DNA of 64,000 nt from Oscillospiraceae bacterium. Its GTDB lineage: Bacteria; Bacillota; Clostridia; Oscillospirales; Ruminococcaceae. Under the pieces are notes generated by a model. It was not told the DNA's origin. It made no database searches and was given only the letters and a program-made list of their open reading frames with translations. How positions within the stretch are numbered: the first letter of the stretch is position 1; every line of letters begins with the position of its first letter. A program made the position numbers and the translations under genes. The DNA lies in assembly GCA_017505635.1 (NCBI GenBank), contig JAFVOU010000016.1:1-64000 (forward strand), written 5' to 3'. Below, piece after piece: positions 1-64,000 of the stretch.

Positions 1-63
<63 letters not shown>

Positions 64-70
64 TATATTT

Positions 71-104
71 AAGACGGTTGCATTTGCAGCCGTCTTTTTA
101 TTTT
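71..104 (+). terminator. Rho-independent terminator of the tRNA transcript
   Basis: An 11-bp inverted repeat (AGACGGTTGCA with TGCAGCCGTCT, one G-U pair) is followed by a T-rich tract. It lies 8 nt after the tRNA CCA end. Confidence 0.88.
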
Positions 105-111
105 GCTTTGG

Positions 112-140
112 TTTACTTTAAATTTATAATATGATATTAT
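112..140 (+). promoter_or_regulatory. Probable sigma-A promoter for the SGNH lipoprotein gene
   Basis: TTTACT at 112-117 and TATTAT at 135-140 are separated by 17 bp. A TATAAT at 125-130 could serve as an alternative -10. The region is AT-rich, so the choice is uncertain. Confidence 0.45.
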
Positions 141-171
141 TTAATAAAACATAAGACCGAGGATAAAACCG

Positions 172-1389
172 ATGTTAAAAAGAATAATTATTTCAATATC
201 TCTGGTTGCAATAGGAATGTCCTTATTTGCAGGATGTTCAGCCCAAAACAATGCGGAAGATACAGCAGAAGAAAACAAAATATTTACAAGTGCAGATTAT
301 ACTGCAGAACAGCTTGATTCTTCTGTATATGATGTTGATAAATATGCTTCACCGTTCTGGAAAGGAAATATTGTGTATAACGAGCTGATATTTCCTATGT
401 ATAATGAAAATGCTGAAATACCGCCATTTCAGCTTATGTATGATGCAGATGAAATTGTATCGGTAAGAGATTATTCTCTCAATAAAACCTATGTGGAAGG
501 CAAGGATTATAAACTTGAAGACGGCAACCTTATTATTCTTCCTGAAGGTGATATAGAAATATCAGGTTATTCGTTGATTCACAGAACAGGTGTACCGGAT
601 ATTATGCCAGATGATTTGTTGAAAACTCTTGACGGAAAAGGCACCGAGTATTTCGATGTACACAACAAACTAATAAAGAAAACAATTGCAGTAACATATA
701 TTCACAACGATACATGGGATTATTTCACACCTCAGCATTATAAAAAATCTTTGAAAAGAACAATATCAAAGATGAAAAAGGGTAAAGAAACAACAATTGT
801 TGTAACAGGTGACAGCGTATCTGTAGGATATTCTTCAAGTAAAATGGTTGATTTATCACCGTATGCAGACGCATATGTGGATATGACATCAAAGTATTTA
901 CAAAACTATTATAATAATGAAAATATAAAATTTATAAATTCATCTGTTGGCGGTGCAACCGCAGAAATAGATGAGGAAAAGCTGCTTAATGAAGTTATCC
1001 GCTACAAACCATCTATGGTTATAATTGCCCTTGGTACAAACGATGCTATGGCAGGCAGAACAACTGAAGATTATATTTCAGATATTGAAGGAAGAATAGA
1101 ATTTATAAAAAAACATCTGTCAAAATGCGATTTTATTATTGTTACTCCTCATCTTTCTAATTCAAATATATTTGATATAAACTACTATAAAGAATACAGA
1201 GAGGCATTATATCAGTTGGCAGAAAAGTGGAAAAATGTAGAGATATGTGACCCGCTTGCTATAGAAATGGATCTGATGCAAAAAGCAGATAAAAACTTTT
1301 TGTCGTTTACAATAGATAATCTTGTGCATAAAAATGACTATGGTATGCGTATTATTGCACAGACTATAATTTCGGCATTGTCTGAATAA
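172..1389 (+). CDS. Lipoprotein with SGNH/GDSL-type hydrolase domain
   Basis: A 405-residue exported protein. The N-terminus is a lipoprotein signal ending in LFAGC, with Cys22 as the lipidated residue, so it should sit on the outer face of the membrane. The C-terminal half is an SGNH hydrolase: GDS at about 213-215 supplies the nucleophilic serine, followed by a conserved Gly-Gly, GTND at about 288-291, and a late Asp-x3-His (about 382/386) that could complete the catalytic set. Family members are esterases, lipases or carbohydrate deacetylases; the substrate cannot be read from sequence. The first 200 residues match nothing I recognise. The gene is a single transcription unit with its own promoter and a clear downstream terminator. 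Confidence 0.82.
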   Translation: MLKRIIISISLVAIGMSLFAGCSAQNNAEDTAEENKIFTSADYTAEQLDSSVYDVDKYASPFWKGNIVYNELIFPMYNENAEIPPFQLMYDADEIVSVRDYSLNKTYVEGKDYKLEDGNLIILPEGDIEISGYSLIHRTGVPDIMPDDLLKTLDGKGTEYFDVHNKLIKKTIAVTYIHNDTWDYFTPQHYKKSLKRTISKMKKGKETTIVVTGDSVSVGYSSSKMVDLSPYADAYVDMTSKYLQNYYNNENIKFINSSVGGATAEIDEEKLLNEVIRYKPSMVIIALGTNDAMAGRTTEDYISDIEGRIEFIKKHLSKCDFIIVTPHLSNSNIFDINYYKEYREALYQLAEKWKNVEICDPLAIEMDLMQKADKNFLSFTIDNLVHKNDYGMRIIAQTIISALSE

Positions 1390-1393
1390 AACA

Positions 1394-1432
1394 AAGACCT
1401 GAGTAAATATATTATTCAGGTCTTATACTTTT
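1394..1432 (+). terminator. Rho-independent terminator after the SGNH lipoprotein
   Basis: AAGACCTGA at 1394-1402 pairs perfectly with TCAGGTCTT at 1416-1424. The tail after it is T-rich but interrupted. Confidence 0.75.
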
Positions 1433-1455
1433 ATGTGAATTTTAAGTGAACAAAA

Positions 1456-1484
1456 TTGATTTTAATTTATGCTTAACTTATAAT
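1456..1484 (+). promoter_or_regulatory. Sigma-A promoter for the four-helix membrane protein gene
   Basis: TTGATT at 1456-1461, a 17-bp spacer, and TATAAT at 1479-1484. The -10 overlaps an in-frame TTG at 1484, which rules that codon out as the translation start. Confidence 0.75.
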
Positions 1485-1516
1485 TGGTCATATACAATTA
1501 TTTAAAAGAGGAAATA

Positions 1517-2323
1517 ATGACCGATATAAAAATCAAAAAACATAAATTATCCAAAATATCAGCAATGCACTATTCAAAGCTTGTTTTTCGCAGTACACTG
1601 TTTGTTGTTGCTTTGCTTACATATATAGCAAACAGAATTCTTGGTACAGGCGAATATTTTGGCGGACTTGATAAAAAACCGGTTATACTGGTTATAATCT
1701 GGGTGGTTTTTGTAACCGAAATGGTTCTGCGTTTCTTTCCGTCAAAAATGGAAAGTATGGGGTGCCAGAAACAGTTTGCTGCAAATTATAAACCGGTAGT
1801 AAAAGGTGATAATATACCTGAAAATGTTTCCTGGAAGGTAACTTTTTCAATAGTTGCTGCATGGAGTATTTTAAACGGAATAATAGGTGTACTATATTAT
1901 ACAGATATAATCGATGAAGGAATACTGCTGTTGATAAGTCTTGCCTATTCTGCCTGTGACATGATTTGTATTTTGTTCTTCTGTCCATTTCAGACATGGT
2001 TTATGAAGAACAAGTGCTGTACAACCTGCCGTATATATAACTGGGATTATGCGATGATGTTTACACCTCTTGTGTTTACAAAAAGCCTGTTTTACCGCAG
2101 TATTCTGCTGTGTGCAATAATTCTTCTTGTTCGTTGGGAGATAACATATAAGCTGCACCCTGAAAGATTTTCAGAAAATACAAACATATGCCTGTCATGT
2201 GCTGAATGCAGTGAAAAACTTTGTCACCATAAAAAGCAGTTAAAATCTTTTTTAAACAATAACAGGAACCGGTTATATCTTATGGGAAATACTGTTATAG
2301 AAAACGTAAAAAATAAATATTAA
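1517..2323 (+). CDS. Unrecognised integral membrane protein with Cys-rich C-terminus
   Basis: I do not recognise this 268-residue protein. The start at 1517 is chosen because AGAGG lies 5 nt upstream and because the longer reading frame would begin inside the -10 box. Four hydrophobic segments are visible in the first three quarters. Between helices there is a KCCTTC stretch. The cytosolic-looking tail carries a second group of cysteines (roughly C-x2-C-x2-C-x4-C-H), which could bind metal or form disulfides. It is transcribed alone, between its own promoter and terminator. No enzymatic motif is seen, so no function is assigned. Confidence 0.7.
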   Translation: MTDIKIKKHKLSKISAMHYSKLVFRSTLFVVALLTYIANRILGTGEYFGGLDKKPVILVIIWVVFVTEMVLRFFPSKMESMGCQKQFAANYKPVVKGDNIPENVSWKVTFSIVAAWSILNGIIGVLYYTDIIDEGILLLISLAYSACDMICILFFCPFQTWFMKNKCCTTCRIYNWDYAMMFTPLVFTKSLFYRSILLCAIILLVRWEITYKLHPERFSENTNICLSCAECSEKLCHHKKQLKSFLNNNRNRLYLMGNTVIENVKNKY

Positions 2324-2326
2324 TTT

Positions 2327-2362
2327 TTATAAGAGGTATATCAGATATACCTCTTATTCTAA
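2327..2362 (+). terminator. Rho-independent terminator
   Basis: ATAAGAGGTATATC pairs with GATATACCTCTTAT across a very short loop. The T content after the stem is modest. Confidence 0.7.
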
Positions 2363-2411
2363 TTGAAAACAAAAATTTTGTTCGCATACGGGAATTTCAC
2401 AGATATTTTAT

Positions 2412-2440
2412 TTGATACTTATTTGTTTATGTAGTATAAT
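2412..2440 (+). promoter_or_regulatory. Sigma-A promoter for the 2491 gene
   Basis: TTGATA at 2412-2417, a 17-bp spacer, and TATAAT at 2435-2440: a near-consensus promoter. Confidence 0.8.
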
Positions 2441-2490
2441 ATATAAAGATTATTTTGAACACTGATTCAAAAGAGGGGAAGTACATAACA

Positions 2491-3030
2491 ATGGCAGAAA
2501 ATACAGAGTTTCAGAAACTTTCAATCAAAGAACTTAAAGCAAAATACAAAACACCTTTTGAAAGAATAAGACATATGTCCAACGGTCAGATTGCAATAAG
2601 GGTTTTTGCAATGTTTATGTTTATGGCAACAGTATCATTAGGAATTTATCTTGTTCTTTTTGGTATGCCAATCTTTGGCGTACCGTCACACAACAGAATT
2701 GTCGAAGCCGAAATTTCATCACCAAGGCTTACCGAAAACACTGTTACTGTTACTGATGATGAATATATTGAATATGCAAGAAATATTGTTTCTTATCTTA
2801 ATAAAAGCTTGTTCTACGAAATAGAAGGTGATGTGGGTGAACCGATAGTAACTATAAAATACACAGATAAAAAAGGAAATGTTACTGAAGTAGCCGCAAA
2901 TGAAACTGTTTTATTCTACGAAGGAGAAACTTATCCTCTTGCACAGAAAAGAATATTTGTAGCCGTGGCAGAAGGTGTATTTTTCCCTGACTATGTAGAG
3001 TGGGAAACTATACAGGAGTTTATCAGATAA
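2491..3030 (+). CDS. Unrecognised single-pass membrane protein
   Basis: A 179-residue protein with no recognised family. The start at 2491 is preferred over a TTG at 2455 because the promoter places the transcript start only a few bases before 2455, and because AGAGGGG lies between the two (12 nt before 2491, a slightly long spacing). About 30 charged N-terminal residues are followed by one membrane helix at about 34-57. An extracytoplasmic domain of about 120 residues follows, rich in Thr, Val and acidic residues. That domain could be a small extracellular beta-rich fold, but no signature is visible. Confidence 0.65.
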   Translation: MAENTEFQKLSIKELKAKYKTPFERIRHMSNGQIAIRVFAMFMFMATVSLGIYLVLFGMPIFGVPSHNRIVEAEISSPRLTENTVTVTDDEYIEYARNIVSYLNKSLFYEIEGDVGEPIVTIKYTDKKGNVTEVAANETVLFYEGETYPLAQKRIFVAVAEGVFFPDYVEWETIQEFIR

Positions 3031-3042
3031 CAGATATTTACA

Positions 3043-3086
3043 GCACCCGTTGGTTCAGTTATGTTTCAGAACAACGGGTGTTTTGA
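3043..3086 (+). terminator. Terminator-like hairpin before the Nudix gene
   Basis: CACCCGTTG is repeated in inverted form as CAACGGGTG, extended by GTTC/GAAC with one bulged base, then TTTTGAT. It separates the 2491 gene from the Nudix gene, which may still receive read-through because no strong new promoter is obvious between them. Confidence 0.65.
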
Positions 3087-3112
3087 TATACATTAATCAA
3101 GAGGAAACAACA

Positions 3113-3529
3113 ATGCAAGGATATAATGTAATAGTTGTTTTTAACAGACAGCTGGACAGAGTTCTGATGTGTAAAAGAACAAAAGAACCATATAAAGGCA
3201 AATCCAATTTTGTAGGCGGCAAAATTGAAAAAGGCGAAGATGGCTATACCGCAGCATACCGTGAACTCCGGGAGGAAACTGCAATCACATCAGCAGATAT
3301 ATCCATAACACATCTTGTGGATTTTAATTATCCATTAGATGATTGTTTTGTAGAAGTTTATGTTGGAAAACTGAACAAAGATGTTATACTGAAAGAAGAA
3401 AAACATCCGTTATACTGGTCGGGATTTGATAATAATTTCTTTGACAGCAGCCAGTATGCAGGTTACGGCAATATTGGTCATATAATGGAACTTATATGGC
3501 TTTACAAAGACAACCAATTAGAACTTTAA
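3113..3529 (+). CDS. Nudix hydrolase
   Basis: A 138-residue protein of the size expected for a single Nudix domain. The start at 3113 has AGAGG 8 nt upstream; the longer frame would start inside the preceding hairpin. The Nudix box begins with GGKIEKGE at about residue 36 and ends REETAI, fitting GX5EX7REUXEEXGU except that the penultimate Gly is Ala. The acidic residues that bind Mg2+ are present. Such enzymes cleave nucleoside diphosphates linked to another moiety. The substrate (oxidised dGTP, ADP-ribose or another) cannot be deduced. Confidence 0.85.
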   Translation: MQGYNVIVVFNRQLDRVLMCKRTKEPYKGKSNFVGGKIEKGEDGYTAAYRELREETAITSADISITHLVDFNYPLDDCFVEVYVGKLNKDVILKEEKHPLYWSGFDNNFFDSSQYAGYGNIGHIMELIWLYKDNQLEL

Positions 3530-3545
3530 AAGGAAGTACATATTT

Positions 3546-4073
3546 ATGACAACACCGATTTTTGAAAACAAATCAGAAATTACTCTGGAAAAATATCTTT
3601 ATCTGAGCAACCATCCAATCGGTAAAAAAGCAAAGAAAAAGCTGAAAAACTGGATAATGCTGCAAATTTTTGCAATGGCAGTTATGGCTGTAAATGCTTT
3701 TGTGTGTTTTTATGCAGATGCGTTGCCTATTGCGGTTATCAGCCTTGTGCTTGTTGCTGCTTTTCTTTACAAACTTATGTTTCAGCGCAATCGTGCAAGC
3801 ACAAAACAGTATAAACAGATTATAGAAAATCAGGAAAACGGTATGTGGTACCGTGTAATAACTTTTGATAAAGATATAAAAGTTACCGACGGAAATACAG
3901 TAACAACATTTAAATATCACGAGTTTGTAAAATTTGATGAAGACGAAAGATACTATCTTCTTTTCAAAAATGAAAATGCCGTTCTCCGCGTGGAAAAAGG
4001 TGCATTTACTGTTGGCAATGATGAAGATTTTGTAGTATTCATCAACAAAAAAGTAAGACCAAAGAAAAAATAA
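3546..4073 (+). CDS. YcxB-like membrane protein
   Basis: A 175-residue protein with two closely spaced transmembrane helices at about 35-75, flanked by basic cytosolic segments. The C-terminal part has the pattern of the YcxB-like domain: a strand with a GNTVTTFKYHEF stretch, then a tract ending DERYYLLFKNENAVLRVEKG, as in the 'you see the ligand, display residues, then Lys-x-x-Phe' layout of that family. Its function is unknown in any species. It starts 16 nt after the Nudix gene with AAGGAAG upstream, so the two are probably co-transcribed. Confidence 0.65.
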   Translation: MTTPIFENKSEITLEKYLYLSNHPIGKKAKKKLKNWIMLQIFAMAVMAVNAFVCFYADALPIAVISLVLVAAFLYKLMFQRNRASTKQYKQIIENQENGMWYRVITFDKDIKVTDGNTVTTFKYHEFVKFDEDERYYLLFKNENAVLRVEKGAFTVGNDEDFVVFINKKVRPKKK

Positions 4074-4139
4074 TCATTGATATATTATAATTAATTTAGT
4101 AAAATTTAATTAAGGATATAATTATATTATGGGGGTAAA

Positions 4140-5009
4140 ATGATGAGCGCAAAAGTTTATTTTTCCAAAACTATAACACCTGAAAAAGTTCTTGAACTTT
4201 ACAGGCTGCTCGGCAAAGAACTTACAGGCAATGTTGCGATTAAACTTCATTCAGGTGAAAAAGGAAATCAGAATTTTCTTAAACCTGAATTCTGGAAACC
4301 AATTATTGATGAAGTAAAGGGTACAGTTGTGGAATGCAACACTGCATATGACGGCGAACGCAACACAACAGAAAAACATGTTAAACTTATCGAAGAACAT
4401 GGCTGGAGCAAATATTTTGATTTTGACCTGCTTGATGCAGAAGGTCCTGATGTAATTATTCCTGTTCCAAACGGCAAAATTATCAAAGAAAACTATGTAG
4501 GCAAAAACCTGCTCAAATATGATTCCATGCTGGTGCTTTCCCACTTTAAAGGGCATCCTATGGGAGGCTTTGGTGGTGCACTTAAACAGCTTTCCATCGG
4601 TGTAGCTTCTTCTTTCGGCAAGGCATATATCCACGGTGCAGGTGAACCTGAAAAAATCTGGACAGCAGAACACGATCTTTTCCTTGAATCTATGGCTGAT
4701 GCAGCAGGCAGTGTAGTGGATTATTTTAAAGGTAATGCAGCATATATCAATGTTATGATGAATATGTCTGTAGACTGTGACTGCTGTGCTAAGGCCGAAG
4801 ACCCTTGTATGAAGGATATAGGCATTCTTGCTTCACTTGACCCTATTGCAATTGATCAGGCTTGTCTTGACCTTGTATATGCTTCCGATGACCCTGGCAG
4901 AGACCATCTTATAGAAAGAATTGAAAGCCGCAATGGCGTTCTTACAGTTGAAGCAGCTGCAAAACTTGGATATGGCAGCAGAGAGTATGAACTTATAGAA
5001 GTTGAATAA
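4140..5009 (+). CDS. DUF362 domain protein
   Basis: A 289-residue DUF362 protein. Family features visible are an N-terminal VYFSK strand, the IKLHSGEKGN segment, a GHPMGGFGGALKQLSIG stretch (about 139-155) and a late IDQACLDLVY helix. A Cys-rich site at about 213-225 (CDCC followed eight residues later by PC) resembles the iron-sulfur or metal-binding part of the family. Unlike longer members it carries no separate 2[4Fe-4S] ferredoxin domain. GGGGG lies 3 nt upstream of the first of two consecutive ATGs. The exact reaction is not known; it lies close to an EFR1 redox protein. Confidence 0.85.
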   Translation: MMSAKVYFSKTITPEKVLELYRLLGKELTGNVAIKLHSGEKGNQNFLKPEFWKPIIDEVKGTVVECNTAYDGERNTTEKHVKLIEEHGWSKYFDFDLLDAEGPDVIIPVPNGKIIKENYVGKNLLKYDSMLVLSHFKGHPMGGFGGALKQLSIGVASSFGKAYIHGAGEPEKIWTAEHDLFLESMADAAGSVVDYFKGNAAYINVMMNMSVDCDCCAKAEDPCMKDIGILASLDPIAIDQACLDLVYASDDPGRDHLIERIESRNGVLTVEAAAKLGYGSREYELIEVE

Positions 5010-5018
5010 TACAACTAA

Positions 5019-5056
5019 GATAAACCGTTGCAGATATGCAGCGGTTTATTTGATTT
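5019..5056 (+). terminator. Rho-independent terminator after the DUF362 gene
   Basis: ATAAACCGTTGCA pairs with TGCAGCGGTTTAT across a GATA loop (one G-U pair), followed by TTTGATTT. Confidence 0.85.
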
Positions 5057-5127
5057 CAAATATAAAAATATTATAATGCACACAAATAAAAAGAGTGTTA
5101 TGATGAACATAAAACAACTGATAATCA

Positions 5128-5287
5128 ATGCATTTTCCGGTTGTTCTGGGGTTCTGGATTTCATTTGTTGTGATGCTTATATATCCGGTGGTTATAATAG
5201 CACGCATAAAGGACGAGGAGAACCTGCTTGACAAAGAGCTTGATGGATATATAGTATAAAAATAATGTAAAATACCGTCTTATATAG
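5128..5287 (+). pseudogene. Decayed C-terminal remnant of an ICMT-family (isoprenylcysteine carboxyl methyltransferase-like) gene
   Basis: From 5128 one frame encodes about 43 residues with a membrane helix followed by ARIKDEENLL and a LDGY motif, then stops at 5257. Shifting frame by one base, the next codons (5258-5284) read KNNVKYRLI and then stop. Together these match the family's typical ending, R-I-x-x-E-E-x-L...L-x-G-Y-x-x-Y-x-x-x-V-K-Y-R-L-I-P, with the second Tyr codon apparently lost to a 2-nt deletion and the last few residues missing. The 5' two thirds of the gene are gone; the same frame upstream of 5128 is full of stops. The rest of the 5010-5326 gap holds only the terminator and the ribosome binding site of the next gene. 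Confidence 0.65.
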
Positions 5288-5326
5288 TTTATATGGTAAC
5301 CGGATAATATTTGATGGAGTGAAGAT

Positions 5327-6100
5327 ATGATTTTATATTTTACAGGTACCGGTAACAGTAAATTTGTTGCAGATTATATTGCTGAAAAACTTGATGACGA
5401 AACAGTTTCTCTGAACAGAATTATTAAAAATAAGGAAAAACTGATTTGCACAAGTGAAAAACCATATGTTATAGTTGCGCCTATCTATGCATGGCGCTTA
5501 CCTGCAGTTGTGGAAGAAACAATAAAAGAAGCACAGCTAAATGGCTGCAGAAAAGTATATTGCTTGGCAACAATGGGTGAAAACAGTGGGAATGCAGATA
5601 AATACATAAAGAAAATTATAACGGATAAAGGCATGACATTTGCCGGATACATCGGTATAGCCATGCAGAATAATTATCTTTTTATGGAAAAAATGCCAAA
5701 ACCCAGAGATGCCTCAAAAGCTTTGCATAATATTATCCCTAAACTTGAAAAAATTTCGCTGGCAATAAAAAACAACGAGGCACTATACAAAGATGACAGA
5801 ACACTTTTTGCTGCTTTTATGTCGGGTGCTGTTAATGCAGGATTTAACCGCTTTATGGTTAAAAAGCAGGAACTTAAGGCAGATGATGATTGTGTTTCAT
5901 GCGGTAAATGTGCAGAACTTTGTCCGGTAAACAATATAGAAATGCAGGAAGGAAAACCTGTTTTTACAGGAAACTGCTGCGGGTGTCTGGCTTGTTTACA
6001 CCATTGTCCGAAAAAGGCTATCAATGTAAAAAATCAGACTCAGGATAAAGGCAGATATATCTGTCCTGACTATCATATGTGGAAGTTTAAAAACAAATAA
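5327..6100 (+). CDS. EFR1-family flavodoxin-ferredoxin protein
   Basis: A 257-residue two-domain redox protein. Residues 1 to about 160 form a flavodoxin-like domain; the FMN phosphate loop is the FTGTGNSK segment at residues 5-12. The C-terminal 75 residues hold two [4Fe-4S] binding motifs: CVSCGKCAELCP at about 189-200 and GCLACLHHCP at about 217-227. The length is typical of EFR1 proteins, which are common in anaerobic Clostridia and thought to pass low-potential electrons; their partners are not known. It has a GGAG site before ATG and a clear terminator after the stop. Confidence 0.9.
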   Translation: MILYFTGTGNSKFVADYIAEKLDDETVSLNRIIKNKEKLICTSEKPYVIVAPIYAWRLPAVVEETIKEAQLNGCRKVYCLATMGENSGNADKYIKKIITDKGMTFAGYIGIAMQNNYLFMEKMPKPRDASKALHNIIPKLEKISLAIKNNEALYKDDRTLFAAFMSGAVNAGFNRFMVKKQELKADDDCVSCGKCAELCPVNNIEMQEGKPVFTGNCCGCLACLHHCPKKAINVKNQTQDKGRYICPDYHMWKFKNK

Positions 6101-6120
6101 ATATAAATTTACAACTATCA

Positions 6121-6155
6121 AAAACAGGCAGATATTTTTATCTGCTTGTTTTGTG
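6121..6155 (+). terminator. Rho-independent terminator after the EFR1 gene
   Basis: AAAACAGGCAGATA pairs with TATCTGCTTGTTTT across a TTTT loop (one G-U pair), followed by G and further Ts. Confidence 0.82.
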
Positions 6156-6160
6156 TTATA

Positions 6161-6189
6161 TTGACAAAAATACATATATGATTTAAAAT
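6161..6189 (+). promoter_or_regulatory. Sigma-A promoter for radA
   Basis: Consensus TTGACA at 6161-6166, a 17-bp spacer, and TAAAAT at 6184-6189. Confidence 0.85.
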
Positions 6190-6224
6190 ACAACTAACAG
6201 TTGTAAATGTTGTTGAGGATGTAT

Positions 6225-7601
6225 ATGAAAGAAAAATTAAAAACCGTTTATATTTGTTCCGAGTGCGGAGAGACATACCATAAATGGCAGGGACAGTGTT
6301 CTGCCTGCAAAGCATGGAATTCCATAGAGGAAGATGTTATAAAGCAGAATGCTGCCTTGACAAAAACAGGCAGCCATTCATATAGTTCTGCTTCAAAAAT
6401 CAGTTTCAGACAACTGAACGATATAGAAGCCGATGATAATCATATAAGAATAAAAACCGGGATAACAGAGCTTGACCGAGTGTTTGGCGGAGGTATTGTA
6501 AAAGGGGCTGGCATGCTTATCGGAGGTGAACCTGGCGCAGGTAAATCCACCTTGCTGCTGCAGATTTGCGGTAATATCTGTAATGACAATAAGGTTGTAT
6601 ATATAAGCGGTGAAGAATCTGTAAATCAGATTAGACTGCGTGCAAATCGCCTTGGTATTGACGGCAGCAATATTGCTATAGCCAGCGAAACAGACGTTGT
6701 TTCCATATGTCAGAGTATAGAAGATTTAAAACCTGATGTTATGGTTATAGATTCTATTCAGACAATGAACTATTCTGAGATTTCATCAAGTCCGGGCAGC
6801 GTTTCCCAGGTAAGAGAATCAACAGCATTGTTGCTTGGAACTGCCAAAAAAATCGGCACAGCACTTTTTATTGTAGGTCATGTAAATAAGGACGGTGCTA
6901 TTGCCGGCCCGAAAGTTATGGAACATATTGTGGATACAGTTTTATATTTTGAAGGGGACAGGACGTTGCCTTACAAAATTCTTCGTGCAAGTAAAAACAG
7001 ATATGGTTCTACAAACGAAATTGGTATGTTTGATATGACGGCAAAAGGAATAGTAGAGATTACAAACCCTTCATTGCTTCTTTTAGAGGGAAGAAGCACG
7101 TCTGTCAGCGGAAGCTGTGTTACATGTGTAATAGAGGGAACACGCCCTATTCTGACCGAAATTCAGGCGCTGGCGACGAAAACGGGATTTGGTACACCGA
7201 GACGTGCTTCCAGTGGTATTGATTATAACCGTCTTAATCTTCTGCTTGCAGTTATGGAAAAACGGGCAGGATATTATATGCAGAATATTGACATATATGT
7301 AAATGTTGTAGGCGGACTTGAACTTGACGAAACTTCAATTGACCTTGCAGTAATTTTAAGTATAATATCGGGACTTGGAGAAAAATCTATTCCCGAAGAT
7401 ATGGTTGTTATAGGTGAAGTCGGCCTTGGAGGAGAGGTAAGAGCGGTTACAAATATTGATTCACGTCTTAAAGAGACGGAGCGACTGGGATTTAAACGCG
7501 CAATTATACCTTATCATTGTATGAGTAAAATTAATACAGCAGAATACAATCTGGAAATATATGGTGTAAACAATATAAAACAGGCTATAAAATTAATATA
7601 A
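6225..7601 (+). CDS. radA: DNA repair protein RadA
   Basis: A 458-residue RadA (Sms), the branch-migration ATPase that works beside RecA in recombinational repair. In order there are a four-Cys zinc finger (C11, C14, C25, C28), a RecA-like ATPase core with the Walker A motif GEPGAGKST at about 100, the RadA-specific KNRYG motif at about 257, and a C-terminal Lon-protease-like domain whose proteolytic site is not expected to be active. The start at 6225 has GAGG 8 nt upstream; an ATG six bases earlier would be too close to it. The gene has its own consensus promoter and a long terminator hairpin. Confidence 0.96.
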   Translation: MKEKLKTVYICSECGETYHKWQGQCSACKAWNSIEEDVIKQNAALTKTGSHSYSSASKISFRQLNDIEADDNHIRIKTGITELDRVFGGGIVKGAGMLIGGEPGAGKSTLLLQICGNICNDNKVVYISGEESVNQIRLRANRLGIDGSNIAIASETDVVSICQSIEDLKPDVMVIDSIQTMNYSEISSSPGSVSQVRESTALLLGTAKKIGTALFIVGHVNKDGAIAGPKVMEHIVDTVLYFEGDRTLPYKILRASKNRYGSTNEIGMFDMTAKGIVEITNPSLLLLEGRSTSVSGSCVTCVIEGTRPILTEIQALATKTGFGTPRRASSGIDYNRLNLLLAVMEKRAGYYMQNIDIYVNVVGGLELDETSIDLAVILSIISGLGEKSIPEDMVVIGEVGLGGEVRAVTNIDSRLKETERLGFKRAIIPYHCMSKINTAEYNLEIYGVNNIKQAIKLI

Positions 7602-7606
7602 TGTTT

Positions 7607-7658
7607 AACCTCGCTTGTCCAGCACATAATTATGTGTATGGATAAGCGAGGTGTTTTT
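7607..7658 (+). terminator. Terminator of radA that contains the ribosome binding site of the next gene
   Basis: ACCTCGCTTGTCCA (7608-7621) pairs with TGGATAAGCGAGGT (7639-7652) with one G-U, and the loop contains a perfect CACATAATTATGTG palindrome (7623-7636). A run of five Ts follows. The 3' arm ends in GAGGTG (7648-7653), which lies 5 nt before the ATG at 7659, so the T-run is also the spacer between ribosome binding site and start codon. Confidence 0.85.
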
Positions 7659-8603
7659 ATGTTCAAAGGTTATATAAAGGTTTTGCTGGCAGTTATGCTG
7701 TTTGTAAATATGCTCCCATATTTATATTTTTCAGAATTAAAAAATACAAAGGCAACCAGATTGTCAGGTGTTGAGTATCAGAAAAAACTCGAAGTCACCG
7801 GCACAATAGTATCTCAGGAAAGTATACCTGTTATGCTGTCTTATCCAGTGTATATTGATGAGTGCTTTATAGATGAAAACAGTTATGTAAATAAAGGTCA
7901 GCTTTTGTTTACAATAGATACTGAAAAGATGCAGAATTATGTAAAGAACAACTACTTTACACTTGCTGAAAATAAAAATTTTGATATAAATAAAGATACT
8001 TTGATTAATATTTCCACTGAAATATATGCAAGTGACAGTGGAACGGTAGGTGAACTGACTGCTGGCAGCGGCAGCGCTGTAATGGCAAACGAAGCATTGT
8101 GTGTTATTAAAAAAGGTGATGCACTGATGCTGAAAATAACATTGAATCAGGAGAATTATTCCGACATTTCTGTGGGAGATAAAATAGTGTTCAGCCCTTC
8201 AATAGCACCTTCAAGAAAATATACAGGAACTGTAACTGATAAAACTGCAGTAGTACGCAAGGAAACATCATTAACAGGTACTAAAACTGTAATTGATATT
8301 TTTGCCGATATTGATTCTGTTGATGATTTTATAACAGATGGGCTGATTTTCTCGGGAACTGTGACCAAACCGGATAAAAAAATTATATATACACTGCCTT
8401 ACGAATTTATTCATCAGGATGAAAATGGTGAATATGTTAATGTATACGACAACGGAAATATAATAAAAAAATATATCGAAACAGGAATAGAGACCGAAAA
8501 CTATGCAGAAATAAAAACAACATTTTCACCGGAAACCATTTTTGTAAAGGATAATTATAAAAGGAAATCATTACTTGAATACAATAATAAACAGCGTAAA
8601 TAA
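7659..8603 (+). CDS. Periplasmic-adaptor-like (HlyD/RND-MFP type) membrane fusion protein
   Basis: A 314-residue exported or anchored protein with an N-terminal membrane helix at about 5-22. It shows the adaptor pattern: a strand-rich LEVTGTIVSQESIPV segment, a half-lipoyl motif (DENSYVNKGQLLFTID), a second half (ASDSGTVGELTAGSG followed by LCVIKKGD), then a beta-barrel with SVGDKIVFSP. The central helical hairpin is very short. The start at 7659 is chosen because the GAGGTG 5 nt upstream fits and the longer frame begins inside the terminator hairpin. It overlaps the following permease gene, so the pair probably form one exporter-like complex. No ABC ATPase is encoded nearby. Confidence 0.75.
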   Translation: MFKGYIKVLLAVMLFVNMLPYLYFSELKNTKATRLSGVEYQKKLEVTGTIVSQESIPVMLSYPVYIDECFIDENSYVNKGQLLFTIDTEKMQNYVKNNYFTLAENKNFDINKDTLINISTEIYASDSGTVGELTAGSGSAVMANEALCVIKKGDALMLKITLNQENYSDISVGDKIVFSPSIAPSRKYTGTVTDKTAVVRKETSLTGTKTVIDIFADIDSVDDFITDGLIFSGTVTKPDKKIIYTLPYEFIHQDENGEYVNVYDNGNIIKKYIETGIETENYAEIKTTFSPETIFVKDNYKRKSLLEYNNKQRK

Positions 8604-9759
8604 AATCATAACAGATATCAAACCATTTAAAACTGCTATTTTTACGGTATTTATTGCGGTTATGGCATCATTCAGTGTTTCGGTGATATCTTCGCTTGGA
8701 AAACAGATTATTACAGACGAAATGTATACCATGGGCCTTGACGGCATGACTGCATCTGCCTATACATCAGACGGAAACAACGCAACAGACATTGTATTTT
8801 ACAACACACTGTCCGGGATGTATGAAATATCGGATATATCTCCCGTAATATGCAGCACGACAACAGCAACTTTTTCAAACGGTATATTTGTTGAAACGAT
8901 GGGCTGGGGGATAGATTATTCTGCTGCAGAAATAATATCTTTGAATATTATGAACGGGCGGATGATAAACGACGTGGATATAGAAGGCAGTTCCAGAGTA
9001 TGTCTTATAGATAAAAACCTGGCTGAAAAGATATATAAACGTGATAACATAAACGGAAAAACGGTAGCATTAACCATAGGCGGTAAAACTGAATTATTTA
9101 AAATTATAGGCACAATTGAAAAAGAGAGTAATATACTGAACGCCCTGACGGGTGAGGTTATTCCTGATTTCATATATATTCCCTATACTACAATGCATCG
9201 TTTAAGCAGCAAAAATGCATTTGACCAGATTATTTTTCGAAGCAGTGATACAACACAGTCTGCATCGGAATTCAAACAGAAAGTAGTAAACGAAAACTAC
9301 AGATACCGTAATCATACAATAAAGCTTACCAATCTTTCAGGTCAGAAAGAACAGATATTAAAAATCAGCGATACAGCATTTTTATCATTGTTTGCTGTTT
9401 CGTGTGTTGCAGTTGTTGTATGCAGTATGGCAGTTGGTTCAAGTGTTAATACTGCAGTAATTTCAAGGCAGAAAGATATAGGCATAAAAATAAGTATGGG
9501 GGCAAGCAGGTGGAACATTACAACGGAGTTTTTATCTGCAGCTCTGATTTCCTGTTTGATTGGCATTTTTTATGCCGGTGTTTTAATATTTGTACTGATG
9601 AAAATTGTAACACAGATATTCGGGATTTATTTTATTGCAGATTATTCATTGATAGTTTTCAGTGTTTTTGCTACAATTGTTTTAACAGTTATATTCAGCT
9701 TTTCTCCAAGCTACAATGCTGCAAAAATGTCACCAATAAAAGCGCTTAACAGGGAATAA
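8575..9759 (+). CDS. MacB/FtsX-type ABC transporter permease
   Basis: A 394-residue permease of the MacB/FtsX fold: one membrane helix near the N-terminus (about 20-40), a large extracytoplasmic domain of about 230 residues, then three helices at about 265-295, 315-345 and 355-385. It ends SPIKALNRE, as is typical of these proteins. Translation must start at TTG 8575 (AGGAAA 7 nt upstream) inside the end of the adaptor gene, giving a 29-nt overlap and likely translational coupling. MacB-type systems normally need a cytosolic ATPase; none is present in this operon, so it may borrow one encoded elsewhere. Confidence 0.82.
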   Translation: MNTIINSVNKIITDIKPFKTAIFTVFIAVMASFSVSVISSLGKQIITDEMYTMGLDGMTASAYTSDGNNATDIVFYNTLSGMYEISDISPVICSTTTATFSNGIFVETMGWGIDYSAAEIISLNIMNGRMINDVDIEGSSRVCLIDKNLAEKIYKRDNINGKTVALTIGGKTELFKIIGTIEKESNILNALTGEVIPDFIYIPYTTMHRLSSKNAFDQIIFRSSDTTQSASEFKQKVVNENYRYRNHTIKLTNLSGQKEQILKISDTAFLSLFAVSCVAVVVCSMAVGSSVNTAVISRQKDIGIKISMGASRWNITTEFLSAALISCLIGIFYAGVLIFVLMKIVTQIFGIYFIADYSLIVFSVFATIVLTVIFSFSPSYNAAKMSPIKALNRE

Positions 9760-10448
9760 TGAAAAAATATTGTATAGCAGGCACAACAAACCAATTAATT
9801 ATAAACAAATTGAAAGCATATGGCTACGAACAAATAAATGTAGAAAAATCGACTGATGTAAGTCAGCCGATTGCTTATCATGCTGATGTTCTGTATTTAA
9901 AAACATCAGACAGAGAGATATATATTTCAGAATGCCAAAAAAATAATGCTGAATTTATCAGATCAATAGGCTATGATGTTAAAACTGTCAGGCTTATGCC
10001 GGGATATAAAACAGAAAGCAGACTTAATATAGTTGTTACAGACAGTTTAATAATGTGTAACCCGAAAACCTGTATGGATATTGCGCAGATATCAGAAAAA
10101 AAGATGACAGTTTATACAAATCAGGGATACACAAAATGTTCAACTGCGGTAATCGGAGATAATAATTTTATAACAGAGGACGAAAACATTTACAAAGTAT
10201 TGACCAAAGCAGAAAAAAACTGTCTTCTGATAAAAAAGGGTTATGTAAGGCTTGACGGATATGATTGTGGATTTATAGGTGGGGCAAGTGTATATATAAA
10301 AGAGAAAAATACTGTATTGTTTACAGGAAATATCCAAAAACATCCCGACTATATCAAGATAAAAGATTTCTGCAATAATCAGCATATACTGATTGATTAT
10401 ATTGACAATGATGATTTATATGACATAGGAGGAATTGTATTATTATAG
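9759..10448 (+). CDS. DUF6873-like (GME-fold) protein
   Basis: A 229-residue soluble protein whose ATG overlaps the stop of the permease gene by one base. The pattern YTNQGYTKCSTAVIGDNNFITED near the middle, followed by a GYVRLDGYDCGFIGGAS segment and a late FTGNIQKHPDY stretch, matches what I recall of the clostridial DUF6873 family, placed in the GME superfamily with amidinotransferases and arginine/agmatine deiminases. A Cys (in KCST) and a His (in KHPDY) could form part of an active site, but the classical deiminase set is not evident. The family assignment rests on memory of the motifs and was not searched. Confidence 0.6.
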   Translation: MKKYCIAGTTNQLIINKLKAYGYEQINVEKSTDVSQPIAYHADVLYLKTSDREIYISECQKNNAEFIRSIGYDVKTVRLMPGYKTESRLNIVVTDSLIMCNPKTCMDIAQISEKKMTVYTNQGYTKCSTAVIGDNNFITEDENIYKVLTKAEKNCLLIKKGYVRLDGYDCGFIGGASVYIKEKNTVLFTGNIQKHPDYIKIKDFCNNQHILIDYIDNDDLYDIGGIVLL

Positions 10449-10469
10449 GATAAATGTGAATTGTATTAT

Positions 10470-10498
10470 TGACATACTGAACAAATAGTAATATTATA
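10470..10498 (+). promoter_or_regulatory. Sigma-A promoter of the thiamine salvage operon
   Basis: Consensus TTGACA at 10470-10475, a 17-bp spacer, and TATTAT at 10493-10498. It lies just upstream of the first TPP aptamer. Confidence 0.85.
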
Positions 10499-10510
10499 TA
10501 ACATATAAAT

Positions 10511-10597
10511 ACAGGGGAGCTTGTAAGGCAGGCTGAGAAAAAGTAAGCGAACTTTGACCCTTTAACCTGATACGGATAATGCCGGCGTAGGAAGTCA
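10511..10597 (+). promoter_or_regulatory. TPP riboswitch 1 (THI box)
   Basis: All conserved THI-box segments are present in order: GGGGAGC, a short P3, CTGAGA, a P3a stem (AAAGT/ACTTT), GACCC, ACCTGAT, a CGG/CCG stem around ATAATG, and GCGTAGGAAG. It is followed within about 15 nt by an intrinsic terminator, so TPP binding should stop transcription before the thi genes. Confidence 0.95.
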
Positions 10598-10610
10598 CAT
10601 ACAGATTTTT

Positions 10611-10653
10611 TGCAGGAAGTGCCGTAAAAGGTTGCTTCCTGTTTTTATTTTTA
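10611..10653 (+). terminator. Terminator of TPP riboswitch 1
   Basis: CAGGAAG pairs with CTTCCTG, extended inwards by imperfect pairing of GCC with GGT, then TTTTTATTTTT. Confidence 0.88.
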
Positions 10654-10662
10654 CAACTTAAA

Positions 10663-10753
10663 ATGCAGGGGAGCCTGTGTGTCAGGCTGAGAGGAAGTAT
10701 TTAACTTCGACCCTTATACCTGATATGGATAATGCCATCGTAGGAAGTCAAGA
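10663..10753 (+). promoter_or_regulatory. TPP riboswitch 2 (tandem copy)
   Basis: A second complete THI box: GGGGAGCCTG, loop, CAGGCTGAGA, a P3a stem (GGAAGT/ACTTC), GACCC, ACCTGAT, an ATGG/CCAT stem around ATAATG, and CGTAGGAAG. The aptamer core is intact, so both tandem copies look able to bind TPP. Confidence 0.95.
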
Positions 10754-10766
10754 TACAGTTACTTAT

Positions 10767-10800
10767 GCGGAGATATCCATAAACGGTATCTCCGTTTTTT
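10767..10800 (+). terminator. Terminator of TPP riboswitch 2
   Basis: CGGAGATA pairs with TATCTCCG, followed by TTTTTT. Confidence 0.9.
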
Positions 10801-10843
10801 GTTGCAGTTTTTTGGAAAAGAGGTGCTGTGAAAAAGATATTTT

Positions 10844-10980
10844 AGGGCAGAGGGGGAGCGCCCTGTGCTTTTCGTAAAGCGATGGGAACCTGTGTTTCAG
10901 GGTGAGAGGATACTTTTGAGTATCGACCGCACAAAGCAAACAGCTTTGTTCAGTTAAAAATACGAAAAGAGGAAAAACAA
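10844..10980 (+). promoter_or_regulatory. Half-THI-box-like RNA leader directly upstream of thiW
   Basis: From 10881 to 10930 the sequence closely follows the first half of TPP riboswitch 2: GGG, a CCTG/CAGG stem (10889-10892/10898-10901), GTGAGAGG in place of CTGAGAGG, a GATAC/GTATC stem (P3a-like, 10909-10924), then GACC. The second half (ACCTGAT, ATAATG, GCGTAGG) is absent. In its place is a perfect 7-bp hairpin, ACAAAGC/GCTTTGT with an AAACA loop (10931-10949). CTTTTCGTA (10868-10876) is perfectly complementary to TACGAAAAG (10961-10969), the latter running into the thiW ribosome binding site (GAGG at 10969-10972). An alternative local hairpin (GCTTT-TCGT-AAAGC, 10867-10880) would compete with that closing helix. 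No terminator follows, so any control would act on translation. It is either a variant riboswitch or a degenerate third copy. Confidence 0.6.
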
Positions 10981-11703
10981 ATGAATAAAACCAAACAGAC
11001 TTTAAGAATGACTGTACTTGCTATGCTTATTGCACTTGGTGTTGTAATTTCACCATTTCTGCGTGTTGAGGGAATGTGCCCTATGGCTCATTTTATCAAT
11101 ATTGTATGCAGTGTACTTATGGGACCATGGTATTCGCTTTTATGCGCAACACTTATCGGCATAATCCGTATGCTTACTATGGGAATACCGCCTATTGCAC
11201 TTACAGGGGCTGTGTTCGGGGCTTTTTTATCTGGTGTATTTTATCGCCTGTCTAAAGGCAATATCCTTTTTGCTGCAGTTGGCGAGGTATTCGGTACAGG
11301 TATTATAGGTGCCATAGCTTCTTATCCGGTTATGTCTATATTGTGGGGTAAAGAAGGATTAAGCTGGATGTTCTATGTGCCAAGCTTTATCTGTGGAACA
11401 CTTATCGGCGGCAGTATAGCACTGGTTTTTCTTAAAAAACTGGCAGCAAACGGTATGCTTAAAAAATTTCAGGCTATGCTTACAGACAATGTTTATGAAG
11501 ATAAAACAAGCCTTATCAGCAACACAGCCTGCATTGCTGCAGTTGGTGCCATTCTGTATGTAGTTATAGAAATTCCTACAGGTATATTTAGCCTTACTTC
11601 TCCTGTATGGCATATTGTATCCAGAGGATGCATAGTTATCTCTGTTACACTTGCAATAGTTTACTTTGCGATTAATAAATTTAAAAAGGAAAAAGCAGAA
11701 TGA
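10981..11703 (+). CDS. thiW: ThiW, ECF transporter S component for a thiamine precursor
   Basis: A hydrophobic 240-residue protein matching ThiW, the substrate-binding S component of energy-coupling-factor transporters that imports the thiazole precursor (or a related thiamine moiety). The hallmark is the stretch from LRVEGMCPMAHFINIVCSVLMGPWYSLL with IIRMLTMGIPPIALTGAVFGA after it, in the first 85 residues. ThiW is usually about 165 residues. This one has an additional C-terminal part of about 70 residues with two more predicted membrane helices (about 180-205 and 215-232). The ribosome binding site is AGAGGA, 7 nt before the ATG. It is the first gene of the operon; the energising EcfA/EcfT subunits are not in the window. 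Confidence 0.9.
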   Translation: MNKTKQTLRMTVLAMLIALGVVISPFLRVEGMCPMAHFINIVCSVLMGPWYSLLCATLIGIIRMLTMGIPPIALTGAVFGAFLSGVFYRLSKGNILFAAVGEVFGTGIIGAIASYPVMSILWGKEGLSWMFYVPSFICGTLIGGSIALVFLKKLAANGMLKKFQAMLTDNVYEDKTSLISNTACIAAVGAILYVVIEIPTGIFSLTSPVWHIVSRGCIVISVTLAIVYFAINKFKKEKAE

Positions 11704-12515
11704 ATACTCATCTGATAAATAACATACGTAAAAAAACAGTGGATAAGAACCCTCTTATCCACTGTATAACAAACCCGATATCTATTAACCAGTGTGCCAA
11801 TGGTGTACTTGCAGTTGGGGCAAGGCCAATGATGGCAGAACATCCGATGGAAGTATGTGAAATAACACAGACTGCCGATGCTCTTGTTATTAACATTGCA
11901 AACATTACTGATGTACGTATGCAAGCTGTTAAAATATCTGCCCAGACTGCACAGAACAACAATATTCCGTTTATTATAGATGCTGTTGGAGTGTCATGCT
12001 CATTATTGAGGCGGAATTTTATAAATAATTTTCTTTCTGAATTCAAACCAACAGCAATAAAAGGGAACTATTCAGAAATATATGCACTGGCTGATGAAAG
12101 TTATTGCTCAACAGGTGTTGATGCTGATAAAACCTTAAAACCGGAAAATATTAGTAAAACAGCAGTAAAACTGGCGCAAAAATACAATTCTTTTGTGCTG
12201 GCAAGCGGTAAAACAGATATTATTACCGATGGCAGAACCGTTGTATATATAAACAACGGCGTACCGCAGCTGGCGCAGATAACGGGCACAGGATGTCTGC
12301 TTGGTGTGCTGTGTGGCTGTTATATGGCTGCTGAGCAAAACATATGCTCATTGGTTACAGCCTGTGCTGTGCTTGGCATATGTGGAGAATTATCTCAAAC
12401 AAGTAAAGGAAACGGTACATTCCTTGTAAATCTTATGGATAATCTGACTGTTCTTAAAGATGAACAGATAGATGAATTATTGAATATAGAGGTGAAAACC
12501 AATGAAGAAATTTGA
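11700..12515 (+). CDS. thiM: Hydroxyethylthiazole kinase ThiM
   Basis: A 271-residue ThiM of normal length. It phosphorylates 4-methyl-5-(2-hydroxyethyl)thiazole for TMP synthesis by salvage. Diagnostic segments are HCITNPISINQCANGVLAVG near residue 20, ARPMMAEHPMEV, and the anion-hole and catalytic motif GTGCLLG at about 198-204, whose Cys is characteristic of ThiM. Its ATG overlaps the thiW stop by 4 nt (ATGA), pointing to translational coupling with the transporter that brings in its substrate. Confidence 0.96.
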   Translation: MNTHLINNIRKKTVDKNPLIHCITNPISINQCANGVLAVGARPMMAEHPMEVCEITQTADALVINIANITDVRMQAVKISAQTAQNNNIPFIIDAVGVSCSLLRRNFINNFLSEFKPTAIKGNYSEIYALADESYCSTGVDADKTLKPENISKTAVKLAQKYNSFVLASGKTDIITDGRTVVYINNGVPQLAQITGTGCLLGVLCGCYMAAEQNICSLVTACAVLGICGELSQTSKGNGTFLVNLMDNLTVLKDEQIDELLNIEVKTNEEI

Positions 12516-13131
12516 TACAACTCTTTACTTTATTACCGACAGCACTGGTTTTTCTGAAGAAAAGTTTCTTTACATAGTGGAACAGGCACTTAAAGGTGGT
12601 GTGACTTTATTACAGTTGCGTGAAAAGAATAAAACAACAAGAGAATATATCTCTTTGGCGGAAAAGGTACACAATATTACACAGAGATACAATGTCCCGC
12701 TTATTATTGATGACCGCATTGACGTGGCAATGGCGATTGATGCTGAAGGGGTACACCTTGGTCAGAGCGATATGCCAGTGAATATTGCACGCAGAATTCT
12801 GGGTAAAGAAAAAATAATTGGTGCAACAGCAAAAACAGTTCCTCAGGCTTTGGAAGCGTACAAAAACGGTGCAGATAATCTTGGGGTTGGTGCAATTTAT
12901 CCAACTACCACAAAAGTTAAAACAGTTCTTACCTCTGTTGACACTCTTAAAGATATTGTAAAATCCGTACCTATCCCTGTAAATGCAATCGGCGGTCTGA
13001 ATAAGGAAAATATGGATGTTCTTGAAAATTCGGGTATATCAGGGGTATGTGTGGTATCGGCGATAATGAAAGCTGACAATCCTTGTAAAGCGGCTGAAGA
13101 GATAAAAGAAAAGTTTTTACGTATCAAATAA
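12502..13131 (+). CDS. thiE: Thiamine-phosphate synthase ThiE
   Basis: A 209-residue TIM-barrel enzyme joining HMP-PP and thiazole phosphate to give thiamine monophosphate. Motifs seen are LLQLREKN (about 33-40), PLIIDDRIDVAMAIDAEGVHLGQSD (about 67-91, containing the Mg2+/pyrophosphate-binding Asp residues), GVGAIYPTTTK and the late NAIGGL phosphate loop. It overlaps the end of thiM by 14 nt, with GAGG just upstream. After the gene the 77-nt gap to thiD contains an imperfect hairpin. Confidence 0.96.
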   Translation: MKKFDTTLYFITDSTGFSEEKFLYIVEQALKGGVTLLQLREKNKTTREYISLAEKVHNITQRYNVPLIIDDRIDVAMAIDAEGVHLGQSDMPVNIARRILGKEKIIGATAKTVPQALEAYKNGADNLGVGAIYPTTTKVKTVLTSVDTLKDIVKSVPIPVNAIGGLNKENMDVLENSGISGVCVVSAIMKADNPCKAAEEIKEKFLRIK

Positions 13132-13138
13132 TATAAAA

Positions 13139-13174
13139 CAAGCGGCAAATCGGGAGCACCACTTTGTGTCGCTT
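13139..13174 (+). other. Imperfect hairpin between thiE and thiD
   Basis: AAGCG pairs with CGCTT, and AAA with TTT further in, across a small internal loop. No T-run follows, so it is unlikely to be a terminator. It may stabilise or process the operon mRNA. Confidence 0.3.
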
Positions 13175-13208
13175 AATAAAAATAATGCAAAAAGTAAAGG
13201 AGAAAATT

Positions 13209-14018
13209 ATGAAAAAAGCATTATCAATCGCTGGCAGTGACTGCAGCGGAGGCGCTGGTATTCAGGCGGATATTAAAACAATGACTATGAACGGAGTATT
13301 TGCAATGAGTGCTGTAACAGCACTTACTGCACAGAATACGCTTGGGGTATATGCAATTCAGGAATCTTCACCGGAATTTTTGAAACAGCAGCTTGATGCG
13401 ATATTCACGGATATTTTTCCTGATTCAGTCAAAATAGGTATGGTATCTTCCGGTGAGCTTATCGAGGTTATAGCAGAAAGACTTGAATTCTACAATGCCA
13501 GAAATGTAGTTATAGACCCTGTTATGGTGGCAACTGCAGGTTCTTCACTTATGAAAACTGACGCAATACAGACTCTTATAGATAAACTGTTGCCGCTTTC
13601 AACTGTAATCACTCCAAATATCCCGGAAGCACAGGTGCTTTCCGGTCTTTCAATCACCAACAAAAAAGAAATGGAAATCGCTGCAAAATATATTGGAGAT
13701 ACATACGGCTGTGCGGTTCTGCTAAAGGGCGGACATAGCATAAACGATGCCAATGACCTTTTATACAGAGAAGGTAAAATAATATGGTTTGAAGGTAAAA
13801 GAATAGATAATCCAAATACACATGGTACAGGATGCACTCTTTCCAGTGCTATTGCGGCAAATCTTGCAAAAGGTTTTACACTTGAAGAATCGATAAAAAT
13901 GGCAAAGAAATATATACAGGGGGCACTGTCCGCTATGCTTGATTTAGGCAGCGGAAGCGGCCCGATGCAACATAATTTTGCTCTCCAGGGAGAATACTCA
14001 TTGGAGGCTGCAGAATGA
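13209..14018 (+). CDS. thiD: Bifunctional HMP/HMP-P kinase ThiD
   Basis: A 269-residue ribokinase-like enzyme that phosphorylates hydroxymethylpyrimidine twice to HMP-PP. Signature segments are IAGSDCSGGAGIQADIKTM at residues 7-25, MVATAGSSLM at about 105-114, LKGGHS and the C-terminal NTHGTGCTLSSAIA (about 207-220) containing the catalytic Cys/anion hole. The start at 13209 is selected by GGAG 7 nt upstream; the longer frame begins in the preceding hairpin region. It overlaps tenA by 4 nt. Confidence 0.96.
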   Translation: MKKALSIAGSDCSGGAGIQADIKTMTMNGVFAMSAVTALTAQNTLGVYAIQESSPEFLKQQLDAIFTDIFPDSVKIGMVSSGELIEVIAERLEFYNARNVVIDPVMVATAGSSLMKTDAIQTLIDKLLPLSTVITPNIPEAQVLSGLSITNKKEMEIAAKYIGDTYGCAVLLKGGHSINDANDLLYREGKIIWFEGKRIDNPNTHGTGCTLSSAIAANLAKGFTLEESIKMAKKYIQGALSAMLDLGSGSGPMQHNFALQGEYSLEAAE

Positions 14019-14674
14019 ACATATCAGAAAAAATGCTTGCAGCCGCAGCAGAAATATGGCAGGAATACACCTCACACCCGTTTGTACAGGGGATTCAGGA
14101 TGGTACACTTGACAGGGAAAAGTTCCGATATTATATAATTCAGGACTATTTGTATCTGGAGGATTATGCCAAAATATTTGCAATCGGTGTGGCAAAAGCA
14201 AAAAGTCTTGAAACTGCAAACCTTTTCGCCAAGTATATCGGTGTTATGAACGGGGAACTGGATATTCACAAGTGTTATCTTGCAAAACTTGGGGTGACAC
14301 AGAGTGAAATTAAAACTACATCGAGAGCTTTGAACAACCTTTCCTACACATCATATATGTTACGGGTAGCATACGAGGAAGGGGAGACAGAAATTTTTGC
14401 AGCAATACTGGCCTGTGCCTGCAGCTACGAATTTATTGCAAAAAATATAGTTAAAAACAATCCTTCTGCCATAAATGACGAATTTTACGGAGACTGGATA
14501 AAAGGATATATCTCACCAAGCTATAGTTCAGAAAATGATGTGATGATAAAACAGATGAACCGACTTTCCACAGAGTGTACCGAAAAACAGCTGCAACATC
14601 TTGTAGACATTTTTGTTACTTGTTCACGCTATGAGCTGGATTTTTGGGAGATGGCCTGGAATTTAATCGAATAA
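14015..14674 (+). CDS. tenA: TenA family thiaminase II / aminopyrimidine aminohydrolase
   Basis: A 219-residue all-helical TenA protein. These hydrolyse aminopyrimidines derived from degraded thiamine to HMP, feeding ThiD. Visible active-site parts are YIIQDYLYLEDYAKIF near residues 36-51 (Asp/Tyr), the nucleophilic Cys in ACACSYEF at about 135, and the C-terminal acidic residue in FWEMAW. It is the last gene of the thi operon, coupled to thiD by an ATGA overlap. No clear terminator follows. Confidence 0.93.
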   Translation: MNISEKMLAAAAEIWQEYTSHPFVQGIQDGTLDREKFRYYIIQDYLYLEDYAKIFAIGVAKAKSLETANLFAKYIGVMNGELDIHKCYLAKLGVTQSEIKTTSRALNNLSYTSYMLRVAYEEGETEIFAAILACACSYEFIAKNIVKNNPSAINDEFYGDWIKGYISPSYSSENDVMIKQMNRLSTECTEKQLQHLVDIFVTCSRYELDFWEMAWNLIE

Positions 14675-14732
14675 CAGAATAAAAAAGTTTTAGAACAAAT
14701 ACAATAATAGAATAAAATTGCGAAACTAAATC

Positions 14733-14772
14733 AGCACATTTACTTGAAATAAAAGGGTGAATGTGCTATAAT
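14733..14772 (+). promoter_or_regulatory. Sigma-A promoter flanked by an inverted repeat, upstream of the Xer-type recombinase
   Basis: TTGAAA at 14744-14749, a 17-bp spacer, and TATAAT at 14767-14772. The arms AGCACATTTAC (14733-14743) and GTGAATGTGCT (14757-14767) are inverted copies with one mismatch and enclose the -35 box exactly, which suggests an operator, or otherwise a hairpin ending the thi operon. Confidence 0.7.
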
Positions 14773-14783
14773 TTCATTGTAAT

Positions 14784-14813
14784 AATTTCGCTAAATAAAA
14801 ATTTAGCGAAATT
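14784..14813 (+). repeat. Perfect 13-bp inverted repeat in the leader of the recombinase gene (dif-like geometry)
   Basis: AATTTCGCTAAAT (14784-14796), AAAA, ATTTAGCGAAATT (14801-14813). Read as 11+6+11 it equals the size and layout of a 28-bp dif site, but it does not share the usual XerD half-site sequence. It could also be an operator or an mRNA hairpin. Confidence 0.6.
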
Positions 14814-14846
14814 TAGAGGAGTCTGAAAGGAGTTTTGTTCTGATAT

Positions 14847-15854
14847 ATGCCTAACACTTCCACTAAAATTTATTCTGACTATTCAAATGCACCTGCAGTA
14901 TTAAAAGAATTTTTATATTATTCTCTAACTATCAAAGGATTATCTGCACGGACTGTTGAAGCAAATTTTATAGATCTGCAGCTGTTTCTGAGATTTATGA
15001 TTCAAAAACGCAACAACTCTGTTGATAATGATTCTATCAATGAAATTTCAATTTCTGATATTAATCTGGAATTTGTTTCTGAAATTACACAGTCTGATAT
15101 TCTGGAGTTCTTATATTTTGTTTCAAATGTAAGAAATAATTCTGCAGCATCACGTTCACGGAAAATCAGCAGTATAAAAAGTTTTTTCAAATACCTGACT
15201 GTTAAAACAAATCAATTGCAGCATAATCCTGCTGAACATATCGAGATGCCTGCATTGAAAAAGCGAATGCCGAAATATCTTACACTTGAGCAATCCATAG
15301 AACTGTTAAACAATACACAAAGCAGTTTTTCTGAACGTGATTTTTGCATAATTCTGCTGTTTTTGAGTTGTGGTATGCGTTTGTCTGAACTTGCGGCAAT
15401 AGATATCAAAGATATCAGTAAAGATACTTTAAGAATAATCGGTAAAGGCAATAAAGAGCGGTTTGTATATCTGAATGATTCCTGCATAAAGGCTCTGGAA
15501 GATTATATAGCTGTAAGAAACACTATTGTTTCCCCTGCTTCTGAACCGGCATTGTTTATATCAAAAATTACAAAAAAGCGTATGTCTACAAGACGCATTG
15601 AACAGGTTGTTGAAGAATGCTTGCAGCGTTCCGGATTAAGCCAGATGGGATTTTCTGCACACAAGCTGCGGCATACGGCAGCAACATTGCTGTATCGTTC
15701 CGGAAATGCAGATATGCTTGCACTTAAAGAAATATTAGGTCACGAACATGTCTCCACTACAGAAATATACACACATATTTCTGATGAATCATTAAAAAAA
15801 GCTGCAAAGTCTTCTCCCCTCGCCTCATTTAAAAAGAAAAAAAATGACACCTGA
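14847..15854 (+). CDS. Tyrosine recombinase, XerC/XerD type
   Basis: A 335-residue tyrosine recombinase. The N-terminal SAM-like core-binding domain spans about 1-120 and the catalytic domain about 140-325. Catalytic residues are all present: Arg in SCGMRLSELAA, Lys in GKGNKERF, His-x-x-Arg in HKLRHTAATLLYRSG, His in LGHEHVSTT and Tyr in EIYTHI. The layout is that of the chromosomal dimer-resolution enzymes, and nothing phage-like is nearby. The ATG at 14847 is the first available after an in-frame stop; AAGGAG lies 14 nt upstream, a long spacing. It has its own promoter and an unusual palindrome in its leader. Confidence 0.88.
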   Translation: MPNTSTKIYSDYSNAPAVLKEFLYYSLTIKGLSARTVEANFIDLQLFLRFMIQKRNNSVDNDSINEISISDINLEFVSEITQSDILEFLYFVSNVRNNSAASRSRKISSIKSFFKYLTVKTNQLQHNPAEHIEMPALKKRMPKYLTLEQSIELLNNTQSSFSERDFCIILLFLSCGMRLSELAAIDIKDISKDTLRIIGKGNKERFVYLNDSCIKALEDYIAVRNTIVSPASEPALFISKITKKRMSTRRIEQVVEECLQRSGLSQMGFSAHKLRHTAATLLYRSGNADMLALKEILGHEHVSTTEIYTHISDESLKKAAKSSPLASFKKKKNDT

Positions 15855-15921
15855 TTTACAGATGACAATTTTCTATATAACTATTATTCTAGTTTAAAAT
15901 ACTTTTCAGGATTGAATATTT

Positions 15922-17112
15922 ATGAATAAAAACAATACAAATTTAAATTATCAGATAAATCACATAGACGTATTGGATGGTATCCGTGCTGTAACAATAT
16001 TGATTATTGTTTGGTATCACATCTGGCAGCAGTCATGGATAATGCCGGTATGGGGTGATGTAAACATTGACTGGATTCCCAGAAATGGTGCAATATGTGT
16101 AGATATGATGATTTTGCTGTCAGGCTTCTGCCTTTTTCTGCCTTATGCAAAAGAAATGGTTTACGGAATAAAGACATCAGGGACAAAAGAATTTTATTTA
16201 AAACGTGCAGCAAGAATAATGCCGTCATATTATATGTCGGTTTTAATCTGTTTTTTTATATTTGCTTTGCCTGCAGGAGAATACAGCAACAGCTTATTTA
16301 TGGCAAAAGATCTGGCAAGCCATATTTTCTTTATTAATAACCTGTGGGCAGATACTTTGGTGGCTACAAAACTGAATGTTGTACTGTGGACTGTTGCTGT
16401 TGAGATGCAGTTTTATATAATCTTTCCGTTTCTGGCCAGATGTTTTCAGAAAAAGCCGATAATTACATATTCTGTAATGGCGGCAACAGGATTGCTAAGC
16501 TGTTTTGTAATAAGCACAAATGCAGAAAACATAAGTATGCAGCTTTATGTAAACCATACCTTAACTTTTTTCTGTGTATTTGCCAACGGTATGCTGGGTG
16601 CGTGGGCTTATATGAATTTTACAAAAAATTTAAAATATAATATTTCGATTGAAATGCTTTTCACCGTGCTGACTTTCTGCGGCCTGTATATGTACAGAAT
16701 AATGTGTAACAATCACACATATTCTTCCAATGGTCAGAAATGGCAGGTTGATAACAGATTTATGCTCTCACTTGTTTTTCTTCTGATTGTTATCAGCATT
16801 CTTATGGCACAGAAAACGTTTCAGCTTTTACTGGGAAACAAAATAATGAAATTTATTGCAGGAATATCCTTCAATCTATATATATGGCATCAATATATAG
16901 CAGTAAAACTGAAAGCATTCAGAATACCACACTGGCAGGGTGATGTTCCTCCTAACATGCTCAATGACAGAGTGTGGATGTGGAAATATCAGACACTTTG
17001 TTTTGTTACAGCATTTATAGCGGCTGTACTTGCAACATATCTTGTGGAAAAACCTGCTGCAAAAATAATTTACAGTAAAATAAATAATAAGCTATTGAAA
17101 AAAGACGCATGA
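15922..17112 (+). CDS. Acyltransferase 3 family membrane protein (OafA/YrhL-like)
   Basis: A 396-residue multi-pass membrane protein. The N-terminal signature HIDVLDGIRAVTILIIVWYHIWQ at about 13-35 contains the conserved His and Arg of acyltransferase family 3, and a second conserved region runs from RAARIMPSYYMSVL. About ten hydrophobic segments follow, ending with FIAAVLATYLVEKPAAK, as in O-acetyltransferases. The substrate is probably a cell-wall or surface polysaccharide, but that is inference. A possible AGGA site lies 9 nt before the ATG. Confidence 0.85.
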   Translation: MNKNNTNLNYQINHIDVLDGIRAVTILIIVWYHIWQQSWIMPVWGDVNIDWIPRNGAICVDMMILLSGFCLFLPYAKEMVYGIKTSGTKEFYLKRAARIMPSYYMSVLICFFIFALPAGEYSNSLFMAKDLASHIFFINNLWADTLVATKLNVVLWTVAVEMQFYIIFPFLARCFQKKPIITYSVMAATGLLSCFVISTNAENISMQLYVNHTLTFFCVFANGMLGAWAYMNFTKNLKYNISIEMLFTVLTFCGLYMYRIMCNNHTYSSNGQKWQVDNRFMLSLVFLLIVISILMAQKTFQLLLGNKIMKFIAGISFNLYIWHQYIAVKLKAFRIPHWQGDVPPNMLNDRVWMWKYQTLCFVTAFIAAVLATYLVEKPAAKIIYSKINNKLLKKDA

Positions 17113-17131
17113 ACTTCTGTTTTTGCATAAA

Positions 17132-17644
17132 TTAAACAATAAATTTTTTCAGCAGATGTTCAAATATATAGATTATTGAAGCTCCTGACAGATATACTGC
17201 AAGATATTTCAGATCTTTTTTTAGGATATATTTTTTTGAAGATATCTGCAGTATTATTATAATAATATATAAAATCAATAAAATACATATTGCGGTATCT
17301 TTAAGCATATCCAGAATGGCAGTATATAATATTTTATTTTTATTATTTATTATATAATTACAATAGTAAGCAGAGTTACATATACCTAAAAAAACAGGTA
17401 AAGTGCACATAACACCACTTAAAATTCCCGAATATTTTAAAATCAGCGCAATAATAAAAACAGTCAGTACATATAAATCATTATGATTTACAACGCTATT
17501 TGTAAATGCAGCATTTGCATTGTTGCTGAAAACAAAAAATGCTCCTATGCATAATCCTGAAATATATCCTGAAACAAGTAATATAAATGCATATTTTTCT
17601 GTATTTCGGATTTTTTTGTTATTGTTGTTCCCTTTATTAACCAT
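17132..17644 (-). CDS. Unrecognised multi-pass membrane protein
   Basis: A 170-residue protein with an Asn/Lys-rich cytosolic N-terminus and about five hydrophobic segments. Its topology, and a region around NNANAAFTNSVVNHNDLYVL, recall SpoIIM-type membrane proteins, but the similarity is too faint to name it. It starts with ATG after an AGGAAAA site, 15 nt downstream of the TIGR04086-like gene, with which it is probably co-transcribed. Length and order of helices are all that can be stated safely. Confidence 0.55.
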   Translation of the reverse strand: MVNKGNNNNKKIRNTEKYAFILLVSGYISGLCIGAFFVFSNNANAAFTNSVVNHNDLYVLTVFIIALILKYSGILSGVMCTLPVFLGICNSAYYCNYIINNKNKILYTAILDMLKDTAICILLILYIIIIILQISSKKYILKKDLKYLAVYLSGASIIYIFEHLLKKFIV

Positions 17645-17659
17645 ATTTTCCTGTTGATT

Positions 17660-18052
17660 TTAATTGGTATTTACACCAATAATCCCTCCTGCTGCGCCTG
17701 CAATAAATACGGCACACAGTTTACTCAAAAGAATTGGTGATATTTTAAATGTATTGTTGGATATAGCTGTAACAACTATAAATAATGATATTGTAACAGC
17801 TGCATAAATTCCGCAAATCAAGCCATTTTGCTTGTGAAACCTTGATATCAGAAAACTGCATATAAACGAATTAACAGCTATTATCAGGTTTGTCACAATA
17901 ATCAGTGACTCATATTTAAAATCAGTTTTTGAGATAACAATTGCTGCAATCATCAGTGATATCAGCACAGATGATATACATAAAGCAGAAACCAGAAGTA
18001 TCCGCAATATAAATTTTATCATTTCGGTTTTGCTCATAATATTCTGCAACAA
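17660..18052 (-). CDS. TIGR04086-family membrane protein
   Basis: A 130-residue protein with four hydrophobic helices (about 14-36, 48-68, 75-97, 105-126) and the ending GAAGGIIGVN. Its size, topology and place directly behind yajC match the TIGR04086 (YrzE-like) membrane family of Clostridia, whose role is unknown. The likely start is TTG at 18052, because GGAGGTG lies 5 nt upstream of it; the first ATG (18037) would be 20 nt away. That ribosome binding site is part of the yajC terminator stem. Confidence 0.65.
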   Translation of the reverse strand: MLQNIMSKTEMIKFILRILLVSALCISSVLISLMIAAIVISKTDFKYESLIIVTNLIIAVNSFICSFLISRFHKQNGLICGIYAAVTISLFIVVTAISNNTFKISPILLSKLCAVFIAGAAGGIIGVNTN

Positions 18053-18104
18053 AAAAACACCTCCTACGCAAATACATTACATTGTATTCGGTAAAAGGTG
18101 TTTT
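18051..18104 (-). terminator. Terminator of yajC carrying the ribosome binding site of the next gene
   Basis: On the minus strand AACACCT pairs with AGGTGTT, with a second inner stem (CGAATACA/TGTATTTG, one mismatch), followed by a T-run. The 3' arm contains GGAGGTG, the Shine-Dalgarno of the downstream membrane protein, and the T-run forms its spacer. Confidence 0.75.
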
Positions 18105-18117
18105 TATTCTTTTTAAA

Positions 18118-18417
18118 TTATTCTGCTGAAAGTTTGTTAACTTCAGAAATAGCCCATCTTTTAAAACGGATTTTAGATCTGTCTGTGCCTGTTTCAACAA
18201 CAAGTGTATCTTCTTTAATAGATACAACGATACCAACGATACCGCCGATTGTTGTGATGCTGTCACCGATTTCAACACTGCTTCTCATATCCTGCATCTG
18301 TTTGTCCTTTTTTTTCTGTGGACGGATAATGAGGAAATACATTACAACGAGAACAAGAAGAAATGGCAACATGCTGCCAACAAGGCCTACTGTGCCTGCT
18401 GCTTCCATAAAGTACAT
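18118..18417 (-). CDS. yajC: Preprotein translocase accessory subunit YajC
   Basis: A 99-residue single-pass membrane protein of the YajC family, accessory to SecDF-YajC in protein export. An N-terminal helix (about 10-30) ends in LIIRPQKKKDKQM, the family's most recognisable motif, followed by the small beta domain VEIGDSITTIGGIVGIV. AGGAGG lies 9 nt upstream of the ATG. It stands behind tgt, the same order as in many Firmicutes, with 63 nt between them. Confidence 0.95.
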   Translation of the reverse strand: MYFMEAAGTVGLVGSMLPFLLVLVVMYFLIIRPQKKKDKQMQDMRSSVEIGDSITTIGGIVGIVVSIKEDTLVVETGTDRSKIRFKRWAISEVNKLSAE

Positions 18418-18480
18418 AGCTTTTTACCTCCTAATAGACTGCATAACATTATATCATAAAGTTTTTACATTTGCAATAAT

Positions 18481-19614
18481 TTATATACGTGTATCAAGCA
18501 AATCCACATATTTTCTGTAAAATTCTTCAAATGTATCATTATCAAGTGATTCTCTGATTTTTTCCATAAGATTGTTATAGAAATAGAGATTATGCATAAC
18601 AGCAAGTCGCATAGCCAGCATTTCGTCTGCTTTGAAAAGATGACGTATATATGCTTTGGAATAAGTTCTGCAGACAGGACAGTTGCATTCAGGGTCAATT
18701 GGCTCTGTATCCAGCTGGTATTTTGCATTTTTGATATTGATAATACCATTCCATGTGTTAAGGTGACCATGTCGAGCATTTCGGCTTGGCATTACACAGT
18801 CAAAAATATCGACACCACGGCGCACTGCTTCCAGAATATTACCCGGAGTACCTACACCCATAAGATATCTGATTTTATCTTTTGGCATATGTTCTTCAAC
18901 CACAGAGATAACATGATACATTTCTTCTTTTGGTTCGCCAACAGCAAGACCGCCTATTGCATAACCGTCAAGGTCAAGCTCACGGATTTCCTTCATATGA
19001 TTTACACGAAGGTCATCGAAACAGCAACCCTGGTTTATACCAAACAGCATCTGATTTTTATTGATTGTTGTATCAAGGGTGTTAAGTCTGTCCATCTCTG
19101 TCTTGCAGCGTTTAAGCCAGCGTGTTGTTCTTGCGCAGGATTCTTTTGAATACGAATGCTGTGCAGGATTTTCTACACATTCGTCAAAAGCCATTGCAAT
19201 TGTGGAAGCGAGATTTGACTGAATCTGCATGCTTTCTTCCGGCCCCATAAAAATTTTACGGCCGTCAATGTGAGAAGAAAAATATACACCTTCTTCCTTG
19301 ATTTTTCTCAGCTTTGCAAGAGAAAACACCTGAAATCCGCCGCTGTCGGTAAGGATAGGTCTTTTCCAGTTTGTAAACTGATGAAGGCCGCCAAGGTCGT
19401 GAACAATTTTATCTGTTGGTCTCAGATGAAGATGATATGTGTTGCAGAGCATAACCTGACAGCGGATATCTTCAAGGTCTTTTGTAGATAAACCGCCTTT
19501 GATTGCTGCTGTTGTTGCAACATTCATAAACGCAGGTGTCTGTACAGTTCCGTGAACTGTTGTAAATTCACCGCGTCGTGCAGTATTTACATTTTTTATA
19601 AGTTTATATGACAT
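18481..19614 (-). CDS. tgt: tRNA-guanine transglycosylase Tgt
   Basis: A 377-residue Tgt, which exchanges G34 of GUN-anticodon tRNAs for preQ1. Seen are the acid-base segment LTDSGGFQVFSL (Asp at about 90), the nucleophile region FDCVMPSRNARHG and the zinc site CNCPVCRTYSKAYIRHL near residues 310-325. The length is normal. It starts 9 nt after the queA stop with AGAGG upstream, so it forms an operon with queA, the next enzyme in queuosine synthesis. Confidence 0.96.
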   Translation of the reverse strand: MSYKLIKNVNTARRGEFTTVHGTVQTPAFMNVATTAAIKGGLSTKDLEDIRCQVMLCNTYHLHLRPTDKIVHDLGGLHQFTNWKRPILTDSGGFQVFSLAKLRKIKEEGVYFSSHIDGRKIFMGPEESMQIQSNLASTIAMAFDECVENPAQHSYSKESCARTTRWLKRCKTEMDRLNTLDTTINKNQMLFGINQGCCFDDLRVNHMKEIRELDLDGYAIGGLAVGEPKEEMYHVISVVEEHMPKDKIRYLMGVGTPGNILEAVRRGVDIFDCVMPSRNARHGHLNTWNGIINIKNAKYQLDTEPIDPECNCPVCRTYSKAYIRHLFKADEMLAMRLAVMHNLYFYNNLMEKIRESLDNDTFEEFYRKYVDLLDTRI

Positions 19615-19623
19615 ATTTACCTC

Positions 19624-20664
19624 TTAAAGAATAATCATAGCATCGCCAAAGCTGTAAAAACGGTATTTTTCTTCCACTGCATGTTTGTATGCAGCCATAC
19701 AGTTTTCATAACCTGCCAATGCACTTACAAGCATAATCAAAGTGCTTTCGGGCAGATGAAAATTTGTAATAAGTCCGTCGATTGCTTTGAATTCATAACC
19801 CGGATAGATAAAAATATTTGTATCCATGCTGCAGGCTTTGATATCACCGTTGAATTTATAGCAGGATTCCAGTGTTCTTGTGCTTGTAGTTCCGACAGAA
19901 ATAACACGTCTTCCCTCTTTTTTTGCTTTCTTAATTTCGTCTGCTGTATCCTGTGGAATTGTAAACCATTCGCTGTGCATATCGTGTTCGAGAATATTGT
20001 CAACCTTTACAGGTCTGAAAGTACCAAGTCCAACATGCAGAGTGATGTATTTGATTATTACACCTTTGGCCTGTAATTTTTCCATAAGCTCATGTGTAAA
20101 ATGCAGACCGGCTGTAGGTGCAGCAGAGGAACCAAGAATTTTTGCATATTCTGTCTGATACAGAGAACCGTCTTCAAGCTCTTTTGTGATATAATGTGGC
20201 AGAGGAAGTTTGCCAACTATATCCAATGCTTCAAACAGAGTCTGTGTTGTATAGGAAAATCTGATTATTTTGTTACCATTTTCAAGTGTTTCCACGATTT
20301 CGGCAGATAAACATTTATCACTGAAAATAATCTTATCGCCGTTGCGCAGTTTTCTGCCAGGTTTTGCAAGGCATTCCCAGATATCCTGTTCTTTCTGTTT
20401 AAGCATAAGAACTTCACAGGCTGCACCTGTTTCCTTGTTGCCATAAAGACGTGCCGGAAGTACCTTGGAGTCGTTAAGTACAAGCACATCCCCTGCTTTT
20501 AATATATCAAGAATATCAGTAAAAACTTTGTCCTGGTAGTCCCCTGTTTTATTTTTATTTACACATAACATTCTGCAGCTGTCACGAGGAATTGCAGGTG
20601 TCTGCGCAATAAGTTCCTGTGGCAGGTCAAAGTGATATGATGATGTATTCATTAAATCTTTCAT
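19624..20664 (-). CDS. queA: S-adenosylmethionine:tRNA ribosyltransferase-isomerase QueA
   Basis: A 346-residue QueA that turns preQ1-tRNA into epoxyqueuosine-tRNA using the ribosyl part of SAM. Motifs are FDLPQELIAQTPA at the N-terminus, VLNDSKVLPARL, GSSAAPTAGLHFT in the middle and NFHLPESTLIML near the C-terminus. The ATG at 20664 has AAAGGAT 6 nt upstream, better than the internal ATG 12 nt later. First gene of queA-tgt-yajC under a strong promoter. Confidence 0.96.
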   Translation of the reverse strand: MKDLMNTSSYHFDLPQELIAQTPAIPRDSCRMLCVNKNKTGDYQDKVFTDILDILKAGDVLVLNDSKVLPARLYGNKETGAACEVLMLKQKEQDIWECLAKPGRKLRNGDKIIFSDKCLSAEIVETLENGNKIIRFSYTTQTLFEALDIVGKLPLPHYITKELEDGSLYQTEYAKILGSSAAPTAGLHFTHELMEKLQAKGVIIKYITLHVGLGTFRPVKVDNILEHDMHSEWFTIPQDTADEIKKAKKEGRRVISVGTTSTRTLESCYKFNGDIKACSMDTNIFIYPGYEFKAIDGLITNFHLPESTLIMLVSALAGYENCMAAYKHAVEEKYRFYSFGDAMIIL

Positions 20665-20711
20665 TTATAACATCCTTTTAGTCGAAAAACAATTAGGTTT
20701 ATAACTAATAT

Positions 20712-20740
20712 ATTATATTAGATTTATACACTAATTTCAA
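20712..20740 (-). promoter_or_regulatory. Sigma-A promoter of queA-tgt-yajC
   Basis: On the minus strand TTGAAA (20735-20740), a 17-bp spacer, TATAAT (20712-20717). The -10 lies inside a palindrome, CTAATAT-ATT-ATATTAG (20705-20721). Confidence 0.8.
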
Positions 20741-20749
20741 TACATTAAC

Positions 20750-20785
20750 AAAGAAAATCCCTTTGAAAATATCTCAAAGGGATTA
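20750..20785 (-). terminator. Rho-independent terminator of the GH2 gene
   Basis: AATCCCTTTGA pairs perfectly with TCAAAGGGATT, followed on the minus strand by TTCTTTG. Confidence 0.78.
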
Positions 20786-20800
20786 TTTAAATTAAAATAT

Positions 20801-22717
20801 TTATTTTTTAAAAATATAATCAGGATTTGGTACAGATACTTTGTGTATTTCGCTTGTGTCTTCACAATTTCCTGTAACCACTTTAATATTTGTAATATCA
20901 GAAGTGTTTGGTACATCAAAACAGAAGAAATGCACATCGCTTGTTTGCTTACCCAAAGATATATCATTTGCAAACAGTTCAACTTCAGGCTGATTTGAAT
21001 AAACGGTAACTTTTGTTGTTTCTTCGTGTCGGTCAATATATCGCTTACCGCAGATATGTACAAACGGCTCATCGCTCAGCCATGCTTTATATGCATAAAA
21101 TGCATCTTTCTTGTACTTGCGGTCGATTGTAACAAGACCTTTGCGGTTTTGCCCCGGTTTACCGCCTTCATTTCTGCCGTCAGCAGCATAGTCGAACATA
21201 TTCCAGCAGATTCTTATCCAAAGATAGTCTCTTGTATAAAGCTGTTTTATAAGTTCTTCATGGAAATGAGCATGAAATTCTTCAGTAAAATCCCATGCTA
21301 CAGGATTGCCGCTGTGCCAGTCGAGAGATTCGCAGCCATATTCTGAAACACCTATAGGCATATCAGGATTATTTTTATGGAAATTATCCAGCCATACGCC
21401 GTTATCCTCGATATTTCCGCCATACCAGCCATAATAGAGATTATATCCGACTGCGTCTGTAATGCGGATAAACGGATCATTTTCAGGAGTTGAGGCGATG
21501 CTGCCTATAGCTGTTATACGTGTTTTATCAAGGCTGTGAGCAAGGTCATTGAGATACTTATGATTTTCCGTCATATCATCATAATCATCAGAAAGACTGA
21601 GTTCGTTGGACAATCCCCATAGAATGATGGACGGATGATTATAGTTTTGTATAATAAGTTCTTTAAGCTGAGCTCGTGTACTTTCTTTTGCTGCAGGCAC
21701 ATGCTTGTTTATATATGGAATTTCAGCCCATACAATCAAACCTTTTGCATCACACAGGTCATAGAAATACTGATTATGCTGATAATGTGCAAGGCGCACA
21801 GCGTTGGCACCGATTTCCTGTATAAGTGCCATATCTTCGTCCATATCAGATTTTGATACAGCATTGCCTTTTATCCATCGGTCCTGATGACGGGCAACAG
21901 CATACAACGGATATTGTTTTCCGTTAAGAATAAAACCTTTATCTGCATCAAGTTTAAAGCTGCGGCAGCCAAATTTTGTTTCTACATTATCAAGTATTGT
22001 GTCATTTTCTTTGATAAAAACTTCCGCAGTATAAAGATACGGGTCCTTTACCCCATTCCAGAGGTGTGCATCTTCTATTGTAATATTTACTTTGGTTTCT
22101 GTAACCGGATATTCAGCAGTACAGATAATATTGCCTTCAGAAGATTTTATTGTATATTCAATAATTTGTTCCTGTTTTGGATTGTTTATAAAGGTTTCAA
22201 TTTCAATATCAGCATTTTTTCCATTTACTGTCGGAGTAACTTTTACACCTTTTGAACCGTAATAATCCAGGTCAAAGTGTGTATCGTTTACACAGATTAT
22301 ATTTACGTCGCGATAGACACCGCCATAATTCGGAAAGTCCATTTCACAAGGGTACATATCTTCAGTAACTTTGTTGTTTACTTTGATAAGCACTGTTGAA
22401 ATTTCATCTTGGGATAATGCTTCGGTTATATCTACACGCCATGTAGAATATCCTCCTTTATGTCTTGCAATTTCTTCTCTGTTTATATACAGAGTTGCTT
22501 CCGAATTAGTACCCTCAAATTCAATGTAGTATTTATCGGCTTTTGGCAGAAGCATCTTGCGAACAGGTTTGCTGTACATACATGTGCCACGGAAATAATC
22601 ATCTCCGCCATCCTGCCCGTCATATCCGTTCCAGGTGTGCGGGAAATCTACCATTTCCCATGCAGAATTCACTTTTGAAAACATCCAGCCTTCGTTAATA
22701 TTTACAATATGACGCAT
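20801..22717 (-). CDS. Glycoside hydrolase family 2 protein (beta-galactosidase-like)
   Basis: A 638-residue GH2 enzyme: a sugar-binding jelly-roll domain (about 1-170), an immunoglobulin-like domain (about 170-270), then the TIM barrel. The barrel opens with GANAVRLAHYQHNQYFYDLCDAKG, has the acid/base Glu in LWGLSNELSL (about 370) and the nucleophile Glu in GVSEYGCES (about 458). Late on, GQNRKGLVTIDRK resembles GH2 beta-galactosidases, although the N-x-K it contains is also seen in beta-glucuronidases. There is no signal peptide, so it acts on sugars already imported. The start at 22717 has GAGGG 8 nt upstream. It is transcribed alone, with no transporter or regulator beside it. Confidence 0.87.
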   Translation of the reverse strand: MRHIVNINEGWMFSKVNSAWEMVDFPHTWNGYDGQDGGDDYFRGTCMYSKPVRKMLLPKADKYYIEFEGTNSEATLYINREEIARHKGGYSTWRVDITEALSQDEISTVLIKVNNKVTEDMYPCEMDFPNYGGVYRDVNIICVNDTHFDLDYYGSKGVKVTPTVNGKNADIEIETFINNPKQEQIIEYTIKSSEGNIICTAEYPVTETKVNITIEDAHLWNGVKDPYLYTAEVFIKENDTILDNVETKFGCRSFKLDADKGFILNGKQYPLYAVARHQDRWIKGNAVSKSDMDEDMALIQEIGANAVRLAHYQHNQYFYDLCDAKGLIVWAEIPYINKHVPAAKESTRAQLKELIIQNYNHPSIILWGLSNELSLSDDYDDMTENHKYLNDLAHSLDKTRITAIGSIASTPENDPFIRITDAVGYNLYYGWYGGNIEDNGVWLDNFHKNNPDMPIGVSEYGCESLDWHSGNPVAWDFTEEFHAHFHEELIKQLYTRDYLWIRICWNMFDYAADGRNEGGKPGQNRKGLVTIDRKYKKDAFYAYKAWLSDEPFVHICGKRYIDRHEETTKVTVYSNQPEVELFANDISLGKQTSDVHFFCFDVPNTSDITNIKVVTGNCEDTSEIHKVSVPNPDYIFKK

Positions 22718-22795
22718 AATAAATCCCTCGCATTTATTAGTATATAAAATATTATATAGCATAAAACGGCTTAAATCCATAATATCTTACAAATA

Positions 22796-22824
22796 TTGAT
22801 AAAATAAATTTTTTGCTGTAATAT
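22796..22824 (+). promoter_or_regulatory. Sigma-A promoter of the CapA-like gene
   Basis: TTGATA at 22796-22801, a 17-bp spacer, TAATAT at 22819-22824. Confidence 0.65.
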
Positions 22825-22852
22825 ATTTATATAATTATTCAGAGGTGAAGAT

Positions 22853-24070
22853 ATGAAAAAAACAAAAAAGATTTTACTTATATTTTTATCCGTGGCAATT
22901 GTAATATCCGGTATTGCTTTTTATGATGTTTTTTCAAAAACAGATTTTGTTACAGCCTTTATATTTACTGCAGATAGCACACCGGAACCCACTCCTACAC
23001 CCCAACCAACTATAAAACCGCAGGAAACAACAAAATTTATTGGTGTTGGCGACAACCTTATTCACGGTATGCTCTATATGCAGGCGAATAACCGTGCAAA
23101 CGGTAACGGATATGATTTTGATTATGCATATGAAAATATTGAATATTACTTCGATGATTTTGATATAAAATTTATAAATCAGGAAACTCTGGTAAATGAT
23201 GCATTTAAACCAAGTACATATCCGCAGTTTTCTTCTCCTCTTGAACTTGGACAAAAAGTTGTTGATATGGGCTTTAATGCCATAGGTATGAGCAATAACC
23301 ATTCGTACGATAAAGGTCCTGACGGTATACGTTCTTCCCTTGATTTCTGGAGCAGACAGAAAGACCTCGTTTATTTTGGTTTCTATACAGGGGATGATGA
23401 AAACGAAATAAAATACCTTGATATCAATGGTGTCAGAGTTGCTTTTCTAGCTTATACCCGCTGGACAAACGGTTTATCCATTGCAGATGAAAGCTGCCCG
23501 CAGATTGTGTTTACTTATGATTACGACACAATTGAACGTCAGGTGAAAATTGCAAAGGAAAATGCCGATATTGTTATTGCCAGCTGCCACTGGGGATATG
23601 AAGAAACAAATCAGATAATAGATGAACAGAAAGAAGCAGCACAAAAGCTTAATGAATTTGGTGTGGATGCAATTATAGGCACACATCCTCATGTTATTCA
23701 GACTGTTGAATGGATTGAAAATCCTGAAAATGGCCACAAAACCATTGTATGCTACTCTTTGGGTAACTTTATCTCTGCCCAATCAACCGCAAATACAATG
23801 CTTGGCGGTATGTTTCAGTTTGATATAGTTAAAACATATACTGATTTGGAAGATAACTATACTGTATCTATTAAAAATCCTAAATTTGTACCTACAGTTA
23901 CACATTATGATGCTAACTATTCCAATGTAAGAAACTATCTTCTTAAAGATTACAGTGAAGAACTGGCAAATGTACATGGGGTAAGAGCTTTTGAACCTGT
24001 GTTTTCCATAGAATTTATGGAAAATATAATAAACAAATATATACCTCAGGAATTTCTGCTTTACAAATGA
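22853..24070 (+). CDS. CapA-family protein (poly-gamma-glutamate synthesis-type metallophosphatase fold)
   Basis: A 405-residue exported protein. A membrane anchor (about 7-26) and a Pro/Thr-rich linker (about 43-60, repeated TP and PQP units) lead into a CapA domain. The latter has GVGDNLIHG, the INQETLV stretch, GFNAIGMSNNHSYDKG, SCHWGYEE and IIGTHPHVIQ, which together supply the metal-binding His/Asp/Asn set. Proteins of this family take part in poly-gamma-glutamate capsule or wall polymer metabolism. CapB and CapC partners are absent here, so capsule synthesis is not implied. AGAGGTG precedes the ATG. Confidence 0.88.
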   Translation: MKKTKKILLIFLSVAIVISGIAFYDVFSKTDFVTAFIFTADSTPEPTPTPQPTIKPQETTKFIGVGDNLIHGMLYMQANNRANGNGYDFDYAYENIEYYFDDFDIKFINQETLVNDAFKPSTYPQFSSPLELGQKVVDMGFNAIGMSNNHSYDKGPDGIRSSLDFWSRQKDLVYFGFYTGDDENEIKYLDINGVRVAFLAYTRWTNGLSIADESCPQIVFTYDYDTIERQVKIAKENADIVIASCHWGYEETNQIIDEQKEAAQKLNEFGVDAIIGTHPHVIQTVEWIENPENGHKTIVCYSLGNFISAQSTANTMLGGMFQFDIVKTYTDLEDNYTVSIKNPKFVPTVTHYDANYSNVRNYLLKDYSEELANVHGVRAFEPVFSIEFMENIINKYIPQEFLLYK

Positions 24071-24080
24071 TATCAAATAT

Positions 24081-24116
24081 GAAAAGCCAGACCGTTTGTT
24101 GCGGTCTGGCTTTAAT
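24081..24116. terminator. Bidirectional terminator between capA-like gene and yraN
   Basis: AAAGCCAGACCG (24083-24094) and CGGTCTGGCTTT (24102-24113) form a 12-bp stem with T-rich tails on both strands; two convergent genes end here. Confidence 0.88.
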
Positions 24117-24128
24117 TATGTTATATAA

Positions 24129-24476
24129 TCAAAATGCGTTTTCAATTATATTAATGGTATTGCTTTCAGTATAAACTTCTGCTACATCAAAGCGAATATT
24201 GTGTTCCGTAAGATTGTTTTTCTGTAAAAAAATATTTGTTGTATTTTTTATGCGGTTCTGTTTTTTATAATCCACAAATTCCTTTGCACAGGCAAAATCT
24301 GCATTTTTTCGGGTTTTAACTTCGACAATAACAATTGTATTGTTCTTTTCCGCTACTATGTCAAGTTCACCATAGCGGCAGGAAAAATTGCGGGCTATAA
24401 TCTTATATCCGCCAAGTCTGTATTTCCATACAACCTTTTCCTCGCCGATATTTCCTGTTATTTTTCTGATATTCAT
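24129..24476 (-). CDS. YraN family (UPF0102) endonuclease-like protein
   Basis: A 115-residue protein of the YraN/UPF0102 family with the restriction-endonuclease-like core: GEEKVVWKYRLGGYKIIARN, then RYGELDIVAE and IVIVEVKTRK, which hold the D-x(n)-E-x-K catalytic pattern (Asp at about 41, Glu and Lys at about 54/56). Its biological role is poorly known, often linked to recombination. It overlaps rnhB by 4 nt, the usual clostridial arrangement. Confidence 0.9.
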   Translation of the reverse strand: MNIRKITGNIGEEKVVWKYRLGGYKIIARNFSCRYGELDIVAEKNNTIVIVEVKTRKNADFACAKEFVDYKKQNRIKNTTNIFLQKNNLTEHNIRFDVAEVYTESNTINIIENAF

Positions 24477-25084
24477 TTTAACAGCTCCGGTCTGTTTTTA
24501 AGAAAACTTCTGCGGTAAAAATCCTGTATGCCATGTTCGGCAAGAAGTTCATAGTGCAGTTTTGTAGGATAACCTTTATGTTTGTCAAGACGATACTTCG
24601 GATACTGTTCGTGAAGTTTTTCCATATATCTGTCACGACTTACTTTGGCAAGAATTGATGCTGCAGCAATCGAAAGGCTTTTTGCATCGCCTTTTACAAC
24701 TGCTTTTGTTTCAATATCCATCTGCGGTGGCACTCTGTTGCCGTCGACAATCACAATATCCGGTGTCAAGTTAAGTTCCTTTACAGCTTGTTTCATCCCC
24801 AAAAGCGATGCATTAAGTATATTTATCTCATCAATCGTCTTTGAATCCACAAAAACTATACTGTAAGATACACAGTTTTCTATGATGATATCAAAAAGCT
24901 TTTCACGTTTCTTTTCGCTGATTTTTTTCGAGTCATTTATTTCGTCACAGCAGAAATCATCTTTAAGCACAACAGCAGCACAGCAAACAGGACCACACAA
25001 AGGACCTCTGCCTGCTTCATCAACACCGCATAAAAGCGGAAAATCCTCTTTTATGGACTTGTCATAAAGATATAACTCATTCAT
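24473..25084 (-). CDS. rnhB: Ribonuclease HII
   Basis: A 203-residue RNase HII, removing misincorporated ribonucleotides and RNA-DNA hybrids. The catalytic motif GVDEAGRGPLCGPV is near residues 19-32, with a third acidic residue in VIVDGNRVP and the fourth in KGDAKSLSIAAASILAKVSRD. The start at 25084 gives an ATGAATGA overlap with the rbgA stop; the longer frame would extend well into rbgA. It sits between rbgA and yraN. Confidence 0.95.
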   Translation of the reverse strand: MNELYLYDKSIKEDFPLLCGVDEAGRGPLCGPVCCAAVVLKDDFCCDEINDSKKISEKKREKLFDIIIENCVSYSIVFVDSKTIDEINILNASLLGMKQAVKELNLTPDIVIVDGNRVPPQMDIETKAVVKGDAKSLSIAAASILAKVSRDRYMEKLHEQYPKYRLDKHKGYPTKLHYELLAEHGIQDFYRRSFLKNRPELLK

Positions 25085-25982
25085 AATCTGCAGGCCTTTC
25101 AAGAGTAATTCTGCCCAGTTTTGAAGCTCTGAACTCATCACACAGCATTATAGCTGCACGTTCGGTATTTTCTTCGTTTCCTGGCAACAGCATACCACGT
25201 TTACGTGCAATTTTACGCAGAATATCATAATTTTCCATTTCAATATCAGCTTCTGTAAGTTTGTATCTTTCCATAAGCATTGCAGGATAGATATTTTTAA
25301 GCTGATCAATAAGTGACATTGCAAGCATTTCGATATCAAGAATGTCATCCTTGATAGAACCGATAAACGCAAGGTTAGAAGCAATATTATTGTTTTCAAA
25401 CTTACGCCACAGCACACCGGGCATATCAAGCAGTTCAAAGTTATCTACTGTAATCCACTGTTTGCCTCTGGTAACACCCGGACGGTCAGCCGCTTTTGCA
25501 CGCTGTTCGCCTGCAAAACCATTGATAAATGTAGATTTGCCGACATTTGGAATACCACAAAGCATTGCGCGGATTTTTACGCCTTCAATACCTCTGTTCT
25601 GTCGTCTTTCCAGCAGTTCTTTAAGCTCTTTATCAATCTGTGCCTTAACAGAGCCAAAATTTTTGCCTGTTTTGCTGTTTAAAGCTATTGCACCTGTTCC
25701 TTTTGCTTTGAAATATTTAATCCATTCGGCGGTAATTTCAGGGTCTGCTAGGTCCTGCTTGTTGAGAATATATATTCTGTTTTTGTTTGCAATTATTTTT
25801 TCGATTTCAGGATTCTGGCTTGAAAAAGGAATACGTGCATCAAGCAGTACAATTACAACGTCAACATTTTTAACCTCTTTTTCCATAAGGCGCAATGTTT
25901 TCATCATATGGCCCGGAAACCAGTGAATCTGCTGATGATTTACGTTGTGTTCCTGAAGAATTTCAAAATCATCGTATTTCAT
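25077..25982 (-). CDS. rbgA: Ribosome biogenesis GTPase RbgA (YlqF)
   Basis: A 301-residue circularly permuted GTPase needed for late assembly of the 50S subunit. It opens with the family's IHWFPGHMMKTLR segment. The G motifs appear in permuted order: G4 NKQD at about 74, G1 GIPNVGKST at about 138-146, G2/G3 with DMPG at about 184. The C-terminal helical RNA-binding domain follows. The ATG overlaps the lepB stop by one base, so the two are translated together. Confidence 0.95.
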   Translation of the reverse strand: MKYDDFEILQEHNVNHQQIHWFPGHMMKTLRLMEKEVKNVDVVIVLLDARIPFSSQNPEIEKIIANKNRIYILNKQDLADPEITAEWIKYFKAKGTGAIALNSKTGKNFGSVKAQIDKELKELLERRQNRGIEGVKIRAMLCGIPNVGKSTFINGFAGEQRAKAADRPGVTRGKQWITVDNFELLDMPGVLWRKFENNNIASNLAFIGSIKDDILDIEMLAMSLIDQLKNIYPAMLMERYKLTEADIEMENYDILRKIARKRGMLLPGNEENTERAAIMLCDEFRASKLGRITLERPADYE

Positions 25983-26515
25983 TATTTTACAACTCCTATG
26001 CTGTTAAATGGATAAATTCTGAGTACTGCTTTGCCAAGAATGTTTTTTTCACTTATCTGGCCAAGTTCACTGTTGCGGGAATCGTTGGAATGATTGCGGT
26101 TATCGCCCATAACAAAAACATATCCATCCTTTATTGTTGTTTCAATATCGGTATTGTAAGGGTTTATATCATTGTCGATTAAAATATAGTCTTCATTCAG
26201 CTTTTCACCGTTAACATATACATAACCTGTTGCATATTCATATTTAACAGTATCACCTGCTGTTGCAATAACCCTTTTTACAATCGGTTTTCCAAGAACA
26301 TTGTTTTTGTCTACAACAATTATGTCCCCTTTTTCTGCCTTGTAAAAAAGATTGGTTGTGATAAGTTTATCTGTATGGTGAAGATTTGGTTCCATCGAAT
26401 CGCCATCCACTGTTACTGCACGGAACACAAACACAACAAGCACAATAATTGCCAAAAATGCAAACATTATACTTTCAAATATTTCATAAAAATTTTTTAC
26501 TGAAGATTTTTCCAT
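25982..26515 (-). CDS. lepB: Signal peptidase I
   Basis: A 177-residue type I signal peptidase with one N-terminal membrane helix (about 15-32). The catalytic Ser40 is in DGDSMEPN, Lys80 in VKRVIATAGD, and the late MGDNRNHSNDSR box is intact. It releases exported proteins by cleaving their signal peptides on the outer membrane face. Size is typical of Gram-positive SipS-like enzymes. It lies between rplS and rbgA, the common Firmicutes order. Confidence 0.95.
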   Translation of the reverse strand: MEKSSVKNFYEIFESIMFAFLAIIVLVVFVFRAVTVDGDSMEPNLHHTDKLITTNLFYKAEKGDIIVVDKNNVLGKPIVKRVIATAGDTVKYEYATGYVYVNGEKLNEDYILIDNDINPYNTDIETTIKDGYVFVMGDNRNHSNDSRNSELGQISEKNILGKAVLRIYPFNSIGVVK

Positions 26516-26540
26516 TCTAAAACCTCCCTGACTTATATAA

Positions 26541-26580
26541 AATCAAAAGAGGACAACAATGTGTCCTCTTTTTTGATTGA
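26541..26580 (-). terminator. Terminator between rplS and lepB
   Basis: On the minus strand AAAGAGGACA pairs with TGTCCTCTTT, with flanking AATCAA/TTGATT complementarity and T-rich ends. Some transcripts may read through to lepB, which lacks an evident promoter of its own. Confidence 0.78.
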
Positions 26581-26925
26581 TTATTTGATTCTTTCTTTAA
26601 CTTTAGCAGCTTTACCAACGCGGTCTCTGAGGTAGAAGAGTTTAGCACGACGAACACGGCCGAGACGAACGATTTCTACTTTTTCTACGAATGGGCTGTT
26701 GATTGGGAATACTCTTTCAACACCACAACCGTAAGCAACACGTCTTACTGTAAATGTTTCGCTGATACCACCGTGTTTTTTAGCAATAACTGTGCCTTCA
26801 AACACCTGAATTCTTTCTCTTTCACCTTCTTTGATACGAACATGAACTTTAACTGTGTCACCAACGTTAACAACTGGTTTTTCTGCTTTAAGCATGCCTT
26901 CTGTCATCAATTTAATTGCGTCCAT
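26581..26925 (-). CDS. rplS: 50S ribosomal protein L19
   Basis: A 114-residue L19 at the 30S-50S interface, full length. Typical segments are [41 protein letters not shown] and a basic C-terminus [29 protein letters not shown] site precedes the ATG. Transcription starts about 125 nt upstream at a consensus promoter, leaving a structured leader that probably serves in autogenous control. Confidence 0.98.
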
Positions 26926-26929
26926 TTTT

Positions 26930-27052
26930 TTCCTCCATGATTTTACCAGTGTTCATAAATGATAAAGCATGTTATCACCAGCGGACCACCCGTTTAATGT
27001 TATGTTATATTTTATACATTAAACCTGTTGATGGCTCAACAGATACTAACGC
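26930..27052 (-). promoter_or_regulatory. Putative ribosomal protein L19 leader
   Basis: The untranslated leader of rplS contains a perfect 7-bp hairpin (27025-27042, CTGTTGA/TCAACAG), a perfect 8-bp hairpin (26993-27023, TTTAATGT/ACATTAAA) and a GGGTGGTCCGCTGG segment resembling the known L19 leader of Firmicutes. The match is from memory and was not tested against a covariance model. Confidence 0.55.
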
Positions 27053-27058
27053 CTAAAT

Positions 27059-27087
27059 ATAATACCACAACATATGTTATGTGTCAA
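27059..27087 (-). promoter_or_regulatory. Sigma-A promoter of rplS
   Basis: Minus strand: TTGACA (27082-27087), a 17-bp spacer, TATTAT (27059-27064). A near-palindrome around AACATATGTT fills the spacer. Confidence 0.85.
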
Positions 27088-27125
27088 GAAAAATTTAAAC
27101 AATTTGTACAATTTTGTAACAGAAT

Positions 27126-27779
27126 TTACTGCAAAATGTTCATATCTTTATCAAAAAGATTTTTACGGATTATAAAAGCATCTATGATTTCTATTCCATA
27201 ATTATCCTTTAAGAAATCAAGCAAAAGCTGAGGATTGATATTCAGCGGAGTGCCTGCAGGATAAATTGCTGTAAAAGTTACCTCATTTTCTTTTTCATCT
27301 GTAACGATTATATCTTTTATAAGTTCCTTAAGATTGATATCTTTTTGCCCTTTTTTTGTTGTTTTGGTAACAACAGCCTGCTCCAGTGCACAGTAGCTGT
27401 TTAAAGCATTTATAATATTTTTGCTTTCACCATAAAGTGTTATATCATATTTTGCAAACATAATGCTGCGTGCATCATAGTCAGGTGCCTGGGCGGACAC
27501 AAGCTCAATACCCTGTGGCAATGTGCCTTCAAGTGCTTTTAAAATATCGGCTTCAGCCATTTCTTCATTAAGACGGAAGTCAACACTTTCGCATTCACTT
27601 TCGTGACCGAGTGAAAGCGGCAGAGTGAATGTCATATAGATATGCGGGTTAAACCCCTGGGAATACCATACAGGTAAACCTGATTTTTTAAGCGCACGTG
27701 CCATTACACGCTGAAGGTCAAGCTGTGAATAGTAGATAGAAAGACCTTTTTTTCTGAATTTAAGCCTTATTGTATTCAA
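27126..27779 (-). CDS. TIGR03936 family radical SAM-associated protein (DUF2344)
   Basis: A 217-residue DUF2344 protein. The N-terminus (RLKFRKKGLSIYYSQLDLQRVMARALKKSGLPVWYSQGFNPHI) is the most conserved part of the family. Such proteins either follow or are fused to a TIGR03960-type radical SAM enzyme, as here, where the two genes overlap by 20 nt. The joint role is unknown, though tRNA or rRNA modification is suspected from gene context in other species. No catalytic motif is visible in this half. Confidence 0.88.
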   Translation of the reverse strand: MNTIRLKFRKKGLSIYYSQLDLQRVMARALKKSGLPVWYSQGFNPHIYMTFTLPLSLGHESECESVDFRLNEEMAEADILKALEGTLPQGIELVSAQAPDYDARSIMFAKYDITLYGESKNIINALNSYCALEQAVVTKTTKKGQKDINLKELIKDIIVTDEKENEVTFTAIYPAGTPLNINPQLLLDFLKDNYGIEIIDAFIIRKNLFDKDMNILQ

Positions 27780-29613
27780 AACAAGCCCTCCCTAAAAGTT
27801 TATTTGCACCACAATTATAACACTGCTTATTGCAAGGTCTGGATGTGATGGCTTCAAGTGATTTCTGATATTCTCTTATCAAAAAATCTTTTGTAACACC
27901 ATAGTTGATATGGTCCCAAGGATTGATTTCATCCAAAGGTCTCTGTCTGTTTGCATAGAAGGCCATATCGATACCATTTTCGGCAAATGCATCCAGCCAG
28001 TTCTGATAGTTAAAGCATTCAAACCAGCCGTCAAAGATGCTGCCTTTTTTATATGCATCAAGAATAACTTTTGAAAGTCTGCGGTCACCGCGTGCAAATA
28101 CTGCTTCAAGGAAGCTTGTATCAGAATCGTGGTAACTTACCTTGATACGTCTGTTATTTGCACAGCATTCAAGCAGATAAGCCTGTTTTGCCTTGAATTC
28201 TTCTGCCGTATTCTGTGCTACAAACTGGAATGGTGTAAATGGTTTTGGAACAAAACATGCAACACTGATGGAAACTTCTGCTCCCCTGCCTTTTGGACGG
28301 TCCGGCATTGAGTAGTAATATTCAATTACTCGTTTTGCTGTATCTGCAATACCTTTGATATCTTCCATAGTTTCACCAGGAAGCCCCATCATAAAGTACA
28401 ATTTAACAGCAGAGTACCCTGCTTTGAATGCAAGTTTGCAGGTTTTTTCAATTTCTTCTTCAGTTACATTTTTATTGATAATATCACGCAGACGCTGTGT
28501 GCCTGCTTCAGGTGCAAATGTAAGACCGGATTTACGCACTTTGGAAACCTTTTCAACAAGGCTTTCGGAGAAGTTGTCCACACGAAGAGAAGGCAAAGCA
28601 ATATTAACCTTTTCTTTCTCTGTCCACACCATCATTTTATCCAGCAGTTCTTCGAGCTGCGGATGGTCACTTGTGGAAAGAGAGGTAAGAGAAATTTCTT
28701 CATAACCTGTGCAGCGGCAAAGTTCTTTTGCGCCTTCATTGATAAGTTCTGCATCTCTTTCGCGGAACGGTCTGTAAATAAAGCCTGCCTGACAGAAACG
28801 GCAGCCGCGTACACAACCGCGCAGCACTTCCACCATTGCTCTGTCATGGATTGCACCAATCATAGGAACTGCAACATCTGTAGGAAATGGCATATTTTTG
28901 AAATCACGAACAATAGCTTTTGAGCAAGGAATAGGTGCATTTACAGCTGAAGAAACAGATTTGATGGTGTTATCTTCATTATATTCTATCTGATACAGAG
29001 AAGGCACATATATACCATCGATTTTTGAAAGTTCGACAAGAATCTCCTGTTTGCTTTTTCCTGCTTTTTTAAGCTCGTTCAATTTGTTGCAAACTTCAAC
29101 AGTATGATATTCACCTTCACCAAGAAACATAAAGTCAAAGAAATCTGCCATAGGCTCTGCGTTGCAGGTGCAGGGACCACCTGCGCAGATAAGAGGCATA
29201 TCTTCTCCGCGGTCTTTGGCATAGAAAGGAATGCCTGCAAGTTCCAGCATAAGCAGGACATTTGTATAGGAAAGCTCGTACTGTAATGTAAAGCCAACTA
29301 TATCAAATGCTGTCAGCGGATCTTTGCTTTCCAATGCAAATAAAGGAATATCCCGAAGCTTCATCTGCTCAATCATATCTGTCCAGGGAGCAAAACAGCG
29401 TTCGCACCATATGTTTGGCTGTTTATTGAGTACATCGTAAATAACCTTTAAGCCAAGGTGAGACATACCTACTTCGTATGTATCAGGAAAACAAAATGCA
29501 AACCTTACATCGATATTTTTTTTATCTTTAACAATACAGCCCGGTTCTCCGCCGGTATATCGTGCCGGTTTCTGAATACTTAAAAGGGCTGATTTAAGTT
29601 TGTTGTCTATCAT
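27760..29613 (-). CDS. TIGR03960 family B12-binding radical SAM protein
   Basis: A 617-residue radical SAM enzyme with an N-terminal B12-binding-like domain (about 30-180, including FCFPDTYEVGMSHLGLKVIYD). The radical SAM core starts at about 245 with the cluster motif C-x3-C-x2-C in VRGCRFCQAG. A C-terminal CYNCGANKLLGRACF segment adds Cys residues that could ligate a second metal centre. Its substrate is not established. It always travels with a DUF2344 partner, here downstream and overlapping. Confidence 0.92.
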   Translation of the reverse strand: MIDNKLKSALLSIQKPARYTGGEPGCIVKDKKNIDVRFAFCFPDTYEVGMSHLGLKVIYDVLNKQPNIWCERCFAPWTDMIEQMKLRDIPLFALESKDPLTAFDIVGFTLQYELSYTNVLLMLELAGIPFYAKDRGEDMPLICAGGPCTCNAEPMADFFDFMFLGEGEYHTVEVCNKLNELKKAGKSKQEILVELSKIDGIYVPSLYQIEYNEDNTIKSVSSAVNAPIPCSKAIVRDFKNMPFPTDVAVPMIGAIHDRAMVEVLRGCVRGCRFCQAGFIYRPFRERDAELINEGAKELCRCTGYEEISLTSLSTSDHPQLEELLDKMMVWTEKEKVNIALPSLRVDNFSESLVEKVSKVRKSGLTFAPEAGTQRLRDIINKNVTEEEIEKTCKLAFKAGYSAVKLYFMMGLPGETMEDIKGIADTAKRVIEYYYSMPDRPKGRGAEVSISVACFVPKPFTPFQFVAQNTAEEFKAKQAYLLECCANNRRIKVSYHDSDTSFLEAVFARGDRRLSKVILDAYKKGSIFDGWFECFNYQNWLDAFAENGIDMAFYANRQRPLDEINPWDHINYGVTKDFLIREYQKSLEAITSRPCNKQCYNCGANKLLGRACFEYNKA

Positions 29614-29735
29614 ATTTCCCTCCGAAAAATGAGTTTACATAATAGTTTAACATATATTGCATACTTTTTCAAATATTATTGCCACTTTGGATTATATATG
29701 ATAAAATTATGTAAAACTTTACCGGAGATATTGTT

Positions 29736-30128
29736 ATGATTATTAAAATACTGATTATTCTCGCAGTAACTGTGGCAGCAATATATGTCCTGTATCTCAA
29801 TGGCCTTGCTACACTGGGAAACAAAAAATCAATTATATTTATTGGTAAATATAATTCTTCAAAAAAAGAATATTCAGCAACTTTTAAAGCCTGTACCGGT
29901 CAGGTAAAGAGGGTTATTATATTCAAGGAATCCGCCTTGAAAACATTTGAATTTGACACAACCATAGAAAATGGAGAAATCAGGGCAATAATTAATACTC
30001 CTGACGGACACAATATTTATCTTACACCGGAAAATCCTCAGTTTACTGCCGATGTAATTCCCGGTAAGTACTTTCTTACAATTGAATTTCGTAAAGCTTA
30101 TGGAAAATTTATATTAAGCTGTAAATAA
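29736..30128 (+). CDS. Unrecognised small membrane-anchored protein
   Basis: A 130-residue protein on the opposite strand from its neighbours. One N-terminal membrane helix (about 3-22) is followed by a beta-strand-rich domain of about 100 residues with a FKACTGQVKRVIIFKES segment and a GKYFLTIEFRKAYGKF ending. No family is recognised. GGAG lies 8 nt upstream of the ATG and a strong terminator follows, which supports a real, singly transcribed gene. Confidence 0.65.
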   Translation: MIIKILIILAVTVAAIYVLYLNGLATLGNKKSIIFIGKYNSSKKEYSATFKACTGQVKRVIIFKESALKTFEFDTTIENGEIRAIINTPDGHNIYLTPENPQFTADVIPGKYFLTIEFRKAYGKFILSCK

Positions 30129-30134
30129 TTAATT

Positions 30135-30176
30135 GGACCTGCATAATCTGATGATTTATTGCAGGTCTTTTTTATT
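30135..30176. terminator. Terminator shared by the convergent 29736 and SpoIVFB-like genes
   Basis: GACCTGCA pairs with TGCAGGTC, extended by ATAATC/GATTTAT pairing, followed by TTTTTT on the plus strand. The last codons of the minus-strand gene lie inside the stem. Confidence 0.82.
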
Positions 30177-30692
30177 TATATAACAATATACAAAAAACAT
30201 CATCACAGCTAATGCCGAAAATATTATATTGCCTGTAAACAGCATTACTGCAATTATTATAAATGCAAAGGATGCTTTCTCCGCTGTTTTTTGTATTGAT
30301 GCACTCTGACAAAAAAGTTGAATAATCTGTCCTCCGTCAAGAAAATTTACCGGTAAAATATTGAAAATAAACAGTACCAGATTTATACAAAGAAAAACAT
30401 ACAGATTTAAACTGAAATGCTCCTGCAGTTTTAAGCCGGATAATATTGCCAGTATAAGATTTATCAGCGGTCCCGACAAAAGTACAAATAATTTTTTATA
30501 TTTTTCTTGCGGATATCTGCACAGTTTAATCCCGAATACCGAAATTTTTATCTGGGGTCTTATGTGACAAATTATGCATGCAGAAATATGTCCCAACTCA
30601 TGTAAAACAGCACTTATCACAAGATATAAAAAAATATTCAGACGGTCAAAAAGCAAAGCATAAAATATTACAACAAAAACTATAAACAACAA
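30156..30692 (-). CDS. SpoIVFB-like M50 site-2 protease
   Basis: A 178-residue intramembrane metalloprotease. HELGH at 31-35 binds zinc, and NFLDGG at about 116-121 supplies the distal Asp. About five membrane helices are predicted and there is no PDZ or CBS domain, so it is shorter than SpoIVFB of Bacillus (about 288 residues). The start is TTG at 30692, directly after the stop of the M23 gene, with GGTGG upstream. The pairing with a SpoIVFA-like partner suggests processing of a pro-sigma factor or another membrane-linked substrate during sporulation; that is inference from family and position. Confidence 0.85.
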   Translation of the reverse strand: MLFIVFVVIFYALLFDRLNIFLYLVISAVLHELGHISACIICHIRPQIKISVFGIKLCRYPQEKYKKLFVLLSGPLINLILAILSGLKLQEHFSLNLYVFLCINLVLFIFNILPVNFLDGGQIIQLFCQSASIQKTAEKASFAFIIIAVMLFTGNIIFSALAVMMFFVYCYINKKDLQ

Positions 30693-31439
30693 CTATTCCA
30701 CCGTATAAACCGGATTAACTCTTATTCCGTTATGCAAAACCTCAAAATGAAGATGCGGACCTGTTACAAGACCGGTATCTCCTACTGTTGCTATTGGCTG
30801 ACCTTTAAGAACATATTCTCCCTGATTTACAAATACAAACTGTATATGGCCATAAAATGTCTGAATATTATTATCTGATTGTATTTTTATATAGTTACCC
30901 GCAATATCGGTATACCCTGTTTCAATTACATTTCCGCTGAATGCAGCTTTGATAAAAGTTCCTTTTTCATTTGCTATATCAATTCCTGTATGAAAATCCT
31001 TTTCCCTGCTGTTAAACGGATTTTTTCTTATACCATATCGTGATGTTATATACCCCTTTACAGGCATAAATCCTTTTTTATCAGGAACGTATTTAACCAT
31101 AGATACGTTTGAAGGATATGTATCGTTTGCCCCTTTGCCGTAAACATATGCTATTGTCTGTAGAAATTCATCATATTTTTCTTTGGTTTCAGAATATATT
31201 CTGTCTATGAAATTCTTGTATGAAAAATTATTTTCGTACACATTTTCTGTTGCAAAAAATGCTTTATAATCCTCTTTAACCTGATAAAAAACTGCTTCAT
31301 TATTTACTTTAAGAATGACACAGCTTAGCACCATTACTGCAGTTACAACAATCTGTGTATATAAATACCAATTATAAGAGTTTATGTTATTTTTTGTTTT
31401 TTTATTGTTGTTGCTTTTCTCTTTAATATTTTTTTCCAT
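30693..31439 (-). CDS. SpoIVFA-like membrane-anchored M23 peptidase-domain protein
   Basis: A 248-residue protein with a polar Asn/Lys-rich N-terminus, one membrane helix at about 25-44, an extracytoplasmic spacer, and a C-terminal M23 (LytM) domain. The zinc and catalytic residues are all present: H150 and D154 in HTGIDIA, H198 and H229/H231 in GPHLHFE, so it may be an active endopeptidase, unlike degenerate regulators. The start at 31439 (ATG, AGGTG 7 nt upstream) is preferred over a GTG that forms part of that ribosome binding site. It is immediately followed by the M50 protease gene, the spoIVFA-spoIVFB order. Confidence 0.83.
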   Translation of the reverse strand: MEKNIKEKSNNNKKTKNNINSYNWYLYTQIVVTAVMVLSCVILKVNNEAVFYQVKEDYKAFFATENVYENNFSYKNFIDRIYSETKEKYDEFLQTIAYVYGKGANDTYPSNVSMVKYVPDKKGFMPVKGYITSRYGIRKNPFNSREKDFHTGIDIANEKGTFIKAAFSGNVIETGYTDIAGNYIKIQSDNNIQTFYGHIQFVFVNQGEYVLKGQPIATVGDTGLVTGPHLHFEVLHNGIRVNPVYTVE

Positions 31440-31485
31440 ATATATCACCTGATAAATATATATGAAGATGCAAAATAAATATTAA

Positions 31486-31525
31486 CAAAAAAACACATCG
31501 GAATTTTGTATATCCGATGTGTTTT
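31486..31525 (-). terminator. Rho-independent terminator of the amidase gene
   Basis: ACACATCGGA pairs perfectly with TCCGATGTGT, flanked by complementary A and T runs, ending in seven Ts on the minus strand. Confidence 0.88.
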
Positions 31526-31531
31526 AAAATT

Positions 31532-34333
31532 TTATTTAGCTTTAAATGCCGCTTCTATTGCAGAAACTATAGCTTGTGCTGCCGCATTCTGATAGCTGTC
31601 ATCTTTAAGTTTATCATATTCTGCTACATTTGACAGGAACCCGTGTTCTACCAGTACAGCCGGAAATTCCATATGGGCAGTAACCGCATACCAACCATAT
31701 TTTTCACCTCGGTCTCTGATACCAAGTGCATTTGCTACTCCCGATGAGATATAGTCTGCAAATACTTCCGAATACGGGTTGAAGTACCATACTTCTGCCC
31801 CTGTTGCTGATGGAGAGGTTGCGGAGTTCTGATGCAGGCTGACAAACAGGTGCGGTGAATAATCCTGCGATATCTGCACCCTGCTTGACAGACTTACATA
31901 GTTTGTTGTATCCGTCATCTGAACATTTGCACCTTTTGACTGCAGAATTGCGGCAACCTTATGTGCGATTTCACGGTTAATCTGTGCCTCTGTTTTCATG
32001 CCTTCAATAGGCAATGCACCACTGTCATATCCGCCATGACCAGGGTCAAGGTATATTTTTGCTCCTGCCAGGGATGATGGTGTGTTTGTAAATCTGAAAT
32101 ACAGATAACCATCACTGTAAAATGCACGATATCCTGCAAACCGTCCAGGACTGTGGAAATACAGCGTAATTGTTGCATCAGTTCCGTTTTTGCTTACAGA
32201 TGCAGATGAGAACACATTGTTTTCTGAAACAGATATACTTTCAGGAACACTGTCTACATTACTGAATGTAAATGTTATAGCATTGGAATTGAATGAACTG
32301 ATGCCGTTATTTGCATCAAGGGCAAGACCTGAAAGCTGTGCTTTGTATGCCATAGGCTGGTCCTGTTTAACTTTAAGATAAATATATCCGCCATCAGAGT
32401 ATACTTCAGCCGATGTGATATTGTTCGCAACAACTTCCTGCTCACCAAGAACCTTAACATCTTCTGCATTTATACGTACTCCTGAACGCAAAATGTAATA
32501 GTTGTTTGTTTTGCTTCCGCTTGTAAATGTAAGCATATCACTTGCAATAAAGTCTCTGCTGCCTGCAGGCAGTGGGAAACTGTCTCCCGAAGGGTCTGCA
32601 TTGAGGACAGATGCAGGATATGTCCTTGCCTGTGCCGCTGTAACTTCTATCATATTTCCTTTTTCGCCAACAATAACAGGATCAGGCGGTAATGCTGTAA
32701 CTTTTATTCTTGCACCGGTTACACTTTGCTTAATACCATTCCATTCACCTGTAAAGGAAATATTGCCTATATCCTGTACAGAAGATGTGCTTGAAGGAAC
32801 AAGATAATCGCCGACATACAGTACATATGCAGAGTTTTTATCCGTACTGTCATCCTGTCTGCCTGTTTCCAGCAGCGGAATAGTTGTTCCATTGATATAA
32901 GCTGTAATTGATGAACCTTTATATGCATATGCAGAAATTGTAACAATGGAATCTCCCTCAACTGTCATGGAACCTTCAGGAGCTACCGACTGAAATACTT
33001 TTACATTTCGTGTGATATTGTAGGTTACACTTCTGGTTTTATGGGTAAATTCAAATTCATTTTCTCCTGCTGAAAGTTCAATTTCCAGAGAGAACACGCC
33101 TTTATCATTACGTTCTACTTCATCACCATTAAGCAGCAGTGGGAAATTAGGGTCCGAAGCTCCATAAAAACTTACATTAGGTTCATATGTAGAATATGAA
33201 AGCTGTTCAGGACGGCTTACTGTAAGATTTGTAAGGATATCTGCAGTTGAAACCTGTCCTTTGAAGAATTTTTTGATAAGGTCGCTGTGTCCGTTAGGGT
33301 TTGATTCTATATGGCTGTAATTGCAGAATGCCGCACCGTCGGCCTGAACATCACGCATTGCAATCAGCTGCTGTATAACCTGGTCCGGTGAGTTCCATCC
33401 TGTTTCTCCTGCTGAAAGCTTATTGTTGTAAACAAGTGCACATAATTCACTGTTATACTGATATGCAAACTTACTCCACCACCGAAGTGTACTTTTAAAA
33501 GGTATATGCGAATCTGTCAGTGAACCCGGCAAATCCACAAGCAAAACATCGACATCCGCACATTCCATAACTGCAGGAAGGTCTACATAGGCATCACTGC
33601 GCATTTCAAATTCAGAAGATGTTTCGGAACCGCCTTCCACAGAAGAACTGTTTGCCCATACACTGTCACACACCAGACCAAACTGAATTGCAGGATTGGA
33701 TTTTTTAACAGTATCAGATAAAGATTTTACAAAGCCTGTAACGCTTTCTCTGACCCACCGGTCAAAGCCCATTCCTGCAGAATATTTTTTGTATTCATCA
33801 AAACTGTCTTCGGTAATACTGTTATAATAACCATTCACAAGTATTGCATCAACAGCATACTTTTCAGCAATCTCTTTTATATTTTTCTGTGCCTGAATAA
33901 TGTTTTCAGTGTAGATATATCCGTAATCATACAGTAAATCCTTGGCAGATATCATTGTAGGATTAATGACAGCATAAAGATATATCTCATTCTGCCTGCA
34001 TTTTTCGGCAAAATATTCTAAAGCATCAAAGGATGTATACACCGGATAATAATCCGAAAGATAGATTGTTCCGTTTCGATGCTGAACATTAAGGAATATT
34101 GTATTCAGTCCATAGCTGGATGCTGTGTAAATAATATTGTCTATCTGTCCTTTTACCTTATCCTCGGATTGGCCTGCTTCTGTTGCAAAATCCTCTCCCG
34201 GGGATACAACAACACCGCGTATTTCGTCCGGTGAGTTGTATACGACAGTTTCCGCTTCATCTGCATAAACTGATGCACAGCCCAAAACTATAATCAATAT
34301 TAAATTTATGAGAAAAAACAAAGTCTTTTTCAT
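31532..34333 (-). CDS. Large exported N-acetylmuramoyl-L-alanine amidase with GH10-like (GHL10) N-terminal domain
   Basis: A 933-residue secreted protein with a signal peptide (about 1-25). Residues 35-370 resemble the glycosyl-hydrolase-like GHL10/DUF187 barrel, starting EIRGVVVSPGED and including LYAVINPTMI. A middle region (about 380-745) is Ser/Thr-rich and made of beta-type domains I cannot name. Residues about 755-933 are an amidase_3 domain with zinc and catalytic residues in YLDPGHGGYDSG, the NREIA helix, FVSLHQNS and VEHGFLSN. It should cut the amide bond between muramic acid and L-Ala. A fusion of both activities points to wall remodelling, possibly in sporulation, given its neighbours. 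Confidence 0.88.
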   Translation of the reverse strand: MKKTLFFLINLILIIVLGCASVYADEAETVVYNSPDEIRGVVVSPGEDFATEAGQSEDKVKGQIDNIIYTASSYGLNTIFLNVQHRNGTIYLSDYYPVYTSFDALEYFAEKCRQNEIYLYAVINPTMISAKDLLYDYGYIYTENIIQAQKNIKEIAEKYAVDAILVNGYYNSITEDSFDEYKKYSAGMGFDRWVRESVTGFVKSLSDTVKKSNPAIQFGLVCDSVWANSSSVEGGSETSSEFEMRSDAYVDLPAVMECADVDVLLVDLPGSLTDSHIPFKSTLRWWSKFAYQYNSELCALVYNNKLSAGETGWNSPDQVIQQLIAMRDVQADGAAFCNYSHIESNPNGHSDLIKKFFKGQVSTADILTNLTVSRPEQLSYSTYEPNVSFYGASDPNFPLLLNGDEVERNDKGVFSLEIELSAGENEFEFTHKTRSVTYNITRNVKVFQSVAPEGSMTVEGDSIVTISAYAYKGSSITAYINGTTIPLLETGRQDDSTDKNSAYVLYVGDYLVPSSTSSVQDIGNISFTGEWNGIKQSVTGARIKVTALPPDPVIVGEKGNMIEVTAAQARTYPASVLNADPSGDSFPLPAGSRDFIASDMLTFTSGSKTNNYYILRSGVRINAEDVKVLGEQEVVANNITSAEVYSDGGYIYLKVKQDQPMAYKAQLSGLALDANNGISSFNSNAITFTFSNVDSVPESISVSENNVFSSASVSKNGTDATITLYFHSPGRFAGYRAFYSDGYLYFRFTNTPSSLAGAKIYLDPGHGGYDSGALPIEGMKTEAQINREIAHKVAAILQSKGANVQMTDTTNYVSLSSRVQISQDYSPHLFVSLHQNSATSPSATGAEVWYFNPYSEVFADYISSGVANALGIRDRGEKYGWYAVTAHMEFPAVLVEHGFLSNVAEYDKLKDDSYQNAAAQAIVSAIEAAFKAK

Positions 34334-34364
34334 AAAATTACTCCTGCTAAAATATATTTATATA

Positions 34365-34393
34365 ATTATAATATATTTTTCTTTTCAAAACAA
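34365..34393 (-). promoter_or_regulatory. Possible promoter of the amidase gene
   Basis: Minus strand: TTGTTT (34388-34393), 17-bp spacer, TATAAT (34365-34370). The region is very AT-rich, so other choices exist. Confidence 0.45.
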
Positions 34394-34436
34394 CAATATT
34401 GTAGTATATATCACATTTTTTTACCATTTCATATCA

Positions 34437-34472
34437 TAAAAAACAGCCTTACCAAATATCAGTAAGGCTGTG
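34437..34472 (-). terminator. Rho-independent terminator after the transketolase genes
   Basis: ACAGCCTTAC pairs perfectly with GTAAGGCTGT, followed by a T-run on the minus strand. Confidence 0.9.
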
Positions 34473-34488
34473 ATTTGTATTATTGTTT

Positions 34489-35430
34489 TTATTTAAGATT
34501 TGCTTTAACTTTTTCTACGATTGTAGCTGCATTAAGACCAAATACTTCAAGAAGTTCTTTTGCAGGGCCGGATTTACCAAATGTATCCATAACAGCAACT
34601 GGAACAACTTTGCATGGAGCTTCCTGGGATGTAACTTCTGTAACAGCGCTGTAAAGACCACCGATTACATTGTGTTCTTCAGCTGTGATAATCAAACCTG
34701 TTTCTTTTGCTGCTTTAACGATAATTTCTTTATCGATAGGTTTGATTGTGTGGATATTGATAACTCTTGCATCAATACCATCTGCTGCAAGCTGCTGTGC
34801 AGCATCAAGTGCACGTGCAACCATAAGACCTGTAGCAATAATTGTTACATCTTTACCTTCGCGCATTGTAACACCTTTGCCAAGTTCAAATTTATAGGTT
34901 GATTCATCATTGATTACAGGAACTGCAAGTCTGCCAAGACGAACATATACAGGACCAACATATTCTGCTGCTGCAAAAATAGCTGCTTTTGCTTCAACAT
35001 CGTCAGCAGGGTTGATAACAACCATACCTGGAATTGTACGCATAAGAGCAATATCTTCGTTACACTGGTGGGAAGCACCATCTTCACCAACAGAAATACC
35101 TGCGTGAGAAGCACAGATTTTTACGTTAAGGTGTGGATAACCTACGGAGTTTCTGATCTGTTCAAATGCTCTGCCTGCTGCAAACATTGCGAAGGAAGAA
35201 GCAAATGGAATTTTACCTGTTGTAGAAAGACCTGCTGCAATACCTACCATATTGCTTTCTGCGATACCGCAGTCAAAGAATCTTTCCGGGAAAGCTTTTT
35301 TGAAAACACCTGTTTTTGTTGCACCTGCAAGGTCAGCATCAAGAACTACAACATTAGGATTTACTTTACCAAGTTCTGCAAGAGCATTGCCGTAGCTTTC
35401 TCTTGTAGCAATCATTTTAACATCTGCCAT
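34489..35430 (-). CDS. Transketolase, C-terminal subunit
   Basis: A 313-residue protein equal to the pyrimidine-binding and C-terminal domains of transketolase. It has [15 protein letters not shown] at the N-terminus, [20 protein letters not shown] with the Glu that activates Th[19 protein letters not shown] and the late LKPID-type HTIKPID segment. It must combine with the N-terminal subunit encoded 3 nt upstream. Together they transfer two-carbon units in the non-oxidative pentose phosphate pathway. Split transketolases are common in anaerobes. Confidence 0.95.
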
Positions 35431-35432
35431 AA

Positions 35433-36269
35433 TTATTCAGCCTCCAATTCTTTACCTATAGCTTCAAGGTCTGCCATAGCCTGAGCATACTGTTCGTCAT
35501 TAGGAGCAGTACCGTGCCAGGAAGCAAGATTTTCCATAAAGGAAACACCTTTACCTTTTACGGATTTCTGAACAATTACCCATGGTTTACCATTCTTTTC
35601 GTTTGTTTTTTCAAATGCAGCATGGATGCTGTCAAAGTCGTGAGCATCACAAGTTGTAACATTCCAACCAAAGCTTTCAAATTTATCAACGATTGGATAT
35701 ACGGACATAACTTTGTCTACTTCACCGTCAATCTGAAGATTGTTATTGTCCACAACTGCAACAAGATTATCAAGTTTGTAGTGAGCAGCAGCCATTGCAG
35801 CTTCCCAAACCTGACCTTCCTGAATTTCACCATCACCAAGAGCAGTATAAACTGTGTATTCTGCATTAGAGATTTTTCCGCCCAAAGCCATACCTACTGC
35901 TGTAGAAATACCCTGACCAAGAGAACCTGTGGACATATCTACACCTGGTGTACCTTTCATATCTGGGTGACCCTGAAGCATAGCGCCTGTTTTTCTGAGT
36001 TTAAGCAGTTCAGCTTTATCAAAGAAGCCTTTTTCAGCCAGAACAGAATAAAGTGCAGGTGCTGTATGACCTTTAGAGAGAACAAATCTGTCTCTGTTTT
36101 CCATTTTAGGATTTTTTGGGTCTACGTTCATTTTGTAGAAGTAAAGATAAGTCAATGTATCTGCCAAGGACAAAGAGCCGCCTGGGTGGCCGCTTTTTGC
36201 AGCATGAACAGCTGTTACAATGCTTTTTCTAACTTCCAAAGCTTTTGTTTGCAAAAATTGTTTATCCAT
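35433..36269 (-). CDS. Transketolase, N-terminal (ThDP-binding) subunit
   Basis: A 278-residue protein equal to the pyrophosphate-binding domain of transketolase. It has [13 protein letters not shown] at about 21-33, [31 protein letters not shown] and the ThDP/Mg2+ motif [19 protein letters not shown]...NN at about 143-175. It ends where the C-terminal subunit starts, with only 2 nt between the genes. The thiamine salvage operon in this window supplies the cofactor it needs. Confidence 0.95.
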
Positions 36270-36286
36270 TGTGTCCTCCTAATATA

Positions 36287-37102
36287 TTATGTCATTGATG
36301 ACTTAATAATCTGTGCCAATAAATGTCCTACGCCGCCGTCCATACATTTTGGAACAACTGCATGACATATATTTTTAATATCCTGCGGTGCATTATCAAC
36401 ACACACACTTAAACCTGCCATTGACAGAATTTCCATATCATTATAATAATCGCCTATAGCAACTGTATCTTTGATGTCTATATTCATCGCATCACAAAGT
36501 TTGCGAAGACCAGCACCTTTTGATACACCTTTAGGTACCATTTCAAAATATACCGTACCTGTCATTATAAATTCGATATCATCATAAGGCAGAGTTTTAC
36601 AAAATTCCTGTAACTCAAGCAAACGACTGTTTCTGTCAGCAAACAACACTCTTATCCAGTTGTTCTTTATGCTTGAAATATCTGCATTTACATAACTTAA
36701 CCGTTCGTCCTCTACATGTTTTTGTGTATAAGCATTTTCTCTTATCATATACAGACGGTTGTTGTCGCACATTATTTCAATTCCCACATCAGGAAAGTTT
36801 TCTCTGATAATCTGCAATGCTTTTTTTGAACTTTCAGGCAGTGTGTCTTTTACGATGTACATTTTATTTTTAAAATCATATATAACACCACCGTTATACA
36901 CAATTGCAGGTGCAGAAAGCTCAATCCGATCAAGATAATGTGACACAGATTCGATAGAACGACCTGTTGCTATAGTGAAGTTGCCGCCAAGTTCCTGAAA
37001 TTTTTTAATCATCTGAATGTTATATTCAGGAATTCCAACGTCTGCAACAAGCAACGTGTTGTCTATGTCGCTTAATACAAGAATGTCTTTGATATTTGTC
37101 AT
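36287..37102 (-). CDS. Cof-type HAD family phosphatase
   Basis: A 271-residue Cof-like HAD hydrolase. Motif I is LSDIDNTLL at about 10-18 (nucleophilic and second Asp), motif II the ATGRS segment, motif III the KGAGLRKLCDAMNI Lys, and motif IV GDYYNDMEILSMAG. The cap domain lies between motifs II and III, as in sugar-phosphate or flavin-precursor phosphatases of type IIB. The substrate cannot be assigned. It lies 17 nt before the transketolase genes and is probably co-transcribed. Confidence 0.9.
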   Translation of the reverse strand: MTNIKDILVLSDIDNTLLVADVGIPEYNIQMIKKFQELGGNFTIATGRSIESVSHYLDRIELSAPAIVYNGGVIYDFKNKMYIVKDTLPESSKKALQIIRENFPDVGIEIMCDNNRLYMIRENAYTQKHVEDERLSYVNADISSIKNNWIRVLFADRNSRLLELQEFCKTLPYDDIEFIMTGTVYFEMVPKGVSKGAGLRKLCDAMNIDIKDTVAIGDYYNDMEILSMAGLSVCVDNAPQDIKNICHAVVPKCMDGGVGHLLAQIIKSSMT

Positions 37103-37117
37103 TGGTTAAAAACCTTT

Positions 37118-38038
37118 TTATAATTTTAATTTTTTACTGTTGTAGAATTTTTCAAACTCAATTGGCCATGGAGATGAAAATTCTATATATTCATTGGTTG
37201 TTGGATGAATAAATCCAAGCACCCCTGCATGCAAAGCCTGTCCTTTAAGTTCGGTGATGCAGTTTTTAGGTCCATATACAGGGTCTCCTGCCAACGGATG
37301 ACCTTTGCTTTGCATATGTACCCTGATTTGATGTGTTCTTCCCGTTTTCAGCTTTAATTTTACGAGTGTAAAGCCATTTAACCTGTCAACCACATCGTAA
37401 TGTGTAAATGCATATTTCGAGTTGGTTTCAGTAATACAGAATTTTTTTCTGTCAGTTTTATGCCGTCCGATTGGAGCTTCTATATCCCCGGAATCTTCCT
37501 TTACATTTCCGTATACTATTGCATAGTAGATACGGTTTATGGAATGTTCTTTGAACTGCTTTGCAAGATGTTCATGAGCAATATCATTTTTGGCAACCAC
37601 AAGCAGCCCAGACGTATCTTTATCTATACGATGTACTATACCAGGTCTTATTTCACCATTGATACCCGACAGAGAATCCTTGCAGTGATACATCAGTGCA
37701 TTTACCAGAGTACCGTTTTCGTTGCCGTTTGCCGGATGAACAACCATTCCTTTCGGCTTGTTTACAACCAGCAGATCCTTGTCTTCATAATATATATCCA
37801 ACGGAATATTTTCAGCTTCAATTCCAACATCTTTTGCGTCTTCCACTGTTATTTCAAGTATATCTCCGTACTTCATTTTATAACTTTTGGAGACGTTTTT
37901 TCCGTTTACTGATATTTTATTTTCTTCCAGAAGCAGCTGTACGGAATTGCGGGAATAATCTGTATTCTGTGCAACATATACATCTATACGTTTATCAACC
38001 CATTCCAACCCTGTTTCCAGAACAATATTTTCATTCAT
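37118..38038 (-). CDS. RluD-family 23S rRNA pseudouridine synthase
   Basis: A 306-residue RluA/RluD-type synthase with an N-terminal S4 domain (about 15-75) and a catalytic domain. The catalytic Asp is in the HRIDKDTSGLLVVAK motif at about 138-152. GRTHQIRVHMQSKGHPLAGDPVYG closes the active site near 230-255. RluD acts on helix 69 of 23S rRNA. The ATG overlaps the lspA stop by 8 nt, the common lspA-rluD pairing in Firmicutes. Confidence 0.93.
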   Translation of the reverse strand: MNENIVLETGLEWVDKRIDVYVAQNTDYSRNSVQLLLEENKISVNGKNVSKSYKMKYGDILEITVEDAKDVGIEAENIPLDIYYEDKDLLVVNKPKGMVVHPANGNENGTLVNALMYHCKDSLSGINGEIRPGIVHRIDKDTSGLLVVAKNDIAHEHLAKQFKEHSINRIYYAIVYGNVKEDSGDIEAPIGRHKTDRKKFCITETNSKYAFTHYDVVDRLNGFTLVKLKLKTGRTHQIRVHMQSKGHPLAGDPVYGPKNCITELKGQALHAGVLGFIHPTTNEYIEFSSPWPIEFEKFYNSKKLKL

Positions 38039-38507
38039 TTAAATTGTTTTCCTTTTTATTTTTGGAGAAAAACTCAACTTTTACAGTATATATTATATAC
38101 AGACCAACACCACAGCAGATAAGAATATCTGCAAAATTGAATACCGGAAATTCTATAAAAAGAAATTCAAGATAGTCAACTACAAATCCGTTGAGAGCAC
38201 GGTCTATAAGGTTGCCTATGCCACCTGCCAGAATAAGAACAAAACAAAATTCCTCAAACTTTGAGTCAAATTTATGCATAAGTATTGCAAGTGCAACTGC
38301 AACAAGAGCGATTGATGTAATTATGATTAAAAAATTAACTTTTCCGCTCAAAATGCTGAAACCTGCTCCATAGTTGTGCAAATAGTTAAGACCTATAAGA
38401 TTGGGAATAACAACAACCGGTGCAGTAATGCTTAAATACTGTGTTGCCAAAAATTTAAATAACTGGTCCAACGCAACCAATATTACTACAATCAATATAT
38501 TTAACAT
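38031..38507 (-). CDS. lspA: Lipoprotein signal peptidase (signal peptidase II)
   Basis: A 158-residue LspA with four membrane helices. The conserved boxes are DQLFKFL near the N-terminus, NYGAGFSIL, GGIGNLIDRALNGFVVDYLEF and FNFADILI, giving the catalytic Asp pair at about 111 and 127. It cleaves prolipoproteins such as the SGNH lipoprotein seen early in the window. The expected size and position before rluD support the call. Confidence 0.95.
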   Translation of the reverse strand: MLNILIVVILVALDQLFKFLATQYLSITAPVVVIPNLIGLNYLHNYGAGFSILSGKVNFLIIITSIALVAVALAILMHKFDSKFEEFCFVLILAGGIGNLIDRALNGFVVDYLEFLFIEFPVFNFADILICCGVGLYIIYTVKVEFFSKNKKENNLNE

Positions 38508-38525
38508 TAATTTCCTTCTTAATTA

Positions 38526-38568
38526 CAGCACAAAAAGATTAGCGCTGAAAACACTAATCTTTTGTGTT
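38526..38568 (-). terminator. Probable terminator between divIVA and lspA
   Basis: CACAAAAGATTAG pairs with CTAATCTTTTTGTG. Its own stem supplies the T-rich part and no extra T-run follows, so termination may be partial. Confidence 0.5.
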
Positions 38569-38576
38569 ATTTATTT

Positions 38577-39206
38577 TTATTCAAAAAGTGAAGAAATGTT
38601 ATTGAATTTATCAGAAACAGCAGGTTCTTCAGGTTCAAAAACAACTGTCTGTTCTTCTGCAGGAAATTCAGCAATTTCAGCAACTTCTTCAGAAGCAGGT
38701 GCTTCCTGCTGAACAACAGTTTCTTCAGTTTCTTCTTCAACAACATTTGCAGGTTCTTTTGGAAGTTCAGGAACTCTGCTCAAAGATTCAATATGTTCTT
38801 TATACATGCTGAGAACGTTGATTTTAAAATCATTTGTTTCTTTTTTAATTCTTGCAAGATTTTCTTCATACATTGCAAATTCTTCATGTGCAGATGCAAG
38901 TATATCATTTTTTCTGATATTTGCATCTTTAAGGATAGCCTCTGCTTTCTGTCTTGATTCTGCAATAATGCTTTCACCAAGCTTCTGTGCATTAATCAAA
39001 GTTGTTTTTATTGCTTCTTCTTCTGATTTATATCTTTCAATGCTCTCTGCCAGAATATAAAGCTGACTTTCGATTTCCTGTTTTTCATTTGCAAGTGCTT
39101 CAAATTCATCTGCAATTTTTTCCATAAAAGACTCTACATCTTCAGGGCGATAACCACGAACAACCTTTTCGAATGTAATCTGTCTGATTTCATCTGCGTT
39201 GAACAT
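38577..39206 (-). CDS. DivIVA-domain protein
   Basis: A 209-residue DivIVA family protein. The N-terminal MFNADEIRQITFEKVVRGYRPEDVESFMEKIADEFEAL region contains the membrane-curvature-binding motif, and residues about 35-145 form a long coiled coil. The C-terminal 60 residues are strongly acidic (runs of Glu with Val, Ala and Pro). It should localise at division sites or poles. It lies downstream of ylmH and sepF as in the division cluster of Bacillus and Clostridia. The acidic tail differs from shorter DivIVA proteins and could be a binding region. Confidence 0.9.
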   Translation of the reverse strand: MFNADEIRQITFEKVVRGYRPEDVESFMEKIADEFEALANEKQEIESQLYILAESIERYKSEEEAIKTTLINAQKLGESIIAESRQKAEAILKDANIRKNDILASAHEEFAMYEENLARIKKETNDFKINVLSMYKEHIESLSRVPELPKEPANVVEEETEETVVQQEAPASEEVAEIAEFPAEEQTVVFEPEEPAVSDKFNNISSLFE

Positions 39207-39220
39207 AAATTTCCTCCAAC

Positions 39221-39988
39221 TTAATATTTTGCAATATTTATAAATATTCTGTCTTTTCGGCTTTTTGCCCCGTCACAGAATATTTTATATTTCCCATTAT
39301 ATCTGATACTTATAACATCATTATCAAAAATCTCAAAATCAGTGTGCAATATATCCATCTGATTAACTTTTACATTCCCTTGTTTTATTAGTTTTACCGC
39401 TTCCGTGCGGCTTTTATTCAGAGCCGCAGCAACAACACTGTCTGCACGCAATGATGCGACTGTAGTTGTTCTTGTTTCGCTGTATTCCTTTACATATTCA
39501 AGGGGCATGTCCCATATTTCAAATTTTGTACTGCTGTGTTTTACACCTGTAAGTTCTTCAGCCAGTATATCTGCAACATTTTTATGACAGACAATAAAAG
39601 CTTCTTTATCTTTTACGATAATATCACCTATATAGTCTCTGTCAATTTTAAGAGACATAGCCGCACCTAAAAAATCCTTGTGGGAAAGACTGTTATCTGC
39701 AAGTTTTGTTCTGATTACAACTATAGGCAATGATATATTTTCAAAATCAATATATTCAGGATATATGACAGCAAGCATGCGCTCACCGTAGCCGTTGTAT
39801 CCGCACACCAGCTTTACATTTACATCAGGATATCTGTTTGCCTGTGCTAAAAAAAGCTGCTGCTGACGCAAATCCATAAACAGTGTAAACTGAACATTAC
39901 CTATACCCTGTGCAAGTTCCAGAATGCGTACAATCTTTTTTACAAATATATTTTCTTCACTGTTCTGAGGTGGAATATATCCTCGCAT
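39221..39988 (-). CDS. ylmH: YlmH-like RNA-binding protein (S4 domain)
   Basis: A 255-residue YlmH family protein, linked to division and to ribosome-associated quality control. It ends with an S4 domain (about 165-240), seen as ALNKSRTEAVKLIKQGNVKVNQ. The middle has the family's CGYNGYGERMLAVIYPEY and LGAAMSLKIDRDYIGDI segments. The start at 39988 leaves a single base after the sepF stop, with no good ribosome binding site, so it probably relies on re-initiation after sepF. A longer frame would begin 60 nt inside sepF. Confidence 0.88.
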   Translation of the reverse strand: MRGYIPPQNSEENIFVKKIVRILELAQGIGNVQFTLFMDLRQQQLFLAQANRYPDVNVKLVCGYNGYGERMLAVIYPEYIDFENISLPIVVIRTKLADNSLSHKDFLGAAMSLKIDRDYIGDIIVKDKEAFIVCHKNVADILAEELTGVKHSSTKFEIWDMPLEYVKEYSETRTTTVASLRADSVVAAALNKSRTEAVKLIKQGNVKVNQMDILHTDFEIFDNDVISIRYNGKYKIFCDGAKSRKDRIFINIAKY

Positions 39989-39989
39989 A

Positions 39990-40445
39990 TTAATAAATTG
40001 ATGTTGTATCAATTTCTTCAAGGATACCGATGCCGGAAACATCAACATTATATGGTGTAATGATAAATGTTGAGTTTGCTATTTTTTTAATCTGACCGTT
40101 GTTTGCATATGCAACACCGGACAAAAAGTCTACAAGACGTCTGGAAACCTCTTTGCTTGTTGCTTCAAGATTGAGAACAACAGTCTTTTTGGCATTAAGG
40201 CTGTCTGCTATTCCGCTTGCATCATCGAATTTTTCAGGTTTTACAAGAACAACCTGAAGCTGAGAAGATGGAATAGCTGCTACAGTACTGAGAGGTGCTG
40301 TTTTTTCTTTTTTCATCTGAGAAAAATCAGGTTTTACTGTATTTTCTGCAACCTCTGTTTCTTCCTCATATTCATATTCAAATTCATCTTCAAAATCGTC
40401 ATCGTCTACGCCAAAAACATTTTTAAGTTTACCGAAAACTCCCAT
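39990..40445 (-). CDS. sepF: Cell division protein SepF
   Basis: A 151-residue SepF that tethers FtsZ to the membrane. An N-terminal amphipathic-type helix (MGVFGKLKNVFG) is followed by a highly acidic linker (about 14-45). The conserved C-terminal core (about 60-145) has VVLVKPEKFDDASGIADSL, KTVVLNLEATSKEVSRRLVDFLSGVAYA and the FIITPYNVDVSG ending. It is directly followed by ylmH and preceded by yggS. Confidence 0.95.
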   Translation of the reverse strand: MGVFGKLKNVFGVDDDDFEDEFEYEYEEETEVAENTVKPDFSQMKKEKTAPLSTVAAIPSSQLQVVLVKPEKFDDASGIADSLNAKKTVVLNLEATSKEVSRRLVDFLSGVAYANNGQIKKIANSTFIITPYNVDVSGIGILEEIDTTSIY

Positions 40446-40463
40446 GCTAACCTCCTGGTTTTT

Positions 40464-41174
40464 TTATATATTATAATTTCTGTGTCCGAATATACCCGAG
40501 CCAACCCTGATAAGGTTGCTGCCTTCCATAATGGCATATTTATAGTCATCAGACATACCCATGGACAGAATACTCATATTAACATTATCTACTTTTTTAG
40601 ACTCTATGTCAATAAATAACTGATACATTTGAGCAAAATAACGTCTTACAAGGTCACCTTCGCATATAGGAGGCACACACATAAGCCCTTTTACTGACAA
40701 ACCTTTAAGTTCTGAAATTTCATGAATAAATTCCCATGCATTTTTAAAATCTATACCGCCTTTGCTTTCTTCATCACCGATATTGATTTCAACAAGCACA
40801 TCTGCAGTTTTGTTGTATTTTGAATACTGTTTATCAATCTCTTTTGCAAGTTTAACACTGTCAACACTCTGTATGCAGTCTGTAAGTTCCGGCAGATATT
40901 TAACTTTGTTTGTCTGCAGCTGACCGATTATATGACATGGCATATTATACTGCTGGAACATAAATGCTTTCTGCTGCAGTTCCTGAACTCTGTTTTCACC
41001 AAAAAGTGTAATTCCTGCTTTTATAGCCTGTTCTACATCCTGAGCAGTTTTTGTTTTGGACACACCCATTATCTGTATTTTATCCGGGTCTCTGCCAAGC
41101 TTTGCACAGATATCATTAACTTCAAATTTAAGTCTGTGCACATTTTCTGCAATATTACAAATATTTTCCGTCAT
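40464..41174 (-). CDS. YggS family PLP homeostasis protein
   Basis: A 236-residue PLP-binding TIM-barrel protein. The PLP Lys lies in IMGVSKTKTAQDV at about 41, followed by GENRVQEL, HIIGQLQTNKVKYL and the phosphate-binding SMGMSDDYKYAIMEGSNLIRVGSGIFG near the C-terminus. The family controls free PLP levels and has no known enzyme activity. It overlaps the end of the HlyD-like gene by 20 nt and lies 18 nt before sepF, as in many Firmicutes. Confidence 0.94.
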   Translation of the reverse strand: MTENICNIAENVHRLKFEVNDICAKLGRDPDKIQIMGVSKTKTAQDVEQAIKAGITLFGENRVQELQQKAFMFQQYNMPCHIIGQLQTNKVKYLPELTDCIQSVDSVKLAKEIDKQYSKYNKTADVLVEINIGDEESKGGIDFKNAWEFIHEISELKGLSVKGLMCVPPICEGDLVRRYFAQMYQLFIDIESKKVDNVNMSILSMGMSDDYKYAIMEGSNLIRVGSGIFGHRNYNI

Positions 41175-42378
41175 AAAGATTTACTCCTTTAACAATTATA
41201 TCATCGTACAGTTCGACTTCGTTGCCTTCTTCAACATTCAAAGGCAGAATTACATAATTTTCGTCCTGATAAACAGGATTAACTTTTTTGAATATTACAA
41301 GTTTTGAAAACTTTACATATACACCCATTTCGCCGTCAACAATTCTGATTGCAGATTTAGGTATTTTAATTCCACGGTACTGTGAAAACAGAATTTCTCC
41401 GTCAACAATGCGGGAAGCAGCCGCCTGTTTATTCATTGTTGTGGATTTAAGCACTATAAGCACCATATCACCTTTTGGAACGATGCTGTCTACTGTTACA
41501 GAATGGTATTCGTTTTCCTGACTGTTCAAAGATAACCTTACTCTCTGTCCGACATACAGTCTTTCTGCCTGCTGTGCAGTTACATAAGTGCACAAATTCC
41601 ATTTGTAATCTGTAATCATTTTTCCGTAACTGTTTACAGAGTTTTCCATAGGATTAATCAATATATCATATCCTTCTTCATACGATATATTTTTAAAGTT
41701 ATCCGCATCTGCTATATATTCATATCCGTCTACATCGTTCATAAAATAACCTGATGTCGGACTGTATATAGTCTGCACCGGTGAAGATACCTGTCCTTTT
41801 ATTGAGTTATACTGTGCATTTAAAACATCTTTTGTACCGGAAATATCTCCTTCACGGTCCATAGCTACATTAATCTTATTAAGATTAAGCAGAATATCCT
41901 GAACACTGTTATATACATCACCGTAATTTCCAACTGAAATCTGTTTCGAAAATTCAGCCATACTGTTGCTTAGCTGTTTACGGATTATCGAAATATCCAC
42001 ATTTACCGAATACATAAAATTATCTGCTTCTTCAAGATCCGATATTCTGTTTTCCAGTTGCTGTGACGTAATAATATTGTCTATATCGTTCTGTGACGGA
42101 TACACTTCACCGATTGTCATACCTGCCGAAACTCTCTGTCCGTTGTCTGCATTATAATAGAAATATCCGTCCGCAACATTTTCGATTATGGTTTCTTCCC
42201 TGCAGACTATACCTGTCGACAGAATACTGTCATTTATGTAACCTTCGTTGGCTTTGACAGTTTCGATTTTATTGCGGTTAATCAGATACCATTGCGCAAC
42301 AAAATACATCAACAGCACAGATACTATCAATACAGGAAAAAATTTTTTCTTTTTTTTATGTTTTTTATATTCTGTCAT
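41155..42378 (-). CDS. HlyD-family-like membrane protein of the sepF cluster
   Basis: A 407-residue protein with a basic N-terminus, one membrane helix (about 13-32) and a long extracytoplasmic part. A half-lipoyl-like motif (ENVADGYFYYNADNGQRVSAGMTIGEVY) precedes a helical hairpin of about 110 residues, then a second half (IYSPTSGYF) and barrel strands. It ends ELYDDIIVKGVNLYDGKYL, a pattern I know from proteins always placed before yggS-sepF in Clostridia. No export partner is encoded nearby, so a role in the envelope rather than in a pump is likely. Confidence 0.8.
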   Translation of the reverse strand: MTEYKKHKKKKKFFPVLIVSVLLMYFVAQWYLINRNKIETVKANEGYINDSILSTGIVCREETIIENVADGYFYYNADNGQRVSAGMTIGEVYPSQNDIDNIITSQQLENRISDLEEADNFMYSVNVDISIIRKQLSNSMAEFSKQISVGNYGDVYNSVQDILLNLNKINVAMDREGDISGTKDVLNAQYNSIKGQVSSPVQTIYSPTSGYFMNDVDGYEYIADADNFKNISYEEGYDILINPMENSVNSYGKMITDYKWNLCTYVTAQQAERLYVGQRVRLSLNSQENEYHSVTVDSIVPKGDMVLIVLKSTTMNKQAAASRIVDGEILFSQYRGIKIPKSAIRIVDGEMGVYVKFSKLVIFKKVNPVYQDENYVILPLNVEEGNEVELYDDIIVKGVNLYDGKYL

Positions 42379-42382
42379 GCTG

Positions 42383-43321
42383 TTATCCGTTCAAAAAATT
42401 TTGTACAAGACCTATCGCTGTCTGTTTATAATCATAATCCGCATCAACATAAAGCCAGTTTATGTCTTTCATCCGATTAAACCATGTAAGCTGTCTTTTT
42501 GCATAATGACGTGATGCCTTTTTTAGTTCTTCAATGCATTCCTGCAAAGTACGGGTTCCTTCAAAATATGGAAAAAACTCTTTATATCCTATTGCTGCAG
42601 CAGAGTTTACAAATGAATCTTTATTTTTATATACATATTCTGCTTCATCAATAACACCAAGTTCAACCATTATATCCACACGTTTTTCAATGTTTTCATA
42701 AAGCTTTGTACGGTCATAAAAACCGGTAGCCAGAAACAGCACATCATATGGTTTTTCTTTTGGTTTTGATGCAGCAATCTGCTGTGTCATAGTTACACCG
42801 GTTGTATGATATATTTCCAGGGCTCGAATTACTCTTACGGCATTGTTCGGATGAACTCCCTGTGCATATTCAGGGTCAATATCAACAAGCTGCTGATACA
42901 TCCATTCTTTTCCGTGTTCATTAAGCTGTTTTTCAAGCTTTTCACGGACAGTTTTATCTTCCGGCTGGTCTGTAAAGGTGATTCCATTTACAAGACTTTC
43001 TATGTATAAACAGGTGCCTCCGGTAATTAAAGGCAATTTACCCCTTGCAGTTATCTCGTCAATCTTTTCTTTTGCAAGGCGGGTAAATATTTCTACATTA
43101 TATGGTTCATCAGGTTCAAGAAAATCGACAAGATGATGTCTTGCCGCTGCCTGTTCTTCCTTTGTTGCTTTTGCTGTACCAACATCAAGCTGTTTGTATA
43201 CCTGCATTGAGTCAGCAGAAATTATTTCGCCGTCAAACTGCTGTGCCAGCACAAGTGATAGACCTGTTTTTCCGCTTGCTGTAGGCCCACAGATAACTAT
43301 AATTTTTTTACGCTCTTCCAA
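42383..43321 (-). CDS. miaA: tRNA dimethylallyltransferase MiaA
   Basis: MiaA adds an isopentenyl group to A37 of tRNAs reading UNN codons; MiaB then methylthiolates it. The P-loop GPTASGKTGLS stands at residue 12 of this version. ISADSMQVYKQLDVGTAK, HHLVDFLEPDEPY and GGTCLYIESL follow, as expected. The frame stays open to an ATG at 43372 but that codon has no ribosome binding site. TTG at 43321 has AAGGAG 13 nt upstream, gives the usual short N-terminus and a 14-nt overlap with mutL. The exact start is uncertain. Confidence 0.92.
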   Translation of the reverse strand: MEERKKIIVICGPTASGKTGLSLVLAQQFDGEIISADSMQVYKQLDVGTAKATKEEQAAARHHLVDFLEPDEPYNVEIFTRLAKEKIDEITARGKLPLITGGTCLYIESLVNGITFTDQPEDKTVREKLEKQLNEHGKEWMYQQLVDIDPEYAQGVHPNNAVRVIRALEIYHTTGVTMTQQIAASKPKEKPYDVLFLATGFYDRTKLYENIEKRVDIMVELGVIDEAEYVYKNKDSFVNSAAAIGYKEFFPYFEGTRTLQECIEELKKASRHYAKRQLTWFNRMKDINWLYVDADYDYKQTAIGLVQNFLNG

Positions 43322-45275
43322 ACTGTTTTTCAATCTCCTTTTGGGTGAGGGATATAATAACCGGTCTGCCATGTGGACAGTAAAGCGGTATTTTTTGCTG
43401 TATGATATCTCTTACAAGACATCTGAGTTCATAATCTGTAGCTTTGTCCCCTGCTTTGATTGCACTGCGGCAGGCAACCGAATGGAATATCCATTCCTGC
43501 TTTTCAGAAAACTCTGCACTGTTTCCCTCGCTGAGGTTATGTGCAATTTCTTCTATAAGACTCTGTGGGTCTTCACAGCTGATATTTACAGGAACAGCAC
43601 GGACAATAACTCCGTTAAGTCCCATATCATCAATGATAAAACCATTGTCTTCAAGCAGCTTGATATTGTTCATAACAGCTTCTTTTTCTTTTGCACTAAG
43701 GTTAACTCCTACAGGCACCAACAGCATCTGATTGTCATTGTTCTGTGCTTTTTTCAGTTTTTCATACAGCAGTCTTTCATGTGCCGCATGTTTATCGATG
43801 ATAACAAGGCTGTCTTTGTTCTGACAAAGTATATATGTGTTGAATATTTCGCCTATCAGTTTAATATCATACAGAATATCGCTGTCAGAATCTGTTTCTT
43901 TTTGTATATCTTCTGTTTCAGGCTGTGTTGTAACAGTTTTTTCTTCTGCTATATATTCTGCAGATTTAGGATCTTCAAAAGGAATAAATATTTCTTTTTT
44001 TGCTGTATAGCTTTTTGCATAGCTACTTTCCTGTGCCGAAGATACAAAAGGAGTGATATCTCTGTCACTCTTGACCATATCTGCCCCACCGGACAGTATT
44101 TCTTTGAATTCCTGTGATGAAACTGTTTTGAAAGTTTCTTTATTTGTATTTAAATTGAGTTTTAATGTTTTTGCAGGTTCCTGTTTTAAAGGTTCAACAG
44201 GTTTAAGAGTCTGCTGTTCTATATTATCTGTATCAACATAGAATTTCTGCTGAACAGTATTTTTAATATTTACCTGCTTTATATCCTGGTTGTCAGACAA
44301 AGCAGTTTTAACTGCACGGTAAACAGCGGTAAATATTTCATTGTCGTTTGCAAATCTTACCTCTGTTTTTGCAGGATGAACATTTACATCAACACAGTCA
44401 TATGGCATTGATATATCAAGCACATAACCCGGGAATTTTCCTACCATAACTGTGCCTTTGTATGCATTTTCCACTGCTGCGAGCACAGTTTTATTTTTTA
44501 CATATCTTCCGTTTATAAACGCAAACTGCATATTTCTGCTCTGACGTGAATAATGCGGATAGGTTGTATATCCTGTTATCGTATATTTACCATCCGTGTG
44601 ATTTACTTCACAGATTTCATTTGAGAAACTTGCAGTAAACAGACAGGCAATTGTATTTTTAAGGTTTCCGTCACCTGCAGTTGTAAAAACAAGTTTTCCG
44701 TCTTTTTTGAACGTAAATGATATACAGGGATTTGCAAGGGCAAGATTTACAAGTATTTCATTGATATATCCCGCTTCTGTAGCATCTTTTTTAAGAAACT
44801 TCATTCTTGCGGGTGTATTGTAGAACAAATCTCGGATAATAAATCTTGTACCATTTACAAATGGCACAATCTCTGTGCTTATTTCTTCTCCGCCTTCAAT
44901 TTTATATTCAATGGCAAAATCCTGGTCTTCTGTTTTTGTTGTAAGTGTAACTCTTGCTACTGAAGCAATCGAAGCAAGTGCTTCACCACGGAAACCAAGA
45001 CTTTGAATATTGTTTAAATCATTTTTATCGGAAATTTTGCTTGTTGCATGACGAATAAAGGCTGTTGCAACATATTCGCTGTCTATGCCGCAGCCGTCAT
45101 CCTGAACCAATATTTTTTTAATGCCGCCGTTTTCGATATCAACTGTGATATTTTTTGCTCCGGCATCTATGGAATTTTCCACCAGTTCCTTTACAACCGA
45201 TGCAGGTTTTTCAACCACTTCACCTGCTGCAATAAGTTCTGCTGTAAATTTGTCCAGAACATTGATTACCGCCAT
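43308..45275 (-). CDS. mutL: DNA mismatch repair protein MutL
   Basis: A 655-residue MutL. The N-terminal GHKL ATPase has VVEKPASVVKELVENSIDAGA, VQDDGCGID and LGFRGEALASIASVA, with VNVHPAKTEVRF at about 300. A variable linker (about 335-440) joins it to the dimerisation/endonuclease domain, which carries DKHAAHERLLYE (a variant of the DQHA-x2-E-x4-E endonuclease motif) and CPHGRP close to the C-terminus. It therefore probably nicks DNA itself, as expected in a mutH-less bacterium. Located 12 nt after mutS. Confidence 0.96.
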   Translation of the reverse strand: MAVINVLDKFTAELIAAGEVVEKPASVVKELVENSIDAGAKNITVDIENGGIKKILVQDDGCGIDSEYVATAFIRHATSKISDKNDLNNIQSLGFRGEALASIASVARVTLTTKTEDQDFAIEYKIEGGEEISTEIVPFVNGTRFIIRDLFYNTPARMKFLKKDATEAGYINEILVNLALANPCISFTFKKDGKLVFTTAGDGNLKNTIACLFTASFSNEICEVNHTDGKYTITGYTTYPHYSRQSRNMQFAFINGRYVKNKTVLAAVENAYKGTVMVGKFPGYVLDISMPYDCVDVNVHPAKTEVRFANDNEIFTAVYRAVKTALSDNQDIKQVNIKNTVQQKFYVDTDNIEQQTLKPVEPLKQEPAKTLKLNLNTNKETFKTVSSQEFKEILSGGADMVKSDRDITPFVSSAQESSYAKSYTAKKEIFIPFEDPKSAEYIAEEKTVTTQPETEDIQKETDSDSDILYDIKLIGEIFNTYILCQNKDSLVIIDKHAAHERLLYEKLKKAQNNDNQMLLVPVGVNLSAKEKEAVMNNIKLLEDNGFIIDDMGLNGVIVRAVPVNISCEDPQSLIEEIAHNLSEGNSAEFSEKQEWIFHSVACRSAIKAGDKATDYELRCLVRDIIQQKIPLYCPHGRPVIISLTQKEIEKQFGRA

Positions 45276-45287
45276 TGTAATCTCCTT

Positions 45288-47885
45288 TTAAAGTAAAGAT
45301 TTAAGTTTATTAAGTATATTAAGTGCTTCGATAGGTGTAAGCACATTTACATCCACCTTTTCAAGCTCTTTTATAATTTCATTAGGAACTTCCCTTTCGT
45401 TCTGTTCCACAATCAAAGGCAATGCATCATCAAAAGAAAGCTGACGTACCGCCATTTTTTCTCTGCGTGCATTTTCTTCAAGTTCAGCAAGTATCACCTT
45501 GGCTCTTTCGATAACTGCATCAGGTACACCTGCAAGTTTTGCAACCTGAATACCAAAGCTGTCATCCGCACCACCTTTGACAATCTTGCGCAGGAATGTA
45601 ATTTCATCACCGCGTTTTTTAACTGCAATATTGTAATTAACCACACCATTAAATTTGTTTTCCATATCGGTAAGTTCGTGGTAGTGGGTTGCAAACAAGG
45701 TTTTGCAGCCAAGATTGTTCTTTTTATCGTAGATATATTCCACAACAGCCTTTGCGATGCTCATACCGTCAAATGTAGATGTGCCTCTGCCTATTTCATC
45801 AAGTATAACAAGGCTTTTTGTTGTTGCGTTTTTAAGGATTTCACTTACCTCGCTCATTTCCACCATAAATGTGGAACGACCGCTTGAAAGGTCGTCCGAT
45901 GCACCTACACGGGTGAAAATTGCATCTGCAATAGAAATTTCCGCTTCTCTTGCAGGTACAAAGCAGCCAATCTGTGCCATAACAGTTATAATTGCTACCT
46001 GACGCATATATGTGGACTTACCTGCCATGTTAGGGCCTGTGATAATACTTACGCGGTTGTCCGAACAGTCAAGCAATGTATCATTAGGTATAAAAATTTC
46101 ATCCTTAAGCATTGCTTCCACAACAGGGTGACGACCGTCTTTTATATATGTTCTGTCTCCTGCTGTAACAGTTGGCTTGACATAATTGTTTTTAATACTT
46201 GTCTCGGAAAAAGCCGCCATAACATCAATATAGCTGAGAGCTTTTGTTGTGGTAAGTATCTCTTTGGAATTGCTGCTTATCTGTTTAAGCAGATCACTGA
46301 ACAGTTCCTTTTCCAGTGCAAGTAACTTGTCACTGGCTGAAAGAATTTCCTGCTCCAGGTCTTTAAGTTCTTCAGTTATAAATCTTTCCGCCCCCGCAAG
46401 TGTCTGTTTTCGGAAGAATGTTGGGGGAACAAGATTAAGATAGGAACGTGTAACCTCGATATAATAACCGAAAACACGGTTATAACCGATTTTGAGCTTG
46501 GGAATGCCTGTTTCTTCTTTAAGACGGTTTTCAATGCCCGCAAGAATTCCCATACTGTTGTTTACAAGGTTACGCAGACGGTCAATTTCTTCGTTATATC
46601 CATCTTTAATCATACCGCCATCCTTTGCAAGTGCAGGCGGATTTTCTATAATAGCTCTGTCCAGAACATCACAAAGTTCTGTAAGAGGATTGATATCCAT
46701 GTTAAGTGCGCTTATAAGTTTATTATCACACTGTGCAAGCAAACTTTTAAGCGGCAGCAGATTTTTTAACGAAACGGACAAACTGAAAACATCTCTTGGG
46801 CTTGCATTGCCAAAAGAAGCACGGGAACACAAACGCTCCATATCCTGAATTCCCTTAAGAATATTCTGAATTTCCATTCTTGTAACAAGGTTTTTGTTAA
46901 GAAATTCAACACAGTCAAGACGTGCATCAATAGCATTTTTGTCCATCAGCGGTGCCGAAAGCACCTGACGCATCATACGTTTACCAAAAGAAGTTTTTGT
47001 GTTGTCTATCACCCACAGCAGACTGCCCTTTTTCTCTTTGCTTCTGATAGTTTCAAAAAGTTCAAGGTTAGAAATGGTTGTGTAGCTAAGCTTCATAAAA
47101 TTGTTCTGCTCGTATGCTTCAACCTGCGAAATATTATCAATACCAACCTTTTGTGTGTCTTCAAGGTAATCCAGCAACTGCCAGATACAGAAAACCATAT
47201 TTTCATCAAAAGAATTATCTGCAAAATATGTTTTTACTTTTTCTGTTGCTGTTATTGTGTTGTACTCATCATCACTTTTGAGTTCAACAGGACATTTGAG
47301 AATGTTTTTTATGTAATCGGTAAGCCATTTGAAATCCAGTATTCTGCTGTTAATTACAATTTCGCTTGGCTTGTATTTAAAAAGTTCTGACTGAACATTG
47401 TTCTGCAGATTTTCACAGGCAATAGCTGTTGTATGCATACTGCCTGTGGAAATATCACAGAAACAAAGATTGAATTTATTGTCTTTGTCAATAAATACAC
47501 TTGCAATATAGTTGTTTTTATCCTCACTGAGCATACTGTTTTCAAGTATAGTGCCAGGTGTAACAACCCTTATTACATCACGGTTTACAATGGTTTTTCC
47601 CTTTTGTGGCTGTTCTGTCTGTTCGCAGATAGCAACCTTGTACCCTTTTTCTATAAGACGCTGAATATATGCCTCGCTGCTGTGGTACGGAATACCGCAC
47701 ATAGGCGCACGTTCTTCAAGGCCACAATCGCGTCCTGTCAGAGTGAGTTCCAGTTCTTTGGATGCAAGGAGAGCATCATCAAAAAACATTTCGTAAAAGT
47801 CACCCAGACGGAAAAACACAATATGGTCTTTATGTCTTTCTTTTATATCCAAGTATTGTTGCATCATCGGTGATAATTTTGCCAC
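45288..47885 (-). CDS. mutS: DNA mismatch repair protein MutS
   Basis: An 865-residue MutS, normal length. The mismatch-binding domain starts MMQQYLDIKERHKDHIVFFRLGDFYEMFFDDA, with the Phe and Glu of the F-x-E motif in DFYEMF. Core and lever domains follow, then the ATPase with GPNMAGKSTYMRQ at about 617-629, the DDLSSGRSTFMVEM segment and DEIGRGTSTFDG. The C-terminus includes a helix-turn-helix dimer region. It forms an operon with mutL. Confidence 0.97.
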   Translation of the reverse strand: MAKLSPMMQQYLDIKERHKDHIVFFRLGDFYEMFFDDALLASKELELTLTGRDCGLEERAPMCGIPYHSSEAYIQRLIEKGYKVAICEQTEQPQKGKTIVNRDVIRVVTPGTILENSMLSEDKNNYIASVFIDKDNKFNLCFCDISTGSMHTTAIACENLQNNVQSELFKYKPSEIVINSRILDFKWLTDYIKNILKCPVELKSDDEYNTITATEKVKTYFADNSFDENMVFCIWQLLDYLEDTQKVGIDNISQVEAYEQNNFMKLSYTTISNLELFETIRSKEKKGSLLWVIDNTKTSFGKRMMRQVLSAPLMDKNAIDARLDCVEFLNKNLVTRMEIQNILKGIQDMERLCSRASFGNASPRDVFSLSVSLKNLLPLKSLLAQCDNKLISALNMDINPLTELCDVLDRAIIENPPALAKDGGMIKDGYNEEIDRLRNLVNNSMGILAGIENRLKEETGIPKLKIGYNRVFGYYIEVTRSYLNLVPPTFFRKQTLAGAERFITEELKDLEQEILSASDKLLALEKELFSDLLKQISSNSKEILTTTKALSYIDVMAAFSETSIKNNYVKPTVTAGDRTYIKDGRHPVVEAMLKDEIFIPNDTLLDCSDNRVSIITGPNMAGKSTYMRQVAIITVMAQIGCFVPAREAEISIADAIFTRVGASDDLSSGRSTFMVEMSEVSEILKNATTKSLVILDEIGRGTSTFDGMSIAKAVVEYIYDKKNNLGCKTLFATHYHELTDMENKFNGVVNYNIAVKKRGDEITFLRKIVKGGADDSFGIQVAKLAGVPDAVIERAKVILAELEENARREKMAVRQLSFDDALPLIVEQNEREVPNEIIKELEKVDVNVLTPIEALNILNKLKSLL

Positions 47886-47954
47886 AATCCAAACCGTCCT
47901 TCTGTAAGTTTAAATAGAATTAATTTACTGTATATAATAAGCTGTCTTTATAGA

Positions 47955-48368
47955 TTAATGACAGCCGCTGCATGTGGAACAGCTGCCGGAGCAACCGCCT
48001 GCAGGAAGTTCAACTGCCATTGGGTCACCGCCGTTTACTGTTGCAGTTATAATTGCCTGAATGTGTTTTGTAAGCTGGTCAACTTCATCGGATGCCTGAG
48101 AAAAAGCAACCATAAATTCGTTTTCCATAATTTCGTCATAAAGTTTGTTGAGTTCAAGATCAAGCTGATTGAGTTTATCGTTGTCAGCTTCAGGTTTTGC
48201 CATTTCAGCATTAAGCTGATATTTTGTAAGATTGAACTTGCCAATCATTTCCTGAAGTTCCTGATCTTTATCCATCATGTCTTTAGCCTGATTGAGATAT
48301 ACAATGATATCTTCTTTCTGAAGCTGTACGCAAAGTTTTTTGAATTCTGTAATAAAATCAAATGCCAT
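47955..48368 (-). CDS. YlbF/YmcA-family protein (RicA-like) with C-terminal Cys cluster
   Basis: A 137-residue helical protein of the YlbF/YmcA family. Residues about 5-110 are helical, including QAKDMMDKDQELQEMIGKFN. The C-terminus ends in a Gly/Ser-rich tail with four cysteines and a final His (GGCSGSCSTCSGCH). In Bacillus, RicA (YmcA) is encoded next to miaB (ymcB) and, with RicF and RicT, binds iron-sulfur clusters and aids mRNA processing by RNase Y. The same gene pairing here supports a RicA-like role. The Cys tail could hold such a cluster; that is inference. Confidence 0.78.
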   Translation of the reverse strand: MAFDFITEFKKLCVQLQKEDIIVYLNQAKDMMDKDQELQEMIGKFNLTKYQLNAEMAKPEADNDKLNQLDLELNKLYDEIMENEFMVAFSQASDEVDQLTKHIQAIITATVNGGDPMAVELPAGGCSGSCSTCSGCH

Positions 48369-48393
48369 TTTTATATTCCTCTTTTTCTGTATT

Positions 48394-49761
48394 TTATTTA
48401 TTTAAAAGTTCTGCTGTTAAAACAGTACCTTTTTTACCTGTAATTTTTAAATCCACAAAAGTGTCCGACAAATTTTCATTGTCACTTTTGAAATGTACAA
48501 CCAAAGTATTTGCCATACGGGCTGAATACCCGCCCGGTTTTGTTTCTTCCACCAGTGCGCGGACAGTTTTGCCTTCGAAACTTTCAAGATATTTAAAGAA
48601 GATATCCTGCTGAATCTTTATAAGTCTGTTAAGACGATCAGATTTCTCCTTGTGAGAAGTATTATCTTCCATTTCAGCAGCTTTTGTGCCATTTCTCTTT
48701 GAATATATAAAAGTAAAAAGCTGTGTAAAGTTTATCTCCTTTACAAGATTTTCTGTTTCTAAATATTCTTCGAATGTTTCACCAGGGAAACCAACAATTA
48801 TATCGCTTGAAAAGCCTACATCCGGTATCTGTTCTTTTGCATAATTTATAATATCCTTATACTGTTCCACTGTATATCTGCGGTTCATAAGTTTAAGAAT
48901 ACGGTTGCTGCCGGACTGAACCGGAAGATGTATCTGTCTTGATATTTTAGGATTGTCCCTTATGGTATCAATTACCTTGCGTGTTATATCCTTTGGATGG
49001 CTGGACATAAAATGAAGCACATAGTCTCCCGGAACCTGACAGAGCATATTAAGTAAATCAGCAAAATCAATCTGAGGATTAAGATTTTTGCCATAACTGT
49101 CCACATTCTGCCCAAGCAAGGTTATATCCTTATATCCTTCCTTTACAAGCTGTGTAAATTCTTTAAGGATATTCTGTGGTTCTCTGCTTCTTTCTCTGCC
49201 GCGCACATAAGGCACAATACAGTATGAACAGAAATTGTCACATCCATACATAATTGATATTGTGGCTTTGGATTTGCTTTGACGATAAACCGGAATATCT
49301 TCAACGATATCGGTCTTTACAACGGGGTCAGACACCATACGTTTGTTGTCAACATACCAATTATACACTATATATGGTAATTCTTCAATGGAATTAACAC
49401 CAAAAACTATATCAACAAACGGATATGATTTTTTGATTTTTGCCACGATATGAGGCTGCATAACCATACATCCGCATACAGCAACAATCATATCGGGATT
49501 ATCTGATTTAAGCGCTTTAAGTTTGCCGATATTGCCGAAAATTTTAAGCTCGGCATTTTCTCTGATTGCACATGTATTGAAAATCACAATATCACTGTTT
49601 TCAAAACTGTCGCTGACAGCATACCCGGACTTAGCAAGTATACCACGGATTTTTTCCGAATCGTTTTCATTCTGTACACAGCCGAATGTCTGTACATTTA
49701 CAAGAGGTGTATGGTCAAACTTTTTCTGCACAAGGCTGTGCAATTTTTCTGTGTACTCCAT
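48394..49761 (-). CDS. miaB: tRNA-2-methylthio-N6-dimethylallyladenosine synthase MiaB
   Basis: A 455-residue methylthiotransferase. The N-terminal UPF0004 domain binds the auxiliary cluster through C28 (TFGCVQN), the Cys of FNTCAIREN and that of VCGCMVMQP. The radical SAM cluster motif is CDNFCSYCIVPYVRGRERSR at about 160-180, and a TRAM domain ends the protein. The start at 49761 has AGGAGG 7 nt upstream and lies one base after the uvrA stop; the upstream open frame covers uvrA and is not used. Confidence 0.95.
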   Translation of the reverse strand: MEYTEKLHSLVQKKFDHTPLVNVQTFGCVQNENDSEKIRGILAKSGYAVSDSFENSDIVIFNTCAIRENAELKIFGNIGKLKALKSDNPDMIVAVCGCMVMQPHIVAKIKKSYPFVDIVFGVNSIEELPYIVYNWYVDNKRMVSDPVVKTDIVEDIPVYRQSKSKATISIMYGCDNFCSYCIVPYVRGRERSREPQNILKEFTQLVKEGYKDITLLGQNVDSYGKNLNPQIDFADLLNMLCQVPGDYVLHFMSSHPKDITRKVIDTIRDNPKISRQIHLPVQSGSNRILKLMNRRYTVEQYKDIINYAKEQIPDVGFSSDIIVGFPGETFEEYLETENLVKEINFTQLFTFIYSKRNGTKAAEMEDNTSHKEKSDRLNRLIKIQQDIFFKYLESFEGKTVRALVEETKPGGYSARMANTLVVHFKSDNENLSDTFVDLKITGKKGTVLTAELLNK

Positions 49762-49762
49762 A

Positions 49763-52594
49763 CTATACCTCCTGTTCAAAATATTTTTTAAGAAACATAC
49801 CTGTGTATGATTTTTTGTTTCGGCTGACTTCACGCGGTGTACCCTGTGCAACGATTGTGCCGCCTTTGTCTCCGCCTTCAGGTCCGATATCAATAATGTG
49901 GTCACATACTTTGATAAGGTCAAGGTTATGTTCAATAACAATAACTGTATTGCCTGCATCTACAAGCTTCTGAAGCACTTCTATAAGCTTGTGTACATCT
50001 GCTGTGTGCAGACCTGTGGTTGGTTCGTCAAGAATATACAATGTGTTACCTGTTTGTATCTTTGAAAGTTCAAGCGCAAGTTTAACACGCTGTGCTTCAC
50101 CGCCAGATAAGGTTGTTGCGCTCTGGCCAAGTTTTATATATCCCAGCCCAACATCATACAGTGTTTTGATTTTACGGTAAATTTTAGGCTGATTTTCAAA
50201 GAAAGCCATTGCCTGTTCAACCGTCATTTCAAGCACATCACTGATATTTTTGCCTTTATATTTAACCTCAAGAGTTTCACGGTTATAACGCTTGCCTTTA
50301 CATACCTCACAAGGCACATATATATCAGGCAGAAAATGCATTTCAATTTCAATAATACCGTCACCTTCGCAGGCTTCACAGCGGCCGCCTTTTACGTTAA
50401 AGGAAAAACGTCCGGGCTGATAGCCGCGCATCTTTGCATCCTGTGTCTGCGCAAATAATGTTCTTATATCTCCGAATACACCAGTGTATGTCGCAGGATT
50501 GGAACGTGGTGTACGGCCTATTGCAGACTGGTCAATACCGATAACCTTGTCGATATTTTCAAAACCTATAATGTCTTCGTGTGCACCTGGTTTAACTTTG
50601 GAGCCGTTAAGCACATTTGTGGCTTTTTTGTAGAAAATTTCGTTTATAAGGCTGGATTTACCGCTGCCGGAAACACCCGTTACACAAACCATTTTTCCAA
50701 GAGGAATTTCCACATCAATATTTTTCAGGTTATTATGTGTTGCACCGATAATCTTTATGATTTTCCCGTTGCCGTCTCTTGTTTTTTCGGGTATTTCAAT
50801 AACTTTTCTGCCACTGAGATACTGACCGGTAAGACTCTCTTCGCAGTTTTCTATATCTTCCAGTGTTCCCTGTGCAATAATCTCACCGCCATGTACACCT
50901 GCACCCGGGCCTATATCCACAATATGGTCAGCACTGCGGATTGTATCTTCATCGTGTTCAACCACGATAAGTGTATTGCCAAGATCTCTAAGATGTTTTA
51001 GTGTGGCAATAAGCTTTTCGTTGTCTCGCTGATGCAGACCTATACTTGGTTCATCAAGCACATACAATACCCCTGTAAGCATAGAGCCAATCTGTGTAGC
51101 AAGGCGTATACGCTGACTTTCACCGCCTGAAAGTGTTGCTGATGCACGGGCAAGTGTGAGATACTCAAGCCCTACACTTTTAAGGAAGTTAAGACGTTCC
51201 CTTACTTCTTTCAATATGCTGTGAGCTATAAGCTGTTCCTGATGTGTAAGTTTAAGATTGTCAATAAAATCAATTGCTTCTCTTACAGACATTTTTGTGA
51301 ATTCGCTGATATTTATACCACCTACTGTCACCGCAAGAATAACAGGCTTAAGACGGTCGCCATGACATTCAGGGCATTCAATACCACTCATAACACGGGA
51401 AATTTCTTCCTTCATCCAGCTTGATGTAGTCTCGCGGAAACGACGTTCCAGGTTATTTACAACTCCTTCAAAGTCGTTGCTGTAACTGCTCATTCCTCTG
51501 TCGGTTTCACGGTACAGTTCAAGTTTTTTGCCTTTTGTACCATAAAGAATAGCATCAACCGCTTCTTTTGACATATCTTTGATTGGTGTAGACAAGGTGA
51601 AACCATATTCTTTGCCAAGCCCTTTGTAATACATTTCAGAAATTGAGCCTTCGGCATAATACCATCCGCTTGCTTTGATTGCGCCTTCTTCAATGGATAA
51701 CTTTTTGTTCGGGATAATCATATCCGGGTCAACACGCATAAATTCTCCCAGACCTGTGCATTTTTCACAGGCGCCGAAAGGTGCATTGAAGGAAAACATT
51801 CTCGGTTCAAGTTCACCTATACTTATGCCGTGTTCCGGGCAGGCAAAACTTTGAGAAAAGAACATTTCTTCCCCGCCGATAACGTCAATGACAACACCTA
51901 CATCTGCAACAGATAGCGCTGTTTCGATACTGCCTGCAAGACGTGATGCAATATCGCCTCTTACAACAAGACGGTCAACTATAATATCGATATTATGCTT
52001 TTTATTTTTATCAAGAGTGATTTCTTCATCAAGGTCATAAATATTTCCGTCAACACGCACACGCACAAATCCCTGACGTTTTGCCGCATCAAGTTCTTTT
52101 ATATGCATCCCCTTCTGTCCGTGAACAACAGGAGCCATAACCTGAATCTTTGTTCCTTCGTCCAGCTGCATAATAGCATCAACCATCTGGTCAACAGACT
52201 GCTGTTTAATTTCTTTGCCGCATACAGGACAGTGTGGAATACCTATTCTTGCATACAACAGACGCAGATAGTCATATATTTCTGTAACAGTACCAACAGT
52301 GGAACGTGGGTTTTTGCTTGTTGTCTTCTGGTCTATAGAAATCGCAGGAGATAAACCCTCGATTGATTCAACATTTGGTTTTTCCATCTGCCCAAGAAAC
52401 TGACGGGCATAAGAAGACAAGCTTTCCATATATCTGCGCTGACCGTCAGCATATATGGTGTCGAATGCAAGACTGGATTTACCGCTGCCGGACAATCCTG
52501 TCATAACTATCATCTTGTCTCTTGGCAGGGTTACATCTATATTTTTAAGGTTATTCTCTTTAGCACCTCTGATTATAATTTTATCATTAGCCAT
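49763..52594 (-). CDS. uvrA: UvrABC system protein A
   Basis: A 943-residue UvrA, full length, which finds bulky DNA lesions. It has two ABC ATPase halves: Walker [15 protein letters not shown] at about 33 and [13 protein letters not shown] at about 640, with matching [12 protein letters not shown] and [12 protein letters not shown] signatures. The zinc modules appear as CPVCGKE and [19 protein letters not shown]...CEKC in the first half, and [27 protein letters not shown] in the second. uvrB lies 8 nt upstream in the same operon. Confidence 0.97.
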
Positions 52595-52602
52595 TTAATC
52601 AC

Positions 52603-54570
52603 CTATTTTGAATTTTTAAGTTTTTCAATTCTGTCACGAACAAATGCCGCGTGTTCGAAATCCAGAATTTTTGCAGCTTCTTTCATTTCTTTTGTAAGTT
52701 TTTCTATGAGCTTTTCCTTTTCCGCCTTGGACATACGGCTGCTGCGTTTTTTATTTGCTTCGTCATCTTTTGTAGAGATTTCGATAATACCACGGATATC
52801 TTTTTTAACAGTCTGAGGGATTATGCCGTGTTCTTCGTTGTATTTTATCTGTATTTCACGTCGTCGGTATGTCTCGGTTATTGCACGTTCCATGGAATTT
52901 GTAACGCTGTCTGCATACATTATAACCTGACCGTTCGCATTGCGGGCTGCACGTCCAATAGTCTGTATAAGGCTTGTTTCGCTGCGCAGGAAGCCTTCTT
53001 TATCAGCATCAAGTATGGCAACCAGACTTACTTCCGGCATATCAAGCCCTTCGCGCAGGAGGTTGATACCCACAAGCACATCAATAGTACCTGTGCGCAA
53101 ATCGCGTATAAGTTCCATACGTTCAAAAGTATCAACTTCGTGGTGCATATATTTAACCTTGATTTTCTGATGAGCCAGGTATTCGGTTAAATCCTCCGCC
53201 ATTTTCTTTGTAAGGGTTGTAACAAGAACTCTTTCGTTTTTTGCAATACGGATATTAATTTCTTCAAGCAGATCCTCAATCTGACCTTCAACAGGTTTTA
53301 CTGTTATTTCGGGGTCAACAAGACCTGTAGGACGGATGATAAGTTCGGTTGTGTTTTCGCTGTGTTCTTTTTCGTATCTGCTTGGTGTGGCACTTACAAA
53401 CACCATCTGATTGAGTTTGTTTTCAAATTCTTCAAATTTAAGCGGACGGTTATCAAAAGCACTGGGCAGACGGAAACCAAATTCAACAAGATTTTTCTTT
53501 CGTGCATAGTCGCCGCCGTACATTGCTCCTACCTGAGGAATTGTAACGTGCGATTCATCAACAAAAAGCACAAAATCATCAGGGAAATAATCCAGCAGAG
53601 TTGTGCCGGTCTCTCCCGGTTTTCTGCCTGCAAAAACAGACGAATAGTTTTCAACGCCTTTGCAGGTACCAACCTCCTGCAGCATTTCCATATCATACAT
53701 TGTGCGCTGTGCAATGCGCTGCGCCTCAATCAGTTTGCCTTCTTCGGTAAACTTTTTAACCTGGCTGTCCATCTCATCCTGAATGCGTTCCAGTGCTGTT
53801 TTCAGCTTTTCATCAGAAATAATGTAATGGCTGGCTGGGAAAATTGCCAGATGGCTTATGGTGTTTTTTACTTCACCTGTAAGATAATTTATCTCTCTTA
53901 TCCTGTCTATTTCATCGCCAAAAAATTCTATGCGGTATGCTGTTTCGTGACTGTATGCAGGATAAACTTCCACAACATCGCCACGCACGCGGAACTTGTT
54001 GCGGATAAAATTCATATCATTACGTTCGTACTGAAGTTTTACAAGTTCCTTCATAAGTGTGTCACGGCTTTTTTCCATCCCCTGACGCAGTGAAATAACC
54101 ATTTCACGATAATCGATAGGGTCACCCAGAGAATAAATGCAGGATACACTTGCTACAATTATTACATCTCTGCGTTCGGAAAGGCTTGCTGTGGCACTGT
54201 GTCGCAACCGGTCAATTTCTTCGTTTATAGCACTGTCTTTTTCTATATAAACATCTTTGGACGGAATATATGCTTCCGGCTGATAGTAATCATAATAGGA
54301 TACAAAATATTCAACCGCATTTTCAGGAAAAAGTTCTTTAAACTCTGTGCAAAGCTGTGCTGCAAGGGTTTTGTTGTGCGCCAGAACAAGTGTCGGACGA
54401 TTGATTTTTTGTATTATCTGAGCCATAACAAAGGTTTTGCCCGTACCTGTTGCACCAAGAATTGTCTGTGCTTTAAGGCCTTTTTCTATACCTTCTGCAA
54501 TAGAATCTATAGCCTTTGGCTGGTCACCCATAGGCTTGTATTCACTGACAAGTCTGAAACAATCTGCCAC
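52603..54570 (-). CDS. uvrB: UvrABC system protein B
   Basis: A 655-residue UvrB helicase. Walker A is GATGTGKT at 39-46; the beta-hairpin [12 protein letters not shown] that holds damaged DNA is near 95, followed by helicase motifs including DESHVT and a C-terminal UVR domain ([14 protein letters not shown]) that contacts UvrC. The start is GTG at 54570, chosen because AAGGAGG lies 8 nt upstream and because UvrB normally begins a few residues before FRLVSEYKP; upstream in-frame codons have no ribosome binding site. Confidence 0.96.
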
Positions 54571-54619
54571 CGCTTTGCCCTCCTTTTTACTACAATTACG
54601 CATAATATTGTAAGAATAT

Positions 54620-54648
54620 ATTATACCACAAATACAGTAAAATTGGAA
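54620..54648 (-). promoter_or_regulatory. Possible promoter of uvrB
   Basis: Minus strand: TTCCAA (54643-54648), 17-bp spacer, TATAAT (54620-54625). Only the -10 is strong. I see no LexA-type box of the CGAAC/GTTCG form nearby. Confidence 0.45.
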
Positions 54649-54679
54649 CATCCTATATATGCAATTTTTTACATTTCAC

Positions 54680-54717
54680 AAAAAATACGAACCTTTTTAA
54701 CAAAGGTCCGTATTCTA
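54680..54717 (-). terminator. Rho-independent terminator of the class II aldolase gene
   Basis: AATACGGACCTTT pairs with AAAGGTTCGTATT (one G-U) followed by TTTT on the minus strand. Confidence 0.82.
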
Positions 54718-54720
54718 TAA

Positions 54721-55410
54721 TTATTCTTCTGTTTCGTTGTACTTTTTGTAACCGGGATGCTTGCCTGTAACTCCGTATTTACTGCGCATACTGATAAGTG
54801 TATCAATATTTGGTTTTGAGATTTCTTTTTCACCGCCAAGCAGATGTGCTGTAAGCTGAATTTTTGCACCAAGTTCAAGACTTTCCATACGATAATATGC
54901 TGTAATAACATCTGCACCAACTGTGATTGCACCGTGGTTTTCAAGAAGCATTACATCGTGTTCCTGCAGATATGGTCTGATTGCATCAGGAACTTCCTGT
55001 GTTGATGGTGTGCCGTAAGGTGTGATTGGCACACTGCCAAACATAATAACATTTTCTATCATTATGTATTTATCCATATGTACATGTGCAACTGCAAAAC
55101 CTGTAGCGGTTGGCGGATGTGCATGGATAACGGATTTTACATCTTCTCTTTCTCTGTAACAGCAGAGATGCATTTTAATTTCGCTGGATGGACGGTAACC
55201 TTCGTTTGCTTCGAGAATATTTCCGTCCATATCAATAGTTACAAGTTTGTCCGGTGTGATAAAGCTTTTGCTTATACCTGTTGGTGTTGCAATAACAACA
55301 TTTTCGTCCACTCTTACAGAAACGTTACCATCATTTGCAGCAACCCAGCCAAGCTGCCACATTTTATGGCATACATCGCATATCTGTTCTTTTATTTCCT
55401 GATATTTCAT
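54721..55410 (-). CDS. Class II aldolase (L-fuculose-phosphate aldolase / AraD-like)
   Basis: A 229-residue zinc aldolase of the AraD/FucA family. NDGNVSVRVDENVVIATPTGISK near the N-terminus binds substrate phosphate. The catalytic Glu is in PSSEIKMHL at about 75, zinc His residues are in VIHAHPP (about 93/95) and ENHGAITVG (about 156). It splits a ketose-1-phosphate into DHAP and an aldehyde; whether fuculose-, rhamnulose- or another phosphate is the substrate is not clear, and no sugar pathway genes stand beside it. The start at 55410 has AAGGAG 7 nt upstream. Confidence 0.88.
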   Translation of the reverse strand: MKYQEIKEQICDVCHKMWQLGWVAANDGNVSVRVDENVVIATPTGISKSFITPDKLVTIDMDGNILEANEGYRPSSEIKMHLCCYREREDVKSVIHAHPPTATGFAVAHVHMDKYIMIENVIMFGSVPITPYGTPSTQEVPDAIRPYLQEHDVMLLENHGAITVGADVITAYYRMESLELGAKIQLTAHLLGGEKEISKPNIDTLISMRSKYGVTGKHPGYKKYNETEE

Positions 55411-55479
55411 ATCTCTACTCCTTAACAATAATTTTATATCCATATTTTAACACAGTTGTAAGCTTTACTCAACACATTC

Positions 55480-56364
55480 TTACGATAAATTTACACAGGA
55501 AAGCTCATCTATTACAATACGCATAGGTTTTGAAACCCACTTATCCCTGTGATGAATAAGCTGCTTCCATATCTTTATATCAAAACCTTTTACGTTTAAA
55601 CGGACAATTTTTCCTTTCTTAACATCTTCCTCGGTAACATAATCAGGCAAAAAAGAAATACCGACATTTTCTGTTACAAATTTACAAAGCAGATCAGCAC
55701 TGCTCATTTCAAGCACAGGTGTTATTTCCAAAGATCGTTTTGCAAGCTCTTCGTCCAGAATACGTCTGTAGCTCATTCCTCTTTCGGTAAGCAAAAATGG
55801 CTGATTTACAATTTCTTCAACACTGATAATATCTTTTTGGGAAATTTCATTGGCAGATGATGCAACAAAATGCACAGATATAGGTTCTTCGTGAATAATT
55901 ACATAGTTTGTGTTGTAAATATGGCTGTCCAGCGTACACACTACGTCTGCTTCATTATGGTCAATAAGTTTGAACAAATCACCTGTTCCTGCTGTTTTTA
56001 TGTTCAATGCTATATCCGGATATTCCTTTTTAAATCTTAAAAACCAATCGGACAACAACGGAGAACACAATGAATCAGCTGTTGCCAGTCTTACAAGCCC
56101 CGTTATGCTGTTTTTATTGTTGTCTGAAACCATTTCCTGTGACATATTACAGATTTTCTGAGCATAGTTAAGTGCATTTCTTCCTGCATCTGTAAGTTTG
56201 ATTGTATGCCCTATTCTGTCAAACAACTGTACTCCCAGCTCTGATTCAAGCTGTTTTATCTGAAAAGATACAGTTGGCTGCGAAAAGCCAAGCTTTTCTG
56301 CTGCTTTTGTAAAGCTGTTAAGCTCTGCTACGTGTATAAATATGTTTAAACTTTGTAAATCCAT
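55480..56364 (-). CDS. LysR family transcriptional regulator
   Basis: A 294-residue LysR protein. The winged helix-turn-helix is in LNIFIHVAELNSFTKAAEKLGFSQPTVSFQIKQLESELGVQLFDR (about 6-50). An effector-binding domain of two lobes follows from about 90. The start at 56364 has GAGG 5 nt upstream. It is divergently transcribed from the alanine symporter gene, 107 nt apart, so that gene is a likely target; the effector might be an amino acid, but this is inference. Confidence 0.92.
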   Translation of the reverse strand: MDLQSLNIFIHVAELNSFTKAAEKLGFSQPTVSFQIKQLESELGVQLFDRIGHTIKLTDAGRNALNYAQKICNMSQEMVSDNNKNSITGLVRLATADSLCSPLLSDWFLRFKKEYPDIALNIKTAGTGDLFKLIDHNEADVVCTLDSHIYNTNYVIIHEEPISVHFVASSANEISQKDIISVEEIVNQPFLLTERGMSYRRILDEELAKRSLEITPVLEMSSADLLCKFVTENVGISFLPDYVTEEDVKKGKIVRLNVKGFDIKIWKQLIHHRDKWVSKPMRIVIDELSCVNLS

Positions 56365-56409
56365 ATTTCCTCGATTCAATTTTTAAATGTTCTTTATCAA
56401 AACTATCAA

Positions 56410-56439
56410 TTGGACAAATGATTGCTTGTATTATATACT
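56410..56439 (+). promoter_or_regulatory. Possible promoter of the alanine symporter gene in the LysR divergent region
   Basis: TTGGAC at 56410-56415 and TATACT at 56434-56439 with an 18-bp spacer. No clear T-N11-A LysR box could be pinned down. Confidence 0.4.
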
Positions 56440-56471
56440 TAACCCATATCAAATGCAAGAGGTTAAATATT

Positions 56472-57851
56472 ATGAGTATTATATCTTTCATCTATAATTT
56501 GCTTTGGGGAGATTTGTTTTTCATCCCATTGCCAAACGGTTCTTCAATAGGCATTTCACTTCTTGTGCTTATTCTTATTCCTTCCGGTATATTCTTTACT
56601 ATAAAAACAAAGTTTGTTCCAATAAGAATGTTCCCTGAAATGCTTAAAATATCGGTTGAAAAAAATCCGGGTAAAAACGGTGCTATCTCCGGTATGCAGA
56701 CTTTGATTGTATCAACAGCTACCCGTGTTGGTATGGGCAATATGGTTGGTGTTGTTGCTGCTGTTTCTGCAGGCGGTGCAGGTGCAGTTTTCTGGATGTG
56801 GATTACAGCCCTTATCGGTTCTTCCACTGCGTTTGTTGAAGCAACACTTGCACAGCTTCATAAAGAAAAGGACCCTCTTTATGGAGGTTTCCGCGGTGGT
56901 CCTACATACTATATACATAACTTTTTTGCAAAAAAAGGCAATCGTTACAGCGTTATAGCTGTACTTTTCGCATTGAGCGGCCTCTTATGCTGGTGTGGTG
57001 TAAGTCAGGTTATCAGCAACTCTATTTCTTCGGCATTTTACAACGCATTTAATATTCCGACAATTATATCCACTTCTGTTACTGTAATTGTTGCTGCTGT
57101 TATTGTTTTCAGAAAAAATGCTACAGTCAGAGTTCTGGATATCATTGTTCCTGTTATGGCTGCATTTTACTTTATTCTTTCTGTGATTGTTGTAATTACA
57201 AATTTAAATCTTCTTCCTGCTGTTTTTGTAAGGATTTTTGAAGAAGCATTCGGCTTAAGACAGGTTGTTGCCGGCGGTTTTGGTGCTGCACTTATGAATG
57301 GCGTAAAACGAGGTTTGTTCTCCAACGAAGCAGGCAGCGGTTCTGCTCCTTGTGCTGCGGCAGCGGCAGATGTAAGCCATCCTGCAAAAGCAGGTCTTTT
57401 TCAGGCTTTTGGTGTTATAATAGACACTATTGTAATATGCAGCTGTACAGCTTTTATCATTCTTCTTGCTCCTGCTGAATTGGTGAGTGGTCTTAATGGT
57501 ATGGAATTGCTGCAGACTGCAATGATGCACCATTTTGGCTATATTGGTGTTATATTTACTGCTATTGCATTGTGGCTGTTCAGCTTTTCTACCTTTATCG
57601 GTATTCTTTATTATGCGCGCTCAAATGTTGCATATCTTTTTGGTGATAATATGAAATCACAGAACATCTACAAAATCATAGCACTTCTTATGCTGTTCAT
57701 TGGCGGTATGGCTACATATACATTTGTATGGGACCTGGGTGATATTGGTGTAGCCCTTATGACTGTATTCAATATGATTGCCATTATACCTATGCACAGA
57801 CAGGCAATAAAATCCCTTGATGAATACTCATCGTCAATCAAAAAAAGATAA
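56472..57851 (+). CDS. Sodium:alanine symporter family protein (AGCS)
   Basis: A 459-residue AGCS transporter importing alanine or glycine with Na+. Family stretches seen are STATRVGMGNMVGVVAAVSAGGAGAVFWMW (about 79-108), GGPTYYI, LMNGVKRGLFSNEAGSGSAPCAAAAA (about 275-300) and the late LYYARSNVAYLFGD. About ten to eleven membrane helices are predicted. The start at 56472 has AGAGG 9 nt upstream; an earlier ATG in frame would lie within the promoter region. Confidence 0.94.
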   Translation: MSIISFIYNLLWGDLFFIPLPNGSSIGISLLVLILIPSGIFFTIKTKFVPIRMFPEMLKISVEKNPGKNGAISGMQTLIVSTATRVGMGNMVGVVAAVSAGGAGAVFWMWITALIGSSTAFVEATLAQLHKEKDPLYGGFRGGPTYYIHNFFAKKGNRYSVIAVLFALSGLLCWCGVSQVISNSISSAFYNAFNIPTIISTSVTVIVAAVIVFRKNATVRVLDIIVPVMAAFYFILSVIVVITNLNLLPAVFVRIFEEAFGLRQVVAGGFGAALMNGVKRGLFSNEAGSGSAPCAAAAADVSHPAKAGLFQAFGVIIDTIVICSCTAFIILLAPAELVSGLNGMELLQTAMMHHFGYIGVIFTAIALWLFSFSTFIGILYYARSNVAYLFGDNMKSQNIYKIIALLMLFIGGMATYTFVWDLGDIGVALMTVFNMIAIIPMHRQAIKSLDEYSSSIKKR

Positions 57852-57855
57852 TAAA

Positions 57856-57895
57856 GCAAAACTACCGTGTGAATTTTATTTCAAACGGTAGTTTT
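57856..57895. terminator. Terminator between the symporter and the convergent DUF1287 gene
   Basis: AAAACTACCGT pairs with ACGGTAGTTTT, extended inside by GTGTGAAA/TTTCAAAC, with T-rich tails on both sides. Confidence 0.85.
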
Positions 57896-57898
57896 ATT

Positions 57899-58600
57899 TT
57901 ATTTCCATTCTATCAGAATATATTCTTCAACAAGCGATGCGTCAAATCTGTAATGGCCCGTAACCTCACCGCGCTTAAAATAATTTTCTTCTCTGTTCGG
58001 CTGTCCTCCGTTGTGAATTATGTACGTCTGCCCTTTTATATTTCTTTTGTCCGAAACTATCCCTATATGTTTATCATTGCCGAAAATAACAATATCTCCC
58101 GGCTGCCACTGGGATATATCGGTTGTATCCAGTGTAAGCTTCTGCCCGTATTCTTCAAAGAACACCCTCAAATTTACAACTCTTCTGAAATCAATATTAT
58201 CATCGCGCTTGATTATGTTGGGATAAGCCTGCGGACGCAGACGTATATCATAATCCACCATTTCACGCAGATTATACCCTGCATTTTTAAATGCTCGCCA
58301 TACAACATCGGTACATACGCCTATATTATCCGGCGGATATCCCTCCGCCCAGTATGAACTGTCATATTTAGGATGATTTTCTGCATCCTTTCTTGCCCCT
58401 AGCATAATGTCTGTGTAGTCATCCACACCGTTATTATTGAAATCCACAGTGCTGTGCACTGTTCCTATATCAAAGCAGCTGGCTTTAAAGGTAATTTCCG
58501 GCAGAATATTATATATAACCGCAAGATAGCATCCTGCAGACAGAATAACAGTAAGCAGTATAATAATAATTCGTCTGAGCCATTTTTTAATTATGTTCAT
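57899..58600 (-). CDS. DUF1287 family protein
   Basis: A 233-residue exported or anchored protein with an N-terminal membrane helix (about 9-30). The DUF1287 domain follows. Its Cys in GVCTDVVWRAFKNAGY and His in NDKHIGIVSD suggest an NlpC/P60-type cysteine peptidase fold. Near residue 55, NNNGVDDYTDIML resembles a calcium-binding loop. Function is uncharacterised; wall-related hydrolysis is a guess from the fold. It starts 14 nt after the radC stop and shares its transcript. Confidence 0.85.
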   Translation of the reverse strand: MNIIKKWLRRIIIILLTVILSAGCYLAVIYNILPEITFKASCFDIGTVHSTVDFNNNGVDDYTDIMLGARKDAENHPKYDSSYWAEGYPPDNIGVCTDVVWRAFKNAGYNLREMVDYDIRLRPQAYPNIIKRDDNIDFRRVVNLRVFFEEYGQKLTLDTTDISQWQPGDIVIFGNDKHIGIVSDKRNIKGQTYIIHNGGQPNREENYFKRGEVTGHYRFDASLVEEYILIEWK

Positions 58601-58614
58601 AGTAAAACCTTATA

Positions 58615-59301
58615 TCAGTATTCAAAATCAGCAAACATACCGCTGTCCAGCATAGAAACATAGTCATTGTCAGCAACGACAATGTGGTCACACAGCTGAA
58701 TATCCATAAGCTTTAGAGCTTTGTATATTCTTTTTGTTGTAAGAATATCACTGCTGGATGGAAGCGCCACACCACCCGGATGATTGTGCGCCAGCACAAC
58801 ACCTGTTGCATTGCTGTTAATTGCCGCCGCAACAATTTTGCGCACCGAAACAGCACTTGCATTTACAGTGCCCTTGCTTATCATCTCGCTTTTAATAAAT
58901 TTCTTTTTGTCATCAAGCAGCATTATATGTACTTCTTCACTTGTTTTGCCCATAAATCTTGGAACAAAATATCTGCCTGCAAGATTTGTGGAATTTATTA
59001 CAGTAACTTTTTCGGTTTTATCTGTATGATAAATATTACAGATTTCCGGTATAAGTTTAATAAGTACTGCACTGTGTTCGCCTATTCCTTCAACCTTGCA
59101 AAGTTCTTCTATGGGTGCATCAAACACATTGGATAAGCTTCCAAACTGTTTAAGCAGTCTGTGACCTATTTCGTTGGTGTCACAGCGTGGCAGCGAATAA
59201 AACAAAAGTAGTTCCAGTATATTATGGTCTTCGAAAGTTGAAAGACCGTCATTTACAAATCGTTGTTTAAGACGTTTTCTGTGTCCTTCGTGTAAGTTCA
59301 T
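58615..59301 (-). CDS. radC: RadC family protein (JAB1/MPN domain)
   Basis: A 228-residue RadC-like protein. A helix-hairpin-helix region (about 35-85, FGSLSNVFDAPIEELCKVEGIGEHSA) is followed by the JAB metalloprotease-like domain, with the zinc motif HNHPGG at about 172-177 and the downstream SSSD. Despite its name its role in DNA repair is doubtful. The length is normal, and AAGGAAAG precedes the ATG. Confidence 0.93.
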   Translation of the reverse strand: MNLHEGHRKRLKQRFVNDGLSTFEDHNILELLLFYSLPRCDTNEIGHRLLKQFGSLSNVFDAPIEELCKVEGIGEHSAVLIKLIPEICNIYHTDKTEKVTVINSTNLAGRYFVPRFMGKTSEEVHIMLLDDKKKFIKSEMISKGTVNASAVSVRKIVAAAINSNATGVVLAHNHPGGVALPSSSDILTTKRIYKALKLMDIQLCDHIVVADNDYVSMLDSGMFADFEY

Positions 59302-59398
59302 ATGGTTTTTGCTTTCCTTTTAGAAAATATTTACTATAGAATAAAATTATTGTATACTATTATATATTATTAACAATAAAAATAAAAGTAGGTTTATT

Positions 59399-60340
59399 AT
59401 GAAAAGCTTTACTGCAACATCAAATGATGACGGTGTCCGCCTGAGCCGTTTCTGTGAAAAACTTTGTCCTGCTATGCCTAAAAGCATGCTGTACAAAAGT
59501 TTTCGCAACAAAAGAATAAAAGTTAACGGCAAAAAACAGGATGCTGACTACAGAATAAAAAGCGGTGACCTGATTGAGCTATATATAAATGATGAATTTT
59601 TTGCCTCTGACAACAAATCAGAATTTAAACCGCAAAAAGAATATAAAAATAATCTTAATATAGTTTACGAAGATGAAAATTTAATTTTCATATATAAACC
59701 TCAGGGATTGCTTTGTCATTCTGACAATAAAAACGAAGATAATCTTGTGGATATGGTTATTGCTTATCTTACTCACAAAGGCGAATACAGTGCCGAAAAC
59801 GAAAACAGTTTTACCCCTGCACTCTGCAACAGAATTGACCAGGGTACCGAAGGTATTGTAATTGCTGCCAAAAATTATCGTTCTCTTGCTGATATGAACG
59901 AGATTATACGCGAAGATATGCTTTGTAAAAAATATCTAGCAGTAACACACAAAGCTATAAACGGCAGATATGCCGCATATCTTACAAGGGATAAGCAGGC
60001 CAAAAAAGTAACTGTTACGCAAAAACCAATAAGCAATGAAAGCAAGGATATTGTTACAGTTTTTGAAACTTTAAATTCAAAAAACAACTGCCATCTTGTT
60101 GAATGTACTCTTGTTACAGGCCGTACACATCAGATAAGGGCACATCTCGCCTGGCTGGGTGCAGGTATATTAGGTGATAGAAAGTATGGCATTTCTGTTA
60201 AAAACCTTAAAAGTCAGCTTCTGTGTGCATACAAAATTATATTCCGTGACATACCACATCAAAACAGTTTAAATTATCTTTCAGGCAAAGAATTCGCTTT
60301 AAAAGACAGTTTTGTACATCAGTATTTTAATAAGTTATAA
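59399..60340 (+). CDS. RluA family pseudouridine synthase
   Basis: A 313-residue pseudouridine synthase with an N-terminal S4-like domain (about 12-75) and a catalytic core. The catalytic Asp is in NRIDQGTEGIVIAAK at about 145, and GRTHQIRAHLAWLGAGILGDRKYG follows at about 240-264. It is distinct from the RluD-type protein elsewhere in the window. Target RNA is unknown (RluC-like 23S rRNA positions or tRNA). A weak AGTAGG lies ahead of the ATG. Confidence 0.92.
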   Translation: MKSFTATSNDDGVRLSRFCEKLCPAMPKSMLYKSFRNKRIKVNGKKQDADYRIKSGDLIELYINDEFFASDNKSEFKPQKEYKNNLNIVYEDENLIFIYKPQGLLCHSDNKNEDNLVDMVIAYLTHKGEYSAENENSFTPALCNRIDQGTEGIVIAAKNYRSLADMNEIIREDMLCKKYLAVTHKAINGRYAAYLTRDKQAKKVTVTQKPISNESKDIVTVFETLNSKNNCHLVECTLVTGRTHQIRAHLAWLGAGILGDRKYGISVKNLKSQLLCAYKIIFRDIPHQNSLNYLSGKEFALKDSFVHQYFNKL

Positions 60341-60344
60341 AACA

Positions 60345-60388
60345 AAAACGCATAGATTGAGTTTATCCTCTTTCTATGCGTTTTTTAT
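60345..60388. terminator. Bidirectional terminator between RluA-type gene and polC
   Basis: AAAAACGCATAGA pairs with TCTATGCGTTTTT across a 15-nt loop; T-runs are on both strands and two genes converge here. Confidence 0.9.
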
Positions 60389-63300
60389 TTACATCATACC
60401 CAGCAGTGATATCTGGTTTTCTTTTGGCATATCTCCCAAAGCACCTGCGTTGTAAAGGCTGTCAATAACAGCACTTGAAACACCACATGATTTCTGGAAA
60501 TCTTCTACAGAAATAAAATCAACGCCGTTTTTGCAGGCTTCTTCCAACTGTTCTGCAGCGGCTTCACCAACACCTTTAAGAGATGAATAAGGCAGACGGA
60601 TTTTTCCGTCTTCGATAACATACTTTTTAGCTTTGCTTTTTCCAAGCGCAATCGGCAGAAATTCATAACCACGGGCAAGCATCTCGCACACAAGCTGCAG
60701 TGCTGTCTGGCTTTCAAGGTCTTTTGCGTTCTTTTCAATTTTAAGACGCTGTGTTATTTCCTTAAGATTTTTAGTTGCAACCGCCTTGCCGCCAACTGCA
60801 GATTCGTAGTCAATAGCATCACCGCGTACTGTAAATATAGTTGCATAAAACTCAAGCGGTCTGTGCAGTTTAAACCACATAAGACGGATTGCAGCCATAA
60901 GATAAGCAACAGCGTGAGCTTTCGGGAACATATATTTGATTTTTTTACAGCTTTCAATATACCAGTCTTCTACCCCGTGGCTTCGCAGCATATCTTCAAG
61001 TTCAGCATCAAAAGTTTTTGCAGCTTTACCTTTACGGGTTATCTCCATAATCTTGAATGCTTTTGCCTTGTCCACACCTTTTTTGATAAGTGTAAGCATA
61101 ATATCATCACGGGTGCCGATAACATCCCTGATTGTACAGGTACCGCTTTTGATAAGGTCCTGTGCATTGCCAATCCATACATCTGTACCGTGACTCAGCC
61201 CTGAAATCTGTATAAGGTCAGAGAAGGTCTGCGGCTGTGCGTCAATAAGCATCTGACGCACAAAATCGGTGCCAAGTTCAGGAATACCAAATGTTGCAGT
61301 CTGACTCTGAATATCTTCAGGTGTAACACCTATAGGCTCTGTGCTTGTAAGCATACGGTATACATCCCGGTCATTCATCGGAACATCTGCCATTTTTATG
61401 CCTGTCATATCCTCAAGATGCTTGTACATTGTAGGCACATCGTGGCCCAGGATATCAAGTTTCAGCAATGTATCATGGAGATATTTAAATTCAAAATGAG
61501 TTGTTACAACACCCTTTTCCTTATCATCTGCAGGATGCTGAACAGGACAGAAGTCATAAACTTCGTGTGTGCTTGGCACAACAACCATGCCACCCGGGTG
61601 CTGGCCTGTTGTTTTTTTAACACCGGCACAGCCAAGAGTAAGACGGTTTTCTTCTGCTTTATTGCATACAATTCCGCGCTCATCAAGATATTTTTTTACA
61701 TAGCCGTAAGCTGTTTTGTCCTGCAAAGCAGAGATTGTGCCTGCTTTGAACACATATTCGTGACCAAACAGATCTTCGGTATATCTGTGTGCAAAGGACT
61801 GATATTCGCCCGAAAAGTTAAGGTCAATATCCGGTTCTTTATCTCCGTCAAAACCAAGAAAAGTTTCAAACGGAATATCACTGCCGTCGCCGTGAAGCTT
61901 TGCACCGCAGTGCGGACAGTTTTTGTCAGGCAGGTCAAAACCGGTAAGATATTCATCAGGTATATCAAACTCGCTGTACTTGCAGTTTGGACATACATAG
62001 TGCGGAGGAAGCGGATTAACTTCGGAAATACTTGAAAAGAATGCAATTGACGATGAACCAACGGACCCACGGGAGCCAACAAGATATCCGTTTTCCTCAC
62101 TGTTCTGAACAAGTTTTTTTGCGATAACATACAGAACCGCATAACCGTGTTTGATAATGCTGTTAAGTTCCTTATCCACTCGTTCAGTAATAACTGCAGG
62201 CGGATTTTCACCATAGATATCATGCAGCTTTTTATATGTGGCAGTGCGCAATTCTTCCTCTGCTCCGTCTATACTTGGAGGATATGTACCCTTTGGTATA
62301 GCACGGATTTCCCTGTCACACATATCGGCAATAAGATTTGGGTTTGTAACAACCACCTCAAATGCTTTTTCAGGAGTGAGATAACTGAACTCTTCCAGCA
62401 TTTCATCTGTTGTGCGGAAATAAAGTGGCGCCTGATTGTCTGCATCAGAGAAACCCATACCCGCCATAAGAATAGCGCGGTACTTGCTTTCTTCCATGGT
62501 CATAAAGTGTACGTCACCTGTTGCAACAACAGGTTTGTTGAGCTCTTCGCCAAGCTGAATAATTTTGCGGTTAAAGTCCTTTATCTGTTCCATAGATTCA
62601 ACCACACCTTCACGCAGCATATACTCGTTATTGCCGAGAGGCTGAATCTCAAGAAAATCATAGAAAGAAGCTATTTTAAGCAGTTCTTTATGCGGTTTTC
62701 CTTCCACTATCGCTCTGTAAAGTTCACCTGCTTCACACGCAGAACCTATAATCAAACCTTCTCTGTGAGCAATAATCTCACTTTTGGGCATCCTTGGCTG
62801 TTTGAAAAAATATTTCAGATGACCATAAGAAATAAGTTTGTACAAATTTTTAAGTCCCTGTTTATTTTTGCACAGAAGAATAATATGATTGCTTTTTCGT
62901 GGAAGTTTCTGTGTACTGCTGAGTCCTGCATTTATCTGTTCAAGATTAACAATTCCTTTGTCTGCAAGATCTTTTTCCATACATTTAAGTATTTCAAAAA
63001 GCATTTTGGCATCATCTGTTGCTCTGTGATGGTTGAAATCACCAAGGTTATAGTGCTCTGCAACTACATCCAGTTTATGTTTTTTCAGTTCTGTAAGCAG
63101 ATTCTGTGCCAGAGGCAATGTATCAATATATTCGTATTCAAAAGACATACCAAGTCTTTCGCATACAACTTTAATAAAGTTTACATCAAAATTAGCAGCA
63201 TTGTGAGCAATAATAATTCTGTCACCAATAAAAGCCTTAAATGCTGTTATTGCATCACGCTGGCTTGGTGCCCCTTTTACCATTGTATCAGTTATACCTG

Positions 63301-64000
63301 TAAGTTCGGTAATCTTTGCAGGAATTGGTTTTTCCGGGTCAACAAATGTATGAAATTCGTTGATAACCTGTTCACCTTTTACAAGTACCGCACCAATTTC
63401 TGTTATATTTTCCTGTGCAGGAGACAACCCTGTTGTTTCAATATCAAAAACAACAAACTCTGTATCAGCAATTGCGCCTTTGCGGTTACCTGTGAAGATA
63501 TCAACCATATTATCTACAAAATAACCTTCACATCCGTATATAAGCTTAAAATCTGCATCAGGATTGTTTTTCATTATGGCATCGTATTCCAGCATAGCCT
63601 GAGGAAATCCCTGCGCCACACCATGGTCGGTAATTGCAACTGCTCTGTGGCCATATTTGAATGCTTTTTTTACAGCATCGCCAGGTTCTACAAGACCATC
63701 CATGGCAGAAAGCTTTGTATGCAGATGCAGTTCTACCCTTTTATGCTCTGCAGTGTCCTTCTTATCCTGTAGATCAAATGAAAGAATATCGTACGGCATA
63801 ATAACAAAATCACGCTCGTACTTATCCATCTGACAATCACCTTTAACAATAAAGTGAACACCAGGTTTTATATTCTCCCATTTTTCAATATTTTTATCGT
63901 TAGGATCAAGAAGAATTTTTATATTGATTGAATTTGTTCCGTCAGTTATTGAATAGATAAATATTTTTCTGAAGTTTCCCTGTTCTGCAACAGCAAACAC
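60389..64000 (-). CDS. polC: DNA polymerase III PolC-type, N-terminus outside the window
   Basis: 1203 residues of PolC, the main replicative polymerase of low-GC Gram-positives; the full protein is about 1450, so roughly the first 250 residues are beyond the right edge. In order: part of an OB-fold, the PHP segment VELHLHTKLSAMDG, the DEDD proofreading exonuclease starting FVVFDIETTGLSP, a zinc finger (CPNC...CPHCGAKL) and the polymerase core with PDIDLNFSGEYQ. The C-terminus is complete. The exonuclease inserted inside the PHP region confirms the PolC rather than DnaE form. Confidence 0.97.
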   Translation of the reverse strand: MFAVAEQGNFRKIFIYSITDGTNSINIKILLDPNDKNIEKWENIKPGVHFIVKGDCQMDKYERDFVIMPYDILSFDLQDKKDTAEHKRVELHLHTKLSAMDGLVEPGDAVKKAFKYGHRAVAITDHGVAQGFPQAMLEYDAIMKNNPDADFKLIYGCEGYFVDNMVDIFTGNRKGAIADTEFVVFDIETTGLSPAQENITEIGAVLVKGEQVINEFHTFVDPEKPIPAKITELTGITDTMVKGAPSQRDAITAFKAFIGDRIIIAHNAANFDVNFIKVVCERLGMSFEYEYIDTLPLAQNLLTELKKHKLDVVAEHYNLGDFNHHRATDDAKMLFEILKCMEKDLADKGIVNLEQINAGLSSTQKLPRKSNHIILLCKNKQGLKNLYKLISYGHLKYFFKQPRMPKSEIIAHREGLIIGSACEAGELYRAIVEGKPHKELLKIASFYDFLEIQPLGNNEYMLREGVVESMEQIKDFNRKIIQLGEELNKPVVATGDVHFMTMEESKYRAILMAGMGFSDADNQAPLYFRTTDEMLEEFSYLTPEKAFEVVVTNPNLIADMCDREIRAIPKGTYPPSIDGAEEELRTATYKKLHDIYGENPPAVITERVDKELNSIIKHGYAVLYVIAKKLVQNSEENGYLVGSRGSVGSSSIAFFSSISEVNPLPPHYVCPNCKYSEFDIPDEYLTGFDLPDKNCPHCGAKLHGDGSDIPFETFLGFDGDKEPDIDLNFSGEYQSFAHRYTEDLFGHEYVFKAGTISALQDKTAYGYVKKYLDERGIVCNKAEENRLTLGCAGVKKTTGQHPGGMVVVPSTHEVYDFCPVQHPADDKEKGVVTTHFEFKYLHDTLLKLDILGHDVPTMYKHLEDMTGIKMADVPMNDRDVYRMLTSTEPIGVTPEDIQSQTATFGIPELGTDFVRQMLIDAQPQTFSDLIQISGLSHGTDVWIGNAQDLIKSGTCTIRDVIGTRDDIMLTLIKKGVDKAKAFKIMEITRKGKAAKTFDAELEDMLRSHGVEDWYIESCKKIKYMFPKAHAVAYLMAAIRLMWFKLHRPLEFYATIFTVRGDAIDYESAVGGKAVATKNLKEITQRLKIEKNAKDLESQTALQLVCEMLARGYEFLPIALGKSKAKKYVIEDGKIRLPYSSLKGVGEAAAEQLEEACKNGVDFISVEDFQKSCGVSSAVIDSLYNAGALGDMPKENQISLLGMM

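Follow-up and report, generated by a model that had tools for sequence, protein, structure and literature searches.

The window, by which we mean the whole 64-kb stretch of DNA analyzed here, contains an operon that starts at position 10981 and has the order thiW-thiM-thiE-thiD-tenA, with thiW as the first gene and with thiM, thiE, thiD, and tenA assigned by family models. Upstream of thiW, positions 10503-10980 hold three regulatory RNAs in series, two TPP riboswitches with their own terminators followed by the element that is the subject of this report. Relatives mostly have one or two TPP riboswitches. The nearest named relatives of the window genome are Oscillospiraceae metagenome-assembled genomes (MAGs). 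The features of the locus are as follows.

10503..10610, + strand: TPP riboswitch 1, a complete THI box (RF00059, 68.8 bits)
~10613-10641, + strand: terminator-like hairpin with a U-run, 3' of TPP riboswitch 1 (from folding)
10657..10764, + strand: TPP riboswitch 2, a complete THI box (RF00059, 68.9 bits)
10767..10800, + strand: intrinsic terminator of TPP riboswitch 2 (11-pair stem and U-run)
10845-10980, + strand: the whole thiW-leader element, an uncatalogued conserved RNA
10968..10973, + strand: Shine-Dalgarno sequence AGAGGA of thiW, just 5' of the ATG at 10981
10981..11703, + strand: thiW, S component of an ECF transporter (thiazole precursor; TIGR02359, 131 bits)

A first-pass annotation, made from the sequence alone, had recognized both complete THI boxes, as the RF00059 scores bear out, and had described the third element as an almost base-for-base repeat of only the P2/P3/P3a arm of a TPP riboswitch. 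The pieces that it named lie where it had put them, namely CCTG/CAGG at 10889-10901, GTGAGAG, GATAC/GTATC, GACC, ACAAAGC/GCTTTGT, and the pair CTTTTCGTA/TACGAAAAG. It missed a 5' hairpin at 10846-10869, termed PA here, and the base of P3 is A.G rather than G-C as in TPP riboswitches. From 5' to 3', we observed the following parts.

10846..10869, + strand: PA hairpin, new and conserved (compensatory changes in all 8 counted pairs; pairing in 95% of cells)
10868..10876, + strand: 5' strand of P1, CTTTTCGTA (9 bp with 10961-10969)
10879..10888, + strand: core strand GCGAU-GGGAA (GC.A-GGGA invariant in 56/56)
10889..10901, + strand: P3 stem CCTG/CAGG with the conserved loop UGUUU (3/4 pairs covary)
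10902-10908, + strand: GTGAGAG, as located in the sequence
10903..10908, + strand: UGAGAG, the T-loop of the TPP pyrimidine (HMP) pocket, equivalent to U39-G44 (invariant in 56/56; roles from PMC3764141)
10909..10924, + strand: P3a hairpin GATAC...GTATC (5/5 pairs covary, 99% paired)
10925..10929, + strand: GACCG, with the A47 equivalent and the 3' strand of P2 (GACC at 10925-10928; ACCG invariant in 56/56)
10931..10949, + strand: variable hairpin P4', ACAAAGC/GCTTTGT (10931-10937/10943-10949), in place of the pyrophosphate arm (helix enrichment)
10961..10969, + strand: 3' strand of P1, TACGAAAAG, which extends into the Shine-Dalgarno sequence (complementary to 10868-10876)

Outside the T-loop arm, PA is the most conserved feature of the element. 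Across members, it spans about nine positions with one internal mismatch (G.G in the window) and has the loop NGAGCN in 56/56 (GGAGCG at 10855-10860 in the window). The linker between PA and the core is variable, so that 18-78 nt separate the core from the loop of PA. The core strand at 10879-10888 supplies the 5' strand of P2, the equivalents of TPP G17, G18, and G19, and the A.G partner of P3, so that P3 in the window is closed by A10888.G10902. The P3 loop has the consensus UGUUY across members, and a helix of at least 6 bp beginning beside ACCG, corresponding to P4', occurs in 84% of leaders, compared with 27% of shuffles.

We also observed, 3' of the TPP terminator and 5' of PA, a purine-rich, Shine-Dalgarno-like stretch at 10814-10825 (e.g., AAAGGAGGTG), the equivalent of which recurs in many related leaders with no conserved start codon 3' of it. 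A leader peptide translated from this stretch was considered and rejected because several loci lack a start codon after it.

For analysis of conservation, 80 thiW loci were picked from GTDB genomes by ThiW protein similarity alone, and a covariance model, R1, was built from 50 leaders. R1 detected the element in 77 of these 80 loci, with L087, L089, and L092 being the three without it, and in 5 of 20 more distant ThiW loci; on reading the leaders, we could follow the element down to about 60% ThiW identity. In whole genomes, R1 found the element in 37 of the 394 genomes sampled from the order, in 18 of 391 from the class, and in 6 of 398 in a phylum sample, four of the latter lying outside the class of the window genome; these counts exclude weaker R1 matches that turned out to be TPP riboswitches. 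Of the 20 pairs in alignment A1, 16 were changed on both sides, and 98.2% of cells were paired, a result reached by 0 of 500 shuffles and destroyed when the partner strand was slid; RNAalifold independently recovered 17 of the A1 pairs. Alignment A3, which is restricted to loci from the whole-genome R1 scans and shares some species with A1, gave similar values (97.8% paired, 16/20 pairs covarying, 0/500 shuffles). The window leader itself folds better than its shuffles (z of -2.85). The element is almost certainly a conserved regulatory RNA. The comparison of related thiW leaders that the first-pass annotation had suggested, for sequence conservation and covariation, strongly favors its reading of a variant riboswitch over a decayed copy, as does the retention of only the pyrimidine-binding half. 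No family in Rfam 15 matches the element or the related members, and the literature searched describes no TPP-half or thiW motif, with prior notice in subscription papers or supplements being possible. The thiW-leader RNA forms an uncatalogued class that is widespread in Clostridia, in tens of genera.

Few riboswitches have been studied as much as the TPP riboswitch, whose arms are commonly portrayed as two independent sensors, one for each end of TPP. The thiW-leader element is not a TPP riboswitch by the definitions that we tested. The RF00059 model, with a gathering threshold of 54.3 bits, gave no match to the window element even at an E value of ≤10. The pyrophosphate arm P4/P5 (CUGAU...GAUAAU...GCG), already reported missing from the window element by the first-pass annotation, was found in 0 of 56 members within 80 nt 3' of the core. 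The P3-base pair, equivalent to 21-38 of TPP riboswitches, is AG in 45, GA in 5, GU in 5, and CU in 1 of the 56 and is never Watson-Crick, whereas C38 is always present in the TPP riboswitches of the same loci. PA and the conserved L3 loop UGUUY are likewise additional to the TPP architecture.

What the element shares with TPP riboswitches, apart from location in thiamin operons, is the P2-P3-P3a arm with the T-loop UGAGA, the G19/A47 triple, and the G18-C48 receptor pair. TPP positions are given in E. coli numbering and were mapped onto the element by our arm alignment. The equivalents of G17, G18, G19, U39, G40, A41, G42, A43, G44, A47, C48, and C49 are invariant in 56 of 56 members; these counts use 56 model-found loci, some of whose species overlap A1, in place of 107 regex-selected elements that were biased by pattern. 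In the TPP riboswitch, U39-A43 form the T-loop that recognizes the pyrimidine, G19-G42-A47 form a triple, and A41 makes an A-minor contact to G18-C48 that together with the T-loop and triple holds the HMP ring (PMC3764141). The window element shares about 70% of its P2-P3a arm with the two adjoining THI boxes. Weak R1 matches (18 to 37 bits) numbered 73 in about 0.6 Mb and were all TPP riboswitches, 71 recognized by pattern and two by eye, and several of them align over model positions 40-84, which are the P2-P3-P3a arm. Judging from these sequence relationships, the element probably functions like half of a TPP aptamer and descended from it. The earlier label of half a TPP riboswitch holds in that only the pyrimidine-binding half is kept, but with a 5' hairpin of invariant loop added, the element is not simply a half.

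The 9-bp perfect helix between 10868-10876 and 10961-10969, noted in the first-pass annotation, exceeds chance: when the leader was shuffled with its dinucleotides preserved, a helix of this length arose in 2 of 200 sequences. Among related leaders, the linker is complementary to its own 3' region, with a mean duplex energy of -8.1 versus -7.1 kcal/mol with swapped partners (0/5000 permutations). This complementarity supports a predicted closing helix P1 and thereby the three-way junction proposed earlier, but a P1 anchored on the core GCG was not significant in the window's group (331/2000); in distant members, it was (0/2000). Because the GCG-anchored test was nonsignificant there, we place P1 of the window's group in another register, further out beside the Shine-Dalgarno sequence. 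The core GCG pairs within P1 in one group only, yet it is nearly absolutely invariant, suggesting a second role beyond P1. A possible tertiary contact is a kissing interaction between GAGC of the PA loop and GUUY of L3, both strands of which are invariant. Of the pairings between GCTTT and AAAGC that had been proposed as exclusive alternatives, the one inside the linker is missing from some same-genus members (e.g., L041 and L042).

In the near-Shine-Dalgarno group, closing P1 is predicted to make the Shine-Dalgarno sequence less exposed in 16 leaders and more exposed in 4. In distant leaders, the predicted effect of P1 was mixed, and for the window leader, the energy model gave no strong change in exposure with P1; there was no clear polarity overall, and automatic start-codon calls were often wrong. 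In the window, the element probably acts on translation, by way of P1 beside the Shine-Dalgarno sequence. Analogy with TPP riboswitches suggests that a ligand-stabilized P1 would mean an OFF switch, and a precursor signal would point to ON.

Outside the class, in L163 and L164, a terminator-like hairpin seen by eye about 100 nt upstream of thiW overlaps the Shine-Dalgarno sequence, the order after the element being the stem, GGGAG/GGAG, seven T residues, and ATG. L163 also has a promoter-like TTGACA/TATACT pair just 5' of the element.

Among the 56 model-found elements, 52 are followed directly by thiW, 2 by thiM (L114 and L155), and 2 by a PhnCDE-like transporter gene (L171 and L172), and a TPP riboswitch lies upstream of the element in most loci. 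In the window genome, ThiC and ThiG are both absent, so that this organism would have to salvage both halves of thiamin, the pyrimidine included. Among 45 element-bearing genomes, ThiC is present in 25 and a real ThiG (E below 1e-80) in 5. In the order sample of thiW-bearing genomes, ThiG occurs in 1 of the 16 that carry the element and in 14 of the 24 that lack it (Fisher P = 9e-4, uncorrected for phylogeny). Since genomes with the element mostly lack ThiG, they would depend on thiazole import; by gene content, they are mostly thiazole auxotrophs, many of which make the pyrimidine themselves.

In the two loci with PhnCDE-like genes, the element (L171:1146-1236 and L172:379-468; L180 and L181) precedes genes for a PhnD-like substrate-binding lipoprotein and PhnC/PhnE-like ABC components, with no TPP riboswitch match nearby. 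The PhnD-like protein weakly matches the p37/Cypl thiamine-pyrophosphate lipoprotein family, and the transporter may import some phosphorylated form of thiamin or a related compound.

The tandem arrangement has a counterpart in the thiS motif, an HMP-PP riboswitch that follows a TPP riboswitch upstream of thiW and thiazole genes (Atilho 2019, PMC6478431). Both RNAs stand behind a TPP riboswitch with its own terminator and before thiazole genes, suggesting the same two-input logic. Variant riboswitches with a changed ligand, as in the guanine, FMN, and guanidine-I/PRPP/ppGpp groups, similarly reuse a scaffold near related genes; in those groups, ligand-contacting parts are altered, whereas the thiW-leader element has lost a whole arm and gained a hairpin. 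We found no TPP variant of that kind in the literature searched.

We propose that the element is a riboswitch that arose from the TPP riboswitch and has as its ligand a thiamin precursor containing HMP, a reading drawn from comparative sequence evidence to which we assign a probability of roughly 0.55. By analogy, the putative ligand is most likely HMP-PP, the candidate that we favor, or else HMP or HMP-P. HMP-PP is favored because this partner is expected to accumulate when thiazole is lacking, because the unrelated thiS riboswitch senses HMP-PP from the same tandem position before thiW, and because most loci already have a sensor of TPP further 5'. The HMP pyrimidine would be held by the kept T-loop pocket of the P2-P3-P3a arm, and PA would either complete the binding site with a new half or dock on the arm in a tertiary contact. 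Ligand binding would then shift the three-way junction of P1, P2, and P4' at the thiW Shine-Dalgarno sequence or, in other lineages, act on terminator or anti-Shine-Dalgarno hairpins. With the TPP terminators ahead of it, such a switch would form a two-input gate, in which expression of thiazole import would require both low TPP and the appropriate precursor signal.

One alternative, which we regard as possible but unlikely, is that a base of the PA loop fills the T-loop, so that the RNA senses something else (HET, HET-P, or a protein) or only sets the level of expression. T-loops commonly take up intercalated bases (PMC3764141), the regulated genes are those for thiazole uptake and a kinase, and the invariance of GAGC despite the 18- to 78-nt range of distances from the core suggests docking; however, the HMP-contacting G19 and G40 and the whole triple are invariant too, which is beyond the needs of docking. 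Somewhat less probable still is a variant riboswitch whose ligand remains an end product (thiamin, TMP, or TPP) and which shuts off thiW, adding a further brake at the level of translation. A pocket identical to that of TPP riboswitches, the 16-to-4 excess of leaders with lowered Shine-Dalgarno exposure, and the preponderance of OFF switches among biosynthesis riboswitches (PMC6478431) are consistent with such a brake, but the nucleotides of the pyrophosphate arm are all gone, a second product sensor would be redundant since most loci have a TPP riboswitch upstream, and the one second switch already described from such a tandem position, the thiS RNA, responds to HMP-PP. Membership in the thiS class, which context and gene alone would allow, is contradicted by architecture and is extremely improbable, as thiS RNA is a single terminator hairpin with a conserved loop and a U-run (PMC6478431), whereas the element has three hairpins and a TPP-like core, shows no U-run after its core, and is scored by no Rfam family. 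Finally, a decayed, functionless third THI box, as its position beside two intact and similar THI boxes might imply, is refuted by an unchanged core with many compensatory changes in nearly all thiW leaders, by the occurrence of the element beyond the class, and by features common to members and absent from TPP riboswitches (PA, the UGUUY loop, and the non-Watson-Crick P3 base).

If the element is indeed a sensor of an HMP-containing precursor, it would be a naturally occurring RNA in which precisely one arm of the TPP riboswitch is retained, with its pocket unchanged across dozens of genera. The TPP aptamer could then be split and rebuilt for a precursor, which would represent a second evolutionary route to sensing thiamin precursors. 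A precursor sensor at this position also suggests how the many gut and rumen Clostridia that cannot synthesize the thiazole moiety of vitamin B1 may control when they import it.

Two further observations concern RNA structures elsewhere in the window genome. The thiE-thiD gap at 13141-13175 contains a hairpin-forming sequence with GGGAGC, which a simple pattern search did not find in relatives. A third TPP riboswitch of this genome (G000:C8:56480-56612; L183) lies near a gene for a ThiT-like membrane protein of 209 amino acids, which by eye resembles a thiamin importer.
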